NCBI GenBank assembly: GCA_025041175.1
Contig: JAKCFJ010000001.1
Location: forward strand, 930,001-994,000
Reading direction: 5' to 3'
Length of the DNA: 64,000 nt
Source: Halobacteriales archaeon YIM A00010
GTDB taxonomy: Archaea; Halobacteriota; Halobacteria; Halobacteriales; Haloarculaceae
The notes below the pieces were generated by a model that saw only the letters and a list, made by a program, of their open reading frames with translations, did no database searches and had not been told where the DNA came from. Made by a program: the position numbers and the translations under genes. Below, piece after piece: positions 1 to 64,000 of the stretch (the stretch's first letter is position 1; every line of letters begins with the position of its first letter).

Positions 1-107
1 CCGCCGTCGAGCTTCACGACGACCGTCTGTTCCGTCGATGAAGGGAGACGGACGCCCTCGTACGCCACGTCACCGCGCTCGACGCGAATGCGATCCCCAG
101 TGTCCAT
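1..107 (-). CDS. gatD: Glu-tRNA(Gln) amidotransferase subunit D, N-terminal fragment (cut by window start)
   Basis: The reverse strand from 107 reads MDTGDRIRVERGDVAYEGV, then LPSSTEQTVVVKLDGG, the N-terminal small beta-barrel of archaeal GatD. GatD is the asparaginase-like subunit that, with GatE, converts Glu-tRNA(Gln) to Gln-tRNA(Gln). Only 35 codons lie in the window and the asparaginase catalytic domain is off the left edge. The ATG at 107 is chosen because it gives the normal family start. The left end of the hairpin element begins only 32 bp upstream at 139, so it borders the gatD promoter. Family assignment rests on the short conserved N-terminus. Confidence 0.85.
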   Translation of the reverse strand, partial: MDTGDRIRVERGDVAYEGVRLPSSTEQTVVVKLDG

Positions 108-138
108 GTCGGATCTACCAAGAGGAGATACTTCAACT

Positions 139-360
139 CCACCTTTTTTCCGCTCGGGTGAGCAAGTTCACCCTCGCCTGGCGAGTCGGTCGCTCACTGC
201 GTTCGCGCTACGACTCGCTGGTTCCCACTCGCTGCGCTCGCGGGAACGCAAAAAACGTGGGCGAAAAAAGACCGCTCGCTTGCGCTCGCGGTGAGTGTAC
301 TCACGGTACCGCCACCGCTACCGCCTCCGCCACCGCTCGCCCCGCTACCGCATATGGAGC
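139..360 (+). repeat. Left hairpin module of copy 1
   Basis: It runs from the CCACCTTTTTTCCGC end through a GGGTGA/TCACCC hairpin and GC-rich inverted repeats, then two A-runs (GCAAAAAACG and CGAAAAAAGACC), and ends in a GTACTCACGGTACCGCC segment and a run of CCGC-rich sequence before CGCATATGG. Related modules in the same orientation occur at 37644-37770 and 39174-39400, and in the opposite orientation at 1571-2070 and 39949-40050. Read on the minus strand, the CCGC/GCGG stem followed by a T-run resembles a transcription terminator. No ORF here has coding character. Confidence 0.6.
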
Positions 361-669
361 AAAGCCGCTGTCAGAGAGTGACCCGCTCGCAGGACAGCAT
401 GCTCACGCCGACTACACCGCACAGCTTCGACGGATTGACTGGCCGCTGTTCCACGTGGAAAAATTCACTCACCACAGCGCTGCGGTGCGGGTCCGTTCGG
501 ATTGCTTCGACACTGGTAGCAGTGACGTGATCGCTAGACAGAAATCCACCGTTACCGGTACAATCCTGGCCAGCAACGCCCTATTCCGGCGGATCGCTGG
601 CACCCTCTGAGCAATCGCTGGTAGAGCGAGTTGTTAGTACGATACAACATTATCCGTTCCATCAGTACC

Positions 670-677
670 TTTATGTG
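670..677 (+). promoter_or_regulatory. Box A promoter of the copy 1 leader/micro-ORF
   Basis: TTTATGTG in the context CAGTACCTTTATGTGTGATG is an archaeal box A. The same 20 bp stand in the same place in copy 2 (39691-39698). Transcription is expected about 25-27 nt downstream, near 697, exactly where the foldable leader begins. The start is inferred from spacing, not measured. Confidence 0.55.
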
Positions 678-696
678 TGATGGGGAAAGGAACGAT

Positions 697-797
697 AGAT
701 GAGGACGCCAGTGCGCCCGAAGGCGTGCGCGTTCGTGTTGAACGCGCCGGGTGTTAGGGCACCCGACGCTGGGGTTCTCATACCGCAAGCAGAACCC
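697..797 (+). ncRNA. Structured leader RNA, four successive hairpins (copy 1)
   Basis: Four stems can be drawn in order: GTGCGCC/GGCGTGC, GCGCGTTC/GAACGCGC, GGGTG/CACCC and GGGTTCT/AGAACCC. The last one ends directly before the ATG at 798. The corresponding 98-nt segment of copy 2 keeps all four stems although bases differ, some in a compensatory way (first stem GCATG/CATGC; fourth stem GGGTT/AACCC with inner CTCAC/GTGAG). It could be a cis-regulatory leader of the micro-ORF or an RNA in its own right. No riboswitch class is recognised. Confidence 0.45.
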
Positions 798-944
798 ATG
801 ACAGGGAACGCATCAGAGACATGTAACGATGTCGCATCGTGCCAAAATGATGAACAGCGCACGCGCTGCCCAGTGTGCGGCCGACCGGTTCGTACGCGCC
901 TCGACCACCGGATGGGGTGTCCGTTGGGGCGGTGGTGGCGGTGA
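798..944 (+). CDS. CPVCG zinc-finger micro-protein (48 aa), copy 1
   Basis: The ORF encodes MTGNASETCNDVASCQNDEQ followed by RTRCPVCGRPVRTRLDHRMG, CPLGRWWR. Residues CPVCG with a later HRMGC give a likely CxxC...H...C metal site. Copy 2 encodes a 54-aa homologue that differs mainly in the N-terminal half and at the C-terminus, while CPVCGRPVRTRLDHRMGCPL is identical, which argues for protein-level selection or recent duplication. The upstream ATG at 699 would extend it to 81 aa, but that extension is not an open frame in copy 2, so 798 is preferred. Small CPxCG zinc-finger proteins are common in haloarchaea; the role of this one is unknown. Confidence 0.6.
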   Translation: MTGNASETCNDVASCQNDEQRTRCPVCGRPVRTRLDHRMGCPLGRWWR

Positions 945-947
945 CGC

Positions 948-1549
948 TGCCGTTGTTCCAGTTCCGGAATCGGCGCGGCGAGGTCGTGAACCTCTCGGCC
1001 GTCGAGGATCGGGACGTGATTACGAAGGCGGAGCTGTACCACAGCATCGACGTTGGCGAGGGTCTATGGTGTCGCCGAGCGAAGCTCGGCTGCTAACCAG
1101 AAATCTTCGATTTCTGGTGATGTCGGCCCTGCCAGTCCACGGGTTGCGCGCACGCCACGCAGATCGAGCAGATACTGGCGACGGCGGGGCTTGGCACGCC
1201 CCGAACGGGCGGCTACGACGAGCTGCCGGGCATCGCGCGGTTCACGCGCTACTGCGCCACCGGTGAGATGATCGTGGCCTGTTGATTCGATAACGGCGCG
1301 CGGGTGCGCTTTCACGAGCAGCGCGATGGCACGGTGGTCCAGTCTGTGTTCGTCTCCGAGGACGCACGCGAACCGGCCGAGATGACCGAGAAACCCGACG
1401 CCGACACGGCCCCGTCGTGTCTGGTCGCAACGCTGGCGAGCTACTGCCAGTACCGCCAGCGCGGCGATCTCGATGGTTTGCGTCAGAGCTATCCTGGCCT
1501 GGCGCGCGTCGTCGGAGAGGCTGACGCTGCACCCACCACCGACGACTGA
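948..1549 (+). pseudogene. Degraded coding remnants between micro-ORF and right hairpin module
   Basis: Haloarchaeal-looking protein segments appear in consecutive, interrupted pieces. One reads LPLFQFRNRRGEVVNLSAVE and stops near 1096 inside two 3-nt-loop hairpins. A second contains TGGYDELPGIARFTRYC and ends at a stop near 1285. A third, from about 1304 to 1549, contains FHEQRDGTVVQSVFVSEDAR and ends PTTDD. They may be parts of one former gene or several. No family was recognised. This stretch is absent from copy 2, where the right hairpin module follows the micro-ORF directly. Confidence 0.4.
1074..1117. repeat. Two 3-nt-loop hairpins interrupting the remnant coding sequence
   Basis: GCCGAGC-GAA-GCTCGGC (1074-1090) is followed by CCAGAAATC-TTC-GATTTCTGG (1097-1117). 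The second sits in the flanks TGCTAA...TGATGTC, which recur inverted around the hairpin at 1935-1955 (GACATCA...TTAGCA). There the outer stem is the same but the inner stem is ACGC/GCGT instead of AATC/GATT, so the pairing is preserved with different bases. Confidence 0.6.
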
Positions 1550-1570
1550 CGAACCACAGCAGCGAGCGGA

Positions 1571-2070
1571 GCGGTGGCGGGGCGGTCGCGGTACGCGAGT
1601 ACGCTCACCGCGAGCGGAGCGAGCGGCCTTTTTTGGTCCTCTCAGATGGACTCCGTCCATCTGGGAGCCTGCAAGAGCTTCGCTCTTGCAATGCAGATTT
1701 TTTGCGTTCCCGCGAGCGAAGTCGTTCGAAACGGCGAAGCCGTTTCGTGATCTCGCAAGAGCGACGCTCTTGCGGACCTCGCGGAGGTCCCCTCCGCTCA
1801 GTGACGAAAATCTTCGATTTTCGGACCACGAGTGGGAACCAGAGAGGCGCGACGCGACTCAAGCAGCGAGACGCAAAGCGTCTCGGGCAGTCGGGCTTCG
1901 CCCGACGACAGCCGGCCGTAGGCCGGCGACATCACCAGAACGCTTCGCGTTCTGGTTAGCAGCCAGAAGCCGAAGGCTTCTGGCGACAGCGAGTCGTAGC
2001 GCGAACGCAGTGAGCGACCGACTCGCCAGGCGAGGGTGGCCGAAGGCCACCCGAGCGGAAAAAAAGGTGG
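1571..2070 (-). repeat. Right hairpin module of copy 1: array of a dozen triloop hairpins
   Basis: Perfect hairpins with exactly 3-nt loops lie at 1644-1662, 1671-1689, 1727-1747, 1755-1773, 1774-1790, 1805-1823, 1868-1884, 1890-1906, 1911-1927, 1935-1955, 1962-1984 and 2034-2052. Stems are 7-10 bp and loops are mostly TTC or GAA. A CCGC/GCGG stem plus T6 near 1609-1634 looks like a terminator for transcripts coming from the micro-ORF. The module ends with the inverse of the left end (GAGCGGAAAAAAAGGTGG). No ORF here looks real. This is not a CRISPR: the units are palindromes of different sequence with no constant spacing. Confidence 0.65.
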
Positions 2071-2118
2071 CGCTCATTTATTGGGACGGGGATATCCATC
2101 ACGTCAAGAAAAGACTAC

Positions 2119-2790
2119 CTACTGCGCGATTTCCGCGATCGGCGTGACCTGAATCAACTGGGCAATCTCTTTGGGGAGGCTCTGGCGTCCGTTCGCTCCG
2201 TCGACCGTTATCATCCCGAAGGGGGCGATTTCGCGTATTTCGACCTCGCTTCCGGGGGTAACCCCGGCTTCTGAGAGATACCGGAGTTCCTCCCCGGTGC
2301 GGTGGCGCACCCGTTTGATGACGACACGATCGCCCACGTCACACTCGATGAGCCGCTGGCCCGCCTCGTTCTGCGGCGGCGAGAGATCGGCGGCCGGGAT
2401 CGGATCGCCGTGTGGGTCGACGCTCGGATCACCCAGCATCTCGGCGATCCGTTCCTCGAATCGCTCGCTGATGTAGTGCTCGAGGCGGTCGGCCTCCTCG
2501 TGAACGTCGGTCCAGTCGTAATCCAACTCGCTCGCCAGATACGCCTCGATGAGCCGGTGATGTCTGAGCACCTCGATGGCGATCGTTTCGCCCTCCGGGG
2601 TGAGTTCGACGCCCTTGTACTTCTCGCGTTCGACCAGCCCCCGCTCTTCGAGCTTGTCGATCATGCTCGTAACGGTCGGTGACGTGACGTCCATCCGGTC
2701 GGCAATGGCGGAGGTGGCGACCCGCTCACCGGTCTCCTTGTGGAGCACGTAGATGGTTTTCAGATAGTCCTCCATCACGTCACTGAGCAT
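2119..2790 (-). CDS. sirR: DtxR/SirR-family metal-dependent transcriptional regulator
   Basis: This 223-aa protein has an N-terminal winged helix (about 1-60, MEDYLKTIYVLHKETGERV), the DtxR metal-binding and dimerisation region (about 65-130, with HHRLIEAYLASELDYDW and EADRLEHYISERFEERI) and a C-terminal FeoA/SH3-like domain (about 150-215). The family represses iron or manganese uptake genes when metal is bound. A box A (TTTTTATCC on the minus strand, 2811-2822) lies about 25 nt before the ATG at 2790, implying a leaderless message, with a GGGGATCCCC palindrome between. Subfamily (Fe or Mn) is not resolved. Confidence 0.9.
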   Translation of the reverse strand: MLSDVMEDYLKTIYVLHKETGERVATSAIADRMDVTSPTVTSMIDKLEERGLVEREKYKGVELTPEGETIAIEVLRHHRLIEAYLASELDYDWTDVHEEADRLEHYISERFEERIAEMLGDPSVDPHGDPIPAADLSPPQNEAGQRLIECDVGDRVVIKRVRHRTGEELRYLSEAGVTPGSEVEIREIAPFGMITVDGANGRQSLPKEIAQLIQVTPIAEIAQ

Positions 2791-2800
2791 ACTCGTACGA

Positions 2801-2810
2801 GGGGATCCCC
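2801..2810. promoter_or_regulatory. Palindrome GGGGATCCCC between box A and start of sirR
   Basis: This perfect 10-bp palindrome sits directly downstream of the box A at 2811-2822 and 11 bp before the sirR start codon. That is a position where bound repressor would block initiation, so autoregulation is plausible. It could also be chance in GC-rich DNA. Confidence 0.3.
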
Positions 2811-2879
2811 GGATAAAAACCGTTCTATCTGCTTTCTTACCGATCCGGGAACTGTCAACGTTTGGGCGTGCTCGATCGG

Positions 2880-3872
2880 TCAGTCGTTCACCGGCGTTTC
2901 GGTCCGTGGTGGTCGCTGCTCGTCGGTGTCGAACGTGATGTCCTCGGTGAACTGATCGAGCGCGATCACCAACAGCGCACCGACGACAGCGCCAACGACG
3001 CTTGCTGCGATGAGCGGTCCCGAAAGGTCGGCGGCGTTGTCGGCAATATCACTCACGGGTGCGCGCAGCGATCCAACCATCAGGCTCACCAGAAACGTCA
3101 ACGTTGCCTCTCGGTAGTGTTCGAGCGCGTAGTTGACGGCGTGTGCGATCGTGAACAGCCCGACGAGTGCGCCGACGATGAACACCGCGATCGGCGTGCC
3201 AACCGCGATCAGCGCGCTCGGATCACCGCCCCCCACGAACGAACTGAGTTCGGAGATGAACTGACCCGGCAGCCCGCTCATGTACTCGTACTGGCCCAGC
3301 ATATAGAGGATGAACGCCCCGGAGACACCCGGCAACACCATGGCGCTGATCGCAAGCGCGCCGCTCCCGAAGAGGATCACCGGCGCACTGGACCCGCCGC
3401 CGTTCTGGGTGAACCCCGCAACGAACACCGCGAGACCGAACCCCAACAGTGCTGCACCGATCCGGCCCGGCGAATCGAACGACACGTACCGATACAGCAC
3501 GACTGCGGCAGCCGCGATCAACCCGAAGAAAAACGCGGCGGTCGGTGTGGGATAGGCCTCGATGGCAGAGTGCATGATCTCCGCCATGATAGCGACCGCT
3601 GTCACCATTCCGCTTCCGAGCGCGAGCAGAAACGGTACGTCCATCTCGATGAGATCGTCGTGGAGCGCGGCGCGTCCATCCTGGGTGTGCAGCTCCGCGA
3701 GGTGTCCCACCACGCGCGGGTCGAGTCCCGCGATGGCGTCGATCAGCCGCTCGTAGATTCCTACGATGAGCGCGATCGTCCCGCCGGACACACCGGGGAC
3801 GGAGTCGGCCATCCCCATACACAGCCCCTTGAGATACACGACCAGCCACTCGCGCGGACCGTTTTCCGCCAT
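2880..3872 (-). CDS. DUF368 membrane protein, probable polyprenyl-phosphate translocase
   Basis: This 330-aa polytopic membrane protein carries the DUF368 signatures GLCMGMADSVPGVSGGTIALI (near residue 15) and a second PGVSGAFILYMLGQYE half-motif (near 190), with about eight to ten hydrophobic segments. Bacterial DUF368 proteins (PopT) return undecaprenyl phosphate across the membrane. Its ATG overlaps the stop codon of aglB (TGATG at 3870-3874), so the two are translationally coupled. The inference is that it recycles dolichyl phosphate released by AglB; this has not been shown here. Confidence 0.88.
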   Translation of the reverse strand: MAENGPREWLVVYLKGLCMGMADSVPGVSGGTIALIVGIYERLIDAIAGLDPRVVGHLAELHTQDGRAALHDDLIEMDVPFLLALGSGMVTAVAIMAEIMHSAIEAYPTPTAAFFFGLIAAAAVVLYRYVSFDSPGRIGAALLGFGLAVFVAGFTQNGGGSSAPVILFGSGALAISAMVLPGVSGAFILYMLGQYEYMSGLPGQFISELSSFVGGGDPSALIAVGTPIAVFIVGALVGLFTIAHAVNYALEHYREATLTFLVSLMVGSLRAPVSDIADNAADLSGPLIAASVVGAVVGALLVIALDQFTEDITFDTDEQRPPRTETPVND

Positions 3873-6787
3873 CAGGCCACCTTCGCTCGGGGTTCGTGTT
3901 CGTCTCCCTGGGCGTTCGGTCTCGTTCGATCGGTTCCAACGTCGTCTACAGTGGGCATCTCGGTGCTATCCACAGCGGGACTCGTGTTGGTAGTTTCGTT
4001 TGTGGTTCCGTTCCCGTTTTGCTGTAGCGTCACTTCCACCGCGGAGTCGTCTTTCCCGATGACCTGGCCTTCTGTCACGTTGGCGGTCCCGGTCCAGCCG
4101 TCGGTCGCGTTGGCGCTCTCGTTCGTCGCGTTCGTACTGAACGTGTACGGACCGGTCGCGCGGACGCTCACGTTCGTGTGCCCCGACTCGGTCCCCCACT
4201 CGTCGTAGCCCGTCGTCGAATACGGAAGCGTCATCGTGAACTGCCCTTGCTCGTCGGTCTCGGCGTGCTGTTTGTAGGTGAACGTCTCGCCCGTGCTCGA
4301 CATCTGCATCGTGACGTTGGCCGTCACGGTGGTGTTGGCCGGTCCCGTCCCGTTCACGGTCGCACCGGGAACGCGCTCGAACGTTTTCACCCACGGCTCA
4401 CCGTTCACTGCTTGCGGTCCTGCCTCTTGGCTCGCGTGGACCATCCGGTAGTGCTTCAACGCCGGAATCGGTTCGGAGGGGGTTTGCACGCCGATCCGTG
4501 ACGAGCCGTCCTGCTCGACGTACTCCCGGGCGGCGCTCATGTTGTCGAACTGCTTGAACGGGGACGAACCGTTGGATGGGAGCGTACGGATCGTAGTGGG
4601 TCCATTCTCGGTTCGAACCGGCCGCTCCTCCCAGTCGAACACCACCGGTTCCGGTTCGACCGCGCTGCCGTTGAACATGTACATCCGCGTGCGCATGCTC
4701 TCGAAGTGGCGCTGGGTCGGGATGTCTGTGAGGTGTCGGTACGTTCCCGTCTGCTGATTCTCTTGGTACAGCGGAACCGCGAGATCGCGCGCTGTGACGC
4801 TGTGGTTCGACTCGAACTGCGTCGGCGCAGAGTACTTCGAATTCGTACTCACGATCTGCCAATCGATCATCACGTACCGCGTCGGTTCCTCGCCCTCGAG
4901 GAGATCGGTTGCGTTCTCCTCGTCAGTGGCGAGTAGGAAGTCGGCGGCAGTCCGTGCGCCCTGCTGGAACGGGTTGGCGTTGGGGATGCGTTCCCCGCGT
5001 GTCGTGATCCAGTGGCCGTAATCCCACCACGCCATTATGCCGTAAGCCCCGTCTGGATAGTCATAATCGTCGGTCGGCTCGTACTCGCCGTCGTACTCCA
5101 TCGGCTCGCCATCGGGATTGTCGTAGCGTCCCTCTTCGGGCGTGTTGTTCGACAGCCACGCGAGACTCGACTGCCAGGGGACTCCATCGGGGGCGTTGTT
5201 CGCCGCGGCCTGTGTCGTCTGAAGCTCCATTCCCTGTGATCCAGTCTGGCCGGGTGCGTTCGAGCCTCCGACAGCGATGAACGGGGTGGTAATGAGAAAG
5301 ACGACGGTGAGGACGGTGAGAAACTGGTGGATTTCGATGTCGTCGACGGTCGTGGCCGCATCGAGACCGAGAAAGTCAGCGATGGTGCCCGCGAGATACC
5401 CCGTGAAAACGGCGACCGGCAGCGCGAAGTAGTAGTTGAATCGGATCTGGGTGAACACCGCGAGCGTCATGACCACGCCCCAAACGATCAGTAGCATCTG
5501 CTCGGGGCGGGTGTCGTCATCGGTTGCGATCCGAACGAGCGCGACGAACGCCCCGACGATCGCCAGGTAGAACGCAAGACCGTAGGCGGTGTTCATGACC
5601 GTGACCCAGTACCTGCGGTCGTTCGAATCCATACTGAGCGGCTGGGCTTCGGTGACGGTGCGCTGTGCGGCGGTCGTCGACAGCCCGATGAAGCGCAGCG
5701 ACTGGGACACCATGTACGAATACAGGTCGGGAAACAGGAGCGCAACGCCGCCGACCGCGAGGGCGATCCCACCGAGGATGACGACCGGATACAGCCGTCG
5801 GTCGATTCCCGTTTCGTCGAACCACCGCGCGATCGCGGCCATCACGACGAGACCGAGCGCGACGCCACCCAGGAGGAGTGGTTGAAGCAAGGAGAAATCG
5901 GTCGCGGTGAACGAGACCGTTGAGATCCGGGTGGCAACGAGCAGAGCGGCAACGACCAACGCACCGGCACCGACGAAGGCGGTGTGTTCCGGGCTTTGCC
6001 CGCGGAGGTAGTCGATCGACAGCTGCACGACGAAAAAGGCGCTGAAGATCGCGGCGAGCATGATCCCCGGCGGCCACACCCAGACGTACAGCGCGATCGC
6101 AGTCCCTGCGAGCACTGCGGCCCCAAGGGGTCGGCGGAGCGCGTCGGTTTCACGCCCCGTAAGCAGTTCGTACACGGGTTTTTCCTCCTTCGCCACCCCG
6201 ACTGCAACCATCAGCCCGAGGATTGCGAGCGCTTGAAAGAACGCCTCCGCAGCGTGGTGGTCGGAAAAGCCGACGAGGGTCCGATTGAGGAACGACCCCG
6301 TGGTGAGCGCAAGCACGAGTGCTGCCGTAAGCCCACCGAGACGTCCGCTCACCCGGCGTGCGATGAGATACACCGGAATCGCTGTGAGCGTTCCAAACAC
6401 AGCGGGAGCAAACAGAAGCGTGAGCGAAATCGTTCCCTGGTCCGGGCTTCCCAACCCGACGATGAGCGCAACGGTCGCAACGATCTGGTCGTAAAACGTC
6501 CCGAACTGCCCCGACGCCGTTCCCACCGGAAAATGCGTCCACGGATCGAACGGCATCGTCTCAGGCCAGTTGTGAACGGTGTACGTCGTCTGTCGGAGGT
6601 GGTACCACGCGTCGTTGCCCGAGAAAAACACCCCGTTGTCGGTCACGAACTGCCGCCACGTCCGAACCCGATTCCAGAACATGAACGCGAGCAACCCGAC
6701 GAGCACCGGCACGTGATACCACTTCATCACCCACTTCAACAGCCACTCCCGATATACCGCTGTCCGTTGCTCGGTCCGCTGATTCAT
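3872..6787 (-). CDS. aglB: Archaeal oligosaccharyltransferase AglB (STT3 family)
   Basis: This protein of about 971 aa transfers the lipid-linked glycan to Asn in N-X-S/T sequons on the outer membrane face. The N-terminal half is polytopic, with GNDAWYHLRQ in the first loop and a FSDHHAAEAF acidic motif further on. The soluble half holds the catalytic WWDYGHW motif (WWDxGx family), followed by beta-rich C-terminal domains. A box A at 6812-6819 (TTTTATCC on the minus strand) lies 27 nt before the ATG at 6787, so this start is preferred over the in-frame ATG at 6832. The C-terminal tail after the last beta domain is rich in N-X-T sites and acidic residues. Downstream is the coupled DUF368 gene. 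Confidence 0.95.
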   Translation of the reverse strand: MNQRTEQRTAVYREWLLKWVMKWYHVPVLVGLLAFMFWNRVRTWRQFVTDNGVFFSGNDAWYHLRQTTYTVHNWPETMPFDPWTHFPVGTASGQFGTFYDQIVATVALIVGLGSPDQGTISLTLLFAPAVFGTLTAIPVYLIARRVSGRLGGLTAALVLALTTGSFLNRTLVGFSDHHAAEAFFQALAILGLMVAVGVAKEEKPVYELLTGRETDALRRPLGAAVLAGTAIALYVWVWPPGIMLAAIFSAFFVVQLSIDYLRGQSPEHTAFVGAGALVVAALLVATRISTVSFTATDFSLLQPLLLGGVALGLVVMAAIARWFDETGIDRRLYPVVILGGIALAVGGVALLFPDLYSYMVSQSLRFIGLSTTAAQRTVTEAQPLSMDSNDRRYWVTVMNTAYGLAFYLAIVGAFVALVRIATDDDTRPEQMLLIVWGVVMTLAVFTQIRFNYYFALPVAVFTGYLAGTIADFLGLDAATTVDDIEIHQFLTVLTVVFLITTPFIAVGGSNAPGQTGSQGMELQTTQAAANNAPDGVPWQSSLAWLSNNTPEEGRYDNPDGEPMEYDGEYEPTDDYDYPDGAYGIMAWWDYGHWITTRGERIPNANPFQQGARTAADFLLATDEENATDLLEGEEPTRYVMIDWQIVSTNSKYSAPTQFESNHSVTARDLAVPLYQENQQTGTYRHLTDIPTQRHFESMRTRMYMFNGSAVEPEPVVFDWEERPVRTENGPTTIRTLPSNGSSPFKQFDNMSAAREYVEQDGSSRIGVQTPSEPIPALKHYRMVHASQEAGPQAVNGEPWVKTFERVPGATVNGTGPANTTVTANVTMQMSSTGETFTYKQHAETDEQGQFTMTLPYSTTGYDEWGTESGHTNVSVRATGPYTFSTNATNESANATDGWTGTANVTEGQVIGKDDSAVEVTLQQNGNGTTNETTNTSPAVDSTEMPTVDDVGTDRTRPNAQGDEHEPRAKVA

Positions 6788-6811
6788 TGGGTGAGTGGAG
6801 CGCAAAAACGC

Positions 6812-6819
6812 GGATAAAA
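6812..6819 (-). promoter_or_regulatory. Box A of the aglB-DUF368 operon
   Basis: TTTTATCC on the minus strand sits 27 nt upstream of the internal ATG at 6787, the usual spacing for a leaderless archaeal message. It decides the aglB start. Confidence 0.55.
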
Positions 6820-6886
6820 CTTTGGAAACCATCTACACGTCTGCTGATGCGAAACACGCCTATTCCTCGATCACTGAACGGGGGAT

Positions 6887-7915
6887 ATGCGAATTTCGGT
6901 CGTCGTCTGTACCCACACTGAAGACCGATTGCCCGCCCTTCGGGACGCCATCGAGAGTGTGCTCGAACAAACGTACACCGACCGCGAACTCATCGTCGTC
7001 AGTGATGGCAACCCGGCGGTCGCCCAACGGGTTCAAGCGGAGTTCGGCGACCGCCCCGACGTTCGTGTCCGCCTTCAGGCAGCCAACCGGGGACTGCTCG
7101 CCACCCGCAACACCGGCGCGTCGCTCGCTCGGGGGGAGATCGTGGCGTTTCTCGACGACGACGCCGTCGCACACCCCGAGTGGCTCTCTGAACTCGCCAC
7201 GGCGTATCGGGACCGAACACGAGAAACCGACTCGGATTCTACACCGTCATCTGCTAGCTCCGATCTCGATCACGAGTATCCCCTCGCAGCCGGCGGGAAG
7301 ATGACGCCCGACTGGGTCGCGGGCGAACCCGAGTTTCTGCCCGCGGAGTTTTACTGGCTGATCGGCGTCACCCACCGCGGTTTTGCCGACGGGCCGGGCG
7401 AGGTTCGGAACACGCCCGGCTCGAACTTCTCGATACGGACGGAGGTGTTCGAGGAATTGGGCGGTTTCGACACGGAGATCGGGGGACGGCAGGGGGAAAA
7501 ACAGCTCCAGGGAGGAGAGACGGAGCTCTGTGCGCGGCTCCGTAACCGGTACGGCGTCGGCGTGTACTACACGCCCGACGCGCGGGTGGCCCACAAGGTG
7601 TTCGCGTACCGAACCGACCTCCGATGGCTCATCAAACGAGCGTTCTGGCAGGGCTACTCCAAGCGCGGGATGGCGGTGTTGCTCTCGGACACGACGGTAA
7701 CGGACGAGGAAACTGCGTTTTTGGGCCAGCTGCTCGGGGAGTTCATCCCGCGACGACTGTTCGATCTAGTTCGACGGCCGTCACGCGCCGCGCTCTCACA
7801 GCTGCTCGTGGTGTTCGTCCTCACGGGCGCGGTCGGTGTGGGGTACAGCTACGGCGTGTTGGCGTGGTGGTCCCCAGCCGGACTGCTCTCGTGGGTCCAC
7901 ACCAGATCGAAATAG
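6887..7915 (+). CDS. GT2 family glycosyltransferase with C-terminal membrane segment
   Basis: This 342-aa protein has an N-terminal GT-A fold beginning ISVVVCTHTEDRLPALRDAI, the metal/nucleotide motif FLDDDAVAHPEWL (about 85-95) and a downstream GGETELCARLRNRYG segment typical of the acceptor side. A hydrophobic stretch (about 300-330) should anchor it to the cytoplasmic membrane face. It is transcribed divergently from aglB, which suggests that it adds a sugar to the lipid-linked glycan like the haloarchaeal Agl glycosyltransferases. Sugar and linkage are unknown. Its last 67 bp overlap the 3' end of the convergent TrmB gene. Confidence 0.85.
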   Translation: MRISVVVCTHTEDRLPALRDAIESVLEQTYTDRELIVVSDGNPAVAQRVQAEFGDRPDVRVRLQAANRGLLATRNTGASLARGEIVAFLDDDAVAHPEWLSELATAYRDRTRETDSDSTPSSASSDLDHEYPLAAGGKMTPDWVAGEPEFLPAEFYWLIGVTHRGFADGPGEVRNTPGSNFSIRTEVFEELGGFDTEIGGRQGEKQLQGGETELCARLRNRYGVGVYYTPDARVAHKVFAYRTDLRWLIKRAFWQGYSKRGMAVLLSDTTVTDEETAFLGQLLGEFIPRRLFDLVRRPSRAALSQLLVVFVLTGAVGVGYSYGVLAWWSPAGLLSWVHTRSK

Positions 7916-8706
7916 CGGCCCACGCCCGCGACAAACGAGCCGTTTTCGGTGATGGCGGCTTGGCGCATGTGGTTTGGAACCTCGTCTTCCTGGACGAGGA
8001 GGATCGCCGTCCCGGTGTCGTACTCCATGCTCGGATCGGCAATCGTCCCCCGCCACGGCAGCGGTCGCTCGCTGTACCGGATCCCGACACTCGGGTAGGC
8101 GTCGGTGATGTGGGCCACGGTCTCCGCTTGTCGATCGCGTGCCTGTTGGGCGAGCCGATCGGGGGACAACAGCAGGATCCGCACGTCGAGACCCCGTTCG
8201 ACAGCGTCGGCAAACGCCGGCTCGATGCGATCCAGATACTCGAAGGCCTTGCTCAACACCCGGACGCTGTCGGTTGCCGTGTGGTAGATGCGCTGGGTTC
8301 CAGACTCGCTCGGCTCACCCACGTCGACGACCCGAAACAGCTCCTCGGCCGGTCGATTCCCCTCGGTCGCGTGTTCGTAGCGCGGCTGGAACTCCGAGAG
8401 GAACGCCTCCCGGTTCTGTGCGATCTCCTGTTTGAACCGCTCGAACGACTGCCTCCTGTTTTCGGCCGCCCGATCGAGCACCTCTGTGGGCCGCTTTGCG
8501 ATGTACTCCTTGGGCCGGCCCGGAATCACGTCTACGTATCCCTCATCAGCGAGCGAATCGAGCACGTCGTAGATGCGTGCCTTGGGGATCCCCGTCGCCT
8601 CAGCGAGGTTCGGAGCCGTGGTTCGACCGAGATCGAACAGTTTGATCAGCGCGTCCCGCTCGTACTCGGTCAGCCCGAGCCGATCGAACACGTCACTGGC
8701 GCTCAT
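7849..8706 (-). CDS. TrmB-family transcriptional regulator
   Basis: This 285-aa protein has an N-terminal winged helix (LGLTEYERDALIKLFDLGRT...GIPKARIYDVLDSLADEGYV), a short coiled-coil linker (about 75-105) and a phospholipase-D-like/TrmB C-terminal domain. TrmB proteins sense sugars or other metabolites and control nearby transport or metabolic genes. It is convergent with and overlaps the GT2 gene, and divergent from the flavin-dependent oxidoreductase gene across a 102-bp gap. Its target cannot be read from the sequence. Confidence 0.88.
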   Translation of the reverse strand: MSASDVFDRLGLTEYERDALIKLFDLGRTTAPNLAEATGIPKARIYDVLDSLADEGYVDVIPGRPKEYIAKRPTEVLDRAAENRRQSFERFKQEIAQNREAFLSEFQPRYEHATEGNRPAEELFRVVDVGEPSESGTQRIYHTATDSVRVLSKAFEYLDRIEPAFADAVERGLDVRILLLSPDRLAQQARDRQAETVAHITDAYPSVGIRYSERPLPWRGTIADPSMEYDTGTAILLVQEDEVPNHMRQAAITENGSFVAGVGRYFDLVWTHESSPAGDHHANTP

Positions 8707-8808
8707 AGCCGATACAACCGGTGAGAGACGGATAAATCAGTCGTCCGGGTCGCAGCATCCCTTCGTTGCCCGTGTGTTTTTCTTCGTGCCCCTTCAGAGA
8801 CGCGTACG

Positions 8809-9816
8809 ATGACTCGCTTTGGATACTTCGCGTCGCTCGAGGAGTTCTCCCCGACGGAGTGTCTCGAACAGGCGGTGCTCGCGGAGGAGACTGGATTCGA
8901 CAGCGTGTGGGTGAACGACCACTTCCACCCGTGGTTCGATCATCACTCGGACGGCGCGCCCGCGAACGGCGGCAACTGTTGGTCGTGGCTGCCGGCAGCC
9001 CTCGAACGGACTGACGAGATCGAGATCGGCACGGGCGTGACGGCGGTCCTCAACCGGTACCACCCCGCGAACGTTGCCCACCGGCTCGCCACGCTGCTCG
9101 AACTGTCTCCCGATCGGGCGTTTCTCGGCATCGGAACGGGCGAGGCGTTGAACGAGCGCCCGCTGGGAAATCCGTGGCCGGCCTACGGCGAGCGCGCCCG
9201 CCGGACCGCCGAAGCGATCCGGATCGTTCGCAAGCTGTTCGAGGAGGAGTTCGTCGACTACGACGGCCAGTTCTGGTCGCTCGATGGCGCGAACCTCTAC
9301 ACCGGTCCGGACGAAGCCCCGCCGATCCACGTCGCGGGAGGCGGGCCGACCACCGCCCGGATGGCCGGCGACCTGGGGGACGGATTCGTCACCGTCTACG
9401 AGGACACGGAGACGGTCACAGAGGAGCTGTTTCCGGCCGTCGAACGCGGCGTCGAGAAATCCGAACGGAACGAGTCGTTTTCGGACCTCGAGAAGACGGT
9501 TCACATCCACTGCTCGTACGCCCAAACAGAACGGGCGGCGTTAGAACCGTGTCTCCCGTGGCGGCTCACGCTGCTCCCGATGGTGTTCGAGCAGAACGTT
9601 GCCGATCCGCGCCACCTCCAGGCACACGGCGACCTCGTGAGCACCGACGCGTTGCGAGACGCCTTCGTCGTCACCACCGATCCCGACGACCTGCTGAGCG
9701 TCGCCGAGACGTACGTCGACTGTGGGTTCGACCACGTGGTCTTCCAAAGCTCGAGTCCAGACCAGGCGGCGTTCTGTGAAACCGTTGCCGAGGAAGTGAT
9801 GCCCTCCTTTTCCTGA
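8809..9816 (+). CDS. LLM-class (luciferase-like) F420/flavin-dependent oxidoreductase
   Basis: This 335-aa TIM-barrel protein starts MTRFGYFASLEEFSP and has motifs typical of the F420-dependent dehydrogenase branch: GFDSVWVNDHFHPW, GTGVTAVLNRYHPANVAH, LGIGTGEALNERP and IHVAGGGPTTARMAGDLGDG. This branch includes F420-dependent glucose-6-phosphate and secondary-alcohol dehydrogenases. The substrate here is unknown. It reads away from the TrmB regulator. Confidence 0.85.
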   Translation: MTRFGYFASLEEFSPTECLEQAVLAEETGFDSVWVNDHFHPWFDHHSDGAPANGGNCWSWLPAALERTDEIEIGTGVTAVLNRYHPANVAHRLATLLELSPDRAFLGIGTGEALNERPLGNPWPAYGERARRTAEAIRIVRKLFEEEFVDYDGQFWSLDGANLYTGPDEAPPIHVAGGGPTTARMAGDLGDGFVTVYEDTETVTEELFPAVERGVEKSERNESFSDLEKTVHIHCSYAQTERAALEPCLPWRLTLLPMVFEQNVADPRHLQAHGDLVSTDALRDAFVVTTDPDDLLSVAETYVDCGFDHVVFQSSSPDQAAFCETVAEEVMPSFS

Positions 9817-9834
9817 TCGATAGACTCGATCTGT

Positions 9835-10209
9835 TCACTCGACCGGTTCGAACCGGTAGCCGTCCCACTCCTGGCTCTCGGGTTCGCGGATGCCAGCGCC
9901 AGGCTCGCGGAGCTGTTCGACGTACACCGGTCGGACAGTGTCGCCGATCTCGACGGCATCGCTCGTGAGCTGTCCGATCGCGCGGACCGATTGGCCCTCC
10001 ACGTCGAACTCGACGATCGCCAGGTGGTTGGGTTCGCGCACGCCGGGCGGCGCGGCGGCGCTGGTCGTCCACGTCACTACCGTCGCCGTGTGTTCGCTCA
10101 GGTCGACGGTGCCGACCGGTTCGCTGCCGTCGGGTCCGACCGGATGCCCGGGGTAGCTGATGGTGTCGTCCTCGTATCGGGTCGCAGTCAGTGCGTTCCG
10201 TTCGGTCAT
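9835..10209 (-). CDS. DUF35 OB-fold protein, beta subunit partner of haloarchaeal thiolase
   Basis: This 124-aa OB-fold protein of the DUF35/acyl-CoA-associated family has a core reading NHLAIVEFDVEGQSVRAIGQ. The typical N-terminal rubredoxin-like cysteines of longer DUF35 proteins are absent. It follows the thiolase with a 4-bp ATGA overlap (10206-10209). Haloarchaeal beta-ketothiolases (BktB, PhaA of Haloferax mediterranei) consist of a thiolase alpha and a small OB-fold beta subunit encoded side by side, which this pair matches. The role in this organism is inferred from that precedent. Confidence 0.85.
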   Translation of the reverse strand: MTERNALTATRYEDDTISYPGHPVGPDGSEPVGTVDLSEHTATVVTWTTSAAAPPGVREPNHLAIVEFDVEGQSVRAIGQLTSDAVEIGDTVRPVYVEQLREPGAGIREPESQEWDGYRFEPVE

Positions 10210-11360
10210 CGTTCTGCCTCCATGATCGCGGTCGTGACACAGTTGCCAAAGCCACCGACGTTACAGGCAAGCCCAACGTCGGCCTCGACCTGCCGGGGAC
10301 CCGCGTCGTCGATGAGCTGTTTGTATATTTCATAGGCTTGGGCGACCCCGCTCGCACCGAGGGGGTGGCCCTTTGATTTGAGTCCGCCGGAGGTGTTGAC
10401 CGGCAGCCGGCCATCGCGCGCCGTCTCCCCGTTCTGGGCGGCCTCCCACGCCCGTCCCGGCTCGAAAAAGCCCAGCCCCTCACACTGGAGGAACTCAAGG
10501 ATCGTGAACATGTCGTGGAGTTCGGCCACATCAATGTCTTCGGGGTAGTAGCCGCTCATCTCGTAGGCCTGTTGCCCGCTTTCGACGACCCCTCCCATCG
10601 TCGTCGGGTCCGAACGCTCGTGAACGACGTGGGTGTCGGTCGCGCCGCCGATGCCCGCGATGGAGGCGTAGCGATCGGTGTATTCGGGTGCGTCCTCGAG
10701 CGGGCAGAACAACAGCGCCGAACTCCCATCAGTTATCGGACAGAAGTCGTACAGCCGAAGCGGATCGGCCACGATCGGCGAGTCGAGTACGGTCTCTTTG
10801 TCGACTTCCTTCTGGAACTGCGCGTGTGGATTGTCCACGCCGTTTCTGTGGTTTTTCACCGCCACCGCGGCGAGGCTCTCCCGGGGCGCATCGTACGTGT
10901 CCAGATACAGCCGGGCTGTCAGCCCCGCGAAACTCGGCAGCGTCACGCCGTGTTTGTACTCGACAGGGTGGGTGACCGACGCGATAACGTCGGTCGTCTC
11001 CGGAGTGGAGCGGTGGGTCATCTTCTCGCCGCCGACCAGCAGCGTCACGTCGCTCGCCTCGGAGGCGATCGACTGCCACGCGGTGTAGATGCCCGCACCA
11101 CCGGAGGAGGAGGTCTGATCGACGCGCTCTGTGAACGCCGGCATCACGCCGAGATCGTGGGCGAGCGCGTTCGGCGCGCCAGTCTGTCCTTCGAACTCGC
11201 CGCTGGCCATGTTCGAGACGTACAGGTGCTCGACCGCCTCCGGACCGACGTTTCCATCGCGCAAACAGGCGATCCCAGCCTGTGCGAGCAGCTCCTGGAT
11301 CCACTCCTCGCGCTGGCCGAACTGCGTCATCGACGCGCCGATAACGGCGACGTCTCGCAT
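10206..11360 (-). CDS. Thiolase-family acetyl-CoA acyltransferase, alpha subunit (BktB/PhaA-like)
   Basis: This 384-aa thiolase starts MRDVAVIGASMTQFGQREE. The nucleophile region reads VDQTSSSGGAGIYTAW, with Ser where bacterial thiolases have Cys, and GHPLGASG supplies a catalytic His. The C-terminal motif is GLACNVGGFG. A Ser-His-His arrangement is known for haloarchaeal PHBV ketothiolases. The ATG at 11360 is preferred over one 90 nt upstream because GGAGGTGG lies just before it and the family starts there. It is fourth in the 14133-9835 operon. Confidence 0.87.
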   Translation of the reverse strand: MRDVAVIGASMTQFGQREEWIQELLAQAGIACLRDGNVGPEAVEHLYVSNMASGEFEGQTGAPNALAHDLGVMPAFTERVDQTSSSGGAGIYTAWQSIASEASDVTLLVGGEKMTHRSTPETTDVIASVTHPVEYKHGVTLPSFAGLTARLYLDTYDAPRESLAAVAVKNHRNGVDNPHAQFQKEVDKETVLDSPIVADPLRLYDFCPITDGSSALLFCPLEDAPEYTDRYASIAGIGGATDTHVVHERSDPTTMGGVVESGQQAYEMSGYYPEDIDVAELHDMFTILEFLQCEGLGFFEPGRAWEAAQNGETARDGRLPVNTSGGLKSKGHPLGASGVAQAYEIYKQLIDDAGPRQVEADVGLACNVGGFGNCVTTAIMEAER

Positions 11361-11361
11361 C

Positions 11362-11775
11362 TCACCGCCACCTCCCTGTCCGTCCGGCCATTTTCCACTC
11401 CTCACCCCGGTCGACCGACCGCGGCATGTCGGCGTACGTGTCACAGCCATACCGACCGGACAGCGCCCAGCCGTCGGCCGGCACGTCCTCCTCGTCGTCG
11501 TCGGCTGCCGCGCGCCGATCGCGGAGATACGCGCTCAGACACGCTGTGAGCGCCGCGGCCTCCCCGTCGGTCGCGTTCGATGGAATATCGATCCGACGCC
11601 TGTTCTCGTCGTCGCTATCACGATCGTTTTCTGTCCTCATGGGCGCGGTCGTGGTTCTGTTCGCCGACGGCGGATCCGCCGTCGTACCGGTGCTGGTCTG
11701 GGAAGTCGGTTTATCAGTTTTCGACATCGTTTGTGAACTGTTCGAAGCGGTGTCCGTGTTCGTGTGTGTAACCAT
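11362..11775 (-). CDS. pccX: PccX-like small (epsilon-type) subunit of acyl-CoA carboxylase
   Basis: This 137-aa, low-complexity, Ser/Thr/Asp-rich protein has a conserved core near residues 70-125: [17 protein letters not shown], then [16 protein letters not shown] and EEWKMAGR. That pattern (EAA..AxL, W...GR, W) is that of the small carboxylase subunit found in actinobacteria (AccE) and haloarchaea (PccX). Its start overlaps the carboxylase beta stop (TAATG at 11775), so the two are coupled. In Haloferax mediterranei PccX is required for propionyl-CoA carboxylase activity. Confidence 0.7.
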
Positions 11776-13385
11776 TACAATGGGATGTTGCCGTGGTCTT
11801 TGGGGTGTGTTTCGCCGCGTTTGGTATCGAGGAGATCGAGATCGTCGATGAGCCGCCTGCGGGTCGTCTGCGGTTCGATCACGTTATCGATGTATCCCCG
11901 TTCGGCAGGTTTATAAGGATTTGCGAATTCCTCGCGGTACTCGTCGATCAGGGACTCGCGTCTGGCGTCAGTGTCCTCGGCGGCGGCTAATTCCTTGCGG
12001 TAGAGGATGTTGACCGCGCCCTTGGGTCCGAGGACGGCCAGCTCGGCGGTGGGCCACGCGTACGTCCGGTCGGCCCCCAGCTCCTTCGACCCCATAACGA
12101 TGTACGCGCCGCCGTACGCTTTCCGGGCGATGACCGTGAGCAACGGGACAGTCGCCTCCGCGTACGCGTAGATCAGTTTCGCGCCGTGGCGGATGATGCC
12201 GTTGTGCTCCTGGTCGGTGCCGGGCAGAAACCCCGGCGTATCCACCAGCGTGACGATCGGGAGGTTGTACGTGTCACAGAAGCGCACGAACCGGGCGGCC
12301 TTCGCGCTGGCGTCGATGTCGATCGTGCCGGCCATCGCACGGGGCTGGTTTGCGACGATCCCGACCGCCTGTCCGTCCATGCGTGCGAACCCGACGATGA
12401 TGCTCCGCGCAAACTGTTCGTGTACCTCGAAAAACGAGTCGTCGTCGACGATCTCGTCGACCACGTCGCTCATGTCGTAGGGCTTTTTCGCGTCCGTCGG
12501 GACGATCTCGGTGAGTCGGTCACACGCGCGGTCGGGCTCGTCCCACGAGTCGAGCACAGGGGGATCTTCCATGTTGTTCTGTGGCAGATACGACAGCAGC
12601 CGGCGGATCCCATCCAGCGCGTCGGTCTCGTTGTTGTAGACGCTGTGTGCGACGCCGCTTTTGTTCGTGTGGGTTGTCGCGCCGCCGAGTTCGGCCATCG
12701 AGATCTGCTCGCCGGTCACGGTTTCGATCACGTCGGGACCGGTGATCATCATGTGACTGGTCTCGTTGACCATGAAGGTGAAGTCCGTGAGCGCGGGCGA
12801 GTAGGTCGCCCCGCCCGCACACGGTCCCATGATACAGGAGATCTGGGGCACGACGCCGCTGGCGTCAGTGTTGCGCTTGAATAGCCGGGCGAATCCGCCG
12901 AGCGAGTCGACGCCCTCCTGAATGCGTGCGCCACCGGAGTCGTTCAATCCGATGACCGGAACGCCCGCGTCGACGGCCTGATCCATCGTGCGACAGATCT
13001 TGTCGGCGACGACCTCCCCCACCGAGCCACCGAGCACGGTGAAATCGTGTGCGAACACGAACATCTTGCGCTCATGGATCTCGCCGTACCCGGTCACGAC
13101 CGCGTCGCCCGGAAACTCCTTGTCGTCCATGCCGAACTCCGTACACCGGTGCTCGGCGAACGGTCCAATCTCCCGGAACGTTCCCGGATCGAGCAGGTAT
13201 TCGATGCGCTCGTGGGCGGTCATCTTCTCCTTCTCGTGTTGGGAGGCGATGCGCTCCTCGCCGCCGCCCGCTCGCGAGCGCTCACGGCGACGACGCAACT
13301 CCTCGATCGCATCCCACTCCGATTGGTCCGCCTCCTCCTCTCTCCCGGGCGCCGCTTTGCGGGCAGGAGTCGGTTCGTTGCTCAT
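11775..13385 (-). CDS. pccB: Acyl-CoA (propionyl/methylmalonyl-CoA) carboxylase, carboxyltransferase beta subunit
   Basis: This crotonase-fold carboxyltransferase of about 536 aa contains [52 protein letters not shown] and [16 protein letters not shown] in the N-half, and [20 protein letters not shown] and [18 protein letters not shown] in the C-half. It transfers CO2 from biotin to propionyl- or acetyl-CoA. The biotin carboxylase partner is not in the window. The ATG at 13385 avoids overlap with the upstream reductase and follows a GGAG/GGTGA stretch; an ATG at 13406 is the alternative. Confidence 0.92.
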
Positions 13386-13389
13386 CGGT

Positions 13390-14133
13390 TCACCACTCCA
13401 TGCCACCGGTGATCGGAAGGATCTGACCGGTCATGTAACTAGACCGAGAACCTGCGAGATACCGAACGAGTCCGGCGATGTCCTCCGGTGCTGCGAACCG
13501 ATTCAACGGGATCTGATCGAGGATCGATTCCTGGACGTCTCCGGGGACTTTCTCGAGCATATCAGTTTTAGTGAATCCAGGCGCAATGCAATTAACGGTT
13601 GACCCGGATCGAGCCATCTCTAGGGCCAGGGTGCGAGTCAGCCCGAACAGCCCGCTTTTGGCGGCAGCGTAGTTGGCCTGTCCGTAGTTGCCCTTCAACC
13701 CCACCATCGATGAGACGTTGATCACTCGGCCCTCATCGGCGTCGCACACGTCCTCGAAGTACGCCTGCGTGCAGTTGAACACCCCGCCGAGATTGACTCC
13801 AACGACCGAGTTCCACTCCTCGGCGGTCATCTTCTCGAACGTTTGATCGGCCGTGATCCCGGCGTTGTTCACCACCACCTCCGCCGGTCCGAACGCCCGC
13901 CGGGTCGTCTCGCTCATCGCTTCCATCTCCTCCATCTCCGCAACGTTGCCCTGTACGGCGATCGCGTTGGCTCCCGATTCCTCGATGCTGTCGACAACCT
14001 CGTGGGCCGCTGCCTCGGACGTATGGTAGTTGACCACCACGTCCCCGCCAGCACGACCTAACTCCTCGGCGATTCCACGCCCAATACCTCGCGATGCTCC
14101 GGTTACCACACACGTCTTCTCTTCCAACAACAT
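13390..14133 (-). CDS. phaB: SDR-family 3-ketoacyl/acetoacetyl-CoA reductase (PhaB/FabG-like)
   Basis: This 247-aa Rossmann-fold SDR has the cofactor motif TGASRGIGRGIAEEL, the NNAG motif (VVVNNAGITADQ), the catalytic Ser in INVSSMVG and YAAAKSG (YxxxK). The C-terminal GITADQ..., PGFTKTDML and YMTGQILPITGGMEW are typical of FabG/PhaB. The product reduces 3-ketoacyl thioesters with NAD(P)H. The symbol is based on its position at the head of an operon with a carboxylase and a two-subunit ketothiolase; a fatty-acid-type role cannot be excluded. Confidence 0.82.
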   Translation of the reverse strand: MLLEEKTCVVTGASRGIGRGIAEELGRAGGDVVVNYHTSEAAAHEVVDSIEESGANAIAVQGNVAEMEEMEAMSETTRRAFGPAEVVVNNAGITADQTFEKMTAEEWNSVVGVNLGGVFNCTQAYFEDVCDADEGRVINVSSMVGLKGNYGQANYAAAKSGLFGLTRTLALEMARSGSTVNCIAPGFTKTDMLEKVPGDVQESILDQIPLNRFAAPEDIAGLVRYLAGSRSSYMTGQILPITGGMEW

Positions 14134-14432
14134 GGCACTTTATTTTGTGTAGTTAAAATATTGATACTTTCTATATTTTAACTAAGAACTGATCGATTGC
14201 TACCGATTTCGTCTTCGATTTGCATACATTCAGTTGAATAAACTCCTTCATCGTTGTTTCACATTTGTTTCTACAGTGCCGTCCGTAATAAGCGTATGTT
14301 CTGCGTGCACCCGAACGTCGTAATACGATTATTTACTATAATTATAGGAATAATAACTAATAAGGTAGAGTTAATCCATTCGATCGCAACCAACAGCTAC
14401 TTTTGGATATCCTAGGTATGGGTTGGTACGGA
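14134..14432. promoter_or_regulatory. AT-rich divergent intergenic region between phaB operon and GT75 gene
   Basis: About 300 bp, clearly more AT-rich than its surroundings, separate two divergent transcription units. On the phaB side, TATTTTAACTACACAAAATAA-type sequence lies within 30 bp of the start (minus strand). On the GT75 side, repeated ATTATAGGAATAATAACTAA stretches occur at 14340-14362. No ORF or RNA could be supported. Confidence 0.4.
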
Positions 14433-15605
14433 ATGACTGTAGACACCTGTGTTATTATCCCGACAATTAGGGAGTACGAGTGTGTACGAGCGTACGTTGC
14501 GAACGCCCGCGACCACGGTTTCGATCTCGACCGACTGTTTTTCTTGTTGGTCACGGAGGACTTCTGCGACACCGAGGAGATGGAGTCGATGCTCGCAGAA
14601 GAAGGCGTTACCGGTGCGGTGTTCGACGGATCGCGCCGTGAGTCGTGGTACGAGGACCACGGTGTCGAGGGGTTCTCCCACCTCGTTCCCGCCGCAAGCC
14701 ACGCGGAGACGAGCTTCGGCCTGCTGTACATGTGGGCGAATCCCCAGTACGAGTACGGCTTTTTCATCGACGACGACACGCTACCCCACGATGACTTCGA
14801 CTTTTTCGGTCGACATTTCGAGAACCTCGGGTTCGAGGGCGAGATCGAGAGCGTCGCGAGCGACGAGCAGTGGGTGAACGTTCTCTACCAGAACCACGAC
14901 GACCACGGGTTGTATCCCCGGGGGTATCCCTACAGCGCGATGGGCGAAGCCGTCGAGACGGAAACCGAACGCGTCGACAGCGTCGTGGCCTCACAGGGGT
15001 TGTGGACGAACGTTCCCGACCTAGACGCCGTCCGCATTCTGATGGACGGGGATCTGCAAGGACAGGCACAGACCCGCACGTCGAGCGCCGACTACGACGG
15101 TGATTTCGTGGCGCAATCGGGGCAGTATCTCACCGTCTGCTCGATGAATCTCGCGTTCCGACGCGAAGTCGTGCCGGCGTTCTACCAGCTTCCGATGGAC
15201 GACAATCCGTGGGACGTCGGTCGGTTCGACGACATCTGGAGCGGCGTCTTCTTGAAGCGGGCGTGTGACATCCTCGGCAAGCAGGTGTACAACGGCTATC
15301 CGTTGTGTGAGCACAACAAGGCCGCGCGCTCGACGTTCGACGACCTCAACAACGAGGTTCCCGCGCTCGAACTCAACGAGCACGTCTGGGAAATCGTCGA
15401 CGCGGTCGGCGAGGACGCGACCACCTACGCCGATGCGTTCGACGCGATGGCGACCGCGCTCGTCCAGCACGACGGGGAGTACAACAACGACGACTTCCTC
15501 GTCTACGTTGGAGAGTACATGCACGAGTGGCTCGACTGTCTCAACGAGCTGGCTCCCATCGAGTCCGAGCAGCCCCGCGCCAGCGCCACCGCAACCGACG
15601 ATTGA
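14433..15605 (+). CDS. GT75 / reversibly glycosylated polypeptide (UDP-arabinopyranose mutase-like) protein
   Basis: This protein of about 390 aa resembles plant RGP/UAM proteins. It has VIIPTIREYECVRAYV at the N-terminus, the GFFIDDDTLPHDDFDFF acidic motif (about 110-125), RGYPYSAMGEA, SQGLWTNVPDLDA, CSMNLAFRREVVPAFY and VGRFDDIWSGVFLKRACD, all with counterparts in RGPs. Such proteins interconvert the pyranose and furanose forms of UDP-sugars or self-glycosylate. It leads a run of glycan genes. Start choice is uncertain: ATGs at 14403 and 14421 are in frame, and 14433 was chosen because the conserved N-terminus follows it immediately. Confidence 0.8.
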   Translation: MTVDTCVIIPTIREYECVRAYVANARDHGFDLDRLFFLLVTEDFCDTEEMESMLAEEGVTGAVFDGSRRESWYEDHGVEGFSHLVPAASHAETSFGLLYMWANPQYEYGFFIDDDTLPHDDFDFFGRHFENLGFEGEIESVASDEQWVNVLYQNHDDHGLYPRGYPYSAMGEAVETETERVDSVVASQGLWTNVPDLDAVRILMDGDLQGQAQTRTSSADYDGDFVAQSGQYLTVCSMNLAFRREVVPAFYQLPMDDNPWDVGRFDDIWSGVFLKRACDILGKQVYNGYPLCEHNKAARSTFDDLNNEVPALELNEHVWEIVDAVGEDATTYADAFDAMATALVQHDGEYNNDDFLVYVGEYMHEWLDCLNELAPIESEQPRASATATDD

Positions 15606-15772
15606 TCCGATTCCCAGGCGTTTCCATCAACAGGGTCGTTCATCGTTTTCGATCCGAGCGGAGAGCGACGACGCCACCGATCCAATGACCGAAGAACAGA
15701 CACTCCGAAGCTCGCTGCCCACCGGTTTCGGTGGATCCCGTAGCGCCAGCAAGGGACCGTGGGGAACGAACG

Positions 15773-17911
15773 ATGAACACTGAAAGAGCTTCTCGCGCGG
15801 CGACGGTCGCGTTGTCAGTTCTTGGGGGGATCGTGGTGTTTCTCATCGCCCACGAGCTGTTTCCGTACCTGTCCTCGAACCACGACGAGGGCGTCTACCT
15901 CCAACAGGCCGCGATGCTTCTCGACGGGAACCTCTGGCTCAACAGCGGCGTTGCGGCTGCGGTTCGGCCGTGGTTTTTCATCGAGGAGGTTCCTCGCCTC
16001 TACCCCAAGTACACGCCGGTCGCCGCGCTCATGTTCGCGCCGGGCGTTGCAGCAGGCGTTCCCCGTGTGATGCTCGTGCTGATCGCGGCGGGCAACATCG
16101 CGCTCATCGGTGCGATCGCCACCGAGGCGTTCGACCGTCCCACGGGCGCTCTGGCCGCGCTCATCGCGCTGTTGACCCCGTTTTTCCTGTTCATCTCCGC
16201 GACGTTCATGTCGTACGCACCGACGACGCTGTTGAATCTCCTCTTCGCGCTCGGATACATCCGGATGTTCCGCCGCGAGCACAGGGGCTACGCTGTGCTC
16301 GCAGGCGCGGCCATCGGACTCGCGTTTTTCTCCCGGCCGTACACGGCGGTGTTGTTTGCGGTTCCGTTCCTCGTTCACGCTGTGGTCACGATCGGACAGG
16401 AGCTTCGGGACGGTTCGGTTCGGACGCCGACGATCGAACGCGAGGCGATCGTGTGCGTGTTCGGGATGGCTGGCGTGGGGATTGCGTTGGCGTACAACCA
16501 CGTGGTGACCGGCGACGCGTTTCTGTTCCCCTACCAGGCGTTCGCGCCGTTGGATGGGTTGGGCTTCGGTCACCGGAAGCTGCTCGGCCGCGAGGTGGAC
16601 TACACCATCGAGCTGGCGTGGCGGGCGAACAAACACCTCGCTGCCGAGCTGTTCACGCGGTGGACGGTCGCCCCACCGATCGGCTCTCTCCTCGCGGCGA
16701 TCGGTCTGTTTCCCCTCGTGCTCGGCCACCGCGAACGACGGACGGATCCGATTTCGGACCGCACGCTCCGGCTCCTACTGCTCGGCGTCGCTCTCTCGGT
16801 CCTCCTCGGTAACATCTCCTTCTGGGGGACGTTCAACACACTCGGGAACATCGCGGACCCCACCGATGGCTTCATGTCGAATTTCGGTCCGTTCTACCAT
16901 TTCGATCTCGTGGTTCCGCTGTCGGTGTTCGGGAGTGCCGGCGCGCTCTGGCTCGGTCGAACGCTTCGGTCGACCCTCTCACAACGGTTTTCCACACAGC
17001 AGGTCCGTGTCCTGCTCGTGGTGCTGTTGATCGTTGCCGTGCCGGTGTGTGCGAGCGCGGAGTACGACCGGATGAGCACGGCGACCGATCATCACACAGT
17101 GCGGACCGAACAGAAGGAGTCGGTGTACGCGCCGTTCGAGAATCGGACGTTCGAGAACGGGCTCGTCTTTATGCCGCTTCCCCACGGGCCGTGGTTGTCT
17201 CACCCGTTCCAGGCGCTCCGAAACGGTGGGACCCTTGACGACGGTGGAGTGTTGTACGCCCAACACCAGGGCCCTAGACTGAATTTCGACACGCTCGACG
17301 TGTACGACAACCGGACGCCCTACCGGTTTACGTACCATGGTCGGTGGCCCGGAAACGTCACTCCCAAGCTCCAGGAGCTGACCGTTCACAACGCTACCAC
17401 TCACCGGCTCACCACGACCGTCGAACCGGTCGGTCAGCTGTCATCGGTCCGGCTTTCGACGTACGGCGACCAGGTCGTCCGGTATCCCTCTTCGAACCGA
17501 ACCAACGACTCCGTTGGCGTCACGTGGTCGATCAACGAAACGGAAATCAGTCTAGACACCATCGACGGCACGGCTGTCGAGGAGCGGTCGACCGAATACG
17601 GACGGGAGAGACCACTGAGCGGACCGTTCGTCTCCCCTTCTTCGTCCCCAGAGACATCGGACACGACGATCGAGATCAACGACTCTTCGAGGGCCATGCT
17701 AGCGATCACGTTCGTCCGCCCCGACGGCGACACCCTCACGTACCGGTATCATCTGGACCTCGATCCGAACGGCGATCGTGTCCGGGTTCTGTTCCCCGGC
17801 AGACAGAAAGTGTGCAGCGGCTCGCTCTATTGTGGCAACGAGGGAACGTACATCCCCGGGGAGGAGTACCCCAGTGGAGCCACAATGAACACGACCCACA
17901 GCACGGAGTGA
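15773..17911 (+). CDS. GT39-like membrane glycosyltransferase / mannosyltransferase family protein
   Basis: This protein of about 712 aa has roughly ten membrane segments in the first 450 residues and a soluble, sequon-containing C-terminal half. The first outside loop reads SSNHDEGVYLQQAAMLLDGN, the DE-containing loop of the GT-C/PMT superfamily; LYPKYTPVAALMFAPG follows. GT-C enzymes use dolichyl-phosphate sugars as donors at the outer membrane face. The DPM-like gene just downstream could make such a donor. The ATG at 15773 follows GGGGAACG and starts the first membrane helix correctly. Acceptor unknown. Confidence 0.78.
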   Translation: MNTERASRAATVALSVLGGIVVFLIAHELFPYLSSNHDEGVYLQQAAMLLDGNLWLNSGVAAAVRPWFFIEEVPRLYPKYTPVAALMFAPGVAAGVPRVMLVLIAAGNIALIGAIATEAFDRPTGALAALIALLTPFFLFISATFMSYAPTTLLNLLFALGYIRMFRREHRGYAVLAGAAIGLAFFSRPYTAVLFAVPFLVHAVVTIGQELRDGSVRTPTIEREAIVCVFGMAGVGIALAYNHVVTGDAFLFPYQAFAPLDGLGFGHRKLLGREVDYTIELAWRANKHLAAELFTRWTVAPPIGSLLAAIGLFPLVLGHRERRTDPISDRTLRLLLLGVALSVLLGNISFWGTFNTLGNIADPTDGFMSNFGPFYHFDLVVPLSVFGSAGALWLGRTLRSTLSQRFSTQQVRVLLVVLLIVAVPVCASAEYDRMSTATDHHTVRTEQKESVYAPFENRTFENGLVFMPLPHGPWLSHPFQALRNGGTLDDGGVLYAQHQGPRLNFDTLDVYDNRTPYRFTYHGRWPGNVTPKLQELTVHNATTHRLTTTVEPVGQLSSVRLSTYGDQVVRYPSSNRTNDSVGVTWSINETEISLDTIDGTAVEERSTEYGRERPLSGPFVSPSSSPETSDTTIEINDSSRAMLAITFVRPDGDTLTYRYHLDLDPNGDRVRVLFPGRQKVCSGSLYCGNEGTYIPGEEYPSGATMNTTHSTE

Positions 17912-17963
17912 CAGCGGACGTTCCGCTTCCCTTCGTCACGAACCGTCCGATCGTGGTGGGTTC

Positions 17964-18078
17964 TTCATACTGTCGGTCATACGTCTGTGACTGTACGGTG
18001 GCGTTGTCGGGCGCACGGAGCAATGGCCTGACTGAACGGGCCAGTGAGTGTTCGACGATCTATGACCGACAGTATCAA
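17964..18078. repeat. Inverted-repeat-bounded element A (115 bp, ATACTGTCGGTC family)
   Basis: Bounded by TTCATACTGTCGGTCATA (17964-17981) and its inverse TATGACCGACAGTATCAA (18061-18078), 15 bp of it perfectly complementary. The interior has no coding sequence. It sits between the convergent stop codons of the GT39-like gene (17911) and the DPM-like gene (18096). Related pairs occur at 19702-19910 and 36309-36414 with different interiors. Confidence 0.7.
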
Positions 18079-18095
18079 TCAGTGAGGTTAGTCGC

Positions 18096-18797
18096 TCACC
18101 GGAGCCGTTCCTCGACGCACACTTTCACGATCGATTTTGCGATCGCCAGACCGCCTTCGATCGGATCGAGCTTCGTCTCGCCGCGTCGTTCGCGGTAGGT
18201 AATCGGGCGTTCGCGGACGCGGTAACCCCTCATCAGCGGCCGGATGAGCAACTCGGCCGAGAGACCGGTGTTTTCGGTCCACTTGATCTGCTGGATGACC
18301 TCCCGCCGGTAGGCACGCATTCCCGTCGTCGTGTCGTGGACGCGCTGGCCCATCAGTCCGCTGGCGAGCAGTGCGAACGCCGCGTTTCCCAAGCGGTTGA
18401 ACGCGGGCATCTCCCGGGCACCGTGGTAGAGTCGGTCACCGCTGACCACGTCGTGCCCCTCGTTGATCGACGAGAGGAACTCCGGAAGCGCCTCCATCGG
18501 ATATGTATCGTCGCAGTCGGTCGTCACGATCACCGGCCGATCCGCACTCAGAACGGCCTTCCGAACCGCAACGCCGTACCCCTGGGGCTGTTGTTCGATG
18601 ACTGTCGCCCCGTGTTCGCGGGCGATTTCGGGCGTGCGATCGCTCGAACCGTCGATACAGATCACCTCCGCATCGCCGCCGGTCACCCGTTCGATGTCCT
18701 CGAGAACGATCCCGATCGACTCCTCTTCGTTGTACGTCCCCATCACGACGCTCAGATCCTCGAACGTGAATTGAGTGGATTCCGTTTCCTGTTGCAT
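18096..18797 (-). CDS. Dolichyl-phosphate hexose synthase-like GT2 (DPM1 family)
   Basis: This 233-aa GT-A enzyme has LSVVMGTYNEEESIGIVLED, EVICIDGSSDRTPEIAREHG, VIVTTDCDDTYPMEALPEF (D-x-D metal motif) and the DPM-type downstream motifs FNRLGNAAFALLASGLMG, VHDTTTGMRAYRREV and ERRGETKLDP. It lacks a C-terminal membrane domain. Family members transfer mannose or glucose from a nucleotide sugar to dolichyl phosphate, or, as AglJ does, add the first sugar. The neighbouring GT39-like protein would need such a lipid-linked donor. Sugar not determined. Confidence 0.82.
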   Translation of the reverse strand: MQQETESTQFTFEDLSVVMGTYNEEESIGIVLEDIERVTGGDAEVICIDGSSDRTPEIAREHGATVIEQQPQGYGVAVRKAVLSADRPVIVTTDCDDTYPMEALPEFLSSINEGHDVVSGDRLYHGAREMPAFNRLGNAAFALLASGLMGQRVHDTTTGMRAYRREVIQQIKWTENTGLSAELLIRPLMRGYRVRERPITYRERRGETKLDPIEGGLAIAKSIVKVCVEERLR

Positions 18798-19052
18798 TAC
18801 CCGCTACTCGAACGACTGTGCACTTCAGCGTTATCAAGCACGCTGATCTCAAGAATATGGTATGAGCAGATGGTCATCACGATACTGGCCCGGTAACAGC
18901 TCGTTGCCTTCCGAATTCGTCATCGTACCGTCTCAAATACGTGCCCCTACCTTCACTATTCAATATGATTCCATGGGTGAAAGATTATTTATTGTTGAGT
19001 TCATACCTTGTACTATGATTGAATACATTGATAACAAATTTTACAAGCAGGG

Positions 19053-19466
19053 ATGCGTAACACCGCTATCGGACTCGGTGTGTGGTCTCCGATGACTGGT
19101 GATAGTGACCTGACAGCCCCCACCGAATCGCTCCGCACGCTGCCCGACGATACGGCGGTGTTCGAGTCGATTACAAACCTGCGTCGGCGGACGATAATCC
19201 GGTATATGGGCCGATTGCCATCCGAGGCCGTCGTCGAAACGTCCGAGCTTGCGCGGGTGTGTGCGGCCGTCGAGCGGGATCTTCCGCTCCACAAGGTGAA
19301 CCACCAGACGTATCGACACGCCTACCAGGCGGTGCGCCAGCGAGACGTTCCCCACCTCGCGGACGCGAACGTACTCGACCGACACGACCGAGACACCATC
19401 ACCCGTGGAGAACGGTTCTCGGGCTTCATCGAACTGCTCGACGCAATGGACGCTCACCTCGAATGA
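19053..19466 (+). CDS. DUF7344-type haloarchaeal helix-turn-helix protein
   Basis: This 137-aa (or 123-aa if started at 19095) protein has a core FESITNLRRRTIIRYMGRLP and the segment LPLHKVNHQTYRHAYQAVRQ, followed by HLADANVLDRHDRDTITRGE. That matches a large haloarchaeal wHTH family in which an N-terminal helix-turn-helix is followed by a short beta-hairpin wing. A DNA-binding role is inferred. The upstream 250 bp are very AT-rich. No target is evident. Confidence 0.7.
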   Translation: MRNTAIGLGVWSPMTGDSDLTAPTESLRTLPDDTAVFESITNLRRRTIIRYMGRLPSEAVVETSELARVCAAVERDLPLHKVNHQTYRHAYQAVRQRDVPHLADANVLDRHDRDTITRGERFSGFIELLDAMDAHLE

Positions 19467-19513
19467 CCCGGACGGGGGAATATTTATTATAGTTAATAAT
19501 AATATTAGGTGGT

Positions 19514-19705
19514 ATGGCGAAACAGATAATCATGGTCGCTGGATGGGCTATCTGGCTTCTGTCGTTGCTCGTTATCGCGTACGACTCCTGGAACGCAACG
19601 GGCCATTCAGACGTCTTTTTCGCTCTCATCAGCGGGTTTGCAGTGGTAACGGCACTGGTCATCGTACCGGTGCTCGTTGACGCTCGGCTGGGTCCGAACG
19701 CTTGA
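19514..19705 (+). CDS. Small two-helix membrane protein, unknown function
   Basis: The 63-aa product has two hydrophobic helices (about residues 4-23, IIMVAGWAIWLLSLLVIAYD, and 34-55, VFFALISGFAVVTALVIVPV) joined by an NATG loop. A clear AT-rich promoter (ATTTATTATAGTTAATAATA) and GGTGG precede the ATG. No family is recognised. It lies between DUF7344 and the nested inverted-repeat element. Confidence 0.6.
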   Translation: MAKQIIMVAGWAIWLLSLLVIAYDSWNATGHSDVFFALISGFAVVTALVIVPVLVDARLGPNA

Positions 19706-19910
19706 TACTGTCGGTCATGGTCCTTTGATACTGTCGGACAGGGGTGATCGAATATCAGCTGCTGGTGACTCGCCAGACAGCAGAGAGATATTCCGTCTCG
19801 ATTCGCCCACAGGTCCGACAGTATGAATACTCAGTTGCCCATTTACCACGCGTCCCATATCCGCTACACAGATCACCGTGGACGTCACGTAATTATGACC
19901 GACAGTATGA
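19702..19910. repeat. Nested inverted-repeat element B (outer pair)
   Basis: The outer arms are TTGATACTGTCGGTCAT (19702-19718) and ATGACCGACAGTATGA (19895-19910). The left arm overlaps the stop codon of the preceding small membrane-protein gene. An inner pair with slightly different sequence lies inside. The right arm ends 55 bp before the aldo/keto reductase start, just upstream of its likely promoter. The interior has no supported gene. Confidence 0.65.
19725..19827. repeat. Inner inverted-repeat element within B (103 bp)
   Basis: TTGATACTGTCGGAC (19725-19739) pairs with GTCCGACAGTATGAA (19813-19827). It carries GGAC where the outer pair has GGTCAT, so each pair matches itself better than its neighbour. 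This suggests two independent elements, one inside or beside the other. Confidence 0.6.
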
Positions 19911-19965
19911 GCGTTCACTAGGTTGCATGCGTACCTATACCTGCGTTGGCACCGTGATCTTGGGC

Positions 19966-20796
19966 ATGGAGTACGTCACCGTTGCTGGTGAGGAGATCCC
20001 GAAGATCGGTCTTGGAACGTGGCAGCTGACGGGCACAGACTGCCACGAGGCTGTCAGGGCAGCGATCGATATCGGCTACCGACACGTCGACACCGCACAG
20101 GCGTACGACAACGAGCGCGAAATCGGAGATGCGATCAGTGCCAGCGGTGTCGACCGGGAGTCATTGTTCCTGACAACGAAGCTCGGCCGCGGCAACTACA
20201 GCCACGACGCGGTGCTCCGGTCGGTCGACGAGAGCCTCTCGAAGCTCGACACGGGGTACCTCGATCTGCTGTTGATTCACTGGCCCGTCGATCGGCTTCC
20301 GACCAGCCCGTCGCTCACCGAAACGCTCGATGCGATGAACGAACTGCACAGAACGGAAAAAGTCAGGCATATCGGCGTGAGCAACTTCGGCGTCGACCGA
20401 CTCCACGAGGCACGCACTCGGTCCGACGCTCCGATTCTCACCAACCAGGTGGAGTATCACCCCTTTCGGGACCAGACACAACTGCTCGATTATTGTCAAA
20501 TACACGGAGTTCTACTCACCGCTTACAGCCCGTTCGGTCACGGTACGGCGATCGAGGACGCCGTATTGCGCGAAATCGGTGAGCGATACGGGAAATCCAG
20601 CGCGCAGGTCGCGCTTCGGTGGCTGATCCAACAGGAGATGGTGTGTACCATCTCGAAAGCGTCCACCCCAGACCACCTCGAAGCGAATTTGGACGTGTTC
20701 GATTTCGAACTCACCGAGGCGGAGATGGGCACGATTCGGCGACCGTCGAAGCTCCGGACGGCGTCTAGTTTCGTCCGCTCGTGGCTTTCGGGCTGA
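19966..20796 (+). CDS. Aldo/keto reductase
   Basis: This 276-aa TIM-barrel NADPH-dependent oxidoreductase has GLGTWQLTG near the start, DTAQAYDNEREIGDAI (catalytic Asp and Tyr), the catalytic Lys in LTTKLGRGNYSHD, LLLIHWPVD with its His, and VRHIGVSNFGVDRLHEA. The C-terminal cofactor region (TISKASTPDHLEANLDVFDF) is in place. The ATG at 19966 lies 27 nt after CCTATACC, consistent with a leaderless message, and matches the family start. Substrate unknown. Confidence 0.9.
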   Translation: MEYVTVAGEEIPKIGLGTWQLTGTDCHEAVRAAIDIGYRHVDTAQAYDNEREIGDAISASGVDRESLFLTTKLGRGNYSHDAVLRSVDESLSKLDTGYLDLLLIHWPVDRLPTSPSLTETLDAMNELHRTEKVRHIGVSNFGVDRLHEARTRSDAPILTNQVEYHPFRDQTQLLDYCQIHGVLLTAYSPFGHGTAIEDAVLREIGERYGKSSAQVALRWLIQQEMVCTISKASTPDHLEANLDVFDFELTEAEMGTIRRPSKLRTASSFVRSWLSG

Positions 20797-20966
20797 ACGT
20801 CCCCGGTCGTGTCCGCGGCCCCCTCACTCGGTGGGGACGAGGATCGATCGCCTAATTCATTATTTTCGGATATTATATTGGCAACGAAACCCCCGGACAG
20901 GGTGCACTGGCATGTATTTGCGGTAGAATCATCGGATGTTTCATGGATCGCGTCCGTACTAGTAGT

Positions 20967-21686
20967 ATGGTGTTCGAACTCACGGCGGCAGAGAGGAGCG
21001 AAGCTCCTCGGGAAACCGGACGCAGCCCGGCGACCGCGTGGCAGCTCGATTTGACCGGCGTGAACGCGTATCTCGTCGACAACGAGGGAGCGCTGACGCT
21101 CGTGGACACGGGGACACCGTGGGGCGTGTCGACGCTCGTCAGTGAGATCGAAGAGACGGGCCACGCGCTGGCCGACATCGACCGCGTTTTGCTCACCCAT
21201 TACGACATCGACCACGTTGGCGGTCTCGTTCGGCTCGGACTCGACGTCCCGGTGTACGCCGGAGAGCCCGATAGGGGGTTTCTTACCGGACGACGACGAC
21301 CACCCCTGTCGACGCCCAAGGGAGCATTGCACTGCGTTCTCGGGCCGTTCCTCCGGGAACGGAGCCACCCGATCGAGGCGATCGAGGACGGCGACAAGAT
21401 CGGCAGCTTCAGGGCGTACCACACTCCCGGCCACACGCCCGGACATATGGCGTATCTGAGCGAGTCGCTGTCGGTCGGGGTCGTCGGTGATCTCATCATC
21501 GAGCGCAAAGGGGAACTGATCCCGTCCCCGTGGTACCTGAGCTACGACACCGACCAGGTCACCGAAAGCATTCTGGACCTCGCGGACCGTCAACCGCCGA
21601 TCGAGACGATCGGCTTCGGTCACGGCGTGCCGTTCCTCAAAAACGGAAGCGTCCGGCTGGCCGAGCTGGGCCAATCGGTCGCGTAG
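20967..21686 (+). CDS. Metallo-beta-lactamase-fold hydrolase
   Basis: This protein of about 239 aa has the MBL metal motif as THYDIDHVGG (HxDxDH, with Asp where His is usual), then TPGHTPGHMAYLSE and GDLIIERKGEL further on, and a C-terminal GFGHGVPFL. The HxDxDH variant is frequent in haloarchaeal MBL proteins. It probably hydrolyses an ester or lactone; the substrate is not indicated. The ATG at 20967 puts the family start MVFELTA in place; an ATG at 20943 is the alternative. Confidence 0.87.
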   Translation: MVFELTAAERSEAPRETGRSPATAWQLDLTGVNAYLVDNEGALTLVDTGTPWGVSTLVSEIEETGHALADIDRVLLTHYDIDHVGGLVRLGLDVPVYAGEPDRGFLTGRRRPPLSTPKGALHCVLGPFLRERSHPIEAIEDGDKIGSFRAYHTPGHTPGHMAYLSESLSVGVVGDLIIERKGELIPSPWYLSYDTDQVTESILDLADRQPPIETIGFGHGVPFLKNGSVRLAELGQSVA

Positions 21687-21754
21687 CACAATCTCAGCCG
21701 GCAGAAAGCCGGACGCCAACGATTGCTGATGTTTCTCTGCGGAGCTCCGGGAGA

Positions 21755-22828
21755 TCACACGTCGTATTGCGCGAGGAACGCCCGGTGTTCGGTTTCGCGC
21801 TCGTCGCGCTCTTCGGGCGTCGCGTCCTGGTACCAGAGCGGGAAACACGCCATAGCGTTCACCCGACAGGCGAGTCGATACAGACGCATTCGTTTGTGGG
21901 TCTCCCTGTCGAAGGTCCAGCACTCGCGGCGTTCGGCATAGGCGCTCCGGAACGCGTGGCGCAACGTCTGCGTATACTCGTCGTCTTCGGTGTCGGGATT
22001 CAACAGCAAAGACTCCGTGCTTGCGAGATTGTACGCCGGATCGGCCGACAGAAGCTCGGCCCAGTCGAGCACTGCGCGCGCTTTGCCGGTCTTTGGATCG
22101 ACCAGCAGATTGCCATACCGGTAGTCGCGGTGGCAGTACGTGGGCTGCTCGGGTTCGGGCAGCTTCGGGATCGTCTCCCGGACGTACTGTCGGAGATCGG
22201 GCACGAGATCCGCGAATCGTGTCGGCTGCTCGGCCAACTCCGGAAAGTATCCGCCGTTGGTGAGGCGATCCAGCATCCAGTCGACGTGCCTCAGCAACCA
22301 GTCACGAAAGTCGTCGTACTGAGGGTGATCATCTGTCGCTATCACTGTCAGACCGTCATCGTGGACTCCGATGGTGCCAGCCGCAGGCAACGGTCCGAGC
22401 GCGTGTAGTTCGGCGAGGTTCCGACCCGCTTCCCGAAGGACCCGCTCGCGTGCGTCGGGCGTGAGTCGTTCGGGATAGCCCTCGTAGTTCTCTCCTGCGA
22501 TATGGTCCATCAGATAGAACGGCGTGGGATAGTCCTCGTGGTCGTTACAGGTGCCGATCACTGACGGTACCGGAACGTCGGTCTCCCGCCCGACGAGTTC
22601 GAGTAACCGTGGCTCCGAGCGCGCGACCGCCGGGACGAGATCGGTCGTGGTCGCCTTCAAAACGACGGTCCGCGCTGTGGGCGTCCGAACGCCGAGCGTG
22701 GCGACGAAGTTGACGCCGTGAGTGACCCGATCGATCGATTCGACGCTCCACTCGGGTTCGAGGGTTTGCACCATCCCACACACCGCTGTGTTGGGCACGT
22801 CTCCGAACCGATCGGTCTCGCTCGTCAT
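21755..22828 (-). CDS. APH-family phosphotransferase
   Basis: This 357-aa kinase-like protein has the Brenner motif THCHRDYRYGNLLVD-type region (residues about 238-250, HxDxxxxN) and the downstream metal Asp in AVLDWAELLSADPAYNLA. The N-lobe is represented by VVLKATTTD, with VPVPSVIG after it. The family phosphorylates small hydroxyl compounds (aminoglycosides, homoserine, choline and others). The substrate cannot be inferred, and resistance should not be assumed. It diverges from the toxin-antitoxin pair. Confidence 0.87.
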   Translation of the reverse strand: MTSETDRFGDVPNTAVCGMVQTLEPEWSVESIDRVTHGVNFVATLGVRTPTARTVVLKATTTDLVPAVARSEPRLLELVGRETDVPVPSVIGTCNDHEDYPTPFYLMDHIAGENYEGYPERLTPDARERVLREAGRNLAELHALGPLPAAGTIGVHDDGLTVIATDDHPQYDDFRDWLLRHVDWMLDRLTNGGYFPELAEQPTRFADLVPDLRQYVRETIPKLPEPEQPTYCHRDYRYGNLLVDPKTGKARAVLDWAELLSADPAYNLASTESLLLNPDTEDDEYTQTLRHAFRSAYAERRECWTFDRETHKRMRLYRLACRVNAMACFPLWYQDATPEERDERETEHRAFLAQYDV

Positions 22829-22947
22829 AGGGGTAGTTCCGACCGATCTCTCAAAAACGTGTGTTCACCGCATGCAGTCGGCTCATTCCTCGAAAATCCG
22901 GTGAGAGAAAGCGTTTAGTACATTCGATACAAAGTAGTACACCAACG

Positions 22948-23310
22948 ATGCCTATCAGCGCGGATCGGTTCGAGGAGATCACCGACGAAGATGAGAGACC
23001 AACGCCAGGGACGAACGCGGACAAGATACTCTCGTTTCTCGAAGAGCACGCCGATCAAGCGTTCACGCAGACCGAAATTTCTGAGACGACCAGCGTCAAC
23101 CGGGGATCAGTCGGACCGACGCTAGTACGGCTCCGTGAGGATGGTCGGGTGGATCACAAGGGGACGTACTGGCGGATTAGTGACCACGTTCGGAGTCTCG
23201 ACGGAGCTGTGGTTCATACTGAAGCGGCCGCTGCAAGCCACGACGAAGACTCATTCGTATACAAGGAGTGGCAAGAACACGCAGTCGATCCGCGTGATGA
23301 CCGTGAGTGA
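22948..23310 (+). CDS. Winged-helix antitoxin-like regulator of a PemK/MazF-type pair
   Basis: This protein of about 120 aa has a wHTH core: KILSFLEEHADQAFTQTEIS, then VNRGSVGPTLVRLREDGRVD and KGTYWRI. It overlaps the downstream PemK-like gene by 14 bp. Haloarchaeal PemK/MazF toxins are often preceded by such a wHTH gene, which would act as antitoxin and autorepressor. The box A candidate TTTAGTAC lies about 27-34 nt before the ATG. Confidence 0.75.
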   Translation: MPISADRFEEITDEDERPTPGTNADKILSFLEEHADQAFTQTEISETTSVNRGSVGPTLVRLREDGRVDHKGTYWRISDHVRSLDGAVVHTEAAAASHDEDSFVYKEWQEHAVDPRDDRE

Positions 23311-23638
23311 TGCGTATCAAACGGGCGATGTCTTCTGGGCACCCGATCCCTTCAGGCAGGGATCGAATCCTCGACTTTGGTTGGTTCTTGGCTCGGAAAG
23401 CCTTCCGTATCCGGGAGAGGAGTACATCTGTGTCGCACTCACGACGAGCGACTTGCCGTCGAACCACGAAGTCGGTGATGATTGGGTGTCGGGACGAAAC
23501 CCCGATAAAACGTCGTACTGCTCCCCGTGGGTCGTCGGGACGATCAAACACCGGGCGGTGGCGAATCCCCAAGGAGCAATTACGACCGCGTTCACCGGCC
23601 GCATGATCGAGCGGTGCAAGGCATTTCTGGGTCCGTGA
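23297..23638 (+). CDS. PemK/MazF-family toxin-like protein
   Basis: The 113-aa product contains YQTGDVFWAPDPFRQGSNPR (PemK beta-barrel start), EEYICVALTTSDLPSNHEVG and KTSYCSPWVVGTIKHR. In this family the product is an mRNA interferase. Start at 23297 (MTVSDAYQTG), overlapping the wHTH gene, is chosen for coupling and family fit. Catalytic competence is not shown by sequence alone. Confidence 0.8.
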   Translation: MTVSDAYQTGDVFWAPDPFRQGSNPRLWLVLGSESLPYPGEEYICVALTTSDLPSNHEVGDDWVSGRNPDKTSYCSPWVVGTIKHRAVANPQGAITTAFTGRMIERCKAFLGP

Positions 23639-23643
23639 GCCAC

Positions 23644-23970
23644 CTACGCCGTGAGTTCCTCGGCGACGGTTTCGGGATCCATCAGCTCGGGGTCGAGGAT
23701 GAACTCCGCGGCCGTGCGTGCGAACTCGGGGAGCGAGTCGTGGATGTAGACGACGACTCGTAGTTGGGGATTGATCTCGCGTGCGACGGGGATCGAGGTG
23801 GCGAGCGTTGAGTTGGTAACGATCAACAGCCCGGCGGTTTCGATCTCCGCATCGAGGAGCTGTTCGCGGGTGGCCGTTCCCGCGGCGCGAGTAACATCGA
23901 CGCCGACAGCTTCGAGGGCATCGCCTAGTCCATCATCGTCGGGACCGATAACGACAGCGTTCGTATCCAT
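23644..23970 (-). CDS. DUF7126 haloarchaeal protein
   Basis: This 108-aa alpha/beta protein starts [20 protein letters not shown] and contains AGLLIVTNSTLATSIPVARE and LRVVVYIHDSLPEFARTAAE. It resembles a small Rossmann-like or receiver-like fold without recognised catalytic residues. Its ATG overlaps the guaAb stop (TAATG), so it is third in the pyrG-guaAb operon. Function unknown; the coupling points to nucleotide metabolism. Confidence 0.7.
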   Translation of the reverse strand: MDTNAVVIGPDDDGLGDALEAVGVDVTRAAGTATREQLLDAEIETAGLLIVTNSTLATSIPVAREINPQLRVVVYIHDSLPEFARTAAEFILDPELMDPETVAEELTA

Positions 23971-24887
23971 TATTCGTACTCGATGGTCGCCGGGGGTTTG
24001 TGTGTAACGTCATACAACACGCGGGAGACGTTCGGGACCGTTCCAGTGATCCGGCTCTGGATCCGCTGTAGGGTCTCCCAGTCCAACTGTTGTGCTCGTG
24101 CGGTCATCCCGTCGCGGCTCTCGACCGATCGGACCGCGACCACGTGGCCGTGAACCCGGTTGTCGCCTTTCACGCCGGTCGCTTTGCCCAGCACCGCCGC
24201 GAACGCCTGCCACGGCTCGTACTCCTCGAGTTCGTCCTCCACGATGGCGGTCGCCTCTCGAGCAACCGCTAGCTTCTCCTCGGTGATCTCGCCGACGATG
24301 CGGACCGCAAGCCCCGGTCCGGGGAACGGCATCCGCTCGGAGACGACCGATTCGAGACCGAGCGCGCGCGCCACCTCCCGAACCTCGTCCTTGTACAGCT
24401 CCCGAACCGGTTCGACGATCCCCTCGAAATCGACGACCTCTGGAAGGCCGCCGACGTTGTGGTGGGATTTGATGTTGCCGTCGCTCTCGATGCGATCAGG
24501 GTAGATCGTCCCCTGCACGAGATACTCGGCGTCGCTGTCGCGGGCCGCGCGCTCGAACTCCCGGATGAACTGCTCGCCGATCACGTGGCGCTTTTCCTCG
24601 GGATCGGTGACGCCCGCCAACGCCTCGAGGAACCGATCCTCCGCGGAGACGATCCGGAGGCGGTCCATGTAGGAAAACGTCTCCCGAATCTCCTCGGTTT
24701 CGCCCTTCCGCATCAGGCCCGTGTCGACGTACACCGGGACGAGCTGGTCTCCGACGGCCTCGTGGGCGAGCGCGGCGGCGACCGAAGAGTCCACACCGCC
24801 CGACAGCGCAATGATTGCGTTTGCCGAGCCGATTTCCTCACGGATCTCGGGGACGGCCTCCTCGATGAACTGATCCGTGTCGACCAT
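23970..24887 (-). CDS. guaAB: GMP synthase subunit B (ATP-pyrophosphatase)
   Basis: This protein of about 305 aa has the PP-loop [17 protein letters not shown] near residue 30, [12 protein letters not shown], then QGTIYPD...SHHNVGGLP and the C-terminal dimerisation domain ending [11 protein letters not shown]. Archaea split GMP synthase into a glutaminase (GuaA-A) and this ATP-PPase that amidates XMP. The glutaminase gene is not in the window. The start overlaps the pyrG stop (TGATG at 24885-24889). Confidence 0.95.
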
Positions 24888-26530
24888 CACTGGGTCACCT
24901 CCTCGGGATCGGTTTCACGATGCTCGAGAACAGCGTCGACCAGCCCCACGAAGGGCGGGCTCGCGCGGCCGGGTCGCGACCGGAACTCGGGGTGGAACTG
25001 CGTTCCGAGGAAATACGGGTGGTCGGGCAGCTCCAAGATCTCCATCCGGTTGCCGACCCGCCCGGAAAAGCACAATCCGTTCTCCTCCAGTTGTGCGATG
25101 TAGTTGGGGTTCACCTCGTACCGGTGGCGGTGGCGCTCGACGCACGGGCCGTCGTACAGCTTCGTGGCGAGCGTTCCCGGCTGGAGATCCGTTTCGTAGG
25201 AGCCCAGACGCATCGTCCCGCCCATCTCGTCGAGATCGGACTGATCGGGCAACAGATCGATCACGGGATGGGCCGTCCCCTCGTCGAACTCCCTCGAATG
25301 GGCGGTGTCGAGACCGAGAACGTTGCGGGCGTACTCCACGACTGCGAGCTGAAAGCCGAGACACAGCCCGAGATACGGAACCTCGTTTTCGCGTGCGTAC
25401 CGGATGGCGTCGATCTTCCCGTGGGTGCCCCGAACGCCGAACCCACCGGGGACGACGATCCCATCGGCGGATTCGAGCCGTCGCTTGTGTTCGGCGTTCA
25501 TCTCATCCGCGTTCACCCAGCTGACGTTCACGTTGACACGGTGGTCCAACCCGGCGTGTTTGAGGGCTTCGTGAACCGAGAGGTAAGCGTCTTCGAGCGC
25601 GTACTTCCCGACGAGCGCGATCTCGACGTCGTCGTTGGCCTCGCGAGTAACGATCTCTCGCCAGCTGTTATCACGCTCGGGCTTCGGTGTGGCCGGCTCC
25701 GCGAGACCGAGCTGTTCCATCACGTACTCGTCGAGCCCCCCGTCTTCGACCATCAGCGGCACGTGATAGATGTCGTCCACGTCCGGATTCGAAAACACCG
25801 CCTCGGTCGGCACGTCACAGAACAGCGCGATCTTCTCTTTCGTTTCGGGGTACAGCCGGTCGTCACACCGGCCGACGAGAACGTCCGGCTGGAGACCGAT
25901 GCTCCGGAGCTCCTTGACGCTGTGTTGGGTCGGCTTGGTCTTCTGTTCGCCGTTTTTCGAGTACGGGACGAGCGTCACGTGGGCGAGGAGGAAATCTTCG
26001 GGGGGCTGTTCGTGGACGAACTGCCGGATCGCCTCCAGAAACGGCATTCCCTCGATGTCACCGACCGTCCCGCCAATCTCCACGATACACACGTCGTGAC
26101 CCGCCGCAGCCTCCCGGATCCGGCGTTTGATGTCGTCGGTGATGTGGGGGATGATCTGGACGGTCTTGCCCAGATAATCACCGGCGCGCTCTTTCTCGAT
26201 CACGTGTTGGTAGGCTTTCCCCGTCGTGATGTTGTGATCGGACGTCATATCGATGTCGAGAAAGCGCTCGTAGTTCCCCAGATCGAGATCCACCTCGGCT
26301 CCGTCTTTCAACACGTACACCTCCCCGTGTTGGAACGGATTCATCGTTCCCGCATCCACGTTCAGATACGGGTCGATCTTGACGGCAGTAACGTCGAAGC
26401 CAGCGTTGGCGAGCAGTCGGCCGGTGCTCGCGGCCGTGATCCCCTTGCCGAGCCCAGACATCACGCCGCCCGTAACGAAAATAAACTTGTTCCCCAGTGA
26501 TGGGTCGTAGTCCGTCGGCTCTGTGGGCAT
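24887..26530 (-). CDS. pyrG: CTP synthase
   Basis: This protein of about 547 aa has the N-terminal synthetase domain ([59 protein letters not shown]) and a C-terminal class I glutaminase domain (VPGGFGVRG, then [19 protein letters not shown] with the nucleophile Cys, and HPEFRSRPG with the catalytic His). It makes CTP from UTP and glutamine. The ATG at 26530 gives the normal N-terminus ([10 protein letters not shown]). First gene of the operon with guaAb and DUF7126. Confidence 0.97.
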
Positions 26531-26626
26531 ACTGAGCGTGGGCCGCTGTCGGTGAAAACCGTTTCGGGCGCGGTCGGGACGAGCGATCCGGTAGCGTACC
26601 ACGATGTGTCGTTGTATCAGCGTTGC

Positions 26627-27262
26627 TCACAGCTCGTTCTGAAAGAACACCGCTACTCGTTCGGCGACCTGTTCGGTTTGGCCGACGAAAAAGTGGTCTG
26701 CGCTCATCCCGAGCACGGTGTGGCCGGCTTCGGCCGCTCGATCGACGACCGGCTTCCAGTCGGCCGTCGTGTCGCGTTCGCCGTAGACGATCCGTGTGGG
26801 GCGATCGATTCGTTGAACGGCCTCGACGGCGTCGAGGCGGTCAGCGATGCGGGCGGCGGGCGCGAGCGCACAGACGCACGCGACGGCGGTTTCATCGGCT
26901 GCGACGAGCGCGAGCGTTCCGCCGAAGCTGAACCCGTACACTCCGATCCGCTCGTACCGCTCGGTGGCCCACGCGATGGCGTTCAGCGTGTCGGTGAACT
27001 CGCCGCGTCCTTCGTCGAACTCCCCGTAATCGAACCGGAGCGAGGCGATTCCCTCGGCGGCGAGCACGTCACAGACCCCAGTCAGCCGTCGGTCCGTGCG
27101 CGTTCCGCCCATCTGTGGATGGGGCGGGCAGGCGACGACGCACGCCGTCCCGCCGGGATCGACGAGCGTCCCCCGAACGTCGCGCGCGCCCCCGATGAGA
27201 ACCGGTTCTGGTTCGGGCTTTGCGTTTGTGTGTTCCGATTCGGTTCGGTCGGGATCGGTCAT
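26627..27262 (-). CDS. Alpha/beta hydrolase
   Basis: This 211-aa serine hydrolase has the nucleophile elbow GFSFGG, an ACPPHPQMGGTR oxyanion region, VYGERDTTADW for the acid and MSADHFFVG for the catalytic His. It resembles the haloarchaeal dienelactone-hydrolase-like/KANL3-type family that also occurs next to pyrG. Substrate unknown. Confidence 0.82.
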   Translation of the reverse strand: MTDPDRTESEHTNAKPEPEPVLIGGARDVRGTLVDPGGTACVVACPPHPQMGGTRTDRRLTGVCDVLAAEGIASLRFDYGEFDEGRGEFTDTLNAIAWATERYERIGVYGFSFGGTLALVAADETAVACVCALAPAARIADRLDAVEAVQRIDRPTRIVYGERDTTADWKPVVDRAAEAGHTVLGMSADHFFVGQTEQVAERVAVFFQNEL

Positions 27263-27315
27263 GAATCGTGTTCGTTAGTACGTGGTTTAATAGGCTGGGT
27301 CGTTATAGTCAGACT

Positions 27316-28149
27316 ATGGGAATCCTTTCACGGACGTCATACGTCATCCGTTCAAAGATCAACGCCCTCCTCAACCGGACGGAGGATCCGTCCGAAACGC
27401 TCGATTACTCCTACGAGCAGATGCGAGACGAACTCCAGGAGGTCAAACAGGGGATTGCCGATCTCACCACCCAGAAAAAACGCCTCGAGATGCAGAAACG
27501 CCGCCTCGAGGAGAACGTCGACAAACACAACGAGCAGGCGCGCACAGCGGTCGAACAGGACCGGGAGGATCTCGCCCGCCAGGCGTTGGAGAAGAAAAAG
27601 CAGAAGATGAACCAGATCGAGGATCTGGAGGGGCAGGTCGCCGACTTACAGCAGACACAGGATGCGCTCGTCGAGAAGAAAGACAAACTCCAGAACCGCA
27701 TCGAGGAGTTCCGCACGAAAAAGGAATCCATGAAAGCCCGCTACGAGGCCGCCGAAGCGTCAGCGCGCGTCTCCGAAGCCGTGACCGGGGCGGGCGACGA
27801 GATGGAAAACGTCTCCCAGGCCATCGATCGGGCCGAAGAGCGCACCCAGGATATGGAAGCCCGCTCTGCGGCGCTCGATGAGCTGGAGGAGACGGGGGCG
27901 CTCGACAGCTCGCTTTCGGACAAGGACAGCCTCGAACGCGAACTCGATGAGATTTCGGCCGACAACGAAGTCGAGGCGGAGCTCGACACGCTCCGCTCGG
28001 AGATGGGCAAAGAGTCCGGAAACGGGAGCAACGACGCGGCCGAGACCGATACGGACGCGGATGTCGCGTCCAACTCCTCGTCGGACTCGGACCCAGCGAT
28101 CGAAAGCGAGCTGGAAGAACTCCAGGAAGACAAATCGAAATCGAACTAG
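27316..28149 (+). CDS. pspA: PspA/IM30 (Vipp1) family membrane-stress protein
   Basis: This protein of about 277 aa begins [20 protein letters not shown], the PspA amphipathic helix, followed by [20 protein letters not shown] and long coiled coils (about 25-200), then an acidic Ser/Asp-rich tail. PspA/Vipp1 assemble into ESCRT-III-like polymers on damaged membranes. Box A TTTAATAG lies about 25 nt before the ATG. The gene ends convergently with thrS, the two TAG stops sharing CTAG at 28146-28149. Confidence 0.9.
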
Positions 28150-30083
28150 TCCAACGCCGCGTTCTGGATGTCCGGCTCGATGCGTTTTTGCTCCCGTTCC
28201 TGCTCGAGATACGCACGAAAGGCATCGATATCCACGTCCTTTCGCTCCTGTTCCTTGCGGTCTCGAACCGAGACCGTTCCGGTTTCTGCCTCGTCGTCGC
28301 CGACGATCAGCATGTAGGGAACGCGGTCGTCGTGTGTGGCCTGGATCTTCTTCCCGACGGTCCACGACCGGTCTTCGATCTCCACACGGAACTCACCGAG
28401 TTCGGCCGCGACAGCCTGTGCGTACTCGATGTTTTCGTCCGTGACTGGCAGGATGCGCACCTGTTCTGGCGCGAGCCAGAAGGGGAATCGCCCTTTGAAA
28501 TGCTCGATAATGACGCCCATGAAGCGCTCGAACGAGCCGAGCAGCGCGCGGTGGATCATGACCGGTCGATGCTCCTCGTTGTCCTCCCCGATGTACGTGA
28601 GATCGAGGCGTTCTGGGATGTTGAAATCGAGCTGGACGGTGCCGATCGTCCACTCACGACCGAGAGCGTCCTCCGCGTTGATACCGATCTTCGGCCCGTA
28701 GAATGCGGCTTCGCCCGCATCAACATCGTACGCGAGTCCCTCGGATTCGAGCGCATCGCGCAGCCCGTCGGTCGCTTCGTTCCAGATCTCGTCGCTCCCG
28801 ATGGCGTCGTCACCCCTCGTTTCCAGTTTGTAGTTAACTTCTAGATCGAAGCTGCCGTAAATATCCTCGATGATCCGAAGCGCGTCCGTGATCTCCCCGC
28901 GAATCTGGTCCGGACGAACGAACGCGTGGCCATCATCCTGCGTGAGACCACGAACGCGGAACAGACCGGAGAGTTCACCCGACTGTTCGTTCCGGTAGAC
29001 GGTGCCGAATTCGGAGAAGCGGATCGGTAAATCGCGATACGAGTGTTGTTCGTCGGCGTAGATGGACGCGTGATTCGCGCAGTTCATGGGTTTCAGGCCG
29101 TATTCCCTCTCGTCCTGCTCCCAGTTGAACATCTCGCCATTGGCGGTGTAGGTGTCGTAGTGGCCCGTCGGTTTCCAGAGTTCCGTCTTGTTCAGTTCGG
29201 GTGTCCACACCTCTTCATAGCCGAGTTCATCGTTCTTGATGCGGATGTAGTCCTCCAGTTCCCGGCGAATGTTCATCCCGTTCGGATGGTAATGAGCACA
29301 CCCCGGCGAATGATCCGGGATGGAGAACAGATCCATCTCGCGGCCGATCTTGCGGTGATCGCGCTCCTTTGCCTCCTCGCGCCGCGTGAGGAACTTCTCG
29401 AGTTCGTCCTCCGACGCAAACGCCGTGCCGTACACCCGCGTGAGGCTTTCGTTGTCCTCCTCGCCGCGCCAGTACGCAGAAGAGATCGACAGTAGTTTGA
29501 ACGCCCCGATTTCTCCCGTTGAATCGACGTGTGGTCCCTTACAGAGATCCTCGAACTCCGCCTGCTCGTAGAACGACACCGGCTCCTCGCCAGCCGCCTC
29601 CGTTTCGAGGATTTCGCGTTTGAACGGATTGTTGCTGTAGATTTCGAACGCTTCGTCCCGCGAGTGAGTGGTGCGATCGATCGGGAGGTCTTCCGCGATG
29701 ATCTCTTTGGCTTCGGCTTCGATCTGCTCCAGTGCCCTGTCGTCGAGATCGACGTTGTACACGTCGTAGTAGAACTTTTCGTCGGTCCACGGACCGATCG
29801 TGAGTTTCGCGTCGGGGTAGAGCCGTAACAGCGCCTGTGCGAAGACGTGGGCCGCCGAGTGTCGGAGCACCTGCCGGTACTCGTCGCTGCTTTCGGTGAC
29901 GATCTCGACGCGTGCCCCCTCGTGAACCGGCGACTGTGCAGCCACGAGATCGCCGTCGACAACGCCCGCCACGGTGTCGCGCCCGAGACCCGGTCCGATC
30001 TCGTAGGCGACGTCCTCGACGGTCGCATCCCTGTCGACGGTGAGCTCGGAACCGTCCGGAAGCGTGACCGTAATTGCGTCCAT
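28146..30083 (-). CDS. thrS: Threonyl-tRNA synthetase
   Basis: This 645-aa class II synthetase has an N-terminal TGS domain ([19 protein letters not shown]), the bacterial-type N2 editing domain with HSAAH, the catalytic core ([20 protein letters not shown], then [20 protein letters not shown]) and the C-terminal anticodon-binding domain ([18 protein letters not shown]). The bacterial-type editing domain is notable because an apparent relic of the archaeal-type editing domain lies just upstream on the other strand (30271-30430). Confidence 0.96.
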
Positions 30084-30237
30084 ACTTGAGCAAACCGAGG
30101 ACGGTGGATAAGTGTGTTGAGACTGTGTGAACGGTTCTATTAATTGCTCTCGATCGAGTTAATGGTGGGATGTCATTAATGCATGACACAGCCCAGATTC
30201 AGAAAGATAGTAAATATAAAAGACAGGTATTGATCCA

Positions 30238-30430
30238 GATATTTATCTGGAAGAACAGCCAGCATAGAGTATGCCTACGGTTCATCCACTCGGATCATCT
30301 CGAGTTCGAGGTGACCGAGCAAGCCGGTCCGGATGAGCTTGCCGAGACGGTTGCCAACGAGGTCGACGACAAACCCGCCAAGCCGCGGTATCTCTCGCGG
30401 TACGTCAGCGCCCATCCGGATTTCAAGTAG
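30238..30430 (+). pseudogene. Probable decayed archaeal-type ThrRS editing-domain gene
   Basis: A promoter-like ATATTTATC at 30238-30246 stands about 27 nt before an ATG at 30271, but that ATG opens only a 21-codon frame. One base further, the sequence reads LRFIHSDHLEFEVTEQAGPD, which resembles the N-terminus of archaeal ThrRS editing domains (MRxLLIHADYxEYEV), and continues to a stop at 30430 after only about 50 codons. A +1 shift at the start plus early truncation would explain it. An alternative is a real small ORF from 30182 (83 aa). Adjacent divergent thrS supports the editing-domain reading. Confidence 0.4.
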
Positions 30431-30460
30431 GGTTTCTCGATACTCTCGGTCTGGGATGGA

Positions 30461-31102
30461 TCACGATTTCCGTAGGCCGGTATCCACTGTGCTATCGATG
30501 ACCTCGTACCCAAGCGCCCGGAACATCGACCGGGTGGATCCGCCACGGGCAGCCGTCAGAAACAACCACCAGAGATGTTTCCGGTTTGTAATGCTGCTGA
30601 TCACGGTTACCTTGGTACCCTCCTCGTCGGCAGCTTCGATCGAAACAGTGTTGCGAACGGACTCGTTTCCATTCTTTCGTGTCCGGACGAGCAGATCGTC
30701 GTTCGACTGCTGTTCGGTCTCGTAACCGATCGTCACTGTCCGCAGTCCAAACAGTACCGATATTTCACACGATACGCCGTTCTCGTGGGCTTCGATACTG
30801 CCATCGTCGGCCTGCGCGGTCGACCACGCGGCTAACGGATGATCGCCCGTTTTGAACTCCTCGCGGACAGCCGCGGACGAGCGGTCCGTGGCGAGCTGGA
30901 GTTCCTCTTCGACTCTGATGACTGGAAGCACGATGATGAGAAAAACCTCCAGAAAAAGGATGATCGGAAACAGCTCCCCTTCGGTTCTGAATCGATGGAT
31001 AGCCACCCCGAGCAGCCCGCCGAGCAGTAGAATAATCATCCACGCGACAATAATCACACGTCGATACCCCTTTCGGGCGTGCTTCTCCACGGTTTCATTC
31101 AT
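30461..31102 (-). CDS. Conserved haloarchaeal membrane protein with two N-terminal helices
   Basis: This 213-aa protein begins with basic MNETVEKHARKGYRR, then two membrane helices (about 17-36, VIIVAWMIILLLGGLLGVAI, and 46-63, IILFLEVFLIIVLPVI). A mainly beta cytoplasmic or external domain follows, with SCEISVLFGLRTVTIGYETE and a conserved-looking WWLFLTAARGGSTRSMFRAL near the C-terminus. No family with known function is recognised. Unlinked to neighbours by overlap. Confidence 0.65.
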   Translation of the reverse strand: MNETVEKHARKGYRRVIIVAWMIILLLGGLLGVAIHRFRTEGELFPIILFLEVFLIIVLPVIRVEEELQLATDRSSAAVREEFKTGDHPLAAWSTAQADDGSIEAHENGVSCEISVLFGLRTVTIGYETEQQSNDDLLVRTRKNGNESVRNTVSIEAADEEGTKVTVISSITNRKHLWWLFLTAARGGSTRSMFRALGYEVIDSTVDTGLRKS

Positions 31103-31255
31103 ACCGCGGGACTCAAAGCCCCGATTATAAACAATTCCGATACGATACTATGTTCTCGAGATATTCACAACCTACGAAGAAGCATCTTTGATGATTTGAC
31201 TGGCGAGAACAGTTCGTGTGGCGCCGTTCCGGTACACACGGCCAGGGATCTCGTC

Positions 31256-31756
31256 TCAATCGTCACTCGGAACGACGGCTCGCTCGCTCGGTTCGGACTC
31301 CTGTCGCTCGTTCGTGAGCTGCGTGATCCGGTCCATCGGTGTCACCGGCTCCGTTTTCTCGGTTGGTGTCGACGGAGCGACCCATTCGAGTTTCCCGTCA
31401 TTCCGGCACGCTAACGCCACGCTCGGCAGGGAGATGAACTCGTGGGTCTCGCCGGTGATCGCAGAATGGACGGTTTCGCGCTCGAACCCCCCTTCGAGCG
31501 TCGTCCCACACTCGGTGGCCCACTGCTTGAACTCGACGATCCGTTCTCGGATTGCTGCCCCGGCGTCCGTGCGAGCGACCGCGGGATCGGTGCTTACCCG
31601 CGATCCCCACACCGTGACCGAGTAGTCGTCGATCTCCCCGTCGGTAGCGAACGCCTCGAGATGGTCGATCATCTTCTCGACACGAACGCCGGTTCCCGAA
31701 GAGAGCGACCGAACGTATAACTCTACTGTCGTGGACGATCTGGCATTGTCGGACAT
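31256..31756 (-). CDS. Conserved haloarchaeal protein of unknown function
   Basis: The 166-aa product starts MSDNARSSTTVELYVRSLSS and contains VRVEKMIDHLEAFATDGEID, DYSVTVWGSRVSTDPAVAR, and FERETVHSAITGETHEFISLP. The same pattern (VEKMIDRLE...VTVWG...HSSxTGE) is common among haloarchaea, but no function is known to me. The ATG at 31756 follows a CGTTTACG box A by about 25 nt, so the in-frame upstream ATG at 31861 is rejected. Confidence 0.65.
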   Translation of the reverse strand: MSDNARSSTTVELYVRSLSSGTGVRVEKMIDHLEAFATDGEIDDYSVTVWGSRVSTDPAVARTDAGAAIRERIVEFKQWATECGTTLEGGFERETVHSAITGETHEFISLPSVALACRNDGKLEWVAPSTPTEKTEPVTPMDRITQLTNERQESEPSERAVVPSDD

Positions 31757-31950
31757 CCTGTCTGTACACCACGGCGTAAACGACCAAAAACGTTCGCTAC
31801 GTTTCCTATGGTGACAATCCGTCTCGTAATATATTACATAATGATGTATTCGTGAGGCCATACTGCGCTACACGCGTCGGTCGCGGTTGTGGTCCGCCGT
31901 CGTGACAGGGAGTCAGGGTGTTGGTCGTACGACCGATCACGCCGGACAGG

Positions 31951-33045
31951 TCATTGTTCGGCCAGCTCGACGCCGGTACCGGGTCGATCGACCGTCGAAA
32001 GGTCGATCGTTCCATCCATCATTCGGACGCCGTCGTAGGGATCCTCCGCCAGGAGGAGCGAGCCGTCGAGATCGGCGTAGTCGACGAGCGGCGTGAGGTG
32101 GCAGGCGGCGGCGATGGCGGCGTTCGTTTCGACCATACAGCCGAGCATGATCTCGAGATTGTGCGCGCGGGCGGCGTGGATCAGTTTGAGCGCCTCGAGT
32201 GGCCCGCCACACTTCATGAGTTTGACTACGACGATGTCGGATCGGTCGGCCACCGTCGGCACGTCGGCGGGGGTCACACACGACTCATCGACGGCGATCG
32301 GGAGGTGGGCGTGTTCGTAGACGAATCGGAGTCCCTTGGCATCGGAGGCGGGAACCGGCTGTTCGAGGAATTCGACGTCGTGTGCGGCGAGGGTTTTGCT
32401 CATCTCGACGGCTTCCCGGGGCGTCCACGCCTCGTTCGCGTCGACCCGGATCCGTGCATCGGGCGCAGCGTTGCGGACGGCCTCGACGATCTCGGCGTCA
32501 CCGGACTGCGTCCGGTTGCCCGAGGAACGTTGTTCCTCGCTGTCGTGGTCGGTTCCCAGCTTCGTCTTCAGCACCGTGTAGCCGTCAGCGACGGCCTCGC
32601 GCGCGTTGTCGGCCATCACCTCCGGGTCGTCGAGACCGATAGTGAACGAGGAGGTGATCGACCGGGCGGGATCGAGACCGAACAGCTGATACAACGGGAC
32701 ACCGAGCCGCTTGCCGACGAGATCGTGGAGCGCGATCGAGACCGCAGCCTTCGCGGCGGGGTTCCCCTTGACGCGGGCGTCCATCGCGCGCACGATCGCG
32801 GTTCGATTCAGTGGATCGTCGACCGCCTCGAGGGCGTCGAACAGCTCGGGCAGGACGGACTCGACGGTGGCCGGCGTTTCGCCGTAGTAGGTGGACGGTG
32901 CCGCTGCTCCGGTTCCCACGTGCTCGCCGTCGTCGATGCGGACGACGACGTTCTCGGTCGTTGCCGTCGTTCCCCGGGAGATGGTAAACGGCCGATCGAG
33001 GGGCAACGAAACGCGTTCCGTGGTCGTCTGTAGCTCCCTGTTCAT
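31951..33045 (-). CDS. dgcA: Enolase-superfamily epimerase/racemase, DgcA-like (N-acetyl-D-glutamate racemase)
   Basis: This 364-aa enzyme has the KxK motif (YTVLKTKLG), metal ligands in RVDANEAW, LEQPVPA and AVDESC, and the second catalytic Lys in VVKLMKCGG. That is the muconate-lactonising/dipeptide-epimerase subgroup. It overlaps the upstream DUF1611 gene by 4 bp (ATGA). The DUF1611-epimerase pair is known as DgcN-DgcA in marine bacteria, where D-Glu is N-acetylated, racemised and returned to L-Glu. Dipeptide epimerase activity is the alternative. Confidence 0.85.
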   Translation of the reverse strand: MNRELQTTTERVSLPLDRPFTISRGTTATTENVVVRIDDGEHVGTGAAAPSTYYGETPATVESVLPELFDALEAVDDPLNRTAIVRAMDARVKGNPAAKAAVSIALHDLVGKRLGVPLYQLFGLDPARSITSSFTIGLDDPEVMADNAREAVADGYTVLKTKLGTDHDSEEQRSSGNRTQSGDAEIVEAVRNAAPDARIRVDANEAWTPREAVEMSKTLAAHDVEFLEQPVPASDAKGLRFVYEHAHLPIAVDESCVTPADVPTVADRSDIVVVKLMKCGGPLEALKLIHAARAHNLEIMLGCMVETNAAIAAACHLTPLVDYADLDGSLLLAEDPYDGVRMMDGTIDLSTVDRPGTGVELAEQ

Positions 33046-34064
33046 TGTGGCCCTCCGTTCTCGATCGCTTCGAGCAACGGATCGACCCCGAACCGGACGG
33101 GATCGGTCGCGGGCGCGCCGATCGTATTCTCGAACGCCGCAACCGCTTCGTTAGCGTCCGCGGACTGTAGCGCCGCCGTGTTGAGCGCGCCACCGACCAC
33201 CGAACAGGGCGACAACGCCCCGCCGAGCGATTCGTACAGCCCGGCGATCTCCGACACCGGGGGAAGCGAAAACGATTCGTAGCCGTGAACGGCGTCTCGG
33301 CCGGTCTCGTGGCAGAGAACCAATGCGTCGGGCATCGAACCGTGGAGGATGCTGCACGTCACGCCCGAGTATGCGGGGTGGACGATCGATCCCTGTCCCT
33401 CGACGAAGAGGTAGTCGTGATGATCCCGTTCGAGCAGCATCTGTTCGACCGCCCCCGCGGCGAAATCGCTCACGACGCGGTCGACGACGACGCCGTCTCC
33501 CTCTAGCATCACACCCGTTTGTCCCGTCGGAACGAAACCAACGTCAAGCCCGCGCTCGCGGGCGTTCTCGACCAGTTTCATCGTCGTGGTCATCTTCCCG
33601 ATCGAACAGTCCGTCCCGACGGTGAGCACCACCGTCGCGTCGACGTCACGAGCCACGCCTTCGCTCACCGCGAGATCCTCGGGCGGCCGGCGAACGTCCC
33701 AGATCTGACAGTCGTGCTCCGCCGCGAGCCGCGCGAACTCCTCGTCGTCCCCGAGGTAGTAGTGCAGCCCGGACCACACGTCGCTCCCACGGGCGAGCGC
33801 ACCGGCGATGTCCGAACGCCACGTTTCGTCGAACGCCCCGCCGATCGGCGCGATTCCGACGACGAGCGCGTCCGTCTCCGGGACCGCTTCGATGCTACCG
33901 ACGATGGGTGCGTCCTGAACGTCCGAGAGGTGGTCGTTCACCCGGTCGCCAGCCGTTGCCCGATCGATGACGGCCACGACGTCGTAGTCACCGTAGCGTA
34001 ACAGCCCCTGAGCGGTTTTGGCCCCCGACGGAAACTGATCGTGGGCGAGAACTGCGAGTCGCAT
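33042..34064 (-). CDS. dgcN: DUF1611 protein, DgcN-like (D-glutamate N-acetyltransferase)
   Basis: This 340-aa DUF1611 protein has an N-terminal Rossmann-like domain (RLAVLAHDQFPSGAKTAQGL) and a C-terminal P-loop-like domain with VVLTVGTDCSIGKMTTTMKL (about 155-175), FVPTGQTGVMLEGDGVVVD and VEGQGSIVHPAYSGVTCSIL. In bacteria DgcN makes N-acetyl-D-glutamate, the substrate of DgcA. The ATGA overlap with dgcA supports a shared pathway. Activity in this archaeon is inferred. Confidence 0.85.
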   Translation of the reverse strand: MRLAVLAHDQFPSGAKTAQGLLRYGDYDVVAVIDRATAGDRVNDHLSDVQDAPIVGSIEAVPETDALVVGIAPIGGAFDETWRSDIAGALARGSDVWSGLHYYLGDDEEFARLAAEHDCQIWDVRRPPEDLAVSEGVARDVDATVVLTVGTDCSIGKMTTTMKLVENARERGLDVGFVPTGQTGVMLEGDGVVVDRVVSDFAAGAVEQMLLERDHHDYLFVEGQGSIVHPAYSGVTCSILHGSMPDALVLCHETGRDAVHGYESFSLPPVSEIAGLYESLGGALSPCSVVGGALNTAALQSADANEAVAAFENTIGAPATDPVRFGVDPLLEAIENGGPQ

Positions 34065-34116
34065 ACTCGCTCCTTGGCGTGAGCGTAGTTAACTGGCCCG
34101 ACGTCGGTTCGGGCCG

Positions 34117-34461
34117 TCAGATGCCAGCCGCAATCCCCATCTCGACGATCTGGGTGGCTCGGTCGGCTTTCGCCAGGAAGACCTCCCGCAACGTCGGTGG
34201 CTCGTCCAACCGCTCGGGAAGCATCGACTCGGGAACGGCCAGCGTCCGACCCGGGACCCCCGACTTCCCGTGAACCGCGAGGTGACGGTTCCCGAGCTTC
34301 ATGACCAGCGGGTTGTCGAGGCGCTCGATCCCCTCCCCGGTTGCATACAGCCGCTCGTTGACCGCCTCGTGTTGCCCGTCGTGCATCACTGGCCGGTCGC
34401 CCGTGTGTGGCTCTACGTACAACCGTCCGAGGTAGTACGCCCGCGAAAACGGTGCGAACAT
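34117..34461 (-). CDS. DUF5802 family protein
   Basis: This 114-aa protein starts MFAPFSRAYYLGRLYVEPHT and continues with AVNERLYATGEGIERLDNPLVMK and GKSGVPGRTLAVP. That is the compact soluble DUF5802 family of haloarchaea, without a known function. The start at 34461 (MFAPFS) is preferred over 34470 because the family begins there. Confidence 0.75.
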   Translation of the reverse strand: MFAPFSRAYYLGRLYVEPHTGDRPVMHDGQHEAVNERLYATGEGIERLDNPLVMKLGNRHLAVHGKSGVPGRTLAVPESMLPERLDEPPTLREVFLAKADRATQIVEMGIAAGI

Positions 34462-34599
34462 TCTATCCACAGTTATTTGTTAGCCATTCACATGAATAAG
34501 GGTTTGGCGGTGGATTTATATTGGCGTGCAATCATATCGGACGAATCGATGCGCGTCGGGATCGACACCGCTTTGTTCGGGGGATAAGGGGGATAGATC

Positions 34600-35265
34600 A
34601 TGATACCGAAGCGGTGGGCACAGTATTATCTGGGCAACGGGCCGAGTCTCGTCTGGCTGCTGGTCGCGAACGTGGTGGGAGTGCTGGTCGGGGTTCGGTA
34701 CTACGTGGAAACGATGCCCGCTGTCTCCACGTTTGCGTGGCCGCTGTACGCGGATTCACCGGCCGCCGTTTTGCTCACAGCGCTGTCGATAGCGACGTTG
34801 CTACCGAATCTCGGTCGTCGCGTCGAGGACGCCCCAGTGAACCGTCCGCTTGCGTATCTGCACACCCTGGCGTTCGTGTGGCTCGTGAAGTACGGACTCT
34901 GGACGGCGCTCGTGCTCAACCTGCAGTTTTCTTCGTACTATCCCGAACTCTGGGCGTATTTCGGTATTCTCATCACGCATCTGTTGTTCGTTGTGGAGGC
35001 GTTTCTCATCCCCCACTACGGAAAAACGACGCGCGGAGCGCTCGCGGTTTCGCTCGTGGCCTTGTTGTGTAACGATTTCGTGGATTACTGGCTCGCCGAC
35101 GTTGGAGTGTGTGTGCTCGCGGCCCGATCGTTCGAACGGTGCGATCTGTATCCACCGCTCCGCGCCGAGCCAGGCGTGATTATACCACTCTTAACCGTGG
35201 CGCTGTCGGTGTTTTCGGTCGTGCTCGCGGCCCGATCGTTCGAACGGCTCGATACCGATACCTAG
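34600..35265 (+). CDS. DUF1405 membrane protein
   Basis: This 221-aa integral membrane protein has about six helices and the DUF1405 signatures YYVETMP..TFAWPLYADSPAA (near 25-50), VKYGLWTALVLNL and FVDYWLADVGV. The family occurs in archaea and Bacillus without a known function. A 27-nt DNA segment occurs twice in the 3' third (35113-35139 and 35221-35247), both encoding VLAARSFER. The first copy interrupts a stretch that in relatives leads straight to the PPLR...EPGV motif. Confidence 0.82.
   Translation: MIPKRWAQYYLGNGPSLVWLLVANVVGVLVGVRYYVETMPAVSTFAWPLYADSPAAVLLTALSIATLLPNLGRRVEDAPVNRPLAYLHTLAFVWLVKYGLWTALVLNLQFSSYYPELWAYFGILITHLLFVVEAFLIPHYGKTTRGALAVSLVALLCNDFVDYWLADVGVCVLAARSFERCDLYPPLRAEPGVIIPLLTVALSVFSVVLAARSFERLDTDT
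35113..35247. repeat. 27-nt direct repeat inside the DUF1405 gene
   Basis: GTGCTCGCGGCCCGATCG followed by TTCGAACGG occurs identically at 35113-35139 and 35221-35247, 108 nt apart and in the same reading frame. A duplication or gene conversion within the coding sequence is the simplest explanation. Confidence 0.7.
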
Positions 35266-35357
35266 CCCACAGCGTGCCCGCTACCGGGATTGTTCAGCGC
35301 GTGAACAGTCCGAACAGACAGCTGTCCTTTTATGTGTGGGGGGAGTGGAACAGGCAA

Positions 35358-36269
35358 ATGGATCGTCACCTCACAACCGTGCTCTTGCTAGTCCTACTAC
35401 TTGCCGTCGGTGTGATGCCAGGGACGGTCACGACCAGCAGCGCACAGATGGAGGACGACGACTCGATGGGTCACTCGGTGTCGTCATTCATGCAAGTCAG
35501 CGCAGTGGAGGCCGACAGCACTGTCGAGCGAGAGATGTGGCAGGAGTCGTTCGAGAACGCTGACAACGAGTCCGAGAGGACTGAACTGATCGAACAGCGC
35601 TCGGAGCAGCTATCGCGGGATCTCTCGACAGTTCGTGACCAACGGCAACAGCTCGAAAACGGGGACGCTTCACCGGTGTACACCAGCGCACTCGATGCCC
35701 ACGTTACGGAGCTTCGCCAATCCGTCCAGAACGCGAACCAAACCGCGAACGAATCGAACGTCAGTTCGAACACGCTCTCGGAACTCCGCGACGAGGCATG
35801 TAACGTGTCCGTTTCGAACGACTCCGAAACCGTGATCGTATCGAACGGGACGGAGCTGCGCTGCCCACCGCAATCGCCCGGTAATAACACTGCCAACAAC
35901 TCGACTGACACGCCACAGGATCCGGGAGACGATCCCGACAACAACTCGACTGACACGCCACAGGATCCGGGAGACGATCCTGCCAACAACTCGACTGACA
36001 CGCCACAGGATCCCGCCAACAACTCGACCGATACGCCACAGGATCCGGGAGACGATCCCGACAACGACACGCCACAGGATCCTGCCAACAACTCGACCGA
36101 TACGCCACAGGATCCCGCCAACAACTCGACCGACACGCCCCAAGAAACGCCCTCGACCACAGAAACCGAGACCGAGGACTCGGGACCGATATTCGGAGAC
36201 CTTCCGCTGATGAGCAATCGATCGTCCGTCGCGGGGACAGTCGACGCTGGGAGCGATCGACCCGCCTGA
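35358..36269 (+). CDS. Secreted protein with sequon-rich tandem repeats
   Basis: This protein of about 303 aa has an N-terminal signal peptide (HLTTVLLLVLLLAVGVMPGT) without a twin-Arg motif, an acidic helical region (about 40-170) and seven imperfect repeats of the type NNSTDTPQDPGDDP (nucleotides about 35894-36140). Each NNST gives an N-X-S/T sequon, so heavy N-glycosylation by AglB is likely. There is no C-terminal anchor visible. A CTTTTATGTG box A lies about 27 nt before the ATG. Function unknown; a surface or matrix role is inferred. Confidence 0.78.
   Translation: MDRHLTTVLLLVLLLAVGVMPGTVTTSSAQMEDDDSMGHSVSSFMQVSAVEADSTVEREMWQESFENADNESERTELIEQRSEQLSRDLSTVRDQRQQLENGDASPVYTSALDAHVTELRQSVQNANQTANESNVSSNTLSELRDEACNVSVSNDSETVIVSNGTELRCPPQSPGNNTANNSTDTPQDPGDDPDNNSTDTPQDPGDDPANNSTDTPQDPANNSTDTPQDPGDDPDNDTPQDPANNSTDTPQDPANNSTDTPQETPSTTETETEDSGPIFGDLPLMSNRSSVAGTVDAGSDRPA
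35894..36140 (+). repeat. Tandem repeats encoding NNSTDTPQDP(GDDP)
   Basis: Seven degenerate units of 33-45 nt, each encoding NNSTDTPQDP with or without a GDDP spacer; the fifth unit has lost most of its sequon. The unit lengths vary in multiples of three, as expected for in-frame expansion and contraction by slippage or recombination. Confidence 0.8.
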
Positions 36270-36308
36270 ATACGGTTTCGGATCGGAATTGATCGGTGAC
36301 AATCGGTG

Positions 36309-36414
36309 TTGATACTGTCGGTCAGAACTATTTCAATAACCGCGATTGCAAACCCAGAGACTGCGACCGGATAGGTCGAAGCAATGAGCAACAGATTTCT
36401 GACCGACAGTATGA
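36309..36414. repeat. Inverted-repeat-bounded element C (106 bp)
   Basis: TTGATACTGTCGGTCAGAA (36309-36327) pairs with TTCTGACCGACAGTATGA (36397-36414), 16 bp perfect. It ends 41 bp before the ATG of the ArsR-type regulator, so the right arm lies just upstream of or at its promoter. The interior is unlike those of elements A and B and holds no supported gene. Confidence 0.7.
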
Positions 36415-36454
36415 GAGCGTCACGGTTTTCAGGTTGTATCGCTTACCTCAGGTA

Positions 36455-37138
36455 ATGGATTCCGCCGCGCTGCTCGATCTACTGGGGAACGAGAACCGTC
36501 GGCGTATCCTTCGTCTGCTTGCGCGAAAGCCGTGTTACGTCACTGAAATCAGCGAATATCTCGGGGTCAGTCCGAAAGCGGTCATCGATCACCTTCGCAA
36601 GCTAGAGAAGGCGGGCCTCGTCGAATCCCGCGTCGACGATCAGCGCAGGAAGTATTTCTCTATCGCCCGGAACCTGCGTCTGGAGGTGAACGTCTCTCCG
36701 TACGGATTCGGGGCCAAGAGCGCGTATTCGGCCAGTCGAGGACTGGACATGACCCGCTGTCGGTATCTCTCTATCGACATCACCACGCCGGATCAGGGGG
36801 GTGAGCTGACCGAGCTCACCCGCGAGTTACAACGATTGGAAGAGCTGTCGAGCGAGCTGTCGATGGCCCAACGGTGGGTTCACGGCCGGCTGACGGAGGT
36901 GATGGACGGCATTTCGCGCCAAATTCACGAGGAGTCCGCGCTCGGAGTGGCGGACGGCGACGACGCCCGCTTTTACGCCGAAGTGTTGTCCGCGCTTGCC
37001 GATGGAGCGGAGCAGATCGACCAGATCAGCCGGTCGGTCGACGCCGCGCCGGAGCTCGTCGAGGACGCGCTCCTCGCGCTCGCACAACACAGTGTGGTCG
37101 AACGCGACGACGGGGGCTGGACGCTCGCAACGGACTGA
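36455..37138 (+). CDS. ArsR-type winged-helix transcriptional regulator
   Basis: This protein of about 227 aa has an N-terminal wHTH (LLDLLGNENRRRILRLLARK, YVTEISEYLGVSPKAVIDHL, LVESRVDDQRRKYFSIAR), a central linker and a C-terminal helical region (about 120-220). This architecture is common to a haloarchaeal HTH family thought to act as global regulators. No ligand site is visible. Inverted-repeat element C lies immediately upstream. Confidence 0.85.
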   Translation: MDSAALLDLLGNENRRRILRLLARKPCYVTEISEYLGVSPKAVIDHLRKLEKAGLVESRVDDQRRKYFSIARNLRLEVNVSPYGFGAKSAYSASRGLDMTRCRYLSIDITTPDQGGELTELTRELQRLEELSSELSMAQRWVHGRLTEVMDGISRQIHEESALGVADGDDARFYAEVLSALADGAEQIDQISRSVDAAPELVEDALLALAQHSVVERDDGGWTLATD

Positions 37139-37145
37139 GTAGCAC

Positions 37146-37604
37146 TCACTCGATGTCCCGCGTCAACCCGTCGCGGAAGTCCCGTCCGAAGTAGTAGCCG
37201 ATCACTGCCACCAGCACGCCGACACCGAAGCCGATGGTGGCGAACTCCGTCATGCTGGAGCCGACGAGGGCGATGGTCATGTACCGAGAGAGGATGCTCA
37301 CGCTGACAGCCGCTGCACCAGCGACGCCGACTTCGAGATACCGCCGATCGCTCCCGACGCCGCCTAGGGCGAACGCGGCGACGAAGAGACCGACGAGACC
37401 GATCCCCGGCAGGGCCGAGACGATCGGGAGCAGCGAGGGCGTGAACAGCCCGACCGAAAGCACCACGAGAGCAATGAGGAAGTACCGCGGGGAGAACAGC
37501 CCCGTGATGCTCGGGATGAAGCGGTCCCGGAGGGAGGTCGTTTCTGATTCGGAGTGTGTGGTTTCGGTCTCCTCGCGCTCGCGGAGGACCTCGTCAGTGC
37601 TCAT
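37146..37604 (-). CDS. Small haloarchaeal membrane protein, unknown function
   Basis: The 152-aa product has an acidic N-terminus (MSTDEVLREREETETTHSE) and four hydrophobic segments, including YFLIALVVLSVGLFTPSLLP and IGLVGLFVAAFALGGV, with a final ATIGFGVGVLVAVIGYYFG helix. No motif of known function is seen. The start at 37604 is chosen because upstream in-frame sequence belongs to the hairpin repeat, which begins 40 bp upstream. Confidence 0.65.
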   Translation of the reverse strand: MSTDEVLREREETETTHSESETTSLRDRFIPSITGLFSPRYFLIALVVLSVGLFTPSLLPIVSALPGIGLVGLFVAAFALGGVGSDRRYLEVGVAGAAAVSVSILSRYMTIALVGSSMTEFATIGFGVGVLVAVIGYYFGRDFRDGLTRDIE

Positions 37605-37643
37605 AGTACACACCACGGGATAGTGGCATATCGGTCTTACTCC

Positions 37644-37770
37644 CCACCTTTTTTCCGCTCGGGTGGCCTCCGGCCACCCTCGCGCAAAAAATCTGGACCA
37701 AAAAAAGCCGCTCACTGCGTTCGCGGTGGGTGTACTCACGGTACCGCCACCGCTCCGCGACCGCGCTCGC
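37644..37770 (+). repeat. Solo hairpin module (third location)
   Basis: This short copy of the left module has the CCACCTTTTTTCCGCTCGG end, a GGGTGGCC/GGCCACCC hairpin, GCAAAAAATC and CCAAAAAAAGCCGC, then GTACTCACGGTACCGCCACC. No micro-ORF follows; the next 200 bp to 37978 are AT-rich and show no supported gene. It could be a remnant of an excised element or an independent terminator-like repeat. Confidence 0.6.
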
Positions 37771-37978
37771 AAATTGATATGGGAATTGAATGGAATATCT
37801 ATAGAGATCGGGTTGTATCCGATAAAGAGGAATGCGCCGAATATTCACTCACAATCTTATTTATGAAATTATCTCTTAGTAAATGGTTCTAGGGACCGGG
37901 TTGCTGGGGCCACGTTGCGCGTCAGTGGAAAGCTACGGAGTATTCCATGAGGTTGTCCAATATGAACGTGAGTCCCGA

Positions 37979-39124
37979 CTATCGGGTGAGTGTTCGCCGG
38001 ATACTCCCGACGAGTTCCGCTACGGTTCCCGGCGACGACTCCGTCTGGGCGATGAACTCGTGCAGATCCTCCTGTGAGCCAACCAGCACGAGACCGTTAC
38101 TGTTCTTGAGTAGTGTCACGCCAGACGCAACGGCTCCCTGTCGCAGTTTCGACTCGATTACGTCCCCAACGCGTTCGATTTGGAAGCAGTAGAGAGCCGC
38201 GTTCGAGAGAACACCGGACTCGGTTCCCGATAACGTCTCAAACCGTTCGAGTTCCCCGCGAGAGATCTCCCGGAGCTCGACGATCCGTGGTGAATCGGTT
38301 ACGACACGCTCGGACTGGAGATGGTGGGCCACTTTGACCACATCGACCGTTTCGGGAATGTCGTGTGTTCGGATGATATCCACGCCGCGATCGACCTCAA
38401 GCGCGGCGGCCGCGAGGCTCACGTACAACTGGTCTTCGTTCGTCATCTTGTCCGCAATGAATCCGAGGAAGTCCTCTCGGTTGGTGCCGGTGAGAATTGG
38501 TCGGCCGAAGGCTCTGAACTCCTTGAGCCGCTGGAACATCTCCCAGTTGTCCTCGAACGTCTTCTCGTCGTACCAGCCGCCGAAGGCGGGATCAATGATG
38601 GTCTTGTCGGTAAATCCTCCGTGCTGAAGTGCCTCGAAGATGTCGTCGATGGTCTTCAGATGGCCCGGTTGTGTGATGTCCGGCGGGCTTGCCATCTTGA
38701 TGACCGGTGCGTCGTAGGACTCACACACATCAGGCATCCGTTGGTCGGCAAAGCCACAGATGTCGTTGACGATATCGAATCCGCCTGTGAGTGCCTCCTC
38801 GGCCACTTCAGCGTATCGCGTCTCGATCGAGAACACCGCCGCATCGCTATCAACGTGGTCGATGACTTCGAGAGCTTCGGGGAGGCGGTCGAGTTCGACC
38901 TCCACTGGAAGCCAGTCGTTTTTCGGGTTCGCGGACTGGAGACCGATATCGACAATATCTGCTCCTTCACCGATCAGTTCCTCTTCAGCGAAGCGGGCTG
39001 CCTCTTCGGGTGACGATTGGACGCTCGGCTCCCAGTTAGATTCAATGCTCATATTGAGAACGCCCATTACGCGGGGACGGTAGCCGTCTCCAACAGTAAA
39101 ATCTCCGATGTCGACAGCCTTCAT
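37979..39124 (-). CDS. Dihydropteroate-synthase-related (pterin-binding TIM barrel) protein
   Basis: The 381-aa product has the pterin-binding domain elements RVMGVLNMSIESN, GADIVDIGLQSANP, DIVNDICGFADQRM, VIKMASPPDI and DPAFGGWYDEKTFEDN, RPILTGTNREDF, followed by a C-terminal region (about 290-381) not found in bacterial FolP. It is an archaeal FolP relative, possibly in tetrahydrofolate or methanopterin-like pterin biosynthesis. The ATG at 39124 is preferred because all longer in-frame sequence runs into the hairpin module. Confidence 0.83.
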   Translation of the reverse strand: MKAVDIGDFTVGDGYRPRVMGVLNMSIESNWEPSVQSSPEEAARFAEEELIGEGADIVDIGLQSANPKNDWLPVEVELDRLPEALEVIDHVDSDAAVFSIETRYAEVAEEALTGGFDIVNDICGFADQRMPDVCESYDAPVIKMASPPDITQPGHLKTIDDIFEALQHGGFTDKTIIDPAFGGWYDEKTFEDNWEMFQRLKEFRAFGRPILTGTNREDFLGFIADKMTNEDQLYVSLAAAALEVDRGVDIIRTHDIPETVDVVKVAHHLQSERVVTDSPRIVELREISRGELERFETLSGTESGVLSNAALYCFQIERVGDVIESKLRQGAVASGVTLLKNSNGLVLVGSQEDLHEFIAQTESSPGTVAELVGSIRRTLTR

Positions 39125-39173
39125 ACCACATGTCAGTGGAAAATGTTGATAATCCTTCTGATTGGCTTCGTTC

Positions 39174-39400
39174 CCACTTTTTTGTGTTCGGGTGAGTGCT
39201 ACAAAAGACGCGAAGCGTCTTTTGGCATCTCGCAAGAGCGTTGCTCTTGCGGACCTCGCGGAGGTTCCCTCGCTCAATGACGAAAGAGCTTCGCTCTTTC
39301 GAACCACTTTGCTCACCCTCGCGCAAAAAACGGTGAGCATACTCACGTACCGCCTCCGCTCCGCCCCGCGACCGCATATGGTACAAAGCCATCGTTCGGG
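39174..39400 (+). repeat. Left hairpin module of copy 2 with internal triloop array
   Basis: The module contains AAAAGACGC-GAA-GCGTCTTTT, GCAAGAGC-GTT-GCTCTTGC and GAAAGAGC-TTC-GCTCTTTC inside a GGGTGAG/CTCACCC outer pair. The linker TTGCGGACCTCGCGGAGG and the flank CTCAATGACGAAA...TTTCGAACCAC match 1770-1828 of copy 1, but the third hairpin has a different, still perfectly paired inner stem. Confidence 0.6.
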
Positions 39401-39690
39401 AGCGACCCGCTCGCGGTGAGTGCACTCGTGCCGGCCGCACCGCACAGCTTCAACGGATCGACTGGCCGCTTTCCACGTGGAGAAACTTGCTCACCTAGCT
39501 CTGCGGGGCAGGTCCATACGGATCGCTTCGACACTGGCAGTACTGACGTGATCGCTGGACAGAAATCCACTGCTACCGGTATAATCCCGACAGCAACGCC
39601 CCGATTTCAGTGGTTCGTTGGTACCCTCCGAGCAACCGCTGGAGCAACAAATTGTTGGTAGAATATAACATTATTCATTTCATCAGTACC

Positions 39691-39698
39691 TTTATGTG
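39691..39698 (+). promoter_or_regulatory. Box A promoter of the copy 2 leader/micro-ORF
   Basis: TTTATGTG in the context CAGTACCTTTATGTGTGATG, as in copy 1. The predicted start near 39720 coincides with the first base of the foldable leader. Confidence 0.55.
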
Positions 39699-39719
39699 TG
39701 ATGGGGCAAGGAACGATAA

Positions 39720-39817
39720 ACGAGGACGCCAGCATGGCGGCGACGCATGCGCGTTCGTTGAAACGCGCCGGGTGAGCATACCACCCGACGCTGGGTTCTC
39801 ACGAAGTGAGCAAACCC
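39720..39817 (+). ncRNA. Structured leader RNA, four successive hairpins (copy 2)
   Basis: Stems: GCATG/CATGC, GCGCGTT/AACGCGC, GGGTG/CACCC and GGGTT/AACCC with an inner CTCAC/GTGAG. Each corresponds to a stem in copy 1 despite sequence changes. The leader has no open frame continuous with the micro-ORF here, in contrast to copy 1, so its conservation is not explained by coding. Confidence 0.45.
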
Positions 39818-39982
39818 ATGACAGGGAACGAATCAGAGACATGTAACGGTGTCGCATCGTATCAAGAAAGTAAGCAGAGAACGTGCTGTCCGGTGTGCGG
39901 TCGGCCGGTCCGCACGCGCCTCGACCACCGGATGGGCTGCCCGCTGGGGCGGTGGTGGCCACGCTCACCGCGAACGCAGTGA
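39818..39982 (+). CDS. CPVCG zinc-finger micro-protein (54 aa), copy 2
   Basis: The ORF encodes MTGNESETCNGVASYQESKQ, then RTCCPVCGRPVRTRLDHRMG and CPLGRWWPRSPRTQ. Twenty residues around CPVCG are identical to copy 1. The C-terminus and stop codon lie inside the CCGC/GCGG stem that precedes a T7 run, so translation end and a likely transcription terminator overlap. Function unknown. Confidence 0.6.
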   Translation: MTGNESETCNGVASYQESKQRTCCPVCGRPVRTRLDHRMGCPLGRWWPRSPRTQ

Positions 39983-39994
39983 GCGGCTTTTTTT
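39966..39994 (+). terminator. Hairpin plus T7 terminator-like site after micro-ORF copy 2
   Basis: ACCGCGAACGCAGTGAGCGG followed within a base by TTTTTTT. The stem is imperfect (CCGC/GCGG outer pairs). An equivalent CCGCGAGCGG...GCGG stem plus T6 stands near 1609-1634 in copy 1. Archaeal termination depends mainly on T-runs, so the assignment is plausible but untested. Confidence 0.4.
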
Positions 39995-40098
39995 GGTCCA
40001 GATTTTTTGCGCGAGGGTGGCCGGAGGCCACCCGAGCGGAAAAAAGGTGGGTGGACGAAAAGGTGGTGTTTAGGTAGATGGATCGTCCCAATTGAGTC

Positions 40099-40866
40099 AT
40101 GCGCATCGAGAACAGTTTCATTCCGGTCAGGGGGGTGGGCGAGGCGACCGAGCGGAAGCTCTGGCAACAGGGCATCACCCATTGGGACGAGTTCGAGCAG
40201 AGCGCGGTCGGTGAGACGACGGGATCGCGGATCGAATCGTTCATCGGGACGGCTCGATCCCACCTCGACGCGAACGACGCCCGCTTTTTCGACGACGCGT
40301 TTCCGAGCAAACACCAGTGGCGACTGTACGAGAACTTCGAGGACGACGCCTGTTTTTTCGACATCGAGACCACCGGACTGAGCCAGTCGAACGACGATGT
40401 GACGACCGTCAGCGTCCATCGGGGCGACACCACCCGAACGTTCGTCAACGACGCCTCGCCCGTCGTCGGTGAGCCGCTCACCCGCGAGAGGATCGAGGAG
40501 ACGATCGGAAGCGCTCCGCTGCTCGTGACGTTCAACGGCAAACGATTCGACGTACCCTTCCTCGAAACGGCGCTCGATATCAGCATCGACGCGCCTCACA
40601 TCGACCTCATGTATCCGTGCAGACAGCTCGACCTGACCGGCGGACTGAAACGGATCGAAAAGACGGTGGGCATCGATCGGGACGAGCCGGATATCACCGG
40701 CCGCGACGCCGTCCGGTTGTGGCGCAACTACGAACGCGGCGACGCCGACGCGCTGACCACGCTGGTGTCGTACAACCGCGACGACACGGTGAACCTGCGG
40801 CGGTTGATGGACCACGTCGCGGGAACGCTCCACGACGACGTGTTTGCCTCGGTCTGTCAGCGCTGA
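40099..40866 (+). CDS. Ribonuclease-H-like DEDD exonuclease domain protein (YprB-like)
   Basis: The 255-aa product has an N-terminal helix-hairpin-helix-like region (SFIPVRGVGEATERKLWQQG) and a DEDD-type nuclease domain: FFDIETTGLSQSNDDVTTV (first D-x-E), LLVTFNGKRFDVPFL (second D), HIDLMYPCRQLDLTGGLKRI and SYNRDDTVNL (last D). The YprB C-terminal family is presumed to act on nucleic acids, possibly in DNA repair. A GTTTAGG box A about 27-30 nt before the ATG lies just outside the right end of composite element copy 2. Confidence 0.82.
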   Translation: MRIENSFIPVRGVGEATERKLWQQGITHWDEFEQSAVGETTGSRIESFIGTARSHLDANDARFFDDAFPSKHQWRLYENFEDDACFFDIETTGLSQSNDDVTTVSVHRGDTTRTFVNDASPVVGEPLTRERIEETIGSAPLLVTFNGKRFDVPFLETALDISIDAPHIDLMYPCRQLDLTGGLKRIEKTVGIDRDEPDITGRDAVRLWRNYERGDADALTTLVSYNRDDTVNLRRLMDHVAGTLHDDVFASVCQR

Positions 40867-41234
40867 TCGGCCGGTCGCCGTCCCTCCGTGGTGGACGAGA
40901 TGTCCACGATCGTGATGTCCGCGAGCGTGAGCGCCTCCGGAGCGTACTCGTTCGTCTCTGGAATATGCGCGCCGGTCGGCGTGAGCGTGGTGTCAATGAG
41001 CACCTGGTCGACGCCGTGCACGCTGTGCGCGTCGGGAAATATCGGGACCGCGTGGGATGCACAACGGTGAAACAGGGGTATCCACTCCTCATCGACCCGC
41101 TCAACCTCCAACTGGAGCGTGTCACCCGCCTCGAGCGTACACGTGCCGTCGTGGAAGCTACAGGTAGCAGTACACGGATCGAAATCACTGCCGACGAACT
41201 GCCCGATCAGTTCCCGCTGTAGCGGATCGACCAT
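40857..41234 (-). CDS. Conserved haloarchaeal protein of unknown function
   Basis: The 125-aa product starts MVDPLQRELIGQFVGSDFDP and contains CTATCSFHDGTCTLEAGDTL and WIPLFHRCASHAVPIFPDAH. Several Cys and His residues suggest a metal site. Its 3' end overlaps the DEDD nuclease gene by 10 bp, convergently. No family with known function was recognised. Confidence 0.6.
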   Translation of the reverse strand: MVDPLQRELIGQFVGSDFDPCTATCSFHDGTCTLEAGDTLQLEVERVDEEWIPLFHRCASHAVPIFPDAHSVHGVDQVLIDTTLTPTGAHIPETNEYAPEALTLADITIVDISSTTEGRRPADQR

Positions 41235-41358
41235 TCGAACACCCACCCTGGCCGTTGATTCTCACAGCTCTGTTTCCACATAGAATTGATTCTCTTGCCG
41301 ATGGTAATAACTGTCGTGGTCAAACATGTGAAGCGAAACTGAACTGGGTAGAAAATCG

Positions 41359-41661
41359 CTACTCTTCGACCTGCTGGTCGCGCCACGCCCCGAAGGAATC
41401 GACCGGGTCGTCCTCGAAGCGTTCGATGCACGGAACGTCGTACGGATGAGCGGCCGTAACCGTCGCCACGAGCTCCTCGTACCGCTCGTCCGACGTTTTC
41501 GCCAACAGGATCGCTTCCTCGTCCTCGACGATCTCCCCCTCCCACCGGTAGACGGATCGACAGTCAACGACGTTGACACAGGCCGCGAGGCGGTCCTCGA
41601 CGAGCCGCGCCGCGAGTTCATCCGCAACCGATCGCGGACACGTGATGTAGGCGGTCGGCAT
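41359..41661 (-). CDS. cutA: Divalent-cation tolerance protein CutA
   Basis: The 100-aa product matches CutA1: MPTAYITCPRSVADELAARL, LAACVNVVDCRSVYRWEGEI, EEAILLAKTSDERYEELVA and AHPYDVPCIERF. CutA1 forms very stable trimers; its role in metal tolerance is established mainly in bacteria. Length is normal for the family. Confidence 0.93.
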   Translation of the reverse strand: MPTAYITCPRSVADELAARLVEDRLAACVNVVDCRSVYRWEGEIVEDEEAILLAKTSDERYEELVATVTAAHPYDVPCIERFEDDPVDSFGAWRDQQVEE

Positions 41662-41670
41662 CGTCGTGAA

Positions 41671-41835
41671 CTACTCCTCGACCGGGTTGTAGCTGCCGTT
41701 GATGTCCCACTCGTGGAGACAGTACGGATTGCCGGGATCGTCGGCAACGACCCAGTTTTCGTGTTCATCGTCCCACACGTCCGCGCGGCCACAGTGCTTG
41801 CACCTGCGTTCGCGCGGCGGGCTGATTGTCACCAT
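41671..41835 (-). CDS. HEWD family small zinc-ribbon protein
   Basis: The 54-aa product has CKHCG near residue 12, then [10 protein letters not shown] and [19 protein letters not shown], which contains the HEWD signature that names this haloarchaeal family. One CxxC plus later Cys/His could bind zinc. It lies 9 bp from cutA on the same strand. Function unknown. Confidence 0.75.
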
Positions 41836-41986
41836 GCAACGCTTTCGGAACCCAGCCCGTATCAATCGTTCGACGGGGGTGGTGACCCACCACTTTCACT
41901 ACGGAGGCGAGCGTACGTTCGATTGCTGGGTCGTCTTCGTTCCAGCACTGGAGCACGATCAAACACCAACGAACCAACTACCACCA

Positions 41987-42187
41987 ATGGTTTATAAGAA
42001 AATCACCCTCATCGGAACTAGTGAGGAGGGGTTCGACGCGGCGACGACGAACGCCATCGACCGGGCAGAACGGACGCTCGACAACGTACTCTGGGTCGAA
42101 GTCGAGGATCTGGGCGTCGAGATCGCTACCGTCGACACCCGCGAGTACCAAGCTGAAGTCGAAGTGGCGTTCGAGCTGGCAGAGTAG
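41987..42187 (+). CDS. Dodecin (flavin-storage protein)
   Basis: The 66-aa product [20 protein letters not shown] continues to [20 protein letters not shown] and a final beta-strand. This is the dodecin fold; the conserved Trp in LWVEV stacks on the flavin. Haloarchaeal dodecins bind riboflavin and related flavins as 12-mers. The start at 41987 is the family start. Confidence 0.92.
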
Positions 42188-42196
42188 CTCGAGAAA

Positions 42197-42586
42197 TCAG
42201 TCCACCGTCGTCACCGAGATGTGTCGGCTGCGCGGGCCGTCACACTCGACGAACAGGATCGACTGCCACGTGCCCAGCGCGAGCGCGCCGTCTTCGATGG
42301 GCACTGTCACGTGTTCACCGAGAAGCATCGATCGGAGGTGGGCGTCGGCGTTTCGATCGATGTCGTCGTGGGTGTACCCCTCCCCCTGGGGAACGAGTTG
42401 TTCGAGCACACGACGGAGATCAGAACGGAGGCGCTGCTCGTTTTCGTTGACGACCACGCCAGCGGTCGTATGGGGAACGAACACCGTACACAGCCCGGTA
42501 TCGGTGTCGATCGCCGCCCCAATCCGATCGGTGATGTCGATGCACGCAACGCGCTCGTCCGTCGAAACCGAAATCGTGGATGGCAT
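42197..42586 (-). CDS. YjbQ/UPF0047 family protein
   Basis: This protein of about 129 aa starts MPSTISVSTDERVACIDITD, with GLCTVFVPHTTAGVVVNENE, HLRSMLLGEHVTVPIEDGAL and GTWQSILFVECDGPRSRHI. The conserved His of PHTT and the C-terminal GPR...R cluster form the family active site; YjbQ enzymes have weak thiamine-phosphate synthase activity. Role in archaea is not established. Confidence 0.9.
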   Translation of the reverse strand: MPSTISVSTDERVACIDITDRIGAAIDTDTGLCTVFVPHTTAGVVVNENEQRLRSDLRRVLEQLVPQGEGYTHDDIDRNADAHLRSMLLGEHVTVPIEDGALALGTWQSILFVECDGPRSRHISVTTVD

Positions 42587-42642
42587 CGATGGGATGGAGA
42601 AACGGGACAACGCGGTTCAACAGGATGGCGATGGACAAGAAG

Positions 42643-42999
42643 TCACGTCCGGAACGACTCGCCACAGCCACACTCACTCACCACGTTGGGGTTCTCGACG
42701 TGGAACCCCGCCCCCTGTAGGCCGTCTTCGAAATCCAGAACGCTGCCTTCGATGTACTCCATGCTGGACGGATCGACGAACACTCGAAGGCCGTGGTGTT
42801 CGTACACTGTGTCGTCGGTCTCCGGTTCCAGATCGAACCGCATTCCGTACGAAAGACCGGCGCACCCTCCCTGCTGAACGAACAGCCTGAGACCGGACTC
42901 CTCGATGTCCATGTTCTCCCTCTCCAACAGACCGAGGGCCTCCTCCGCAGCCGTCTCCGTCACGTCGATGGGAGTGTCCGACTCGACCGTGGTACTCAT
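42643..42999 (-). CDS. HesB/IscA A-type iron-sulfur carrier
   Basis: This protein of about 118 aa has the A-type cysteines: one in FVQQGGCAGLSYGM and the pair in VSECGCGESF at the C-terminus. It delivers Fe-S clusters to target enzymes. The ATG at 42999 is preceded by AAGGAG and a GGATTAAC box A at about -30; an upstream in-frame start at 43047 is rejected. Confidence 0.92.
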   Translation of the reverse strand: MSTTVESDTPIDVTETAAEEALGLLERENMDIEESGLRLFVQQGGCAGLSYGMRFDLEPETDDTVYEHHGLRVFVDPSSMEYIEGSVLDFEDGLQGAGFHVENPNVVSECGCGESFRT

Positions 43000-43153
43000 A
43001 CTCCTTACTACTGAGCGAAGGCTGTTAATCCTGACGCACACGAACACCCGAGCGGACCTGCGTCGGTGGACTCCGGCGGTATTGCTGTCGAACGGGAGAA
43101 TACGCGCTGCCGAGATAATATTTCCGCGATTGAACTGACTAGATCATTACAGT

Positions 43154-43170
43154 AAATTTATATATAATTC
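43154..43170 (+). promoter_or_regulatory. Strong AT-rich promoter AAATTTATATATAATTC
   Basis: A near-palindromic TATA element in a gene-less 400-bp stretch (43000-43397). No ORF follows on the plus strand at the expected distance, but foldable RNA sequence does. On the minus strand it would lie 150 bp upstream of the IscA-type gene, which has its own nearer box A. Confidence 0.5.
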
Positions 43171-43189
43171 GCAAATGTATACTGATTGA

Positions 43190-43335
43190 GTGTGCGTAGA
43201 TACCGACGCATCTCGGCAGTGGAAAGTCCCTCGCTGGCGTGATCTCATCCAACCGGGTCCAGCGAACCAAATGGTGCCAGTGGTGGGGGCTCCGCTGCCT
43301 ACTCCGGACCCCATGGATGGTTAGAGATAGAACAA
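43190..43335 (+). ncRNA. Candidate structured non-coding RNA
   Basis: It starts about 25 nt after the promoter at 43154-43170. TGCGT/ACGCA forms an early hairpin. GGGTCC (43255-43260) can pair with GGACCC (43306-43311), and the flanking CATCC (43246-43250) with GGATG (43315-43319), enclosing a G/C-rich loop. It does not resemble 5S, 7S, RNase P RNA or a tRNA. No protein frame is convincing. Folding is by eye only. Confidence 0.35.
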
Positions 43336-43397
43336 CAGAAATTCGTACTGCGTGTCGCGGACGCCGGTGGGGTTGACCGATTCCACTGGCTCTCGGT

Positions 43398-44138
43398 TCA
43401 TTTATTTTGGTCGCGTGATTCCCGGAGTTGTGACTCCGCGCGTCGGAACACGCCCCGAAGCGAGCTTACTTCCCGTCGTGTTGGGTGAGCACGCCCGAGA
43501 AGTCGTCGCCAGAGTCGTCGCAGCCGCGATCGTTGTTCGGAAACGGGTTCGACCGGTTCGAGGAAGGTTCCAAACTGGTCGTGGAGACCTTCGATGTCCC
43601 GTTCGGGCGCGCGGACGATCTCGTCGGGGAGCTGGGTCTCCTCGACCATCACGGTTCGGAGCTCGTACAGGACGACAGTCGCCGCCTGTCCGAGGTTGAG
43701 CACCGGATAGGACGCGCTCGCCGGAATCGAACAGATCTCATCGAGCCGTTCGAGTTCCTCGTTGTTGAGACCGACGCGTTCGCGGCCGAACACGACCACC
43801 GTGTCGGTCTCGACGCCAGCGAGCGAGTCCGCCAACTCGCGGGGCGTTCTGAACGGGTAGCGGATGTGGCGTCGGTCGTCGGTGTTGGTAACCGCCGTAC
43901 ACCCCACGGTGTGGAAGTTCTCGACGAGATGCTCGAACGGGACGGTTTGGGCGTTCGGGAGCACGTCCTCGCGCGCCTGACCCGCAAACCCGTACGCCTC
44001 ACCGTCGGGATCGAGATCCGGCGGATCGACGAGATACAAATCCGACAGCCCGAAGTTTTTCATCGCGCGGGCGATGGTGCCCACGTTGCCGGGCGTCTGT
44101 GCGTCGACGATCGCCACCGAGATCGATGCCTCGCTCAT
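43398..44138 (-). CDS. trmJ: tRNA 2'-O-methyltransferase of the TrmJ (SPOUT) family
   Basis: This protein of about 246 aa has [40 protein letters not shown] and [20 protein letters not shown], the three conserved motifs of the trefoil-knot SpoU/TrmJ domain that binds AdoMet. A C-terminal helical extension follows. In archaea TrmJ makes Cm32 in tRNA. The start overlaps the stop of the upstream zinc-binding protein gene (ATGA). Confidence 0.88.
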
Positions 44139-44659
44139 ACGTCGAGATCGTCCAGGTCGATGTCGAGGGACTCCTGTTCCTCCTCGCTCAACGAGGCGAG
44201 TTCGTCCTCGACGGAGGGCAGTTCCTCCTCTGGCAGTGGGTCCGGCACCGAATCGGGGTCGCTTTCGACGTGTTCGATTCCAGCGTACCCATCGGGGGCG
44301 CGTCCACCGTCGGCGAACCACTGGTGAAAGGCGTTCCGGAAGGTTCGCTTGCCTGCGAGATCGCGCCCTCCTGCTTCGCGGAACCAGTAGAGGAAATCCG
44401 CCTCGTGAGACCCACACAGGACGACTTCGCGGAGCGGCTCGCCGTAGACGACGGCGGCCGACCGACAGCGCTGTTTTTCCTCCTCGCCGTGGATGAGCCA
44501 ACAAGCGTCACACGGCTTGTCGACCATGACCATCAGCCGCGAGATCCGATCCCGCGTGTCTGGCGGCATTTCGGTGAGCGGCCTGAACGCCCCAGAGTCG
44601 TCGAACACCTCCTCCTCCTCGAACCGCCACCCACGGAGACCGATGCTTACCTTCGTCAT
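44135..44659 (-). CDS. Conserved haloarchaeal Cys-rich protein coupled to trmJ
   Basis: This protein of about 174 aa starts [20 protein letters not shown] and has a likely metal site made by [20 protein letters not shown] and [15 protein letters not shown] (CxxC, H, C, CxxH). The C-terminus is strongly acidic. Translation is coupled to trmJ by an ATGA overlap, so a role in RNA modification is possible. No function known to me. Confidence 0.7.
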
Positions 44660-44710
44660 GGACGACGTAGCCGGTGAGCCGTGAAAAACACGGTGTTTCA
44701 CTCCGTACAG

Positions 44711-45145
44711 CTACGAGCCACCCGCAATGGTCCGGATCTCCTCCCACGATCCTTGCTGTTCGAGGTGTTGTTGGAGCCGGTCGGCGTACTCCCCAGCCAG
44801 CTGCTCTGCGGTTTCTCGTTTCTCCTCGTCGACGGAGTTTCCGCCGAATCCGAGCGCGTCTTTGACCGATCCAAGAATGCCGCCCGAGCTATCACTCCCT
44901 GGAGCTCCCATCGAGCTCACGTCCTCAATAGTGTCGAGTTCGGGCATGATCGCGGACAGATTATCCGTGTCAGCAACGATGCGGGCGCGTTCGGGATCGT
45001 CGGGGTGCTCGATGTCGAACTCCACGGCCGTCATCACCAAGCCCCACTGCTGTCTCGAAAGATCGGAGCCTCGGATCCGGTCTTCGAACTCCTTGTCGAC
45101 CGTCATCCGCGCGCCAACGATGCGATCGGTCCACTCTTGGGCCAT
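44711..45145 (-). CDS. DUF5799 family protein
   Basis: This 144-aa helical, acidic protein starts MAQEWTDRIVGARMTVDKEF and contains FEDRIRGSDLSRQQWGLVMT and DNLSAIMPELDTIEDVSS, a haloarchaeal family with no known function. The C-terminal helix carries KRETAEQLAGEYADRLQQHL. It is in the same direction as the trmJ pair but with its own 50-bp upstream gap. Confidence 0.72.
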   Translation of the reverse strand: MAQEWTDRIVGARMTVDKEFEDRIRGSDLSRQQWGLVMTAVEFDIEHPDDPERARIVADTDNLSAIMPELDTIEDVSSMGAPGSDSSGGILGSVKDALGFGGNSVDEEKRETAEQLAGEYADRLQQHLEQQGSWEEIRTIAGGS

Positions 45146-45187
45146 ACCCGACGTTCGTATCGCGGCGGTATGAGCGTTCCCGTCCAG

Positions 45188-45586
45188 TCAGAACGCGTTT
45201 CCGTCGACTTCGATGTCGGCGTGCAGGTCCTCTCGAAGCGCGTCGTGAACGTGACAGATGTTCTCGGCGCGCTCGACGATGTTGTCGAACTCATCCTCGG
45301 AGAGATCCGCCTCGACGCGCATCGAAAAGCGGATCGCGTCGAGATCGTCGCTGTCGTCGACGTCGGCCTCCGCGTCGACGTCGATCTGACCCAGATCGTC
45401 GTGTCCCTCCTTGTTCGCACCGACGCGGAACGCCGGGATGAAACACGACGTGTAATCGGCCACGAGCACCTCGTTCGGATTCGGTCCCTCTTCGTTGGCC
45501 GCATCGATCGTCAACTCGTACTCACCGACACGACTCACCGACGTGTAACCGGACTCGGACGTGGTCGTTGCTTCGATCGTTTCCAT
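45188..45586 (-). CDS. OsmC family protein
   Basis: This 132-aa OsmC/Ohr-like protein has both redox cysteines: ADYTSCFIPAFRVGA (first) and VERAENICHVHDALRE (second). Such proteins reduce organic hydroperoxides. Length and motif spacing fit the short haloarchaeal branch. Confidence 0.88.
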   Translation of the reverse strand: METIEATTTSESGYTSVSRVGEYELTIDAANEEGPNPNEVLVADYTSCFIPAFRVGANKEGHDDLGQIDVDAEADVDDSDDLDAIRFSMRVEADLSEDEFDNIVERAENICHVHDALREDLHADIEVDGNAF

Positions 45587-45647
45587 ACACCGGGATTGCT
45601 CTCCGAGAAGCCAAAAAGGTATGGCTGTCTGTCGCTGGCAGAGGCGC

Positions 45648-46364
45648 TCAAACCGAGAACGTCTCGTCGCCGTCGAGCACGACGGCTTCGGCGTCGCTCG
45701 CGGTCGATTCGACCGCCGCCTCGAACTCGCTCACGTCGATCTCGACCGGCGGGAACGTGTCGTAATGCATGGGGAGCACGTGGTCGACCCCGAGCCAATC
45801 GGTGGCGATCGCCGCCTGCCACGGTCCCATCGTGAAGTGGTCCCCGACGGGAAGCGCCGCGGCGTCGGGGCTGAGATACGGACCGATCACGTCGCGCATC
45901 TCCGTCATCAAGGCCGTATCCCCCGAGTGATAGAACGTCGTGGCCGCATCCGCGTCGGCTGCCCGCGTTGGCTGCTCGTCGCTGATGATGAAACCGGTCG
46001 GTGGCCCAGCAGAGTACTCGTAGTCGGTCATCGCGCCGTTGGTGTGGTCCGCGCGGTGCATCGTCACGGAGGCGTCCCCACACTGGACCGTCCCGCCGAT
46101 GTTCATGCCGATGGTGTCGGTCGCGCCGTGTTCGTCCTCGACGTACCCCGCCAACTCCGGCGTTGCGACGATCGTGGCGTCGGTGAACGACCCGACGTCT
46201 GCGATGTGGTCCGCGTGGGCGTGCGTCAACAGGAGATACTCCGGTGTCTCGACGTCAGCAGGTGCAAGCTCCGTGTGTGGGTTGTCGAAAAACGGATCGA
46301 TGAGCAGCGTTGTGCCACCGACAGCGACGCGCCACGTCGAATGACCGTGCCAAGTCAGTTCCAT
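45648..46364 (-). CDS. UPF0173 metal-dependent hydrolase (MBL fold)
   Basis: This 238-aa protein starts [20 protein letters not shown] with [15 protein letters not shown] (HxHxDH), [12 protein letters not shown]-type His further on, [13 protein letters not shown] and a C-terminal [11 protein letters not shown]. That is the UPF0173 (YtkL-like) family. Its substrate is unknown. Confidence 0.9.
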
Positions 46365-46536
46365 ATCAGGCTATCATCTCGCCTCTCCCACTTAAATGTG
46401 AACGGAACGATCCACGGCGTGTCTCCATACTGATCGGAGCGGAATCCCCGCCCCGAAAATGATGTTTGACGGGCAGACCCGGCGAGAGCGGTGGGTTTCG
46501 GCCAGATTTATTCGAACAGGGCGCGAGCCATCTCGT

Positions 46537-47307
46537 ATGCGAACCGTTCGATTCCGCGATCCGGCGGGGAACGTCCGGCGCGGCGAGTGGAGTGGTACGC
46601 CTGGTGATGAGATAACAGTCCGTGCGCAGTACGGTGGGCGCGTCGCGCTCGGAAACGAGACGTTCCAGCCCGAGGCTGTTGACGTGCTTCCACCCTGTGA
46701 CCCGAGCAAGATCGTTTGTGTCGGGTTGAACTACGAGGACCACGCGGCCGAGCAGAACAAACCGATTCCGGACCGTCCTTCGTATTTCCTCAAACCTCCC
46801 TCGGCCGTCGCGAGCCACGGCGACACGATCACGCTTCCTGCGGGAAAAGAGCAGATTGATTACGAGGCGGAGTTCGCCGTCGTCATCTCCGACACCTGTC
46901 GGAACGTCTGTGGGAAAGACGCGATGGATGTTATCGCGGGGTATACGTGTCTCAACGACATCTCGAACCGCGACGACCAGTCGATCGAACAGAACTGGGT
47001 CCGTGGGAAAGCGTTCGACGGCTCAGCGCCGATCGGTCCGGTTATTTCCCGCCGCGAAAACGTCCCGAACGACGCGTCGATCCAGCTCCGGGTCAACGGT
47101 GAGTGCAAACAGGACTCGTCCATCGACAAGCTCCTCATCCCGATCAGCGATCTCATCGAGGAACTCACGTCCTTCATGACGCTCCAATCGGGCGACATCA
47201 TCTCGACCGGAACGCCCGCCGGTGTGGGTCCGCTGTCCGACGGCGACGAGGTGGAAGTCGAGATCGAAGGGATCGGGACGCTGTCTCATTCGGTGCGGAT
47301 CCCGTGA
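46537..47307 (+). CDS. Fumarylacetoacetate hydrolase family protein
   Basis: This protein of about 256 aa has KIVCVGLNYEDHAAEQN, YFLKPPSAVASHGDTITLPA, DYEAEFAVVI (metal E-x-E), GYTCLNDISNRDDQ, KAFDGSAPIGPVI and LQSGDIISTGTPAGVGPLSD. The family cleaves C-C bonds or decarboxylates/isomerises diketo acids in aromatic and sugar-acid catabolism. A GATTTATTCG box A lies about 27 nt before the ATG at 46537, fixing the start. Exact substrate unknown. Confidence 0.9.
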   Translation: MRTVRFRDPAGNVRRGEWSGTPGDEITVRAQYGGRVALGNETFQPEAVDVLPPCDPSKIVCVGLNYEDHAAEQNKPIPDRPSYFLKPPSAVASHGDTITLPAGKEQIDYEAEFAVVISDTCRNVCGKDAMDVIAGYTCLNDISNRDDQSIEQNWVRGKAFDGSAPIGPVISRRENVPNDASIQLRVNGECKQDSSIDKLLIPISDLIEELTSFMTLQSGDIISTGTPAGVGPLSDGDEVEVEIEGIGTLSHSVRIP

Positions 47308-47432
47308 GGCGTCTCTGTGCGTTCGCTACTGACGCGTGGTGTCGCGTGGCTTTGGACGTGGCCGTCGCTCCCTAGGAACAGTCTCAAAAAATGCGTGACA
47401 ACGATCGTCGCTTCACAGCGACGACGTGTGTT

Positions 47433-47627
47433 CTACACGCGAACGACGTTCGTCGCGCGGGGGCCCTTGGGGGCCTGTTCGATGTCGAATTCGATCTCAG
47501 TTCCTTCTTCGAGGTCAGCGCCGCCGATATCCTCCATGTGGAAGAACACGTCGTCGTCTGCATCCTCGGTGGAAATAAACCCGTAACCGCCAGTGTCGTT
47601 GAAGAAATCAACCGTACCGGTTGCCAT
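47433..47627 (-). CDS. cspA: Cold-shock domain protein
   Basis: The 64-aa product MATGTVDFFNDTGGYGFIST has RNP1 (GGYGFIST) and RNP2 (DDVFFHMEDI) motifs of the cold-shock OB-fold, an acidic middle and a GPRATNVVRV end. It is an RNA chaperone. Start at 47627 is preferred over 47636. Confidence 0.93.
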   Translation of the reverse strand: MATGTVDFFNDTGGYGFISTEDADDDVFFHMEDIGGADLEEGTEIEFDIEQAPKGPRATNVVRV

Positions 47628-47718
47628 TGCGATCAATCATACTGTCCGGGCACGGATAACAGTTCCGAGGGTCGCGGTGCCGTGGCGCTCGATCGTCGCA
47701 GTCGTGATCGAGGAGCGT

Positions 47719-47826
47719 TACACCCGGACACGATTCATGTGACGATACGTCGTCTGATTGGCCGGGACCAATCCTGTTGTCATGGATGCGGTCACCTGCA
47801 TGTTGATCTATTCGTGTCCGGGTGTA
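47719..47826. repeat. 15-bp inverted repeat pair of different sequence (108 bp)
   Basis: TACACCCGGACACGA (47719-47733) and its exact inverse TCGTGTCCGGGTGTA (47812-47826) flank 78 bp without a gene, downstream of the carbamoyltransferase stop (47851). Arm length and spacing resemble the ATACTGTCGGTC elements, but the sequence differs. Confidence 0.55.
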
Positions 47827-47850
47827 GTGGTCCGACTGGAACAGTGGACG

Positions 47851-49566
47851 CTACTCCTTCTCGATCACGACGTCTTCGAGCACGAGACAGTCCAGTCCCA
47901 TCCCGTAGAAATCCTTGATCGCTTGGTTGGGGGTCACCACGATCGGCTCGCCGTGGTCGTTGAAGGAGGTGTTCAACAGCGCAGGCACGCCCGTTATCGT
48001 CTCGAAGGCGTCCAACAGCCGGGCGTACCGGGGGTTTTGCTCCTCGCGGACGGTTTGTGGCCGCGTCGTCTCGTCGGCCGGGTGGATCACGGCCGCCATC
48101 TCGTCGACCCGATCGGACCGAACGTCCGACGTAGTGATCATAAAGGGTGCGCTGCCGTCCGTCGTGAGATACTCCTCGGCCGAGTGTTCGAGCATCGACG
48201 GCGCGAACGGCCGCCACTCCTCGCGGTGTTTGACGTGCTCGTTGACCCGATCTCGGGAGTCGGCCGTCCGGGGATCGGCGAGGATGCTCCGGTTGCCGAG
48301 CGCCCTCGGTCCTAGTTCGAGCCGGCCCTGGAACCAGCCGACGAGGTCCTCGTCCGCGAGCCGTTCGGCGACGTATCGTTCGAGGTCGTCCGGCTCGGTG
48401 TACTCGATCTTGTTGGTCTCGAGCCGGCGTTTGATCGCTGGCGTCGTGTAGGATGGACCGAAGTAGACCGTCGACATCGGATCGACGGTGCGCGGTGACT
48501 GGTCGAACCACCCGGCGCCGAGCGCCAGTCCGGCGTCGTTGGCCACCGGCTGGATGAACACATCGTCCACAACGTCGAGCGCGCCGATCTTCTGGTTCAG
48601 CTTGCAGTTGAGCGCGACCCCACCAGCGAGAGCGACGTTGTTCACACCGAGCTTCCAACAGTACGTCTTCACGATGTCGAGAACGGTCTCTTCGAGGAGC
48701 GACTGGGCCTCGAACGCCAGATCTTTCTCCCACTGGGTGAACTCTTCCGGCTCGGTCCGGCGCGGGCGGTCGAACAGTTCCTCCAGCGCCTCGACGCCGG
48801 CGTCGGCTCCCCAGTGCTTCGTGAGATCGGTCACGTCGTAGTCGACGCCGGTGTCGATCAGCTCCCGAAGCCCGGCTTCGATCGCACGATTGGGTCGTCC
48901 GTAGGGCGCAAGCCCCATCACCTTCCCCTCGCCGTTGAACATTCGAAAGCCGAGATACTCCGTGATAGCGGCGAAAAACAGCCCCAGACTGTTGGGGTGT
49001 TTGTACGTCCGTACCCGCTCGACGCCGCTCGTGGTGCCTTCCCAGACGACCGTCGCATCGTACTCGCCTTTGGCGTCGACTGTGAGCACGAGCGCCTCCT
49101 CGAACCCGGAGGGATGAAACGCACTCACGGCGTGGCAAGCGTGGTGTGAACGGGTTTCGATCGACGGGACCGGCGTCCCGATCGACGCCAGCTCGTTCTC
49201 GATCTGACGGGTCGGATACAGCTGTCCGCGAAGCTGCGTAACCACTGTGCTGCCGAACGACACGAACCGTTTCAGCCAGTCATCGAACGAAAACGACGCC
49301 CGAACGTAGTGTGGCAGGATCTTCCACCGGAGCGACGGTTCGTAGGGAAGCACGACTTCGTCGATGTCGCTCAGGGACAGCTCCCGGTGTGCCAAACACG
49401 CTTCGATCGCACGCGTGGGAAAAGAATCGACGGCGTGTTTCTGTCGGCTGAGCCGCTCCTCCTCGATCGCAAACACGAGCTGACCGTCCTCAAAGAGCGC
49501 CGCACTCGGATCGTGTTGGCCGTAGAGTCCGATCGCAGGCTTAAACGTGAGACGATAGAACGCCAT
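47851..49566 (-). CDS. Carbamoyltransferase (NodU/CmcH family)
   Basis: The 571-aa product has an N-terminal Kae1-like ASKHA domain (GLYGQHDPSAALFEDGQLVF, EERLSRQKHAVDSFP, SHHACHAVSAFHPSGFEEAL, MFNGEGKVMGLAPYGRP, ALAGGVALNCKLNQKI) and the C-terminal YrdC-like carbamoyl domain (GWFQGRLELGPRALGNRSIL, EEWRPFAPSMLE, LLNTSFNDHGEPIV). It transfers a carbamoyl group from carbamoyl phosphate, via carbamoyl-AMP, to a hydroxyl, often of a sugar. A TATTTACC box A about 27 nt upstream selects the ATG at 49566. Acceptor unknown. Confidence 0.9.
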   Translation of the reverse strand: MAFYRLTFKPAIGLYGQHDPSAALFEDGQLVFAIEEERLSRQKHAVDSFPTRAIEACLAHRELSLSDIDEVVLPYEPSLRWKILPHYVRASFSFDDWLKRFVSFGSTVVTQLRGQLYPTRQIENELASIGTPVPSIETRSHHACHAVSAFHPSGFEEALVLTVDAKGEYDATVVWEGTTSGVERVRTYKHPNSLGLFFAAITEYLGFRMFNGEGKVMGLAPYGRPNRAIEAGLRELIDTGVDYDVTDLTKHWGADAGVEALEELFDRPRRTEPEEFTQWEKDLAFEAQSLLEETVLDIVKTYCWKLGVNNVALAGGVALNCKLNQKIGALDVVDDVFIQPVANDAGLALGAGWFDQSPRTVDPMSTVYFGPSYTTPAIKRRLETNKIEYTEPDDLERYVAERLADEDLVGWFQGRLELGPRALGNRSILADPRTADSRDRVNEHVKHREEWRPFAPSMLEHSAEEYLTTDGSAPFMITTSDVRSDRVDEMAAVIHPADETTRPQTVREEQNPRYARLLDAFETITGVPALLNTSFNDHGEPIVVTPNQAIKDFYGMGLDCLVLEDVVIEKE

Positions 49567-49753
49567 CGTGATAACAGCGGTATTCAAGTTGTCGGTAAAT
49601 ACTTTCTCTTTCATGATACCGAAGACGGGCGTCGATTGGAGCATGACAAGTACTATATTTGTAATTTTCATTCGCATGGTTGCTCACAGAAGGACGATCG
49701 GACGGCACGGACAGAGAGGGAAGATTGACAACAGCCGATGAACAACACGGTCT

Positions 49754-51961
49754 ATGTCCGGGGCGATTGACGAGAGTACTCTCCGAACGATCGACGATGG
49801 ACGCGCAGCAGCTGGGGAGATACTGTCGGATGCTCAAACAGAGCTCCAGAAGATTTTTATCGTGTTCGCCCTCGGGTTCGCGGGATCGTTCTACATCCTT
49901 CGGCTGTGGGTGTTCCCGTATCTCAAAGATCGGACGGTGGCAAACACGGACGCAACGCTCAATGCGCTCACCGCATTCGACGTCGTTCTCCTCCAAACGA
50001 AGGTAGCGATGATCGGTGGGATTCTGATAGCGCTCCCAGTAGTGCTGTACGTCTCCCGGGAAACACTTCGGGATCGGGGGTGGCTTCCGGATGCCCCGCT
50101 TTCTCGCTGGCAGATCGTCGCCCTGTTTCTCGGCGTCAGTGGTTTCTTCTTCGGGGGACTCCTGTACGCTCACTCGTTTTTTCTGCCGCTGTTGTTCGAC
50201 TTCCTCATCTCGAACGCACAGCAGTCCGGTCTCGCTCCCCACTACTCCTTCGTGAAGTGGTTCCGGTTTTTGATGTTGATCACCATCGGAATGGGACTGG
50301 CGGCGGAGCTACCGCTGTTCATGGTGTTGCTGTCGTACGCGGACATCGTTCCCTACCAAACCTTCCGTGACAAGTGGCGACACGCAGTCGTGGGGATCTA
50401 CGTCTGTGGTGCCATCTTCACCCCGCCGGATCCGTTCACGCAGATCATGTGGGGAACGCCCCTGTTGTTTCTGTACGTCTTCAGCCTCCTGTTGACGCGA
50501 TTCATTCTGACCATCAAGTATTCGAGCGACGAGTTCGGACTCGCCCGGTTCGCGGCCCAGAAATGGAACATCATCCTCGGAAGCATGCTGTTGACCGGTG
50601 TGATCGCGTATCAGGCCGTTGCGGGTGGGTACGGCGCGTTGGCGAGCACGTATCTCACCGCGTATGGCCTGCCCGCGCTGCCGCGGATCGAGTGGTTCGT
50701 TCCGTTGGGGCGTGAACCGACCATCATCGCGTTTGGCGCGACGATTGCGCTCATCGCCGGGATCGGCGTCTATCTCATGCAGTTGTTCAAGGCGGTCGAT
50801 CCGACGGACCCGCGATACACGCCAGCACCTGCTAGCACCGGCGACCCGGAGGAAGTGGATCTCTCGCGGCTCGACGCCGACAGCATCGCCGTCGCACCAC
50901 CGGAGATGTTCACCTCGATGACCGAAGATGAGGCGCTCAAACACGCTAGCCAGGCGATGGACGGTGGAAACCCAGCGAAAGCGGAGGCGATCCTCGACCG
51001 GTTCGACGCCACACAAGAGCCCTCCGATGGTGGTGATCCCAACGCTACCGACGAAAGCGCCCAAGAGACAGCCACTGCCGAAGAGTCGGGCAACGACGTT
51101 GGCGACGTGATCACCGGAACCACCACGGGCGTCGTAAACTCGTTCACCGACGAAGAGCGAACGGACAACGACATCGGCGGGTATTTCTACGACGTCCAGT
51201 TCATTCTGAGCAGCCTCACGTCGAAGGCGTTCCGGATCATCGCGCTGTTCGTCGTCGTGATGGGTGGGGTGTTCACCGTGATGTATCGAGGGGGGCTGGG
51301 GGCGCTCAAAAACGATTTCTTGCGCCGTCTCCCCGAAGCCGTCCAGCCCGATCAGGTCGATGTCGTTCCGTTACACCCCGTCGAAGGATTGATCTTCAAC
51401 GTGAAAATCTCAGCCATCGCCGGGATCGTCACTATCCTACCGCTCGTCCTCTATTACACGTGGCCAGCGCTGAAAGAGCGTGGATTCGTCGCTAGAGACG
51501 GCGGTAATCGAGGGATCGTGTTCATGTGGACAGCGACCTCTCTCATCGCGCTCGTCGTCGGGACGATCATCGGCTACGCAGTCGTGGCACCGACGATCAT
51601 TTCGTGGCTCGCGTACGACGCCATCCAGGCGGAGATGCTGATCAAATACCGCATCAGCGCCGCCGGGTGGCTGGTGTTTTTCACAACCATCGGTGTGGGG
51701 CTGCTCGCTACGGTTCCGACATCGCTCGTGTTTCTCCACCGCAGCGGATTCGTTCCGTTCTCGGTGAGCTATGGGCGCTGGCGGGAGGCCGTGGTCATCA
51801 TCATCGGCGTCATCGCGGTCGCTGCTCCCGGTGGCGTCTTCGGAATGCTTCTGTTCTCGCTTCCAGTGGTCGGTGCCTACCTCCTCGGGTTGGTGTTACT
51901 CTGGGTGTACACCTTCGGCGGACGGCGCGTCAGCCCGTTCAGAAAATCACGGGGCGTGTGA
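49754..51961 (+). CDS. tatCt: Double-length Tat translocase subunit TatCt
   Basis: The 735-aa protein carries two TatC domains joined by an acidic linker (about residues 355-480). The first domain has FFLPLLFDFLISNAQQSGL and MGLAAELPLFMVLLSYADIV; the second has FLRRLPEAVQPDQVDVVPLH, LYYTWPALKERGF and LLATVPTSLVFLHRSG. Haloarchaea have this 14-helix TatCt besides a normal TatCo; both are essential in Haloferax because most secretion is via Tat. No tatCo or tatA is seen in the flanking sequence. Confidence 0.92.
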   Translation: MSGAIDESTLRTIDDGRAAAGEILSDAQTELQKIFIVFALGFAGSFYILRLWVFPYLKDRTVANTDATLNALTAFDVVLLQTKVAMIGGILIALPVVLYVSRETLRDRGWLPDAPLSRWQIVALFLGVSGFFFGGLLYAHSFFLPLLFDFLISNAQQSGLAPHYSFVKWFRFLMLITIGMGLAAELPLFMVLLSYADIVPYQTFRDKWRHAVVGIYVCGAIFTPPDPFTQIMWGTPLLFLYVFSLLLTRFILTIKYSSDEFGLARFAAQKWNIILGSMLLTGVIAYQAVAGGYGALASTYLTAYGLPALPRIEWFVPLGREPTIIAFGATIALIAGIGVYLMQLFKAVDPTDPRYTPAPASTGDPEEVDLSRLDADSIAVAPPEMFTSMTEDEALKHASQAMDGGNPAKAEAILDRFDATQEPSDGGDPNATDESAQETATAEESGNDVGDVITGTTTGVVNSFTDEERTDNDIGGYFYDVQFILSSLTSKAFRIIALFVVVMGGVFTVMYRGGLGALKNDFLRRLPEAVQPDQVDVVPLHPVEGLIFNVKISAIAGIVTILPLVLYYTWPALKERGFVARDGGNRGIVFMWTATSLIALVVGTIIGYAVVAPTIISWLAYDAIQAEMLIKYRISAAGWLVFFTTIGVGLLATVPTSLVFLHRSGFVPFSVSYGRWREAVVIIIGVIAVAAPGGVFGMLLFSLPVVGAYLLGLVLLWVYTFGGRRVSPFRKSRGV

Positions 51962-51985
51962 CGCCGTTCGGCCAGCAGCTGTGGA

Positions 51986-52519
51986 TCACCGCTCGCGCTC
52001 GATGTTGTAATGATCACGCGCGCGCGTCTCGGTCGACGGGATCGATGGGCTGTCGGCTGTCGTGAGGCGTTCGACGCGTCGTTCGAACTCGACTTCGTCG
52101 ATCGCTCCGTCGACGTACTGTTGTTTCAACCGCTGTAGCTTTTCCGCGTCGGACGGCTCGGGCGGTGCCACGCGTTCCGACAGCGAAAGCGACGCGAGGG
52201 TGGCGTTTTTCTGCTCTAGCCCCTCGAGGAGCGGATGCAGCCGCTCGGTGACCCGTCCAACATCGACGGACGGAATCGAGAGGCGGCTGACGACCGACCA
52301 CCCCATCCCGAGGCTAGAGAGAACGGTCGTGGTGAACAGGACCGCTAGCAGTGGAAGAGAGGGCCACAGACTCACCACGAAGTCCACGGTCAAGGAGCCC
52401 GAAAACAACGCCGAGAGGATGACGAGCCCCCCAAAGCCGACCACGAGAACCGACGCGACGACAGAGACGAGAAACACGCTCAACGAAATCACAAAGAGGT
52501 GATCACGGATCCATCCCAT
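51986..52519 (-). CDS. SHOCT-domain membrane protein
   Basis: The 177-aa product has three hydrophobic segments in the first 85 residues (LFVISLSVFLVSVVASVLVV, GLVILSALFSG, LPLLAVLFTTTVLSSLGMGW) and a C-terminal SHOCT motif (DAEKLQRLKQQYVDGAIDEV followed by EFERRVERL). SHOCT is a short oligomerisation motif. Convergent with tatCt, 24 bp apart. Confidence 0.78.
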   Translation of the reverse strand: MGWIRDHLFVISLSVFLVSVVASVLVVGFGGLVILSALFSGSLTVDFVVSLWPSLPLLAVLFTTTVLSSLGMGWSVVSRLSIPSVDVGRVTERLHPLLEGLEQKNATLASLSLSERVAPPEPSDAEKLQRLKQQYVDGAIDEVEFERRVERLTTADSPSIPSTETRARDHYNIERER

Positions 52520-52591
52520 ACTGAGTGACTTGACAGTCCAAGAACCTATATCTTACTTCGTGGTGGTGATCGTTTCTTTCGAGTGGGTCGT

Positions 52592-52822
52592 TCACTCCGG
52601 TTCCGACCCACGACGAATCCCGCCGTGCTCTTTGACGTTCAGGATGTTTCTCATGTTCAGGTAGATGTCCTGCGTCGTGGTGGATTCGTCGGGATCGTAC
52701 AGGTCCGACACCCGATAGAGGATGGCGGCGATCTGTTCGTTGCTCGGCTCCTCGGCCCGGCGGATCTCGTCAGCGATCGTTCGCAACGCTGTCGCCGTTT
52801 CCGGATCGTCGTCGACGCTCAT
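52592..52822 (-). CDS. Small conserved protein coupled to Mrp
   Basis: The 76-aa product starts MSVDDDPETATALRTIADEI and contains ILYRVSDLYDPDESTTTQDI, YLNMRNILNVKEHGG. It is acidic and helical. Its ATG overlaps the stop codon of the Mrp gene (ATGA at 52819-52822), so the two should be made together. No known function. Confidence 0.65.
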   Translation of the reverse strand: MSVDDDPETATALRTIADEIRRAEEPSNEQIAAILYRVSDLYDPDESTTTQDIYLNMRNILNVKEHGGIRRGSEPE

Positions 52823-53862
52823 GGCTGTGATCGGTGTTGGTTTCTCTGAACGACGCCGACGTTGTTCGCCACGTTCTCGGTGAACGACCGGAACTTCCCG
52901 GCAGTCGTCGAGTCCGATTCGAGAACGATCGGTTCGCCGGTGTCGCCCCGTTTTCGCACGTCTGGATCGAGCGGTATCTCGCCCAAAAACGGCATGTCTA
53001 CCTCGTCAGCGAACGCTCTTCCCCCGCCCTCACCGAAGATCCGGTGCGTCGAGCCACAGTCGGGACAGTTGAACGCGCTCATGTTCTCGACGATCCCCAA
53101 CACGGGCGTGTCGTGCTCGCCGAACATGCGGAGTCCTTTGCGCGCGTCGTCGACGGCGACCGCCTGGGGCGTCGTGACGATCACCGCGCCCGCCAGCGGC
53201 ACGCTCTGTAGCAGGGTGAGCTGAGTGTCACCCGTTCCGGGGGGGAGATCGACCACCATGTAATCGAGCGCCCCCCACTCGACATCCTCCCAGAGCTGGG
53301 TGATGATCTTGTGGACCATCGGACCGCGCCAGATGACGGGATCGTCCTCCCCGAGGAGAAACGCCATGCTCATCAGCTTCACGCCGAAGCGCTCCGGGGG
53401 GATGATGGTCTCCTCGGCGGTCGCCTGTGGTCGTTCGTCGGCGCTCACCATCCGGGGGACGTTCGGCCCGTAGATGTCGGCGTCGAACAGCCCCACACTG
53501 GCACCGAGATCAGCCAGCCCGGCCGCCAGATTCACCGCGACAGTGCTCTTGCCGACACCACCTTTCCCCGAGGCGACCGCGATGATGTTTTGTACGTTTG
53601 GCAACACCTGTTCGTCGGGATCGATCCCCGTCTCGATCGCCGCCGAGAGCCGCACGTCCAGGTCCGTTTCTGCGAGTGCCTCGCGCACCTCGCTTGCGAT
53701 CGCCGTTTCTTTCGGGGAGTAGGGCGCACCGAGCGCGAGCGAGATGTGTGCGGTCCCGGCCTCGATATCGACGCTGTTGACCAACCCCAGAGAAACGATG
53801 TCGTCCCCGAGAGCGGGGTCCTCGACCGATGTGAGCCGATTGAGAACGTCCTGTCTGTCCAT
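52819..53862 (-). CDS. apbC: Mrp/NBP35-family ATP-binding iron-sulfur carrier (ApbC)
   Basis: This protein of about 347 aa has an N-terminal MIP18/DUF59 domain (DVLNRLTSVEDPALGDDIVS) and a deviant Walker A P-loop (VASGKGGVGKSTVAVNLAAG), FDADIYGPNVPRM, DYMVVDLPPGTGDTQLTLLQ and CPDCG near 285, which binds the bridging cluster. It assembles or carries Fe-S clusters. The start at 53862 is the family start. Confidence 0.93.
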   Translation of the reverse strand: MDRQDVLNRLTSVEDPALGDDIVSLGLVNSVDIEAGTAHISLALGAPYSPKETAIASEVREALAETDLDVRLSAAIETGIDPDEQVLPNVQNIIAVASGKGGVGKSTVAVNLAAGLADLGASVGLFDADIYGPNVPRMVSADERPQATAEETIIPPERFGVKLMSMAFLLGEDDPVIWRGPMVHKIITQLWEDVEWGALDYMVVDLPPGTGDTQLTLLQSVPLAGAVIVTTPQAVAVDDARKGLRMFGEHDTPVLGIVENMSAFNCPDCGSTHRIFGEGGGRAFADEVDMPFLGEIPLDPDVRKRGDTGEPIVLESDSTTAGKFRSFTENVANNVGVVQRNQHRSQP

Positions 53863-54035
53863 GTCCCAGCCTACCGCTGGCCCGTGAATAAGGATTGTGA
53901 ACCGTCCAATCCGGATCGTGTGGCGCTCCCACGCTCGGTTGTGAGGGCTGTGTGATCGCCCAACACCGGTGTGGAGCAAACTGATTCGGATGGAGATGGC
54001 ACGGGGCTTAAGCGTGTGTAGGGGTAGTGTTTCAC

Positions 54036-54992
54036 ATGCTCGTGGACGGGTTCGGCCGTGAAGTGACCGGCGTTCGGATTTCCCTCACCGACCGCTGTAA
54101 CTTCGACTGTGTGTACTGTCACAACGAGGGGCTTGGCGATACGCGCGGGCCGATGGAGCCACAGGACGAGGAGATGAGCGACGACGATGTCGTTCGGTTC
54201 CTCGAAGTGGCCGAGGAGTTCGACGTGGATGCGGTCAAGTTCACCGGTGGGGAGCCGATGCTTCGTGAGGATCTCGAATCGATCGTCCGCCGGACGCCCG
54301 ACTCGATGGAAGCGTCCCTGACCACCAACGGGACCTTTCTCCCCGGTCGCGCCGAGGGGCTACTCGATGCGGGACTCGACCGCGTGAACGTCTCCCAGGA
54401 CGCATTGGATCCACAAGCGTTCCGCGAGGTCACCCAGAGCGGGGCGTACGACGACGTGATCGAGGGGGTGATGGCGGCGGTCGATGCGGGATTAACACCA
54501 GTAAAGCTGAACATGGTCGTGTTCGAAGCCACGGCGGGCTACGTTCCAGAGATGGTCGAGCACGTCGCCGAACGCGAGGGGCTACAGCTCCAACTCATCG
54601 AATACATGCCCGAACTCGCCGGGCGACCCGACTGGGCGATCGACATCGATCGGGTGCACGGGTGGCTCGCCGATCAGGCCGATCGGATCGAACGCCGCGA
54701 CATGCACGACCGACGGCGCTACTGGATCGACGGCGGACTAGTCGAAATCGTCGATCCCGTCGGTAACGAGGACTTTTGTGCCAACTGCCACCGGGTTCGG
54801 GTGACACACAACGGCTACCTCAAAGGCTGCCTCAACCGCAACGACGACCTCAAACCCATGGGAGAGATGACGAAGCCGGAGATCCGAACGGCGTTCCGGG
54901 AGGTCGTGAATGACCGCGTTCCGTACTACGGCGAGTACATGATCAAAGATGGCGACGACTGGGTGCTCAACGAGGAGTACATCGACGCGTAG
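54036..54992 (+). CDS. moaA: GTP 3',8-cyclase MoaA
   Basis: This protein of about 318 aa has the radical-SAM motif [14 protein letters not shown] (CxxxCxxC), [54 protein letters not shown] and the C-terminal second cluster site [20 protein letters not shown]. It performs the first step of molybdopterin synthesis. CTTAAG about 27 nt before the ATG at 54036 supports a leaderless start. Confidence 0.95.
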
Positions 54993-55111
54993 CGGCGTCG
55001 TCAGTGACGCCCACCGGAGATCGATCGTTCCCCCCGGACACGAGCGGGTATCGAAGCGCATCGATCTCCCCGCCCACAAATTATTTCTAACACGACAGAG
55101 GACAAAGGTGT

Positions 55112-55326
55112 ATGTTCCCAACAGTTCGCGGCAACATCGACCGTCGCATTCTCGTGAACTTCCGCGTCGATCCGGGCGTGGTGGCCGACACGTTGCCGGA
55201 GCCGTTCGAACCCCAAACCGTCTCCCTGACGACGCAGCCACCTTCGATCACGCGCTCCTTATGAGGGACATCGACCACGAGTGGCACGAAGGGAAAGCGG
55301 TTTGTCCGGCAGCGACAGCCGACTGA
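55112..55326 (+). pseudogene. Internally deleted DUF2071-family gene
   Basis: From 55112 the sequence reads MFPTVRGNIDRRILVNFRVD then VVADTLPEPFEPQTV, the typical DUF2071 N-terminus. It stops after about 50 codons. In the next frame, ATFDHALLMRDIDHEWHEGK (about 55234-55293) corresponds to the C-terminal end of the family. The middle of a normally about 240-aa protein is missing. Promoter-like AAATTATTTC stands before the ATG. Confidence 0.6.
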
Positions 55327-55370
55327 CAGTCCGATGAACGAACAGCCTTCCGTCCGTGGTCATCGGAGTG

Positions 55371-55378
55371 TTTAAGTA
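55371..55378 (+). promoter_or_regulatory. Box A of the tRNA-Ser/ribosomal protein cluster
   Basis: TTTAAGTA in GTGTTTAAGTACG lies 85 nt before the tRNA-Ser 5' end, giving a predicted start near 55402 and a pre-tRNA leader of about 54 nt. It is the only clear promoter between the DUF2071 relic and the tRNA. Confidence 0.5.
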
Positions 55379-55455
55379 CGACGCCGGGGTTGCTATGAAT
55401 GCAATCGAATGAATGTAGGGGAGTGCTCCCCGAGTCCAGACGGGCGACAGTGCGA

Positions 55456-55540
55456 GTCGTGGTAGCCAAGCATGGCCCAAGGCGCTGGGTTGCTAACTCA
55501 GTGGCGTTAAGCCTCCGGGGTTCGAATCCCCGCCACGACG
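55456..55540 (+). tRNA. tRNA-Ser (GCU anticodon)
   Basis: Acceptor GTCGTGG pairs with CCACGAC before discriminator G. The anticodon arm is CTGGG-TTGCTAA-CTCAG with anticodon GCT. There is a long type II variable arm and the T arm is GGGGTTCGAATCCCC. CCA is not encoded. No intron. It precedes the S13 gene, the usual haloarchaeal arrangement. Confidence 0.95.
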
Positions 55541-55554
55541 TTTGATCATCATCC

Positions 55555-56052
55555 ATGAGTTCGGAAGACACAGCGGACGAGGAGGATATTCGCTACTTCG
55601 TCCGCATCGGACAGACTGACCTCGACGGAACGGAATCCGCCGAGCGGGCGTTGAGCGAGATGAACGGCATCGGACGACGGACCGCGCGGATCATCTGTCA
55701 GGAGGTCGGCATCGACCGCACCGCAACGTTCGGACAGCTCGACGACGAGCAGATCGACGCCGTCATCGAACAGGTAGAAGGCTACGCGGACACCGTTCCG
55801 GAGTGGCTGTCGAACCATCGACGGAGCTACTTCGGAGGCGAAACCTCTCACGAGACCGGCAACGATCTCGAAATGACCATTCGCCAGGATGTCAACCGCA
55901 TGAAAATGATCGACTCCTACAAGGGCGTTCGGCACAAGCGGGGCCAGAAGGTTCGTGGCCAGCGCACCAAGTCCACGGGCCGCACGGAAGGAACGATCGG
56001 CGTCAACGTCGAGGCGATCAAAGAAGAAGAAGAGGAAGGGGAAGCTGAGTAA
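55555..56052 (+). CDS. rps13: 30S ribosomal protein S13 (uS13)
   Basis: The 165-aa product has IRYFVRIGQTDLDGTESAER, ALSEMNGIGRRTARIICQEV and KMIDSYKGVRHKRGQKVRGQ RTKSTG-type end motifs, plus a short acidic C-terminal tail typical of haloarchaea. It binds the 30S head and contacts P-site tRNA. Its last base is shared with the S4 start (TAATG). Confidence 0.97.
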   Translation: MSSEDTADEEDIRYFVRIGQTDLDGTESAERALSEMNGIGRRTARIICQEVGIDRTATFGQLDDEQIDAVIEQVEGYADTVPEWLSNHRRSYFGGETSHETGNDLEMTIRQDVNRMKMIDSYKGVRHKRGQKVRGQRTKSTGRTEGTIGVNVEAIKEEEEEGEAE

Positions 56053-56579
56053 TGACTCTCGGGAAAAACACGAAGTTCTACGAAACGCCGAATCATCCCT
56101 ACCAGGGCGAGCGGATCGCCGAGGAAAGCGGGTTGATCGGCCGGTACGGTCTGAAAAACAAAGAGGAGCTGTGGAGCACACAGTCGGAGCTTCGCTCGTT
56201 CCGTCGGGAGGCTCGGACGTTGCTCGGGCGCGAGCAAGGTGACGCCGAGGCGGCCACCGAAGAGGCGACGGAGTTTCTGGATCGTCTCCGTCAGATCGGC
56301 GTCCTCGGACGCGAAGACGGGGCCGACGACGTGTTGAGTCTCGAAGTGACGGATCTGCTCGAACGGCGGCTCCAGACGATCGCCTACCGCAAGGGACTCG
56401 GGAACACCCCAAAGCAGGCGCGTCAGTTCATCACCCACGGCCACGTCACGATCGATGGCCACAGCGTGACGGTGCCGTCGTACACCGTTCGCGTCGACGA
56501 GGAAGACAGCATCGCGTACGATGAAACCAGCCCGCTCGCCGACGAGCTACACCCGGCGCGGGCGGAGGGTCAAGAGTAA
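56052..56579 (+). CDS. rps4: 30S ribosomal protein S4 (uS4)
   Basis: The 175-aa product starts [20 protein letters not shown] and contains the S4 RNA-binding domain ([40 protein letters not shown]) with an acidic C-terminus. It nucleates 16S rRNA folding. Overlaps S13 and is followed by S11. Confidence 0.97.
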
Positions 56580-56580
56580 C

Positions 56581-56970
56581 ATGAGCTCGGAATCAAACGA
56601 ACGTTGGGGAATCGCTCACATTCACGCGTCGTTCAACAACACGATCATCACCATCACGGACGAGACGGGCGCGGAGACGCTCGCAAAGTCGAGCGGTGGC
56701 TCGGTCGTGAAACAGAACCGGGACGAGGCATCGCCCTACGCCGCGATGCAGATGGCGGAAGGCGTCGCCGAAGACATCATGGCACAAGGACTAGAGGGGG
56801 TGCACGTCAGGGTCCGCGGTCCCGGCGGCAACCTCCAAAAGAACGCCGGGCCGGGCGCACAGGCTGCGATCCGAGCGCTCGCCCGTGCGGGGCTGGAGAT
56901 CGGACGCATCGAGGACGTTACACCGATCCCACACGACGGGACACGCCCACCGAAAAACAGCGGGTTCTGA
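56581..56970 (+). CDS. rps11: 30S ribosomal protein S11 (uS11)
   Basis: The 129-aa product starts [20 protein letters not shown] with [40 protein letters not shown] and [20 protein letters not shown], the conserved S11 C-terminus. One base separates it from S4. Confidence 0.97.
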
Positions 56971-56971
56971 A

Positions 56972-57790
56972 ATGGCGGGAGATTTTGAGGTGCAGTTTAT
57001 CGACCGCGGCGAGCGCACAGCGCGCTTTGTCGTCCGGGGGGTGACGCCCGCGTTCGCAAACGGTCTTCGACGGGCGATCATCGCGGACGTGCCGACGCTC
57101 TCGATCGATTCGGTCCGGATCATCGAGAACTCCTCGGTGATGTTCGACGAACAGATCTCCCTTCGGCTGGGGCTGGTTCCGCTCACGACGCCGCCGGCGG
57201 AGTTCGAGGAGGGCGACAGCGTGACTCTGGCGCTCGACGTCAGGGGACCGGACACCGCCTACTCCGGTGATCTCGTCTCGAATCACGAACTCGTCGGTCC
57301 CGCCGACGAGAACGTTCCGATCATCGAGTTGAAATACCCGGAAACAGCGGACTCCCCACAGCGCCTCGAACTCGAAGCTGATGCTGTGATGGGTCCCGGT
57401 CGTGAGCACGCCAAAAACCAGGGCGGCATCGCTGTCGGCTACCGCAACCTCCAAACCGTCGACGTCGTCGGTGACCGAGATGCGTTCGGGGACGACCCGG
57501 GCGAATCTTCCATTCTCCGTGGCGTCATCGAAGAGAGTGCAGCCGAGCACGCTGTCGCCGGAACGGACGGTGTTGCGCCCGAAAACGGCCGGCTCGTTCC
57601 GTCCGAAACGTTCGATAACGATCTGTCACAGCGCTATCCCGGCAAAGAGGTCGAGGTGCGCGACGTATCGGACGCGTTCGTCTTCCACGTCGAGAGCGAC
57701 GGCTCGATGAGCATCGATGAACTGGTGCTCACAGCCGCCGACACGCTCTTCGACCGGGCGGCAGAGCTCGAACAAGCGGTTTCACTGTAA
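56972..57790 (+). CDS. rpoD: DNA-directed RNA polymerase subunit D
   Basis: The 272-aa product has [20 protein letters not shown] and [20 protein letters not shown] (alpha-like motif), [13 protein letters not shown], and C-terminal dimerisation sequence [20 protein letters not shown]. The ferredoxin-like insert found in some archaea lacks its cysteines here, as usual for haloarchaea. It forms the D/L platform with subunit L. Confidence 0.96.
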
Positions 57791-57942
57791 CACCATGTAC
57801 CCCACATCCACTCCGGTTTCGGCTGCGGTCGCAAACGCGGCCCACACGATCACCCAGGCCGTTAGGGTCTGGCGTGTGCCATCGGCAGACGGTGGCCGTA
57901 CCGAAAGTGGTATGTGGGGTGCAGAAACTACACACACACTGA

Positions 57943-58027
57943 GCAGGGATAGCCAAGTCAGGCCAACGGCGCAGCGTTCAGGGCGCTGTCCTGTAGAGGT
58001 CCGCAGGTTCAAATCCTGCTCCCTGCA
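57943..58027 (+). tRNA. tRNA-Leu (CAG anticodon)
   Basis: Acceptor GCAGGGA pairs with TCCCTGC before discriminator A. The anticodon arm is CAGCG-TTCAGGG-CGCTG with anticodon CAG. It has a type II variable arm, and a T arm GCAGGTTCAAATCCTGC. CCA is not encoded. It lies between rpoD and the L18e gene, as in other haloarchaea. Confidence 0.95.
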
Positions 58028-58039
58028 GTTCTCAGAATC

Positions 58040-58387
58040 ATGAACAAGACAAATCCGAGACTCACGAGTCTCATCGCCGACTGCAAACAGGCAGCCAGGG
58101 GCGGTGGCTCCGCATGGGGTGACATCGCCGAACGGTTAGAAAAGCCCCGCCGGACCCACGCCGAGGTCAATCTCGGGCGTATCGAACGATACGCCAAGGA
58201 AGAAGAGACAGTACTCGTTCCCGGCAAGGTGCTCGGTAGTGGCGCGCTCCGCAAGGAGGTTACCGTCGCTGCCGTGGATTTCTCCGGGACTGCTAAAACA
58301 AAAATCAGTCAAGTCGGTGAGGCGATCGACCTCGAACAGGCACTCGAACGCAATCCCGACGGCACCAGTGTCCGGGTGATTCGATGA
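58040..58387 (+). CDS. rpl18e: 50S ribosomal protein L18e (eL18)
   Basis: The 115-aa product starts [20 protein letters not shown] and contains [40 protein letters not shown]. Archaeal/eukaryal-specific large-subunit protein. Its stop overlaps the L13 start (ATGA at 58384). Confidence 0.97.
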
Positions 58388-58824
58388 GCGTCGCCGAGTT
58401 CGATGCCGACGTGGTCATCGACGCCCGCGACTGCATCCTCGGGCGGGTTGCGAGCATCGTCGCCGACCGCGCGCTCGATGGAGAGCGGATCGCCGTCGTC
58501 AACGCGGAGCGAGCGGTGATCACCGGCAACGACGACGACATCATGTCGGTGTTCGAAAAGCGTCTCGACGTCGGCTCCGACCGTGGACCGTACTACCCCA
58601 AGCGGCCCGACCGGATCTTCAAGCGCTCGATTCGTGGGATGGTGCCGTACAAACGTCCACGCGGGCGCGAAGCGTTCGAGAACGTGCGCTGTTACGTCGG
58701 CAATCCCTACGAGGACAAGGAGGCTGAGGTACTCGAGGACACCTCGCTCGATCGGCTATCGAACATCAAATTCGTCTCGCTGAGCGATATCAGTGAGAGA
58801 TTGGGGGCGAACGTCACATGGTAA
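58384..58824 (+). CDS. rpl13: 50S ribosomal protein L13 (uL13)
   Basis: The 146-aa product has [60 protein letters not shown] and [20 protein letters not shown]. Overlaps L18e by 4 bp and S9 by 7 bp. Confidence 0.97.
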
Positions 58825-59216
58825 CTAACACGAGTGGGAAGAAAAAGACGGCAATCGCCCGCGCCACTGTCAACGACGGCGATGGGCGAGTTCGCGTCAA
58901 TGCACAGCCAATCGAACTAGTCGAGCCGGAGCAGTCCCGGCTGAAGATGCTCGAACCGTTCCGTATCGCCGGCTCCGAGCTGCGCGAGAGCATTGACATC
59001 GACGTGCAGGTGTCCGGCGGCGGCGTCAGCGGACAGGCCGACGCCGTTCGGACGGCCATCGCGCGCGGGCTAGTCGATCACACGAACGACGCCGAGCTAC
59101 GCGATGCGTTCATGAGCTTCGATCGGTCGCTGCTGGTGAACGACGTGCGACAGTCCGAAGCCAAAAAGTGGGGCGGTCCCGGAGCGCGTGCTCGCTACCA
59201 GAAATCCTACCGCTGA
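58818..59216 (+). CDS. rps9: 30S ribosomal protein S9 (uS9)
   Basis: The 132-aa product starts [20 protein letters not shown] and ends [15 protein letters not shown], the conserved S9 tail that reaches P-site t[23 protein letters not shown] is the S9 core motif. Confidence 0.97.
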
Positions 59217-59228
59217 GGTGATCACGTC

Positions 59229-59423
59229 ATGATGGTACCCGTTCGGTGTTTCACGTGTGGTAAAGTCGTCGGGGAGTACTGGGAAGAGTTCAAAGAGCGG
59301 ACGCGCGAAGGGGACGAATCCCCTGAAGCTGTGCTCGACGATCTCGGCATCGAACGGCCGTGCTGTCGACGCATGCTCGTCTCGCACAAGGATCTCGTCG
59401 ACATCGTCTCCCCATACCAATAA
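59229..59423 (+). CDS. rpoN: DNA-directed RNA polymerase subunit N
   Basis: The 64-aa product starts [20 protein letters not shown] and ends with the second zinc pair in [18 protein letters not shown]. It is the Rpb10 homologue, binding one zinc through CxxC and CC. A start at the second Met (59232) is possible. Confidence 0.96.
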
Positions 59424-59425
59424 CC

Positions 59426-59623
59426 ATGTCGACACAACAACGACACAACCGGTATGAGAAGGCGCGCATTATCGGCGCACGAGCGCTGCAGGTGACGTAC
59501 GGCGCGCCCGTTCTCATCGAGTCCGACCGGAACGAACCGATCCTGGTCGCGGCCGAGGAGTACGATGCGGGTGTTCTCCCGTTCACCGTGAAACGTGAAA
59601 CGGGAGACAAGGAGGCACGATGA
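59426..59623 (+). CDS. rpoK: DNA-directed RNA polymerase subunit K
   Basis: The 65-aa product [20 protein letters not shown] has the omega/Rpb6 motif ([20 protein letters not shown]) and [17 protein letters not shown]. It stabilises the largest polymerase subunits. It overlaps the enolase start by 4 bp (ATGA). Confidence 0.96.
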
Positions 59624-60816
59624 CGCTCATCACCCAGATACGACTCCGGAAGGTGCTCGATTCCCGAGGGAATCCGACGGTCGAAGCCGACGTATCGACC
59701 GAGAGCGGCGGGTTCGGACGCGCGAGTGCGCCGAGCGGGGCGAGCACGGGCGAGTACGAGGCGATCGAGCTGCCCGCCGACGAGTCGATCGCCAACGCCC
59801 GGGAGTTGGCCGTTCCGCGGCTCGAAGGCCACGTGTACGCCGGCGATCAGCGCTCGGTCGATCGGATGCTTCAGGAAGCGGATGGCACCGACAATTTCGG
59901 TGAGATCGGCGCGAACAGCGCGGTCGCCATCAGCATGGCGGCGGCGAAAGCGGGCGCTGACGTGCTCGGTGCGCCGTTGTACCAGCATCTCGGTGGTGCG
60001 TTCCGGGGATCGTCGTACCCGACGCCACTCGGTAACGTGATCGGCGGCGGCGAGCACGCCACAGATGGCACGGACATCCAGGAGTTTCTGGCCGTCCCAA
60101 CCGGTGCACCGAGCGTTTCCGACGCCGTCTTCGCCAACGCGGCGGTGCACGGAACCGTCCACGACATCCTTTCAGATCGGGGGATCGCGGCCGAAAAGAG
60201 CGATGAAGGCGCGTGGTCGCCCCCGATCGCTGACAGCGAGGCGTTCGAGATCGTGTCCGAGGCGACCGAGACCGTGAGCGAGCAGGTGGGCTTTACGATC
60301 CGGTTTGGACTCGATGTCGCGGCGTCAGAGCTGTTCGACGGCGAGGAGTACCAGTATGGAGATTCGTCGCGGACGACCGACGAACAGATCGAGTACGTCG
60401 CCAGTCTCGTCGAGGAGTACGATCTCGCCTACGTGGAGGACCCGCTCGACGAAAACGATTATGCGGGCTTCGAGACGCTCACGTCGCGGGTCGGTGACCG
60501 AACGCTCGTCTGTGGCGATGACCTGTTCGTGACGAACACCGACCGGCTCAGCGACGGCATCGAGCGCGGCGCTGCAAACAGCATTCTCGTCAAACCCAAC
60601 CAGATCGGAACCCTGACCGACGCGTTCGATGCCGTCGAACTCGCCGTCGAAAACGGCTACGGGCCGGTCATTTCACACCGGAGCGGCGAGACCGAAGACA
60701 CCACCATCGCACACCTCGCAGTGGCGACCGCAGCACCCTACATCAAAACGGGCGCGGTCGGCGGCGAGCGAACTGCGAAACTCAACGAACTCATCCGAAT
60801 CGAGACGAACGCATGA
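59620..60816 (+). CDS. eno: Enolase
   Basis: The 398-aa product has [68 protein letters not shown] (metal Asp), [14 protein letters not shown] (metal Glu), [14 protein letters not shown] (metal Asp), [18 protein letters not shown] (catalytic Lys) and [17 protein letters not shown]. It interconverts 2-phosphoglycerate and PEP. Overlaps rpoK and rps2, as in the haloarchaeal cluster. Confidence 0.97.
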
Positions 60817-61619
60817 GCAACAACGAAGAAGGATTAGAGGAGCCCGATTCGAACGGTACCGAGGCTCCCGAAAACGACACAGACATGACAACGAAAGCAG
60901 ACTCGGACACTGAGACTGAACCAGCAGAACCGGAGGCAAACGCGGATCCGACGGACGAACCGGAACGCGACGCCGCCAACCCCGATTCGACCGGGGAGGA
61001 CCAGCCGGTGCTCGATGAGGACGTGATGCCAGACGACGAGGCGGATCTGCTCATCCCGGTCGAGGAGTACCTCGGTGCCGGCGTTCACATCGGCACCCAG
61101 CAAAAGACGGAGTCGATGGAGCGGTTCATCCACCGCGTTCGAACGGACGGGCTGTACGTGCTCGATGTGAGCCAGACCGATTCCCGCATCCGGACGGCGG
61201 CCCAGTTCATTGCGAACTACCAATCCGATCAGATCCTCGTCGCCTCATCGCGCCAGTACGGGCGTTTCCCGGCCGAGAAGTTCGCTACGGCGGTCGGTGC
61301 GCGCGCTCGCACCGGTCGGTTCATCCCCGGGACGCTCACGAATCCGGAGTACGAGGGGTACATCGAACCGGACGTGGTCGTCGTCACTGATCCGATCGGC
61401 GACGCACAGGCCGTCAAGGAGGCCATTACGGTCGGAATCCCCGTCGTGGCGATGTGCGACTCGAACAACACGACCGGAAACGTCGATCTCGTCGTGCCGA
61501 CGAACAACAAGGGACGACGCGCGCTGTCGGTCGTCTACTGGTTGCTCGCCAACGAAGTAGTCGACAACCGCGGCGGCAACCCGACGTACGCGCTCGAAGA
61601 CTTCGAAGAAGGGATGTGA
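60813..61619 (+). CDS. rps2: 30S ribosomal protein S2 (uS2) with acidic N-terminal extension
   Basis: The 268-aa product has an unusually acidic N-terminal tail of about 75 residues ([20 protein letters not shown] and more), then the S2 core [40 protein letters not shown] and [40 protein letters not shown]. The tail is a haloarchaeal trait. It overlaps enolase by 4 bp. Confidence 0.96.
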
Positions 61620-61638
61620 ACGGTCTGCTGAAACGGTG

Positions 61639-62337
61639 TCAGGAGTCCGATTCGATCTCGATCCCGAGTTCCGCTAGCAGCGTTTGAGCGGCTGCCGCCG
61701 ACGATTCTGGGCCGCGTGCGGAGATGAGATCGCCATCGACAGCGACGCTGGTGTCGGCGTCGAGTTGAGCGTTCCAATTGCCGCCGACGGCTGTGACTTC
61801 GTCTTCGACCCAGTAAGGGATCTTGCGTCCGTCGGGCAGCCGATCGTGGTCGTCGACGATTCCGTCCTCCCACTCGTTGGGGAACCCGGTCACGTTGCGG
61901 CCCGCAGCGAGCCACTCGCCGGGTTCGGTTCGGGTGAACGCGAGGATGCCGACGGCGTGACAGATAACCATCGCTTTGCCCGTGGGTCCCGCCACAGTCG
62001 TGGCGAGCGCTCGGCGGGCGTGATGGTCGTGGTTGATGTCCCACACGGTCCCGTGCCCACCCGGAATCACCACCGCGTCGTAAGCATCGGCGTCGACGGC
62101 AGCGATCGGGGTGGGATCGTTCAGTCGCTCGTCGGTTTCGTGAACCGACCGGATGTGGTCTGCGGTCTCCGATCCGACTTCCTCGGGATCGATCGAGCGC
62201 TCGTCGATGACCGGCGGTGCACCCGAGGGCGTCGAGACGGTGGTGTCGACGCCAGCCTCTGAGAGGGTGGTCAGCGGCTCGATGCACTCCTCGCCCCAGT
62301 AGCCTTCTTCGCTAACGATGAACAGTGCGGATGGCAT
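61639..62337 (-). CDS. DJ-1/PfpI (Hsp31-like) family protein
   Basis: The 232-aa product starts MPSALFIVSEEGYWGEECIE. It has the Glu in EEGYWGEE, AVVIPGGHGTVWDINHD, and the nucleophile Cys in AMVICHAVGILAF, followed by a second His region. The group includes glyoxalase III/deglycase chaperones. Transcribed against the ribosomal cluster, an insertion relative to its usual order. Confidence 0.87.
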   Translation of the reverse strand: MPSALFIVSEEGYWGEECIEPLTTLSEAGVDTTVSTPSGAPPVIDERSIDPEEVGSETADHIRSVHETDERLNDPTPIAAVDADAYDAVVIPGGHGTVWDINHDHHARRALATTVAGPTGKAMVICHAVGILAFTRTEPGEWLAAGRNVTGFPNEWEDGIVDDHDRLPDGRKIPYWVEDEVTAVGGNWNAQLDADTSVAVDGDLISARGPESSAAAAQTLLAELGIEIESDS

Positions 62338-62469
62338 GGGAGGAACACTACACGCGCTCACAAGAAAAGGGATATGCTTCCACTGCTCTCTGGAACCAGT
62401 GGGAGCATCGGAGTGGGAGCGCGACGGGAGTTCAGATGTCTTTAACTGTTCGCTCCGGAAGGTGGAGGT

Positions 62470-63462
62470 ATGACCGTTTCGAGCGCGCCAGGGAAGGTGT
62501 ATCTCCTGGGCGAACACGCTGTCGTGTACGGCGAGCCAGCGGTGCTGTGTGCGATCGAACGCCGAGCCACTGTCACCGCTACCGCGCGGGACGACGATCG
62601 GATTCGGGTACAAGCACGTGATCTGACGATCGATGGGTTCTCAGTCGAGTACGGCGATGGAGTGGTGGACGAGACGGCCGACATCGACGTTCCCCACCCG
62701 CTCGTCGAGGCCGCCGTGGGCTACGTCGACGGCGCGATCGAGCAGGTTCGAGAGATCGTCGACGACTCCACCGGCTTTACGATCACCATCGAGAGCGACA
62801 TTCCGTTGGGCGCTGGGTTGGGATCCTCGGCCGCGGTCGTGGTGGCGGCGATCGATGCGGCCACCCGAGAGATGGGCGTCGAGCTCGCGCCCGAGGAGAT
62901 CGCGGATCGCGCCTACCGCGTCGAGCACGACGTACAGGACGGGCAGGCGTCCCGCGCCGACACGTTCTGTTCCGCAATGGGGGGGACGGTCCGCGTCGAG
63001 GGCGTGGACTGTCAGACGATCGAGGAGTCACCTCGGCTTCCCCTCGTCATCGGCTACGACGGGGGGGCCGGCGATACGGGCGCGCTCGTTGCCGGCGTGC
63101 GCGGTCTCAAGGACGAATACGACTTCGCCGCCGACACGGTGCGGGCAATCGGTGACGCCGTCAGAACTGGCGAGCGAGCGCTCGCTGACGAGAATCGTCA
63201 GGAGTTCGGACGGCTGATGGATTTCAACCACGGGCTATTGTCGGCGCTCGGGGTGTCCTCCCGTTCGCTCGATGCGATGGTGTGGGCCGCCCGCGACGCC
63301 GGGGCGCTCGGCGCGAAACTGACGGGCGCGGGCGGCGGTGGCTGTATCGTCGCCCTCGATCCCACGCCGGATACGGAGACGGCGCTCCAGTACACGCCCG
63401 GTTGTGAGGAAGCGTTCCGCGCCGAACTGGACCGCGACGGGGTGCGGGTGGAATCGGAATGA
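62470..63462 (+). CDS. mvk: Mevalonate kinase
   Basis: The 330-aa GHMP kinase starts MTVSSAPGKVYLLGEHAVVY with the ATP motif PLGAGLGSSAAVVVAAIDAA, the catalytic Asp region DVQDGQASRADTFCSAMGG and the C-terminal KLTGAGGGGCIVAL. It makes 5-phosphomevalonate for isoprenoid synthesis. Coupled to the next gene by ATGA at 63459. Confidence 0.96.
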   Translation: MTVSSAPGKVYLLGEHAVVYGEPAVLCAIERRATVTATARDDDRIRVQARDLTIDGFSVEYGDGVVDETADIDVPHPLVEAAVGYVDGAIEQVREIVDDSTGFTITIESDIPLGAGLGSSAAVVVAAIDAATREMGVELAPEEIADRAYRVEHDVQDGQASRADTFCSAMGGTVRVEGVDCQTIEESPRLPLVIGYDGGAGDTGALVAGVRGLKDEYDFAADTVRAIGDAVRTGERALADENRQEFGRLMDFNHGLLSALGVSSRSLDAMVWAARDAGALGAKLTGAGGGGCIVALDPTPDTETALQYTPGCEEAFRAELDRDGVRVESE

Positions 63463-64000
63463 CGATCGTTCTCAAACTCGGCGGCAGCGTCGTTACCGAC
63501 AAGGATGCGCCCGAAACCGTCGACCGAGAGGCGCTCGAAGCGGCCAGCAGAACGATCGCTGCGCACGGAGATCGCGATCTCGTGGTGATCCACGGCGGCG
63601 GGAGCTTCGGGCACCACCACGCCGCCGAACACGGCGTCAGTCGAACCACGGGCACACACGACACCGAGGCTATCAGAGCCATCCACGGCGCGATGGGGCG
63701 GCTCAACGCGGCCGTGGTGGATGCACTGGCTGCGGAGGGCGTCCCTGCGATTCCCGTTCGGCCGCTGTCTGCTGGCCGTCGGTCGGCGGGGGGTGAGCTA
63801 CAGCTACCGACCGAGCAGGTGAAAACGTTGCTCGCCGAGGGGTTCGTCCCCGTGCTGCACGGCGACGTGATCGCACACGAGGAGCACGGGGCCACCATCC
63901 TCAGTGGGGACGAGTTGGTCTGTGCGCTGGGCGGGGCGCTTTCTGTCGACAGGGTGGGGCTGTGTTCGGCGGTGCCCGGCGTGCTCGATGGCGGGGACGT
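63459..64000 (+). CDS. ipk: Isopentenyl phosphate kinase, N-terminal part (cut by window end)
   Basis: At least 180 codons: MTIVLKLGGSVVTDKDAPET, VVIHGGGSFGHHHAAEHGVS with the IPK-specific catalytic His, then FVPVLHGDVIAHEEHGATIL and LSGDELVCALG. This amino-acid-kinase-fold enzyme makes isopentenyl diphosphate in the archaeal mevalonate pathway. The stop lies beyond 64000. Confidence 0.95.
   Translation, partial: MTIVLKLGGSVVTDKDAPETVDREALEAASRTIAAHGDRDLVVIHGGGSFGHHHAAEHGVSRTTGTHDTEAIRAIHGAMGRLNAAVVDALAAEGVPAIPVRPLSAGRRSAGGELQLPTEQVKTLLAEGFVPVLHGDVIAHEEHGATILSGDELVCALGGALSVDRVGLCSAVPGVLDGGD

Follow-up and report, generated by a model that had tools for sequence, protein, structure and literature searches.

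How does the lipid carrier of haloarchaeal N-glycosylation return to the inner side of the membrane once its glycan has been handed to a protein? The archaeal N-glycosylation literature we searched, in the parts of it available to us, assigns no protein to the return of the dolichyl phosphate carrier. In the window (the whole 64,000-nt stretch of DNA analyzed here), the gene for a DUF368 membrane protein lies directly behind the gene for the oligosaccharyltransferase AglB (Table 1). We propose, with a probability of roughly 0.7, that aglB and the DUF368 gene make up a functional module, in which AglB releases dolichyl monophosphate and the DUF368 protein returns the carrier inward. DUF368 is a known protein family, and what is new is its link to a role in the N-glycosylation pathway.

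Table 1. The gene pair and its divergent neighbor, in window coordinates.
Feature	Position	Strand	Evidence
DUF368 (PF04018) membrane protein gene	2880..3872	minus	330 aa; PF04018 201.9 bits, NCBIfam models, PG(V/I)SG motifs
aglB, archaeal oligosaccharyltransferase	3872..6787	minus	971 aa; TIGR04154 874 bits, PF02516, PF22627, PF18079
aglB/DUF368 stop/start overlap TGATG	3870..3874	minus	read directly
Divergent family-2 glycosyltransferase, AglG-like (context gene)	6887..7915	plus	PF00535; NF041394 417.9 bits (cut-off 440)

As the earlier note had stated, the end of aglB and the start of the DUF368 gene overlap: the TGA (3874-3872) and the ATG (3872-3870) have one base in common. Such an overlap suggests translational coupling of the two genes. 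An in-frame ATG farther upstream, at 6832, is an alternative start for aglB and gives 986 aa. Both family assignments made at the outset also hold. AglB passes the TIGR04154 cut-off of 450 bits (archaeosortase-system type) along positions 1-830 of the 831 in the profile, and its three Pfam matches correspond to the STT3, core, and L1 peripheral domains. Its translation contains AWWDYGHWI, which we take to be the WWDYG catalytic motif.

The DUF368 protein clears the PF04018 cut-off of 26 bits over profile positions 1-227 of 246, which places it in the same Pfam family as PopT / VCA0040 (DUF368, PF04018, COG2035), bacterial transporters of undecaprenyl phosphate. With the NCBIfam polyprenyl-phosphate transporter models NF052563 and NF052564 it scores 167.1 and 90.9 bits, below the equivalog cut-off of 400, whereas a Vibrio homologue reaches 480 bits for the PopT / VCA0040 equivalog (cut-off 400). 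Vibrio homologues have about 34% identity to the window protein, which differs from them by additional residues around 56-75 and 199-224. The PGVSGGT and PG(V/I)SG motifs match; both PG(V/I)SG motifs are present in the Vibrio and Salinivibrio homologues, and P26 G27 S29 G30 and P181 G182 S184 G185 are invariant in an alignment of 53 archaeal DUF368 sequences. As we read these alignments, two repeated PGxSG motifs may well be what defines the family. A copy of the PDB searched by sequence returned no DUF368 relatives, and an AlphaFold model built from a 4-sequence alignment has a pLDDT of 39. The window protein further differs from PopT / VCA0040 in being encoded behind an oligosaccharyltransferase and in belonging to an archaeal membrane, where its substrate would be dolichyl phosphate.

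What would such a protein do next to AglB? In bacteria, DUF368 proteins return undecaprenyl phosphate; they use the carrier in its uncharged form, according to the accessible part of PMC12826051. In most characterised archaea the carrier is dolichyl monophosphate (PMC4476749, likewise in part). AglB, at the outer face of the membrane, would move the glycan from dolichyl phosphate to protein and leave dolichyl monophosphate in the outer leaflet. The product of the neighboring DUF368 gene would return this polyprenyl phosphate to the inner leaflet, to be reloaded there by glycosyltransferases. No phosphatase step would be needed between the two proteins, since haloarchaeal AglB mostly uses monophosphate-linked glycans. 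If both proteins are made from a single transcript, on which the stop and start codons often touch, the release of the carrier would be matched to its return. This proposal is built on homology, conserved motifs, class-wide linkage, and the retention or compensated loss of that linkage; we infer what the substrate is, in which direction it is moved, that N-glycosylation depends on this transport, and that the genes are co-transcribed.

A survey of aglB-DUF368 adjacency, which the earlier note had suggested as a check, was run and shows the pair to be widespread in the class Halobacteria. TIGR04154 is found in all 145 haloarchaeal genomes and DUF368 in 144 of them. In 95 of the 145 genomes aglB is immediately followed by a co-directional DUF368 gene, and in 5 more the two lie 1.8-3.2 kb apart; linkage is seen in 9 of 10 families. 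One genome with only a weak TIGR04154 match and no aglB position (G118) was counted as unlinked. For three others (G047, G052, G085) DUF368 coordinates were added from a supplementary search, and their aglB regions (L110, L145, L146) contain no DUF368. The order is aglB-AglM-DUF368 in genome G014. In two genera (L057, L067) AglM sits between aglB and DUF368 on the opposite strand, so that a single simple transcript of aglB and DUF368 is unlikely there. Some loci also have polysaccharide-flippase-type proteins close to aglB (cluster c7).

The spacing of the pair was evaluated in 60 DUF368 loci, with a single locus for most genera, and in 39 of these loci aglB is directly upstream on the same strand. 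The gap falls between -10 and +6 nt for 25 of these 39 pairs, compared with 50 of 260 control pairs (Fisher p 2.8e-8), the controls being other same-strand neighbors within the same fetched loci; an overlap by 1 or 4 nt occurs in 12/39 and 29/260, respectively (Fisher p 0.0023). Both p values are indicative only, since the rows share ancestry. We rejected the overlap alone as evidence, because 29 of those 260 other pairs have one too. Moreover, the nearest named relatives keep the pair with a gap of about 58-106 nt (a scan of genome contigs gave only 3 relatives), so it is the adjacency that is conserved and not the overlap.

Could the adjacency be a neutral leftover of ancestral synteny, with no functional meaning? 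The pair was probably inherited from the ancestor of the class, and the trees require only about 6-7 changes of linkage, both in favor of this explanation. Thus, the 95 linked genomes are not 95 independent events. But in the 59 other DUF368 loci, where aglB recurs 42 times, the remaining neighbors of the window pair recur in 0-1 loci, with the exception of the AglG-like GT2 (18 loci), a homologue of which is also found in 15 of 20 loci that have aglB only. This near-complete loss of other neighbors, the unusually tight spacing, and the presence of DUF368 elsewhere in 44 of the 45 genomes that lack the linkage make neutral synteny highly improbable.

In a rooted tree, 30 of 35 unlinked copies form one separate clade (SH-aLRT 97). 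For 26 of the 44 genomes with only an unlinked copy we could place that copy on the tree: in 22 it belongs to this other lineage, and in the remaining 4 it belongs to the linked lineage but no longer sits by aglB. The tree included 19 outgroup rows; L133 and L135, from outside the class and below 150 bits, were left out, and newly added rows were trimmed of any N-terminal ORF extension that ran for more than 60 aa ahead of the motif. In one genome (G116) a decayed DUF368 lies right behind aglB while an intact copy of the other lineage is found elsewhere. Among the 45 unlinked genomes, G021 is the sole case in which AglB is present and no DUF368 was found. A more specific scenario, to which we give about even odds, is that of an ancestral transferase-recycler module of the Halobacteria, in which DUF368 would be a dedicated dolichyl-phosphate importer kept in step with AglB, possibly in contact with it, and would be so necessary that the linked gene does not decay until another DUF368 lineage, spreading horizontally, has taken over.

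An experimental hint comes from Haloferax volcanii. In what is available of Sit 2022 (PMC9876793), the H. volcanii DUF368 protein HVO_RS12060 partly complements a V. cholerae deltaVCA0040 strain, with growth under alkaline conditions as the readout; in the partly accessible literature that our searches covered, it is the only functionally tested archaeal DUF368 that we found. Its gene is two locus tags away from H. volcanii aglB, HVO_RS12050 (going by the portions seen of PMC5131992 and PMC7749143). AglM appears to lie between the two, judging from the tag spacing and from the gene order in G014. HVO_RS12060 is thus a haloarchaeal DUF368 near aglB, like the window gene, from which it differs by the apparent AglM in between. 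(HVO_2528 is wrong as a tag for this gene; papers that use it concern other genes.) The same searches, within the same partial texts, returned no paper that links DUF368 to AglB or notes the proximity of HVO_RS12060 to aglB, and they found no transport or own-host deletion data for an archaeal DUF368.

Adjacency to AglB is equally compatible with transport in the other direction, in which DUF368 would be the outward lipid-linked oligosaccharide flippase that supplies AglB with loaded dolichyl phosphate. The sections available of a review (PMC3871713) name no flippase for the tetrasaccharide that H. volcanii AglB uses, and propose AglR and Agl15 for other steps. AglR and Agl15 are, like the proposed DUF368, N-glycosylation membrane proteins working on dolichyl phosphate carriers; they are proposed to move loaded carriers outward, and our reading of DUF368 has the empty carrier going back. 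We consider the flippase alternative quite improbable. The bacterial members use the uncharged carrier (PMC12826051, in part), a haloarchaeal DUF368 functions in just that setting in V. cholerae (PMC9876793, in part), and some loci already have the flippase-type proteins of cluster c7 near aglB.

On the other hand, DUF368 might perform general polyprenyl phosphate return as part of envelope adaptation to salt and pH and not be tied to AglB in particular; the linkage would then be inherited and only mildly useful, and DedA proteins would carry much of the load. Bacterial members of the DedA / UptA family (PF09335), a protein family different from DUF368, also return undecaprenyl phosphate (PMC12826051, in part), and could possibly serve as a backup. 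All 20 haloarchaea searched contain DedA-domain proteins, and 44 of the 145 genomes hold an unlinked DUF368 only. Sit 2022 reports enrichment of DUF368 in Halobacteria and proposes a role in high-salt environments (PMC9876793, as far as its text was available). We regard this alternative as unlikely: the pair outlives nearly all the synteny around it, and DUF368 is found in 144/145 genomes, compared with strong DedA matches (E below 1e-19) in 10/20.

How far, then, does the original proposal stand? The earlier note saw in DUF368 the missing transporter that recycles dolichyl phosphate in archaeal N-glycosylation. As a recycler in haloarchaea it is partly supported, and the case is stronger than originally proposed: the protein family, the class-wide pairing, the retention in 44/45 genomes, and the partial complementation by HVO_RS12060 in the available account all argue for it. 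Against the module count the 44/145 genomes with an unlinked copy only, the AglB of G021 without a DUF368, the rarity of DUF368 outside the class, the DedA-domain proteins as a possible substitute, the opposite-strand AglM in two genera, the missed NCBIfam cut-offs, and the fact that complementation was partial and read out as alkaline growth. The wording for archaea in general is too broad and we rejected it: in addition to G021, most genomes that belong to the phylum but not to the class lack DUF368 (it is present in only 34 of 201), and in 0 of those 34 is an STT3 found within 10 kb. M. jannaschii, S. acidocaldarius, and M. acetivorans have STT3 and gave no match in a DUF368 search.

If the scenario of an ancestral transferase-recycler module is true, it would assign carrier return in one archaeal N-glycosylation pathway, and a model would be at hand for the return of eukaryotic dolichyl phosphate. 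The survey also suggests that polyprenyl phosphates are served by DUF368 proteins in bacteria and archaea alike. Since it singles out one gene, near-universal in haloarchaea and genetically reachable in Haloferax volcanii (HVO_RS12060), the carrier-return step is directly testable.

In four f28 genomes of the same phylum, 12-15 kb separate aglB and DUF368, an interval first taken for a possible glycosylation cluster. In the one annotated locus (L138) it holds asparagine synthase, glycosyltransferase, TiaS, chaperonin, and kinase genes, and genes for a uracil permease and UPRTase lie upstream of DUF368; given this content, we did not count the interval in support. Other neighbors of DUF368 outside the class (SepRS, ThiI, an epimerase, a carbamoyltransferase) show no glycosylation theme.

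The AglB protein of the window, the archaeal oligosaccharyltransferase, scores 874 bits against TIGR04154, covering 830 of the model's 831 positions, and also carries the STT3, AglB core and L1 domains, and the protein encoded directly behind it matches the DUF368 family in the same kind of profile search. Direct reading of the minus strand confirms the stop/start overlap described in an earlier note, with one base common to the two genes (TGATG). A divergent AglG-like glycosyltransferase flanks aglB on the side away from DUF368. A search of the whole genome (5.97 Mb in 7 contigs) found a single DUF368 gene and two full AglB genes; DUF368 is absent from the neighbourhood of the second AglB, which lies on contig 4. 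That second copy has a transposase-like gene and a nucleotidyltransferase nearby, as well as a PMT_2/YkcB-like glycosyltransferase apparently split over two frames.

We examined linkage in an even sample of the class Halobacteria, 145 genomes with completeness of at least 90%. TIGR04154 matches all 145 (144 above cut-off, G118 weakly), and DUF368 is present in 144. By joined coordinates, 95 genomes have the DUF368 gene immediately behind aglB in the same orientation, and a further 5 have it 1.8-3.2 kb downstream. In the four of these five spaced cases whose intervening genes were read (G078 was left out), the gene in between is AglM, from the same pathway, three times, and locus L085 has two other genes. 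On the opposite strand, as it is in L057 and L067, AglM argues against a single transcript there. Tight linkage occurs in nine of ten families; family f5, the exception, is represented by G021 alone. No DUF368 was found in G021 even using a 53-sequence profile at E-values up to 10. This genome (locus L109; 1.9 Mb, 120 contigs, 98% complete) is the only one of the 145 with AglB and without DUF368, and it has two DedA-domain matches.

Is this just general conservation of gene order? We compared the neighbourhoods of 60 DUF368 loci, mostly one per genus, and of 20 aglB loci from unlinked genomes. Among the 59 DUF368 loci other than the window's, aglB has homologues in 42 and the AglG-like GT2 gene in 18, and every other neighbour in 0 or 1; for the MntR/DtxR-type regulator behind DUF368 there are none. 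The surroundings are scrambled, and the pair is not. Gaps of -10 to +6 nt separate 25 of 39 directly adjacent aglB-DUF368 pairs vs. 50 of 260 other same-strand neighbour pairs in the same loci, and overlaps of 1 or 4 nt occur in 12 of 39 vs. 29 of 260; the ORF caller picks the most upstream start, so that single gaps may be off, equally in both groups. The pairing is real and very probably selected. The window's overlap is a tight form of this conserved order and not itself a conserved feature, since Halobacteriales archaeon YIM A00013 (63% identity) and Actinarchaeum halophilum (62%), the closest named relatives, have the same gene order with ~58-106 nt between the two genes.

Coordinates of the features (L, gene neighbourhoods; all others, window)
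Feature	Location	Strand	Remarks
aglB	6787-3872	minus	alternative upstream ATG possible at 6832
DUF368 gene	3872-2880	minus	directly after aglB; PF04018, 201.9 bits
MntR/DtxR-type regulator, FeoA domain	2119-2790	minus	89 nt behind DUF368
Second AglB, window's genome	L147 3752-6490		G000:C4
AglM (UDP-glucose 6-dehydrogenase)	L052 8625-9983; L057 7726-9018; L067 6506-7798	opposite in L057, L067	between aglB and DUF368
Decayed DUF368, G116	L112 5771-6019	minus	directly behind aglB
Second-lineage DUF368	L036-L038, L040, L042, L075, L081, L084, L087-L090, L153, L154, L156, L158-L172		families f1, f3, f8
tRNA synthetase gene after DUF368	L119 5565-8052; L137 7650-10118	minus; plus	family f15
DUF368 after uracil genes	L138 15465-17994		family f28; homologues L139-L141

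As to function, bacterial DUF368 proteins are described as returning undecaprenyl phosphate (PMC9876793, PMC12826051), and the Haloferax volcanii homologue HVO_RS12060 is reported to complement V. cholerae deltaVCA0040, at least partially, for its growth defect at alkaline pH (Sit et al., PMC9876793). The window protein keeps both PG(V/I)SG motifs of Vibrio and Salinivibrio, and 19 positions are invariant across 53 aligned archaeal sequences. It is very likely a polyprenyl-phosphate transporter. In H. volcanii, the tags reported for aglB (HVO_RS12050), aglG (RS12045), aglI (RS12040) and aglF (RS12035) (PMC5131992, PMC7749143) advance in steps of five, a spacing by which HVO_RS12060 would lie two genes away from aglB, on the margin of the agl cluster, which is described as reaching aglM (PMC5867893). 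The order aglB-AglM-DUF368, seen directly in G014 (L052), would then hold for H. volcanii too. The available text of Sit et al. (PMC9876793) has no occurrence of "aglB", and our literature search found no paper joining DUF368 with AglB. Archaeal glycans are reported to be assembled mostly on dolichyl monophosphate (PMC4476749); the lipid that AglB leaves on the outside should then be dolichyl monophosphate, whose head group is the one handled by DUF368 proteins. We predict, with a probability of about 0.7, that the DUF368 protein returns dolichyl phosphate for AglB.

Where the linkage is broken, DUF368 is found elsewhere in 44 of 45 genomes. A rooted tree of 99 sequences, built by a quick method with SH-aLRT as the only support measure, has one clade that holds 30 of 35 unlinked copies and no linked copy (support 97); the same split recurs in a careful 60-sequence tree, where it groups 12 of the 17 unlinked rows at 99/94 support. 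This second lineage, never beside aglB in our sample, is carried by 22 of the 26 unlinked-only genomes placed on the tree (out of 44); the other four (G029, G030, G054, G129) have only the linked lineage, relocated away from aglB. Six genomes have both a linked and an unlinked copy (G005, G025, G044, G091, G107, G143; the linked copies of G091 and G107 were left out of the tree), and their unlinked copies are all six members of the unlinked clade. The decayed DUF368 of G116 has a start-like region, after which parts are missing, the frame changes and a stop occurs; the stretch that follows shares ~50% identity with residues 178-258 of the linked copy from the same genus. The intact DUF368 in another part of G116 is a second-lineage copy. 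It looks like the linked gene was lost after takeover by the other copy, as expected if the DUF368 function is needed. Replacement of the linked copy by the second lineage seems to have happened more than once.

Of 201 genomes from the phylum outside the class, 34 have DUF368; all 34 have STT3, within 10 kb of DUF368 in none, although contig ends limit some. The earlier note had suggested a survey of adjacency; its proposal of DUF368 as the missing dolichyl-phosphate recycler of archaeal N-glycosylation is partly supported, being likely within Halobacteria but not across archaea at large. In control searches, three named archaea with STT3 had no DUF368 match and did have a DedA-domain match. 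All 20 haloarchaea searched have DedA-domain matches too, which makes redundancy likely.

Two other neighbourhoods were observed outside the class. In family f15, a class II tRNA synthetase with a SepRS C-terminal domain (domain-tested in L137, by homology in L119) directly follows DUF368. In family f28, DUF368 comes after genes for uracil permease and uracil phosphoribosyltransferase, with aglB 12-15 kb away.
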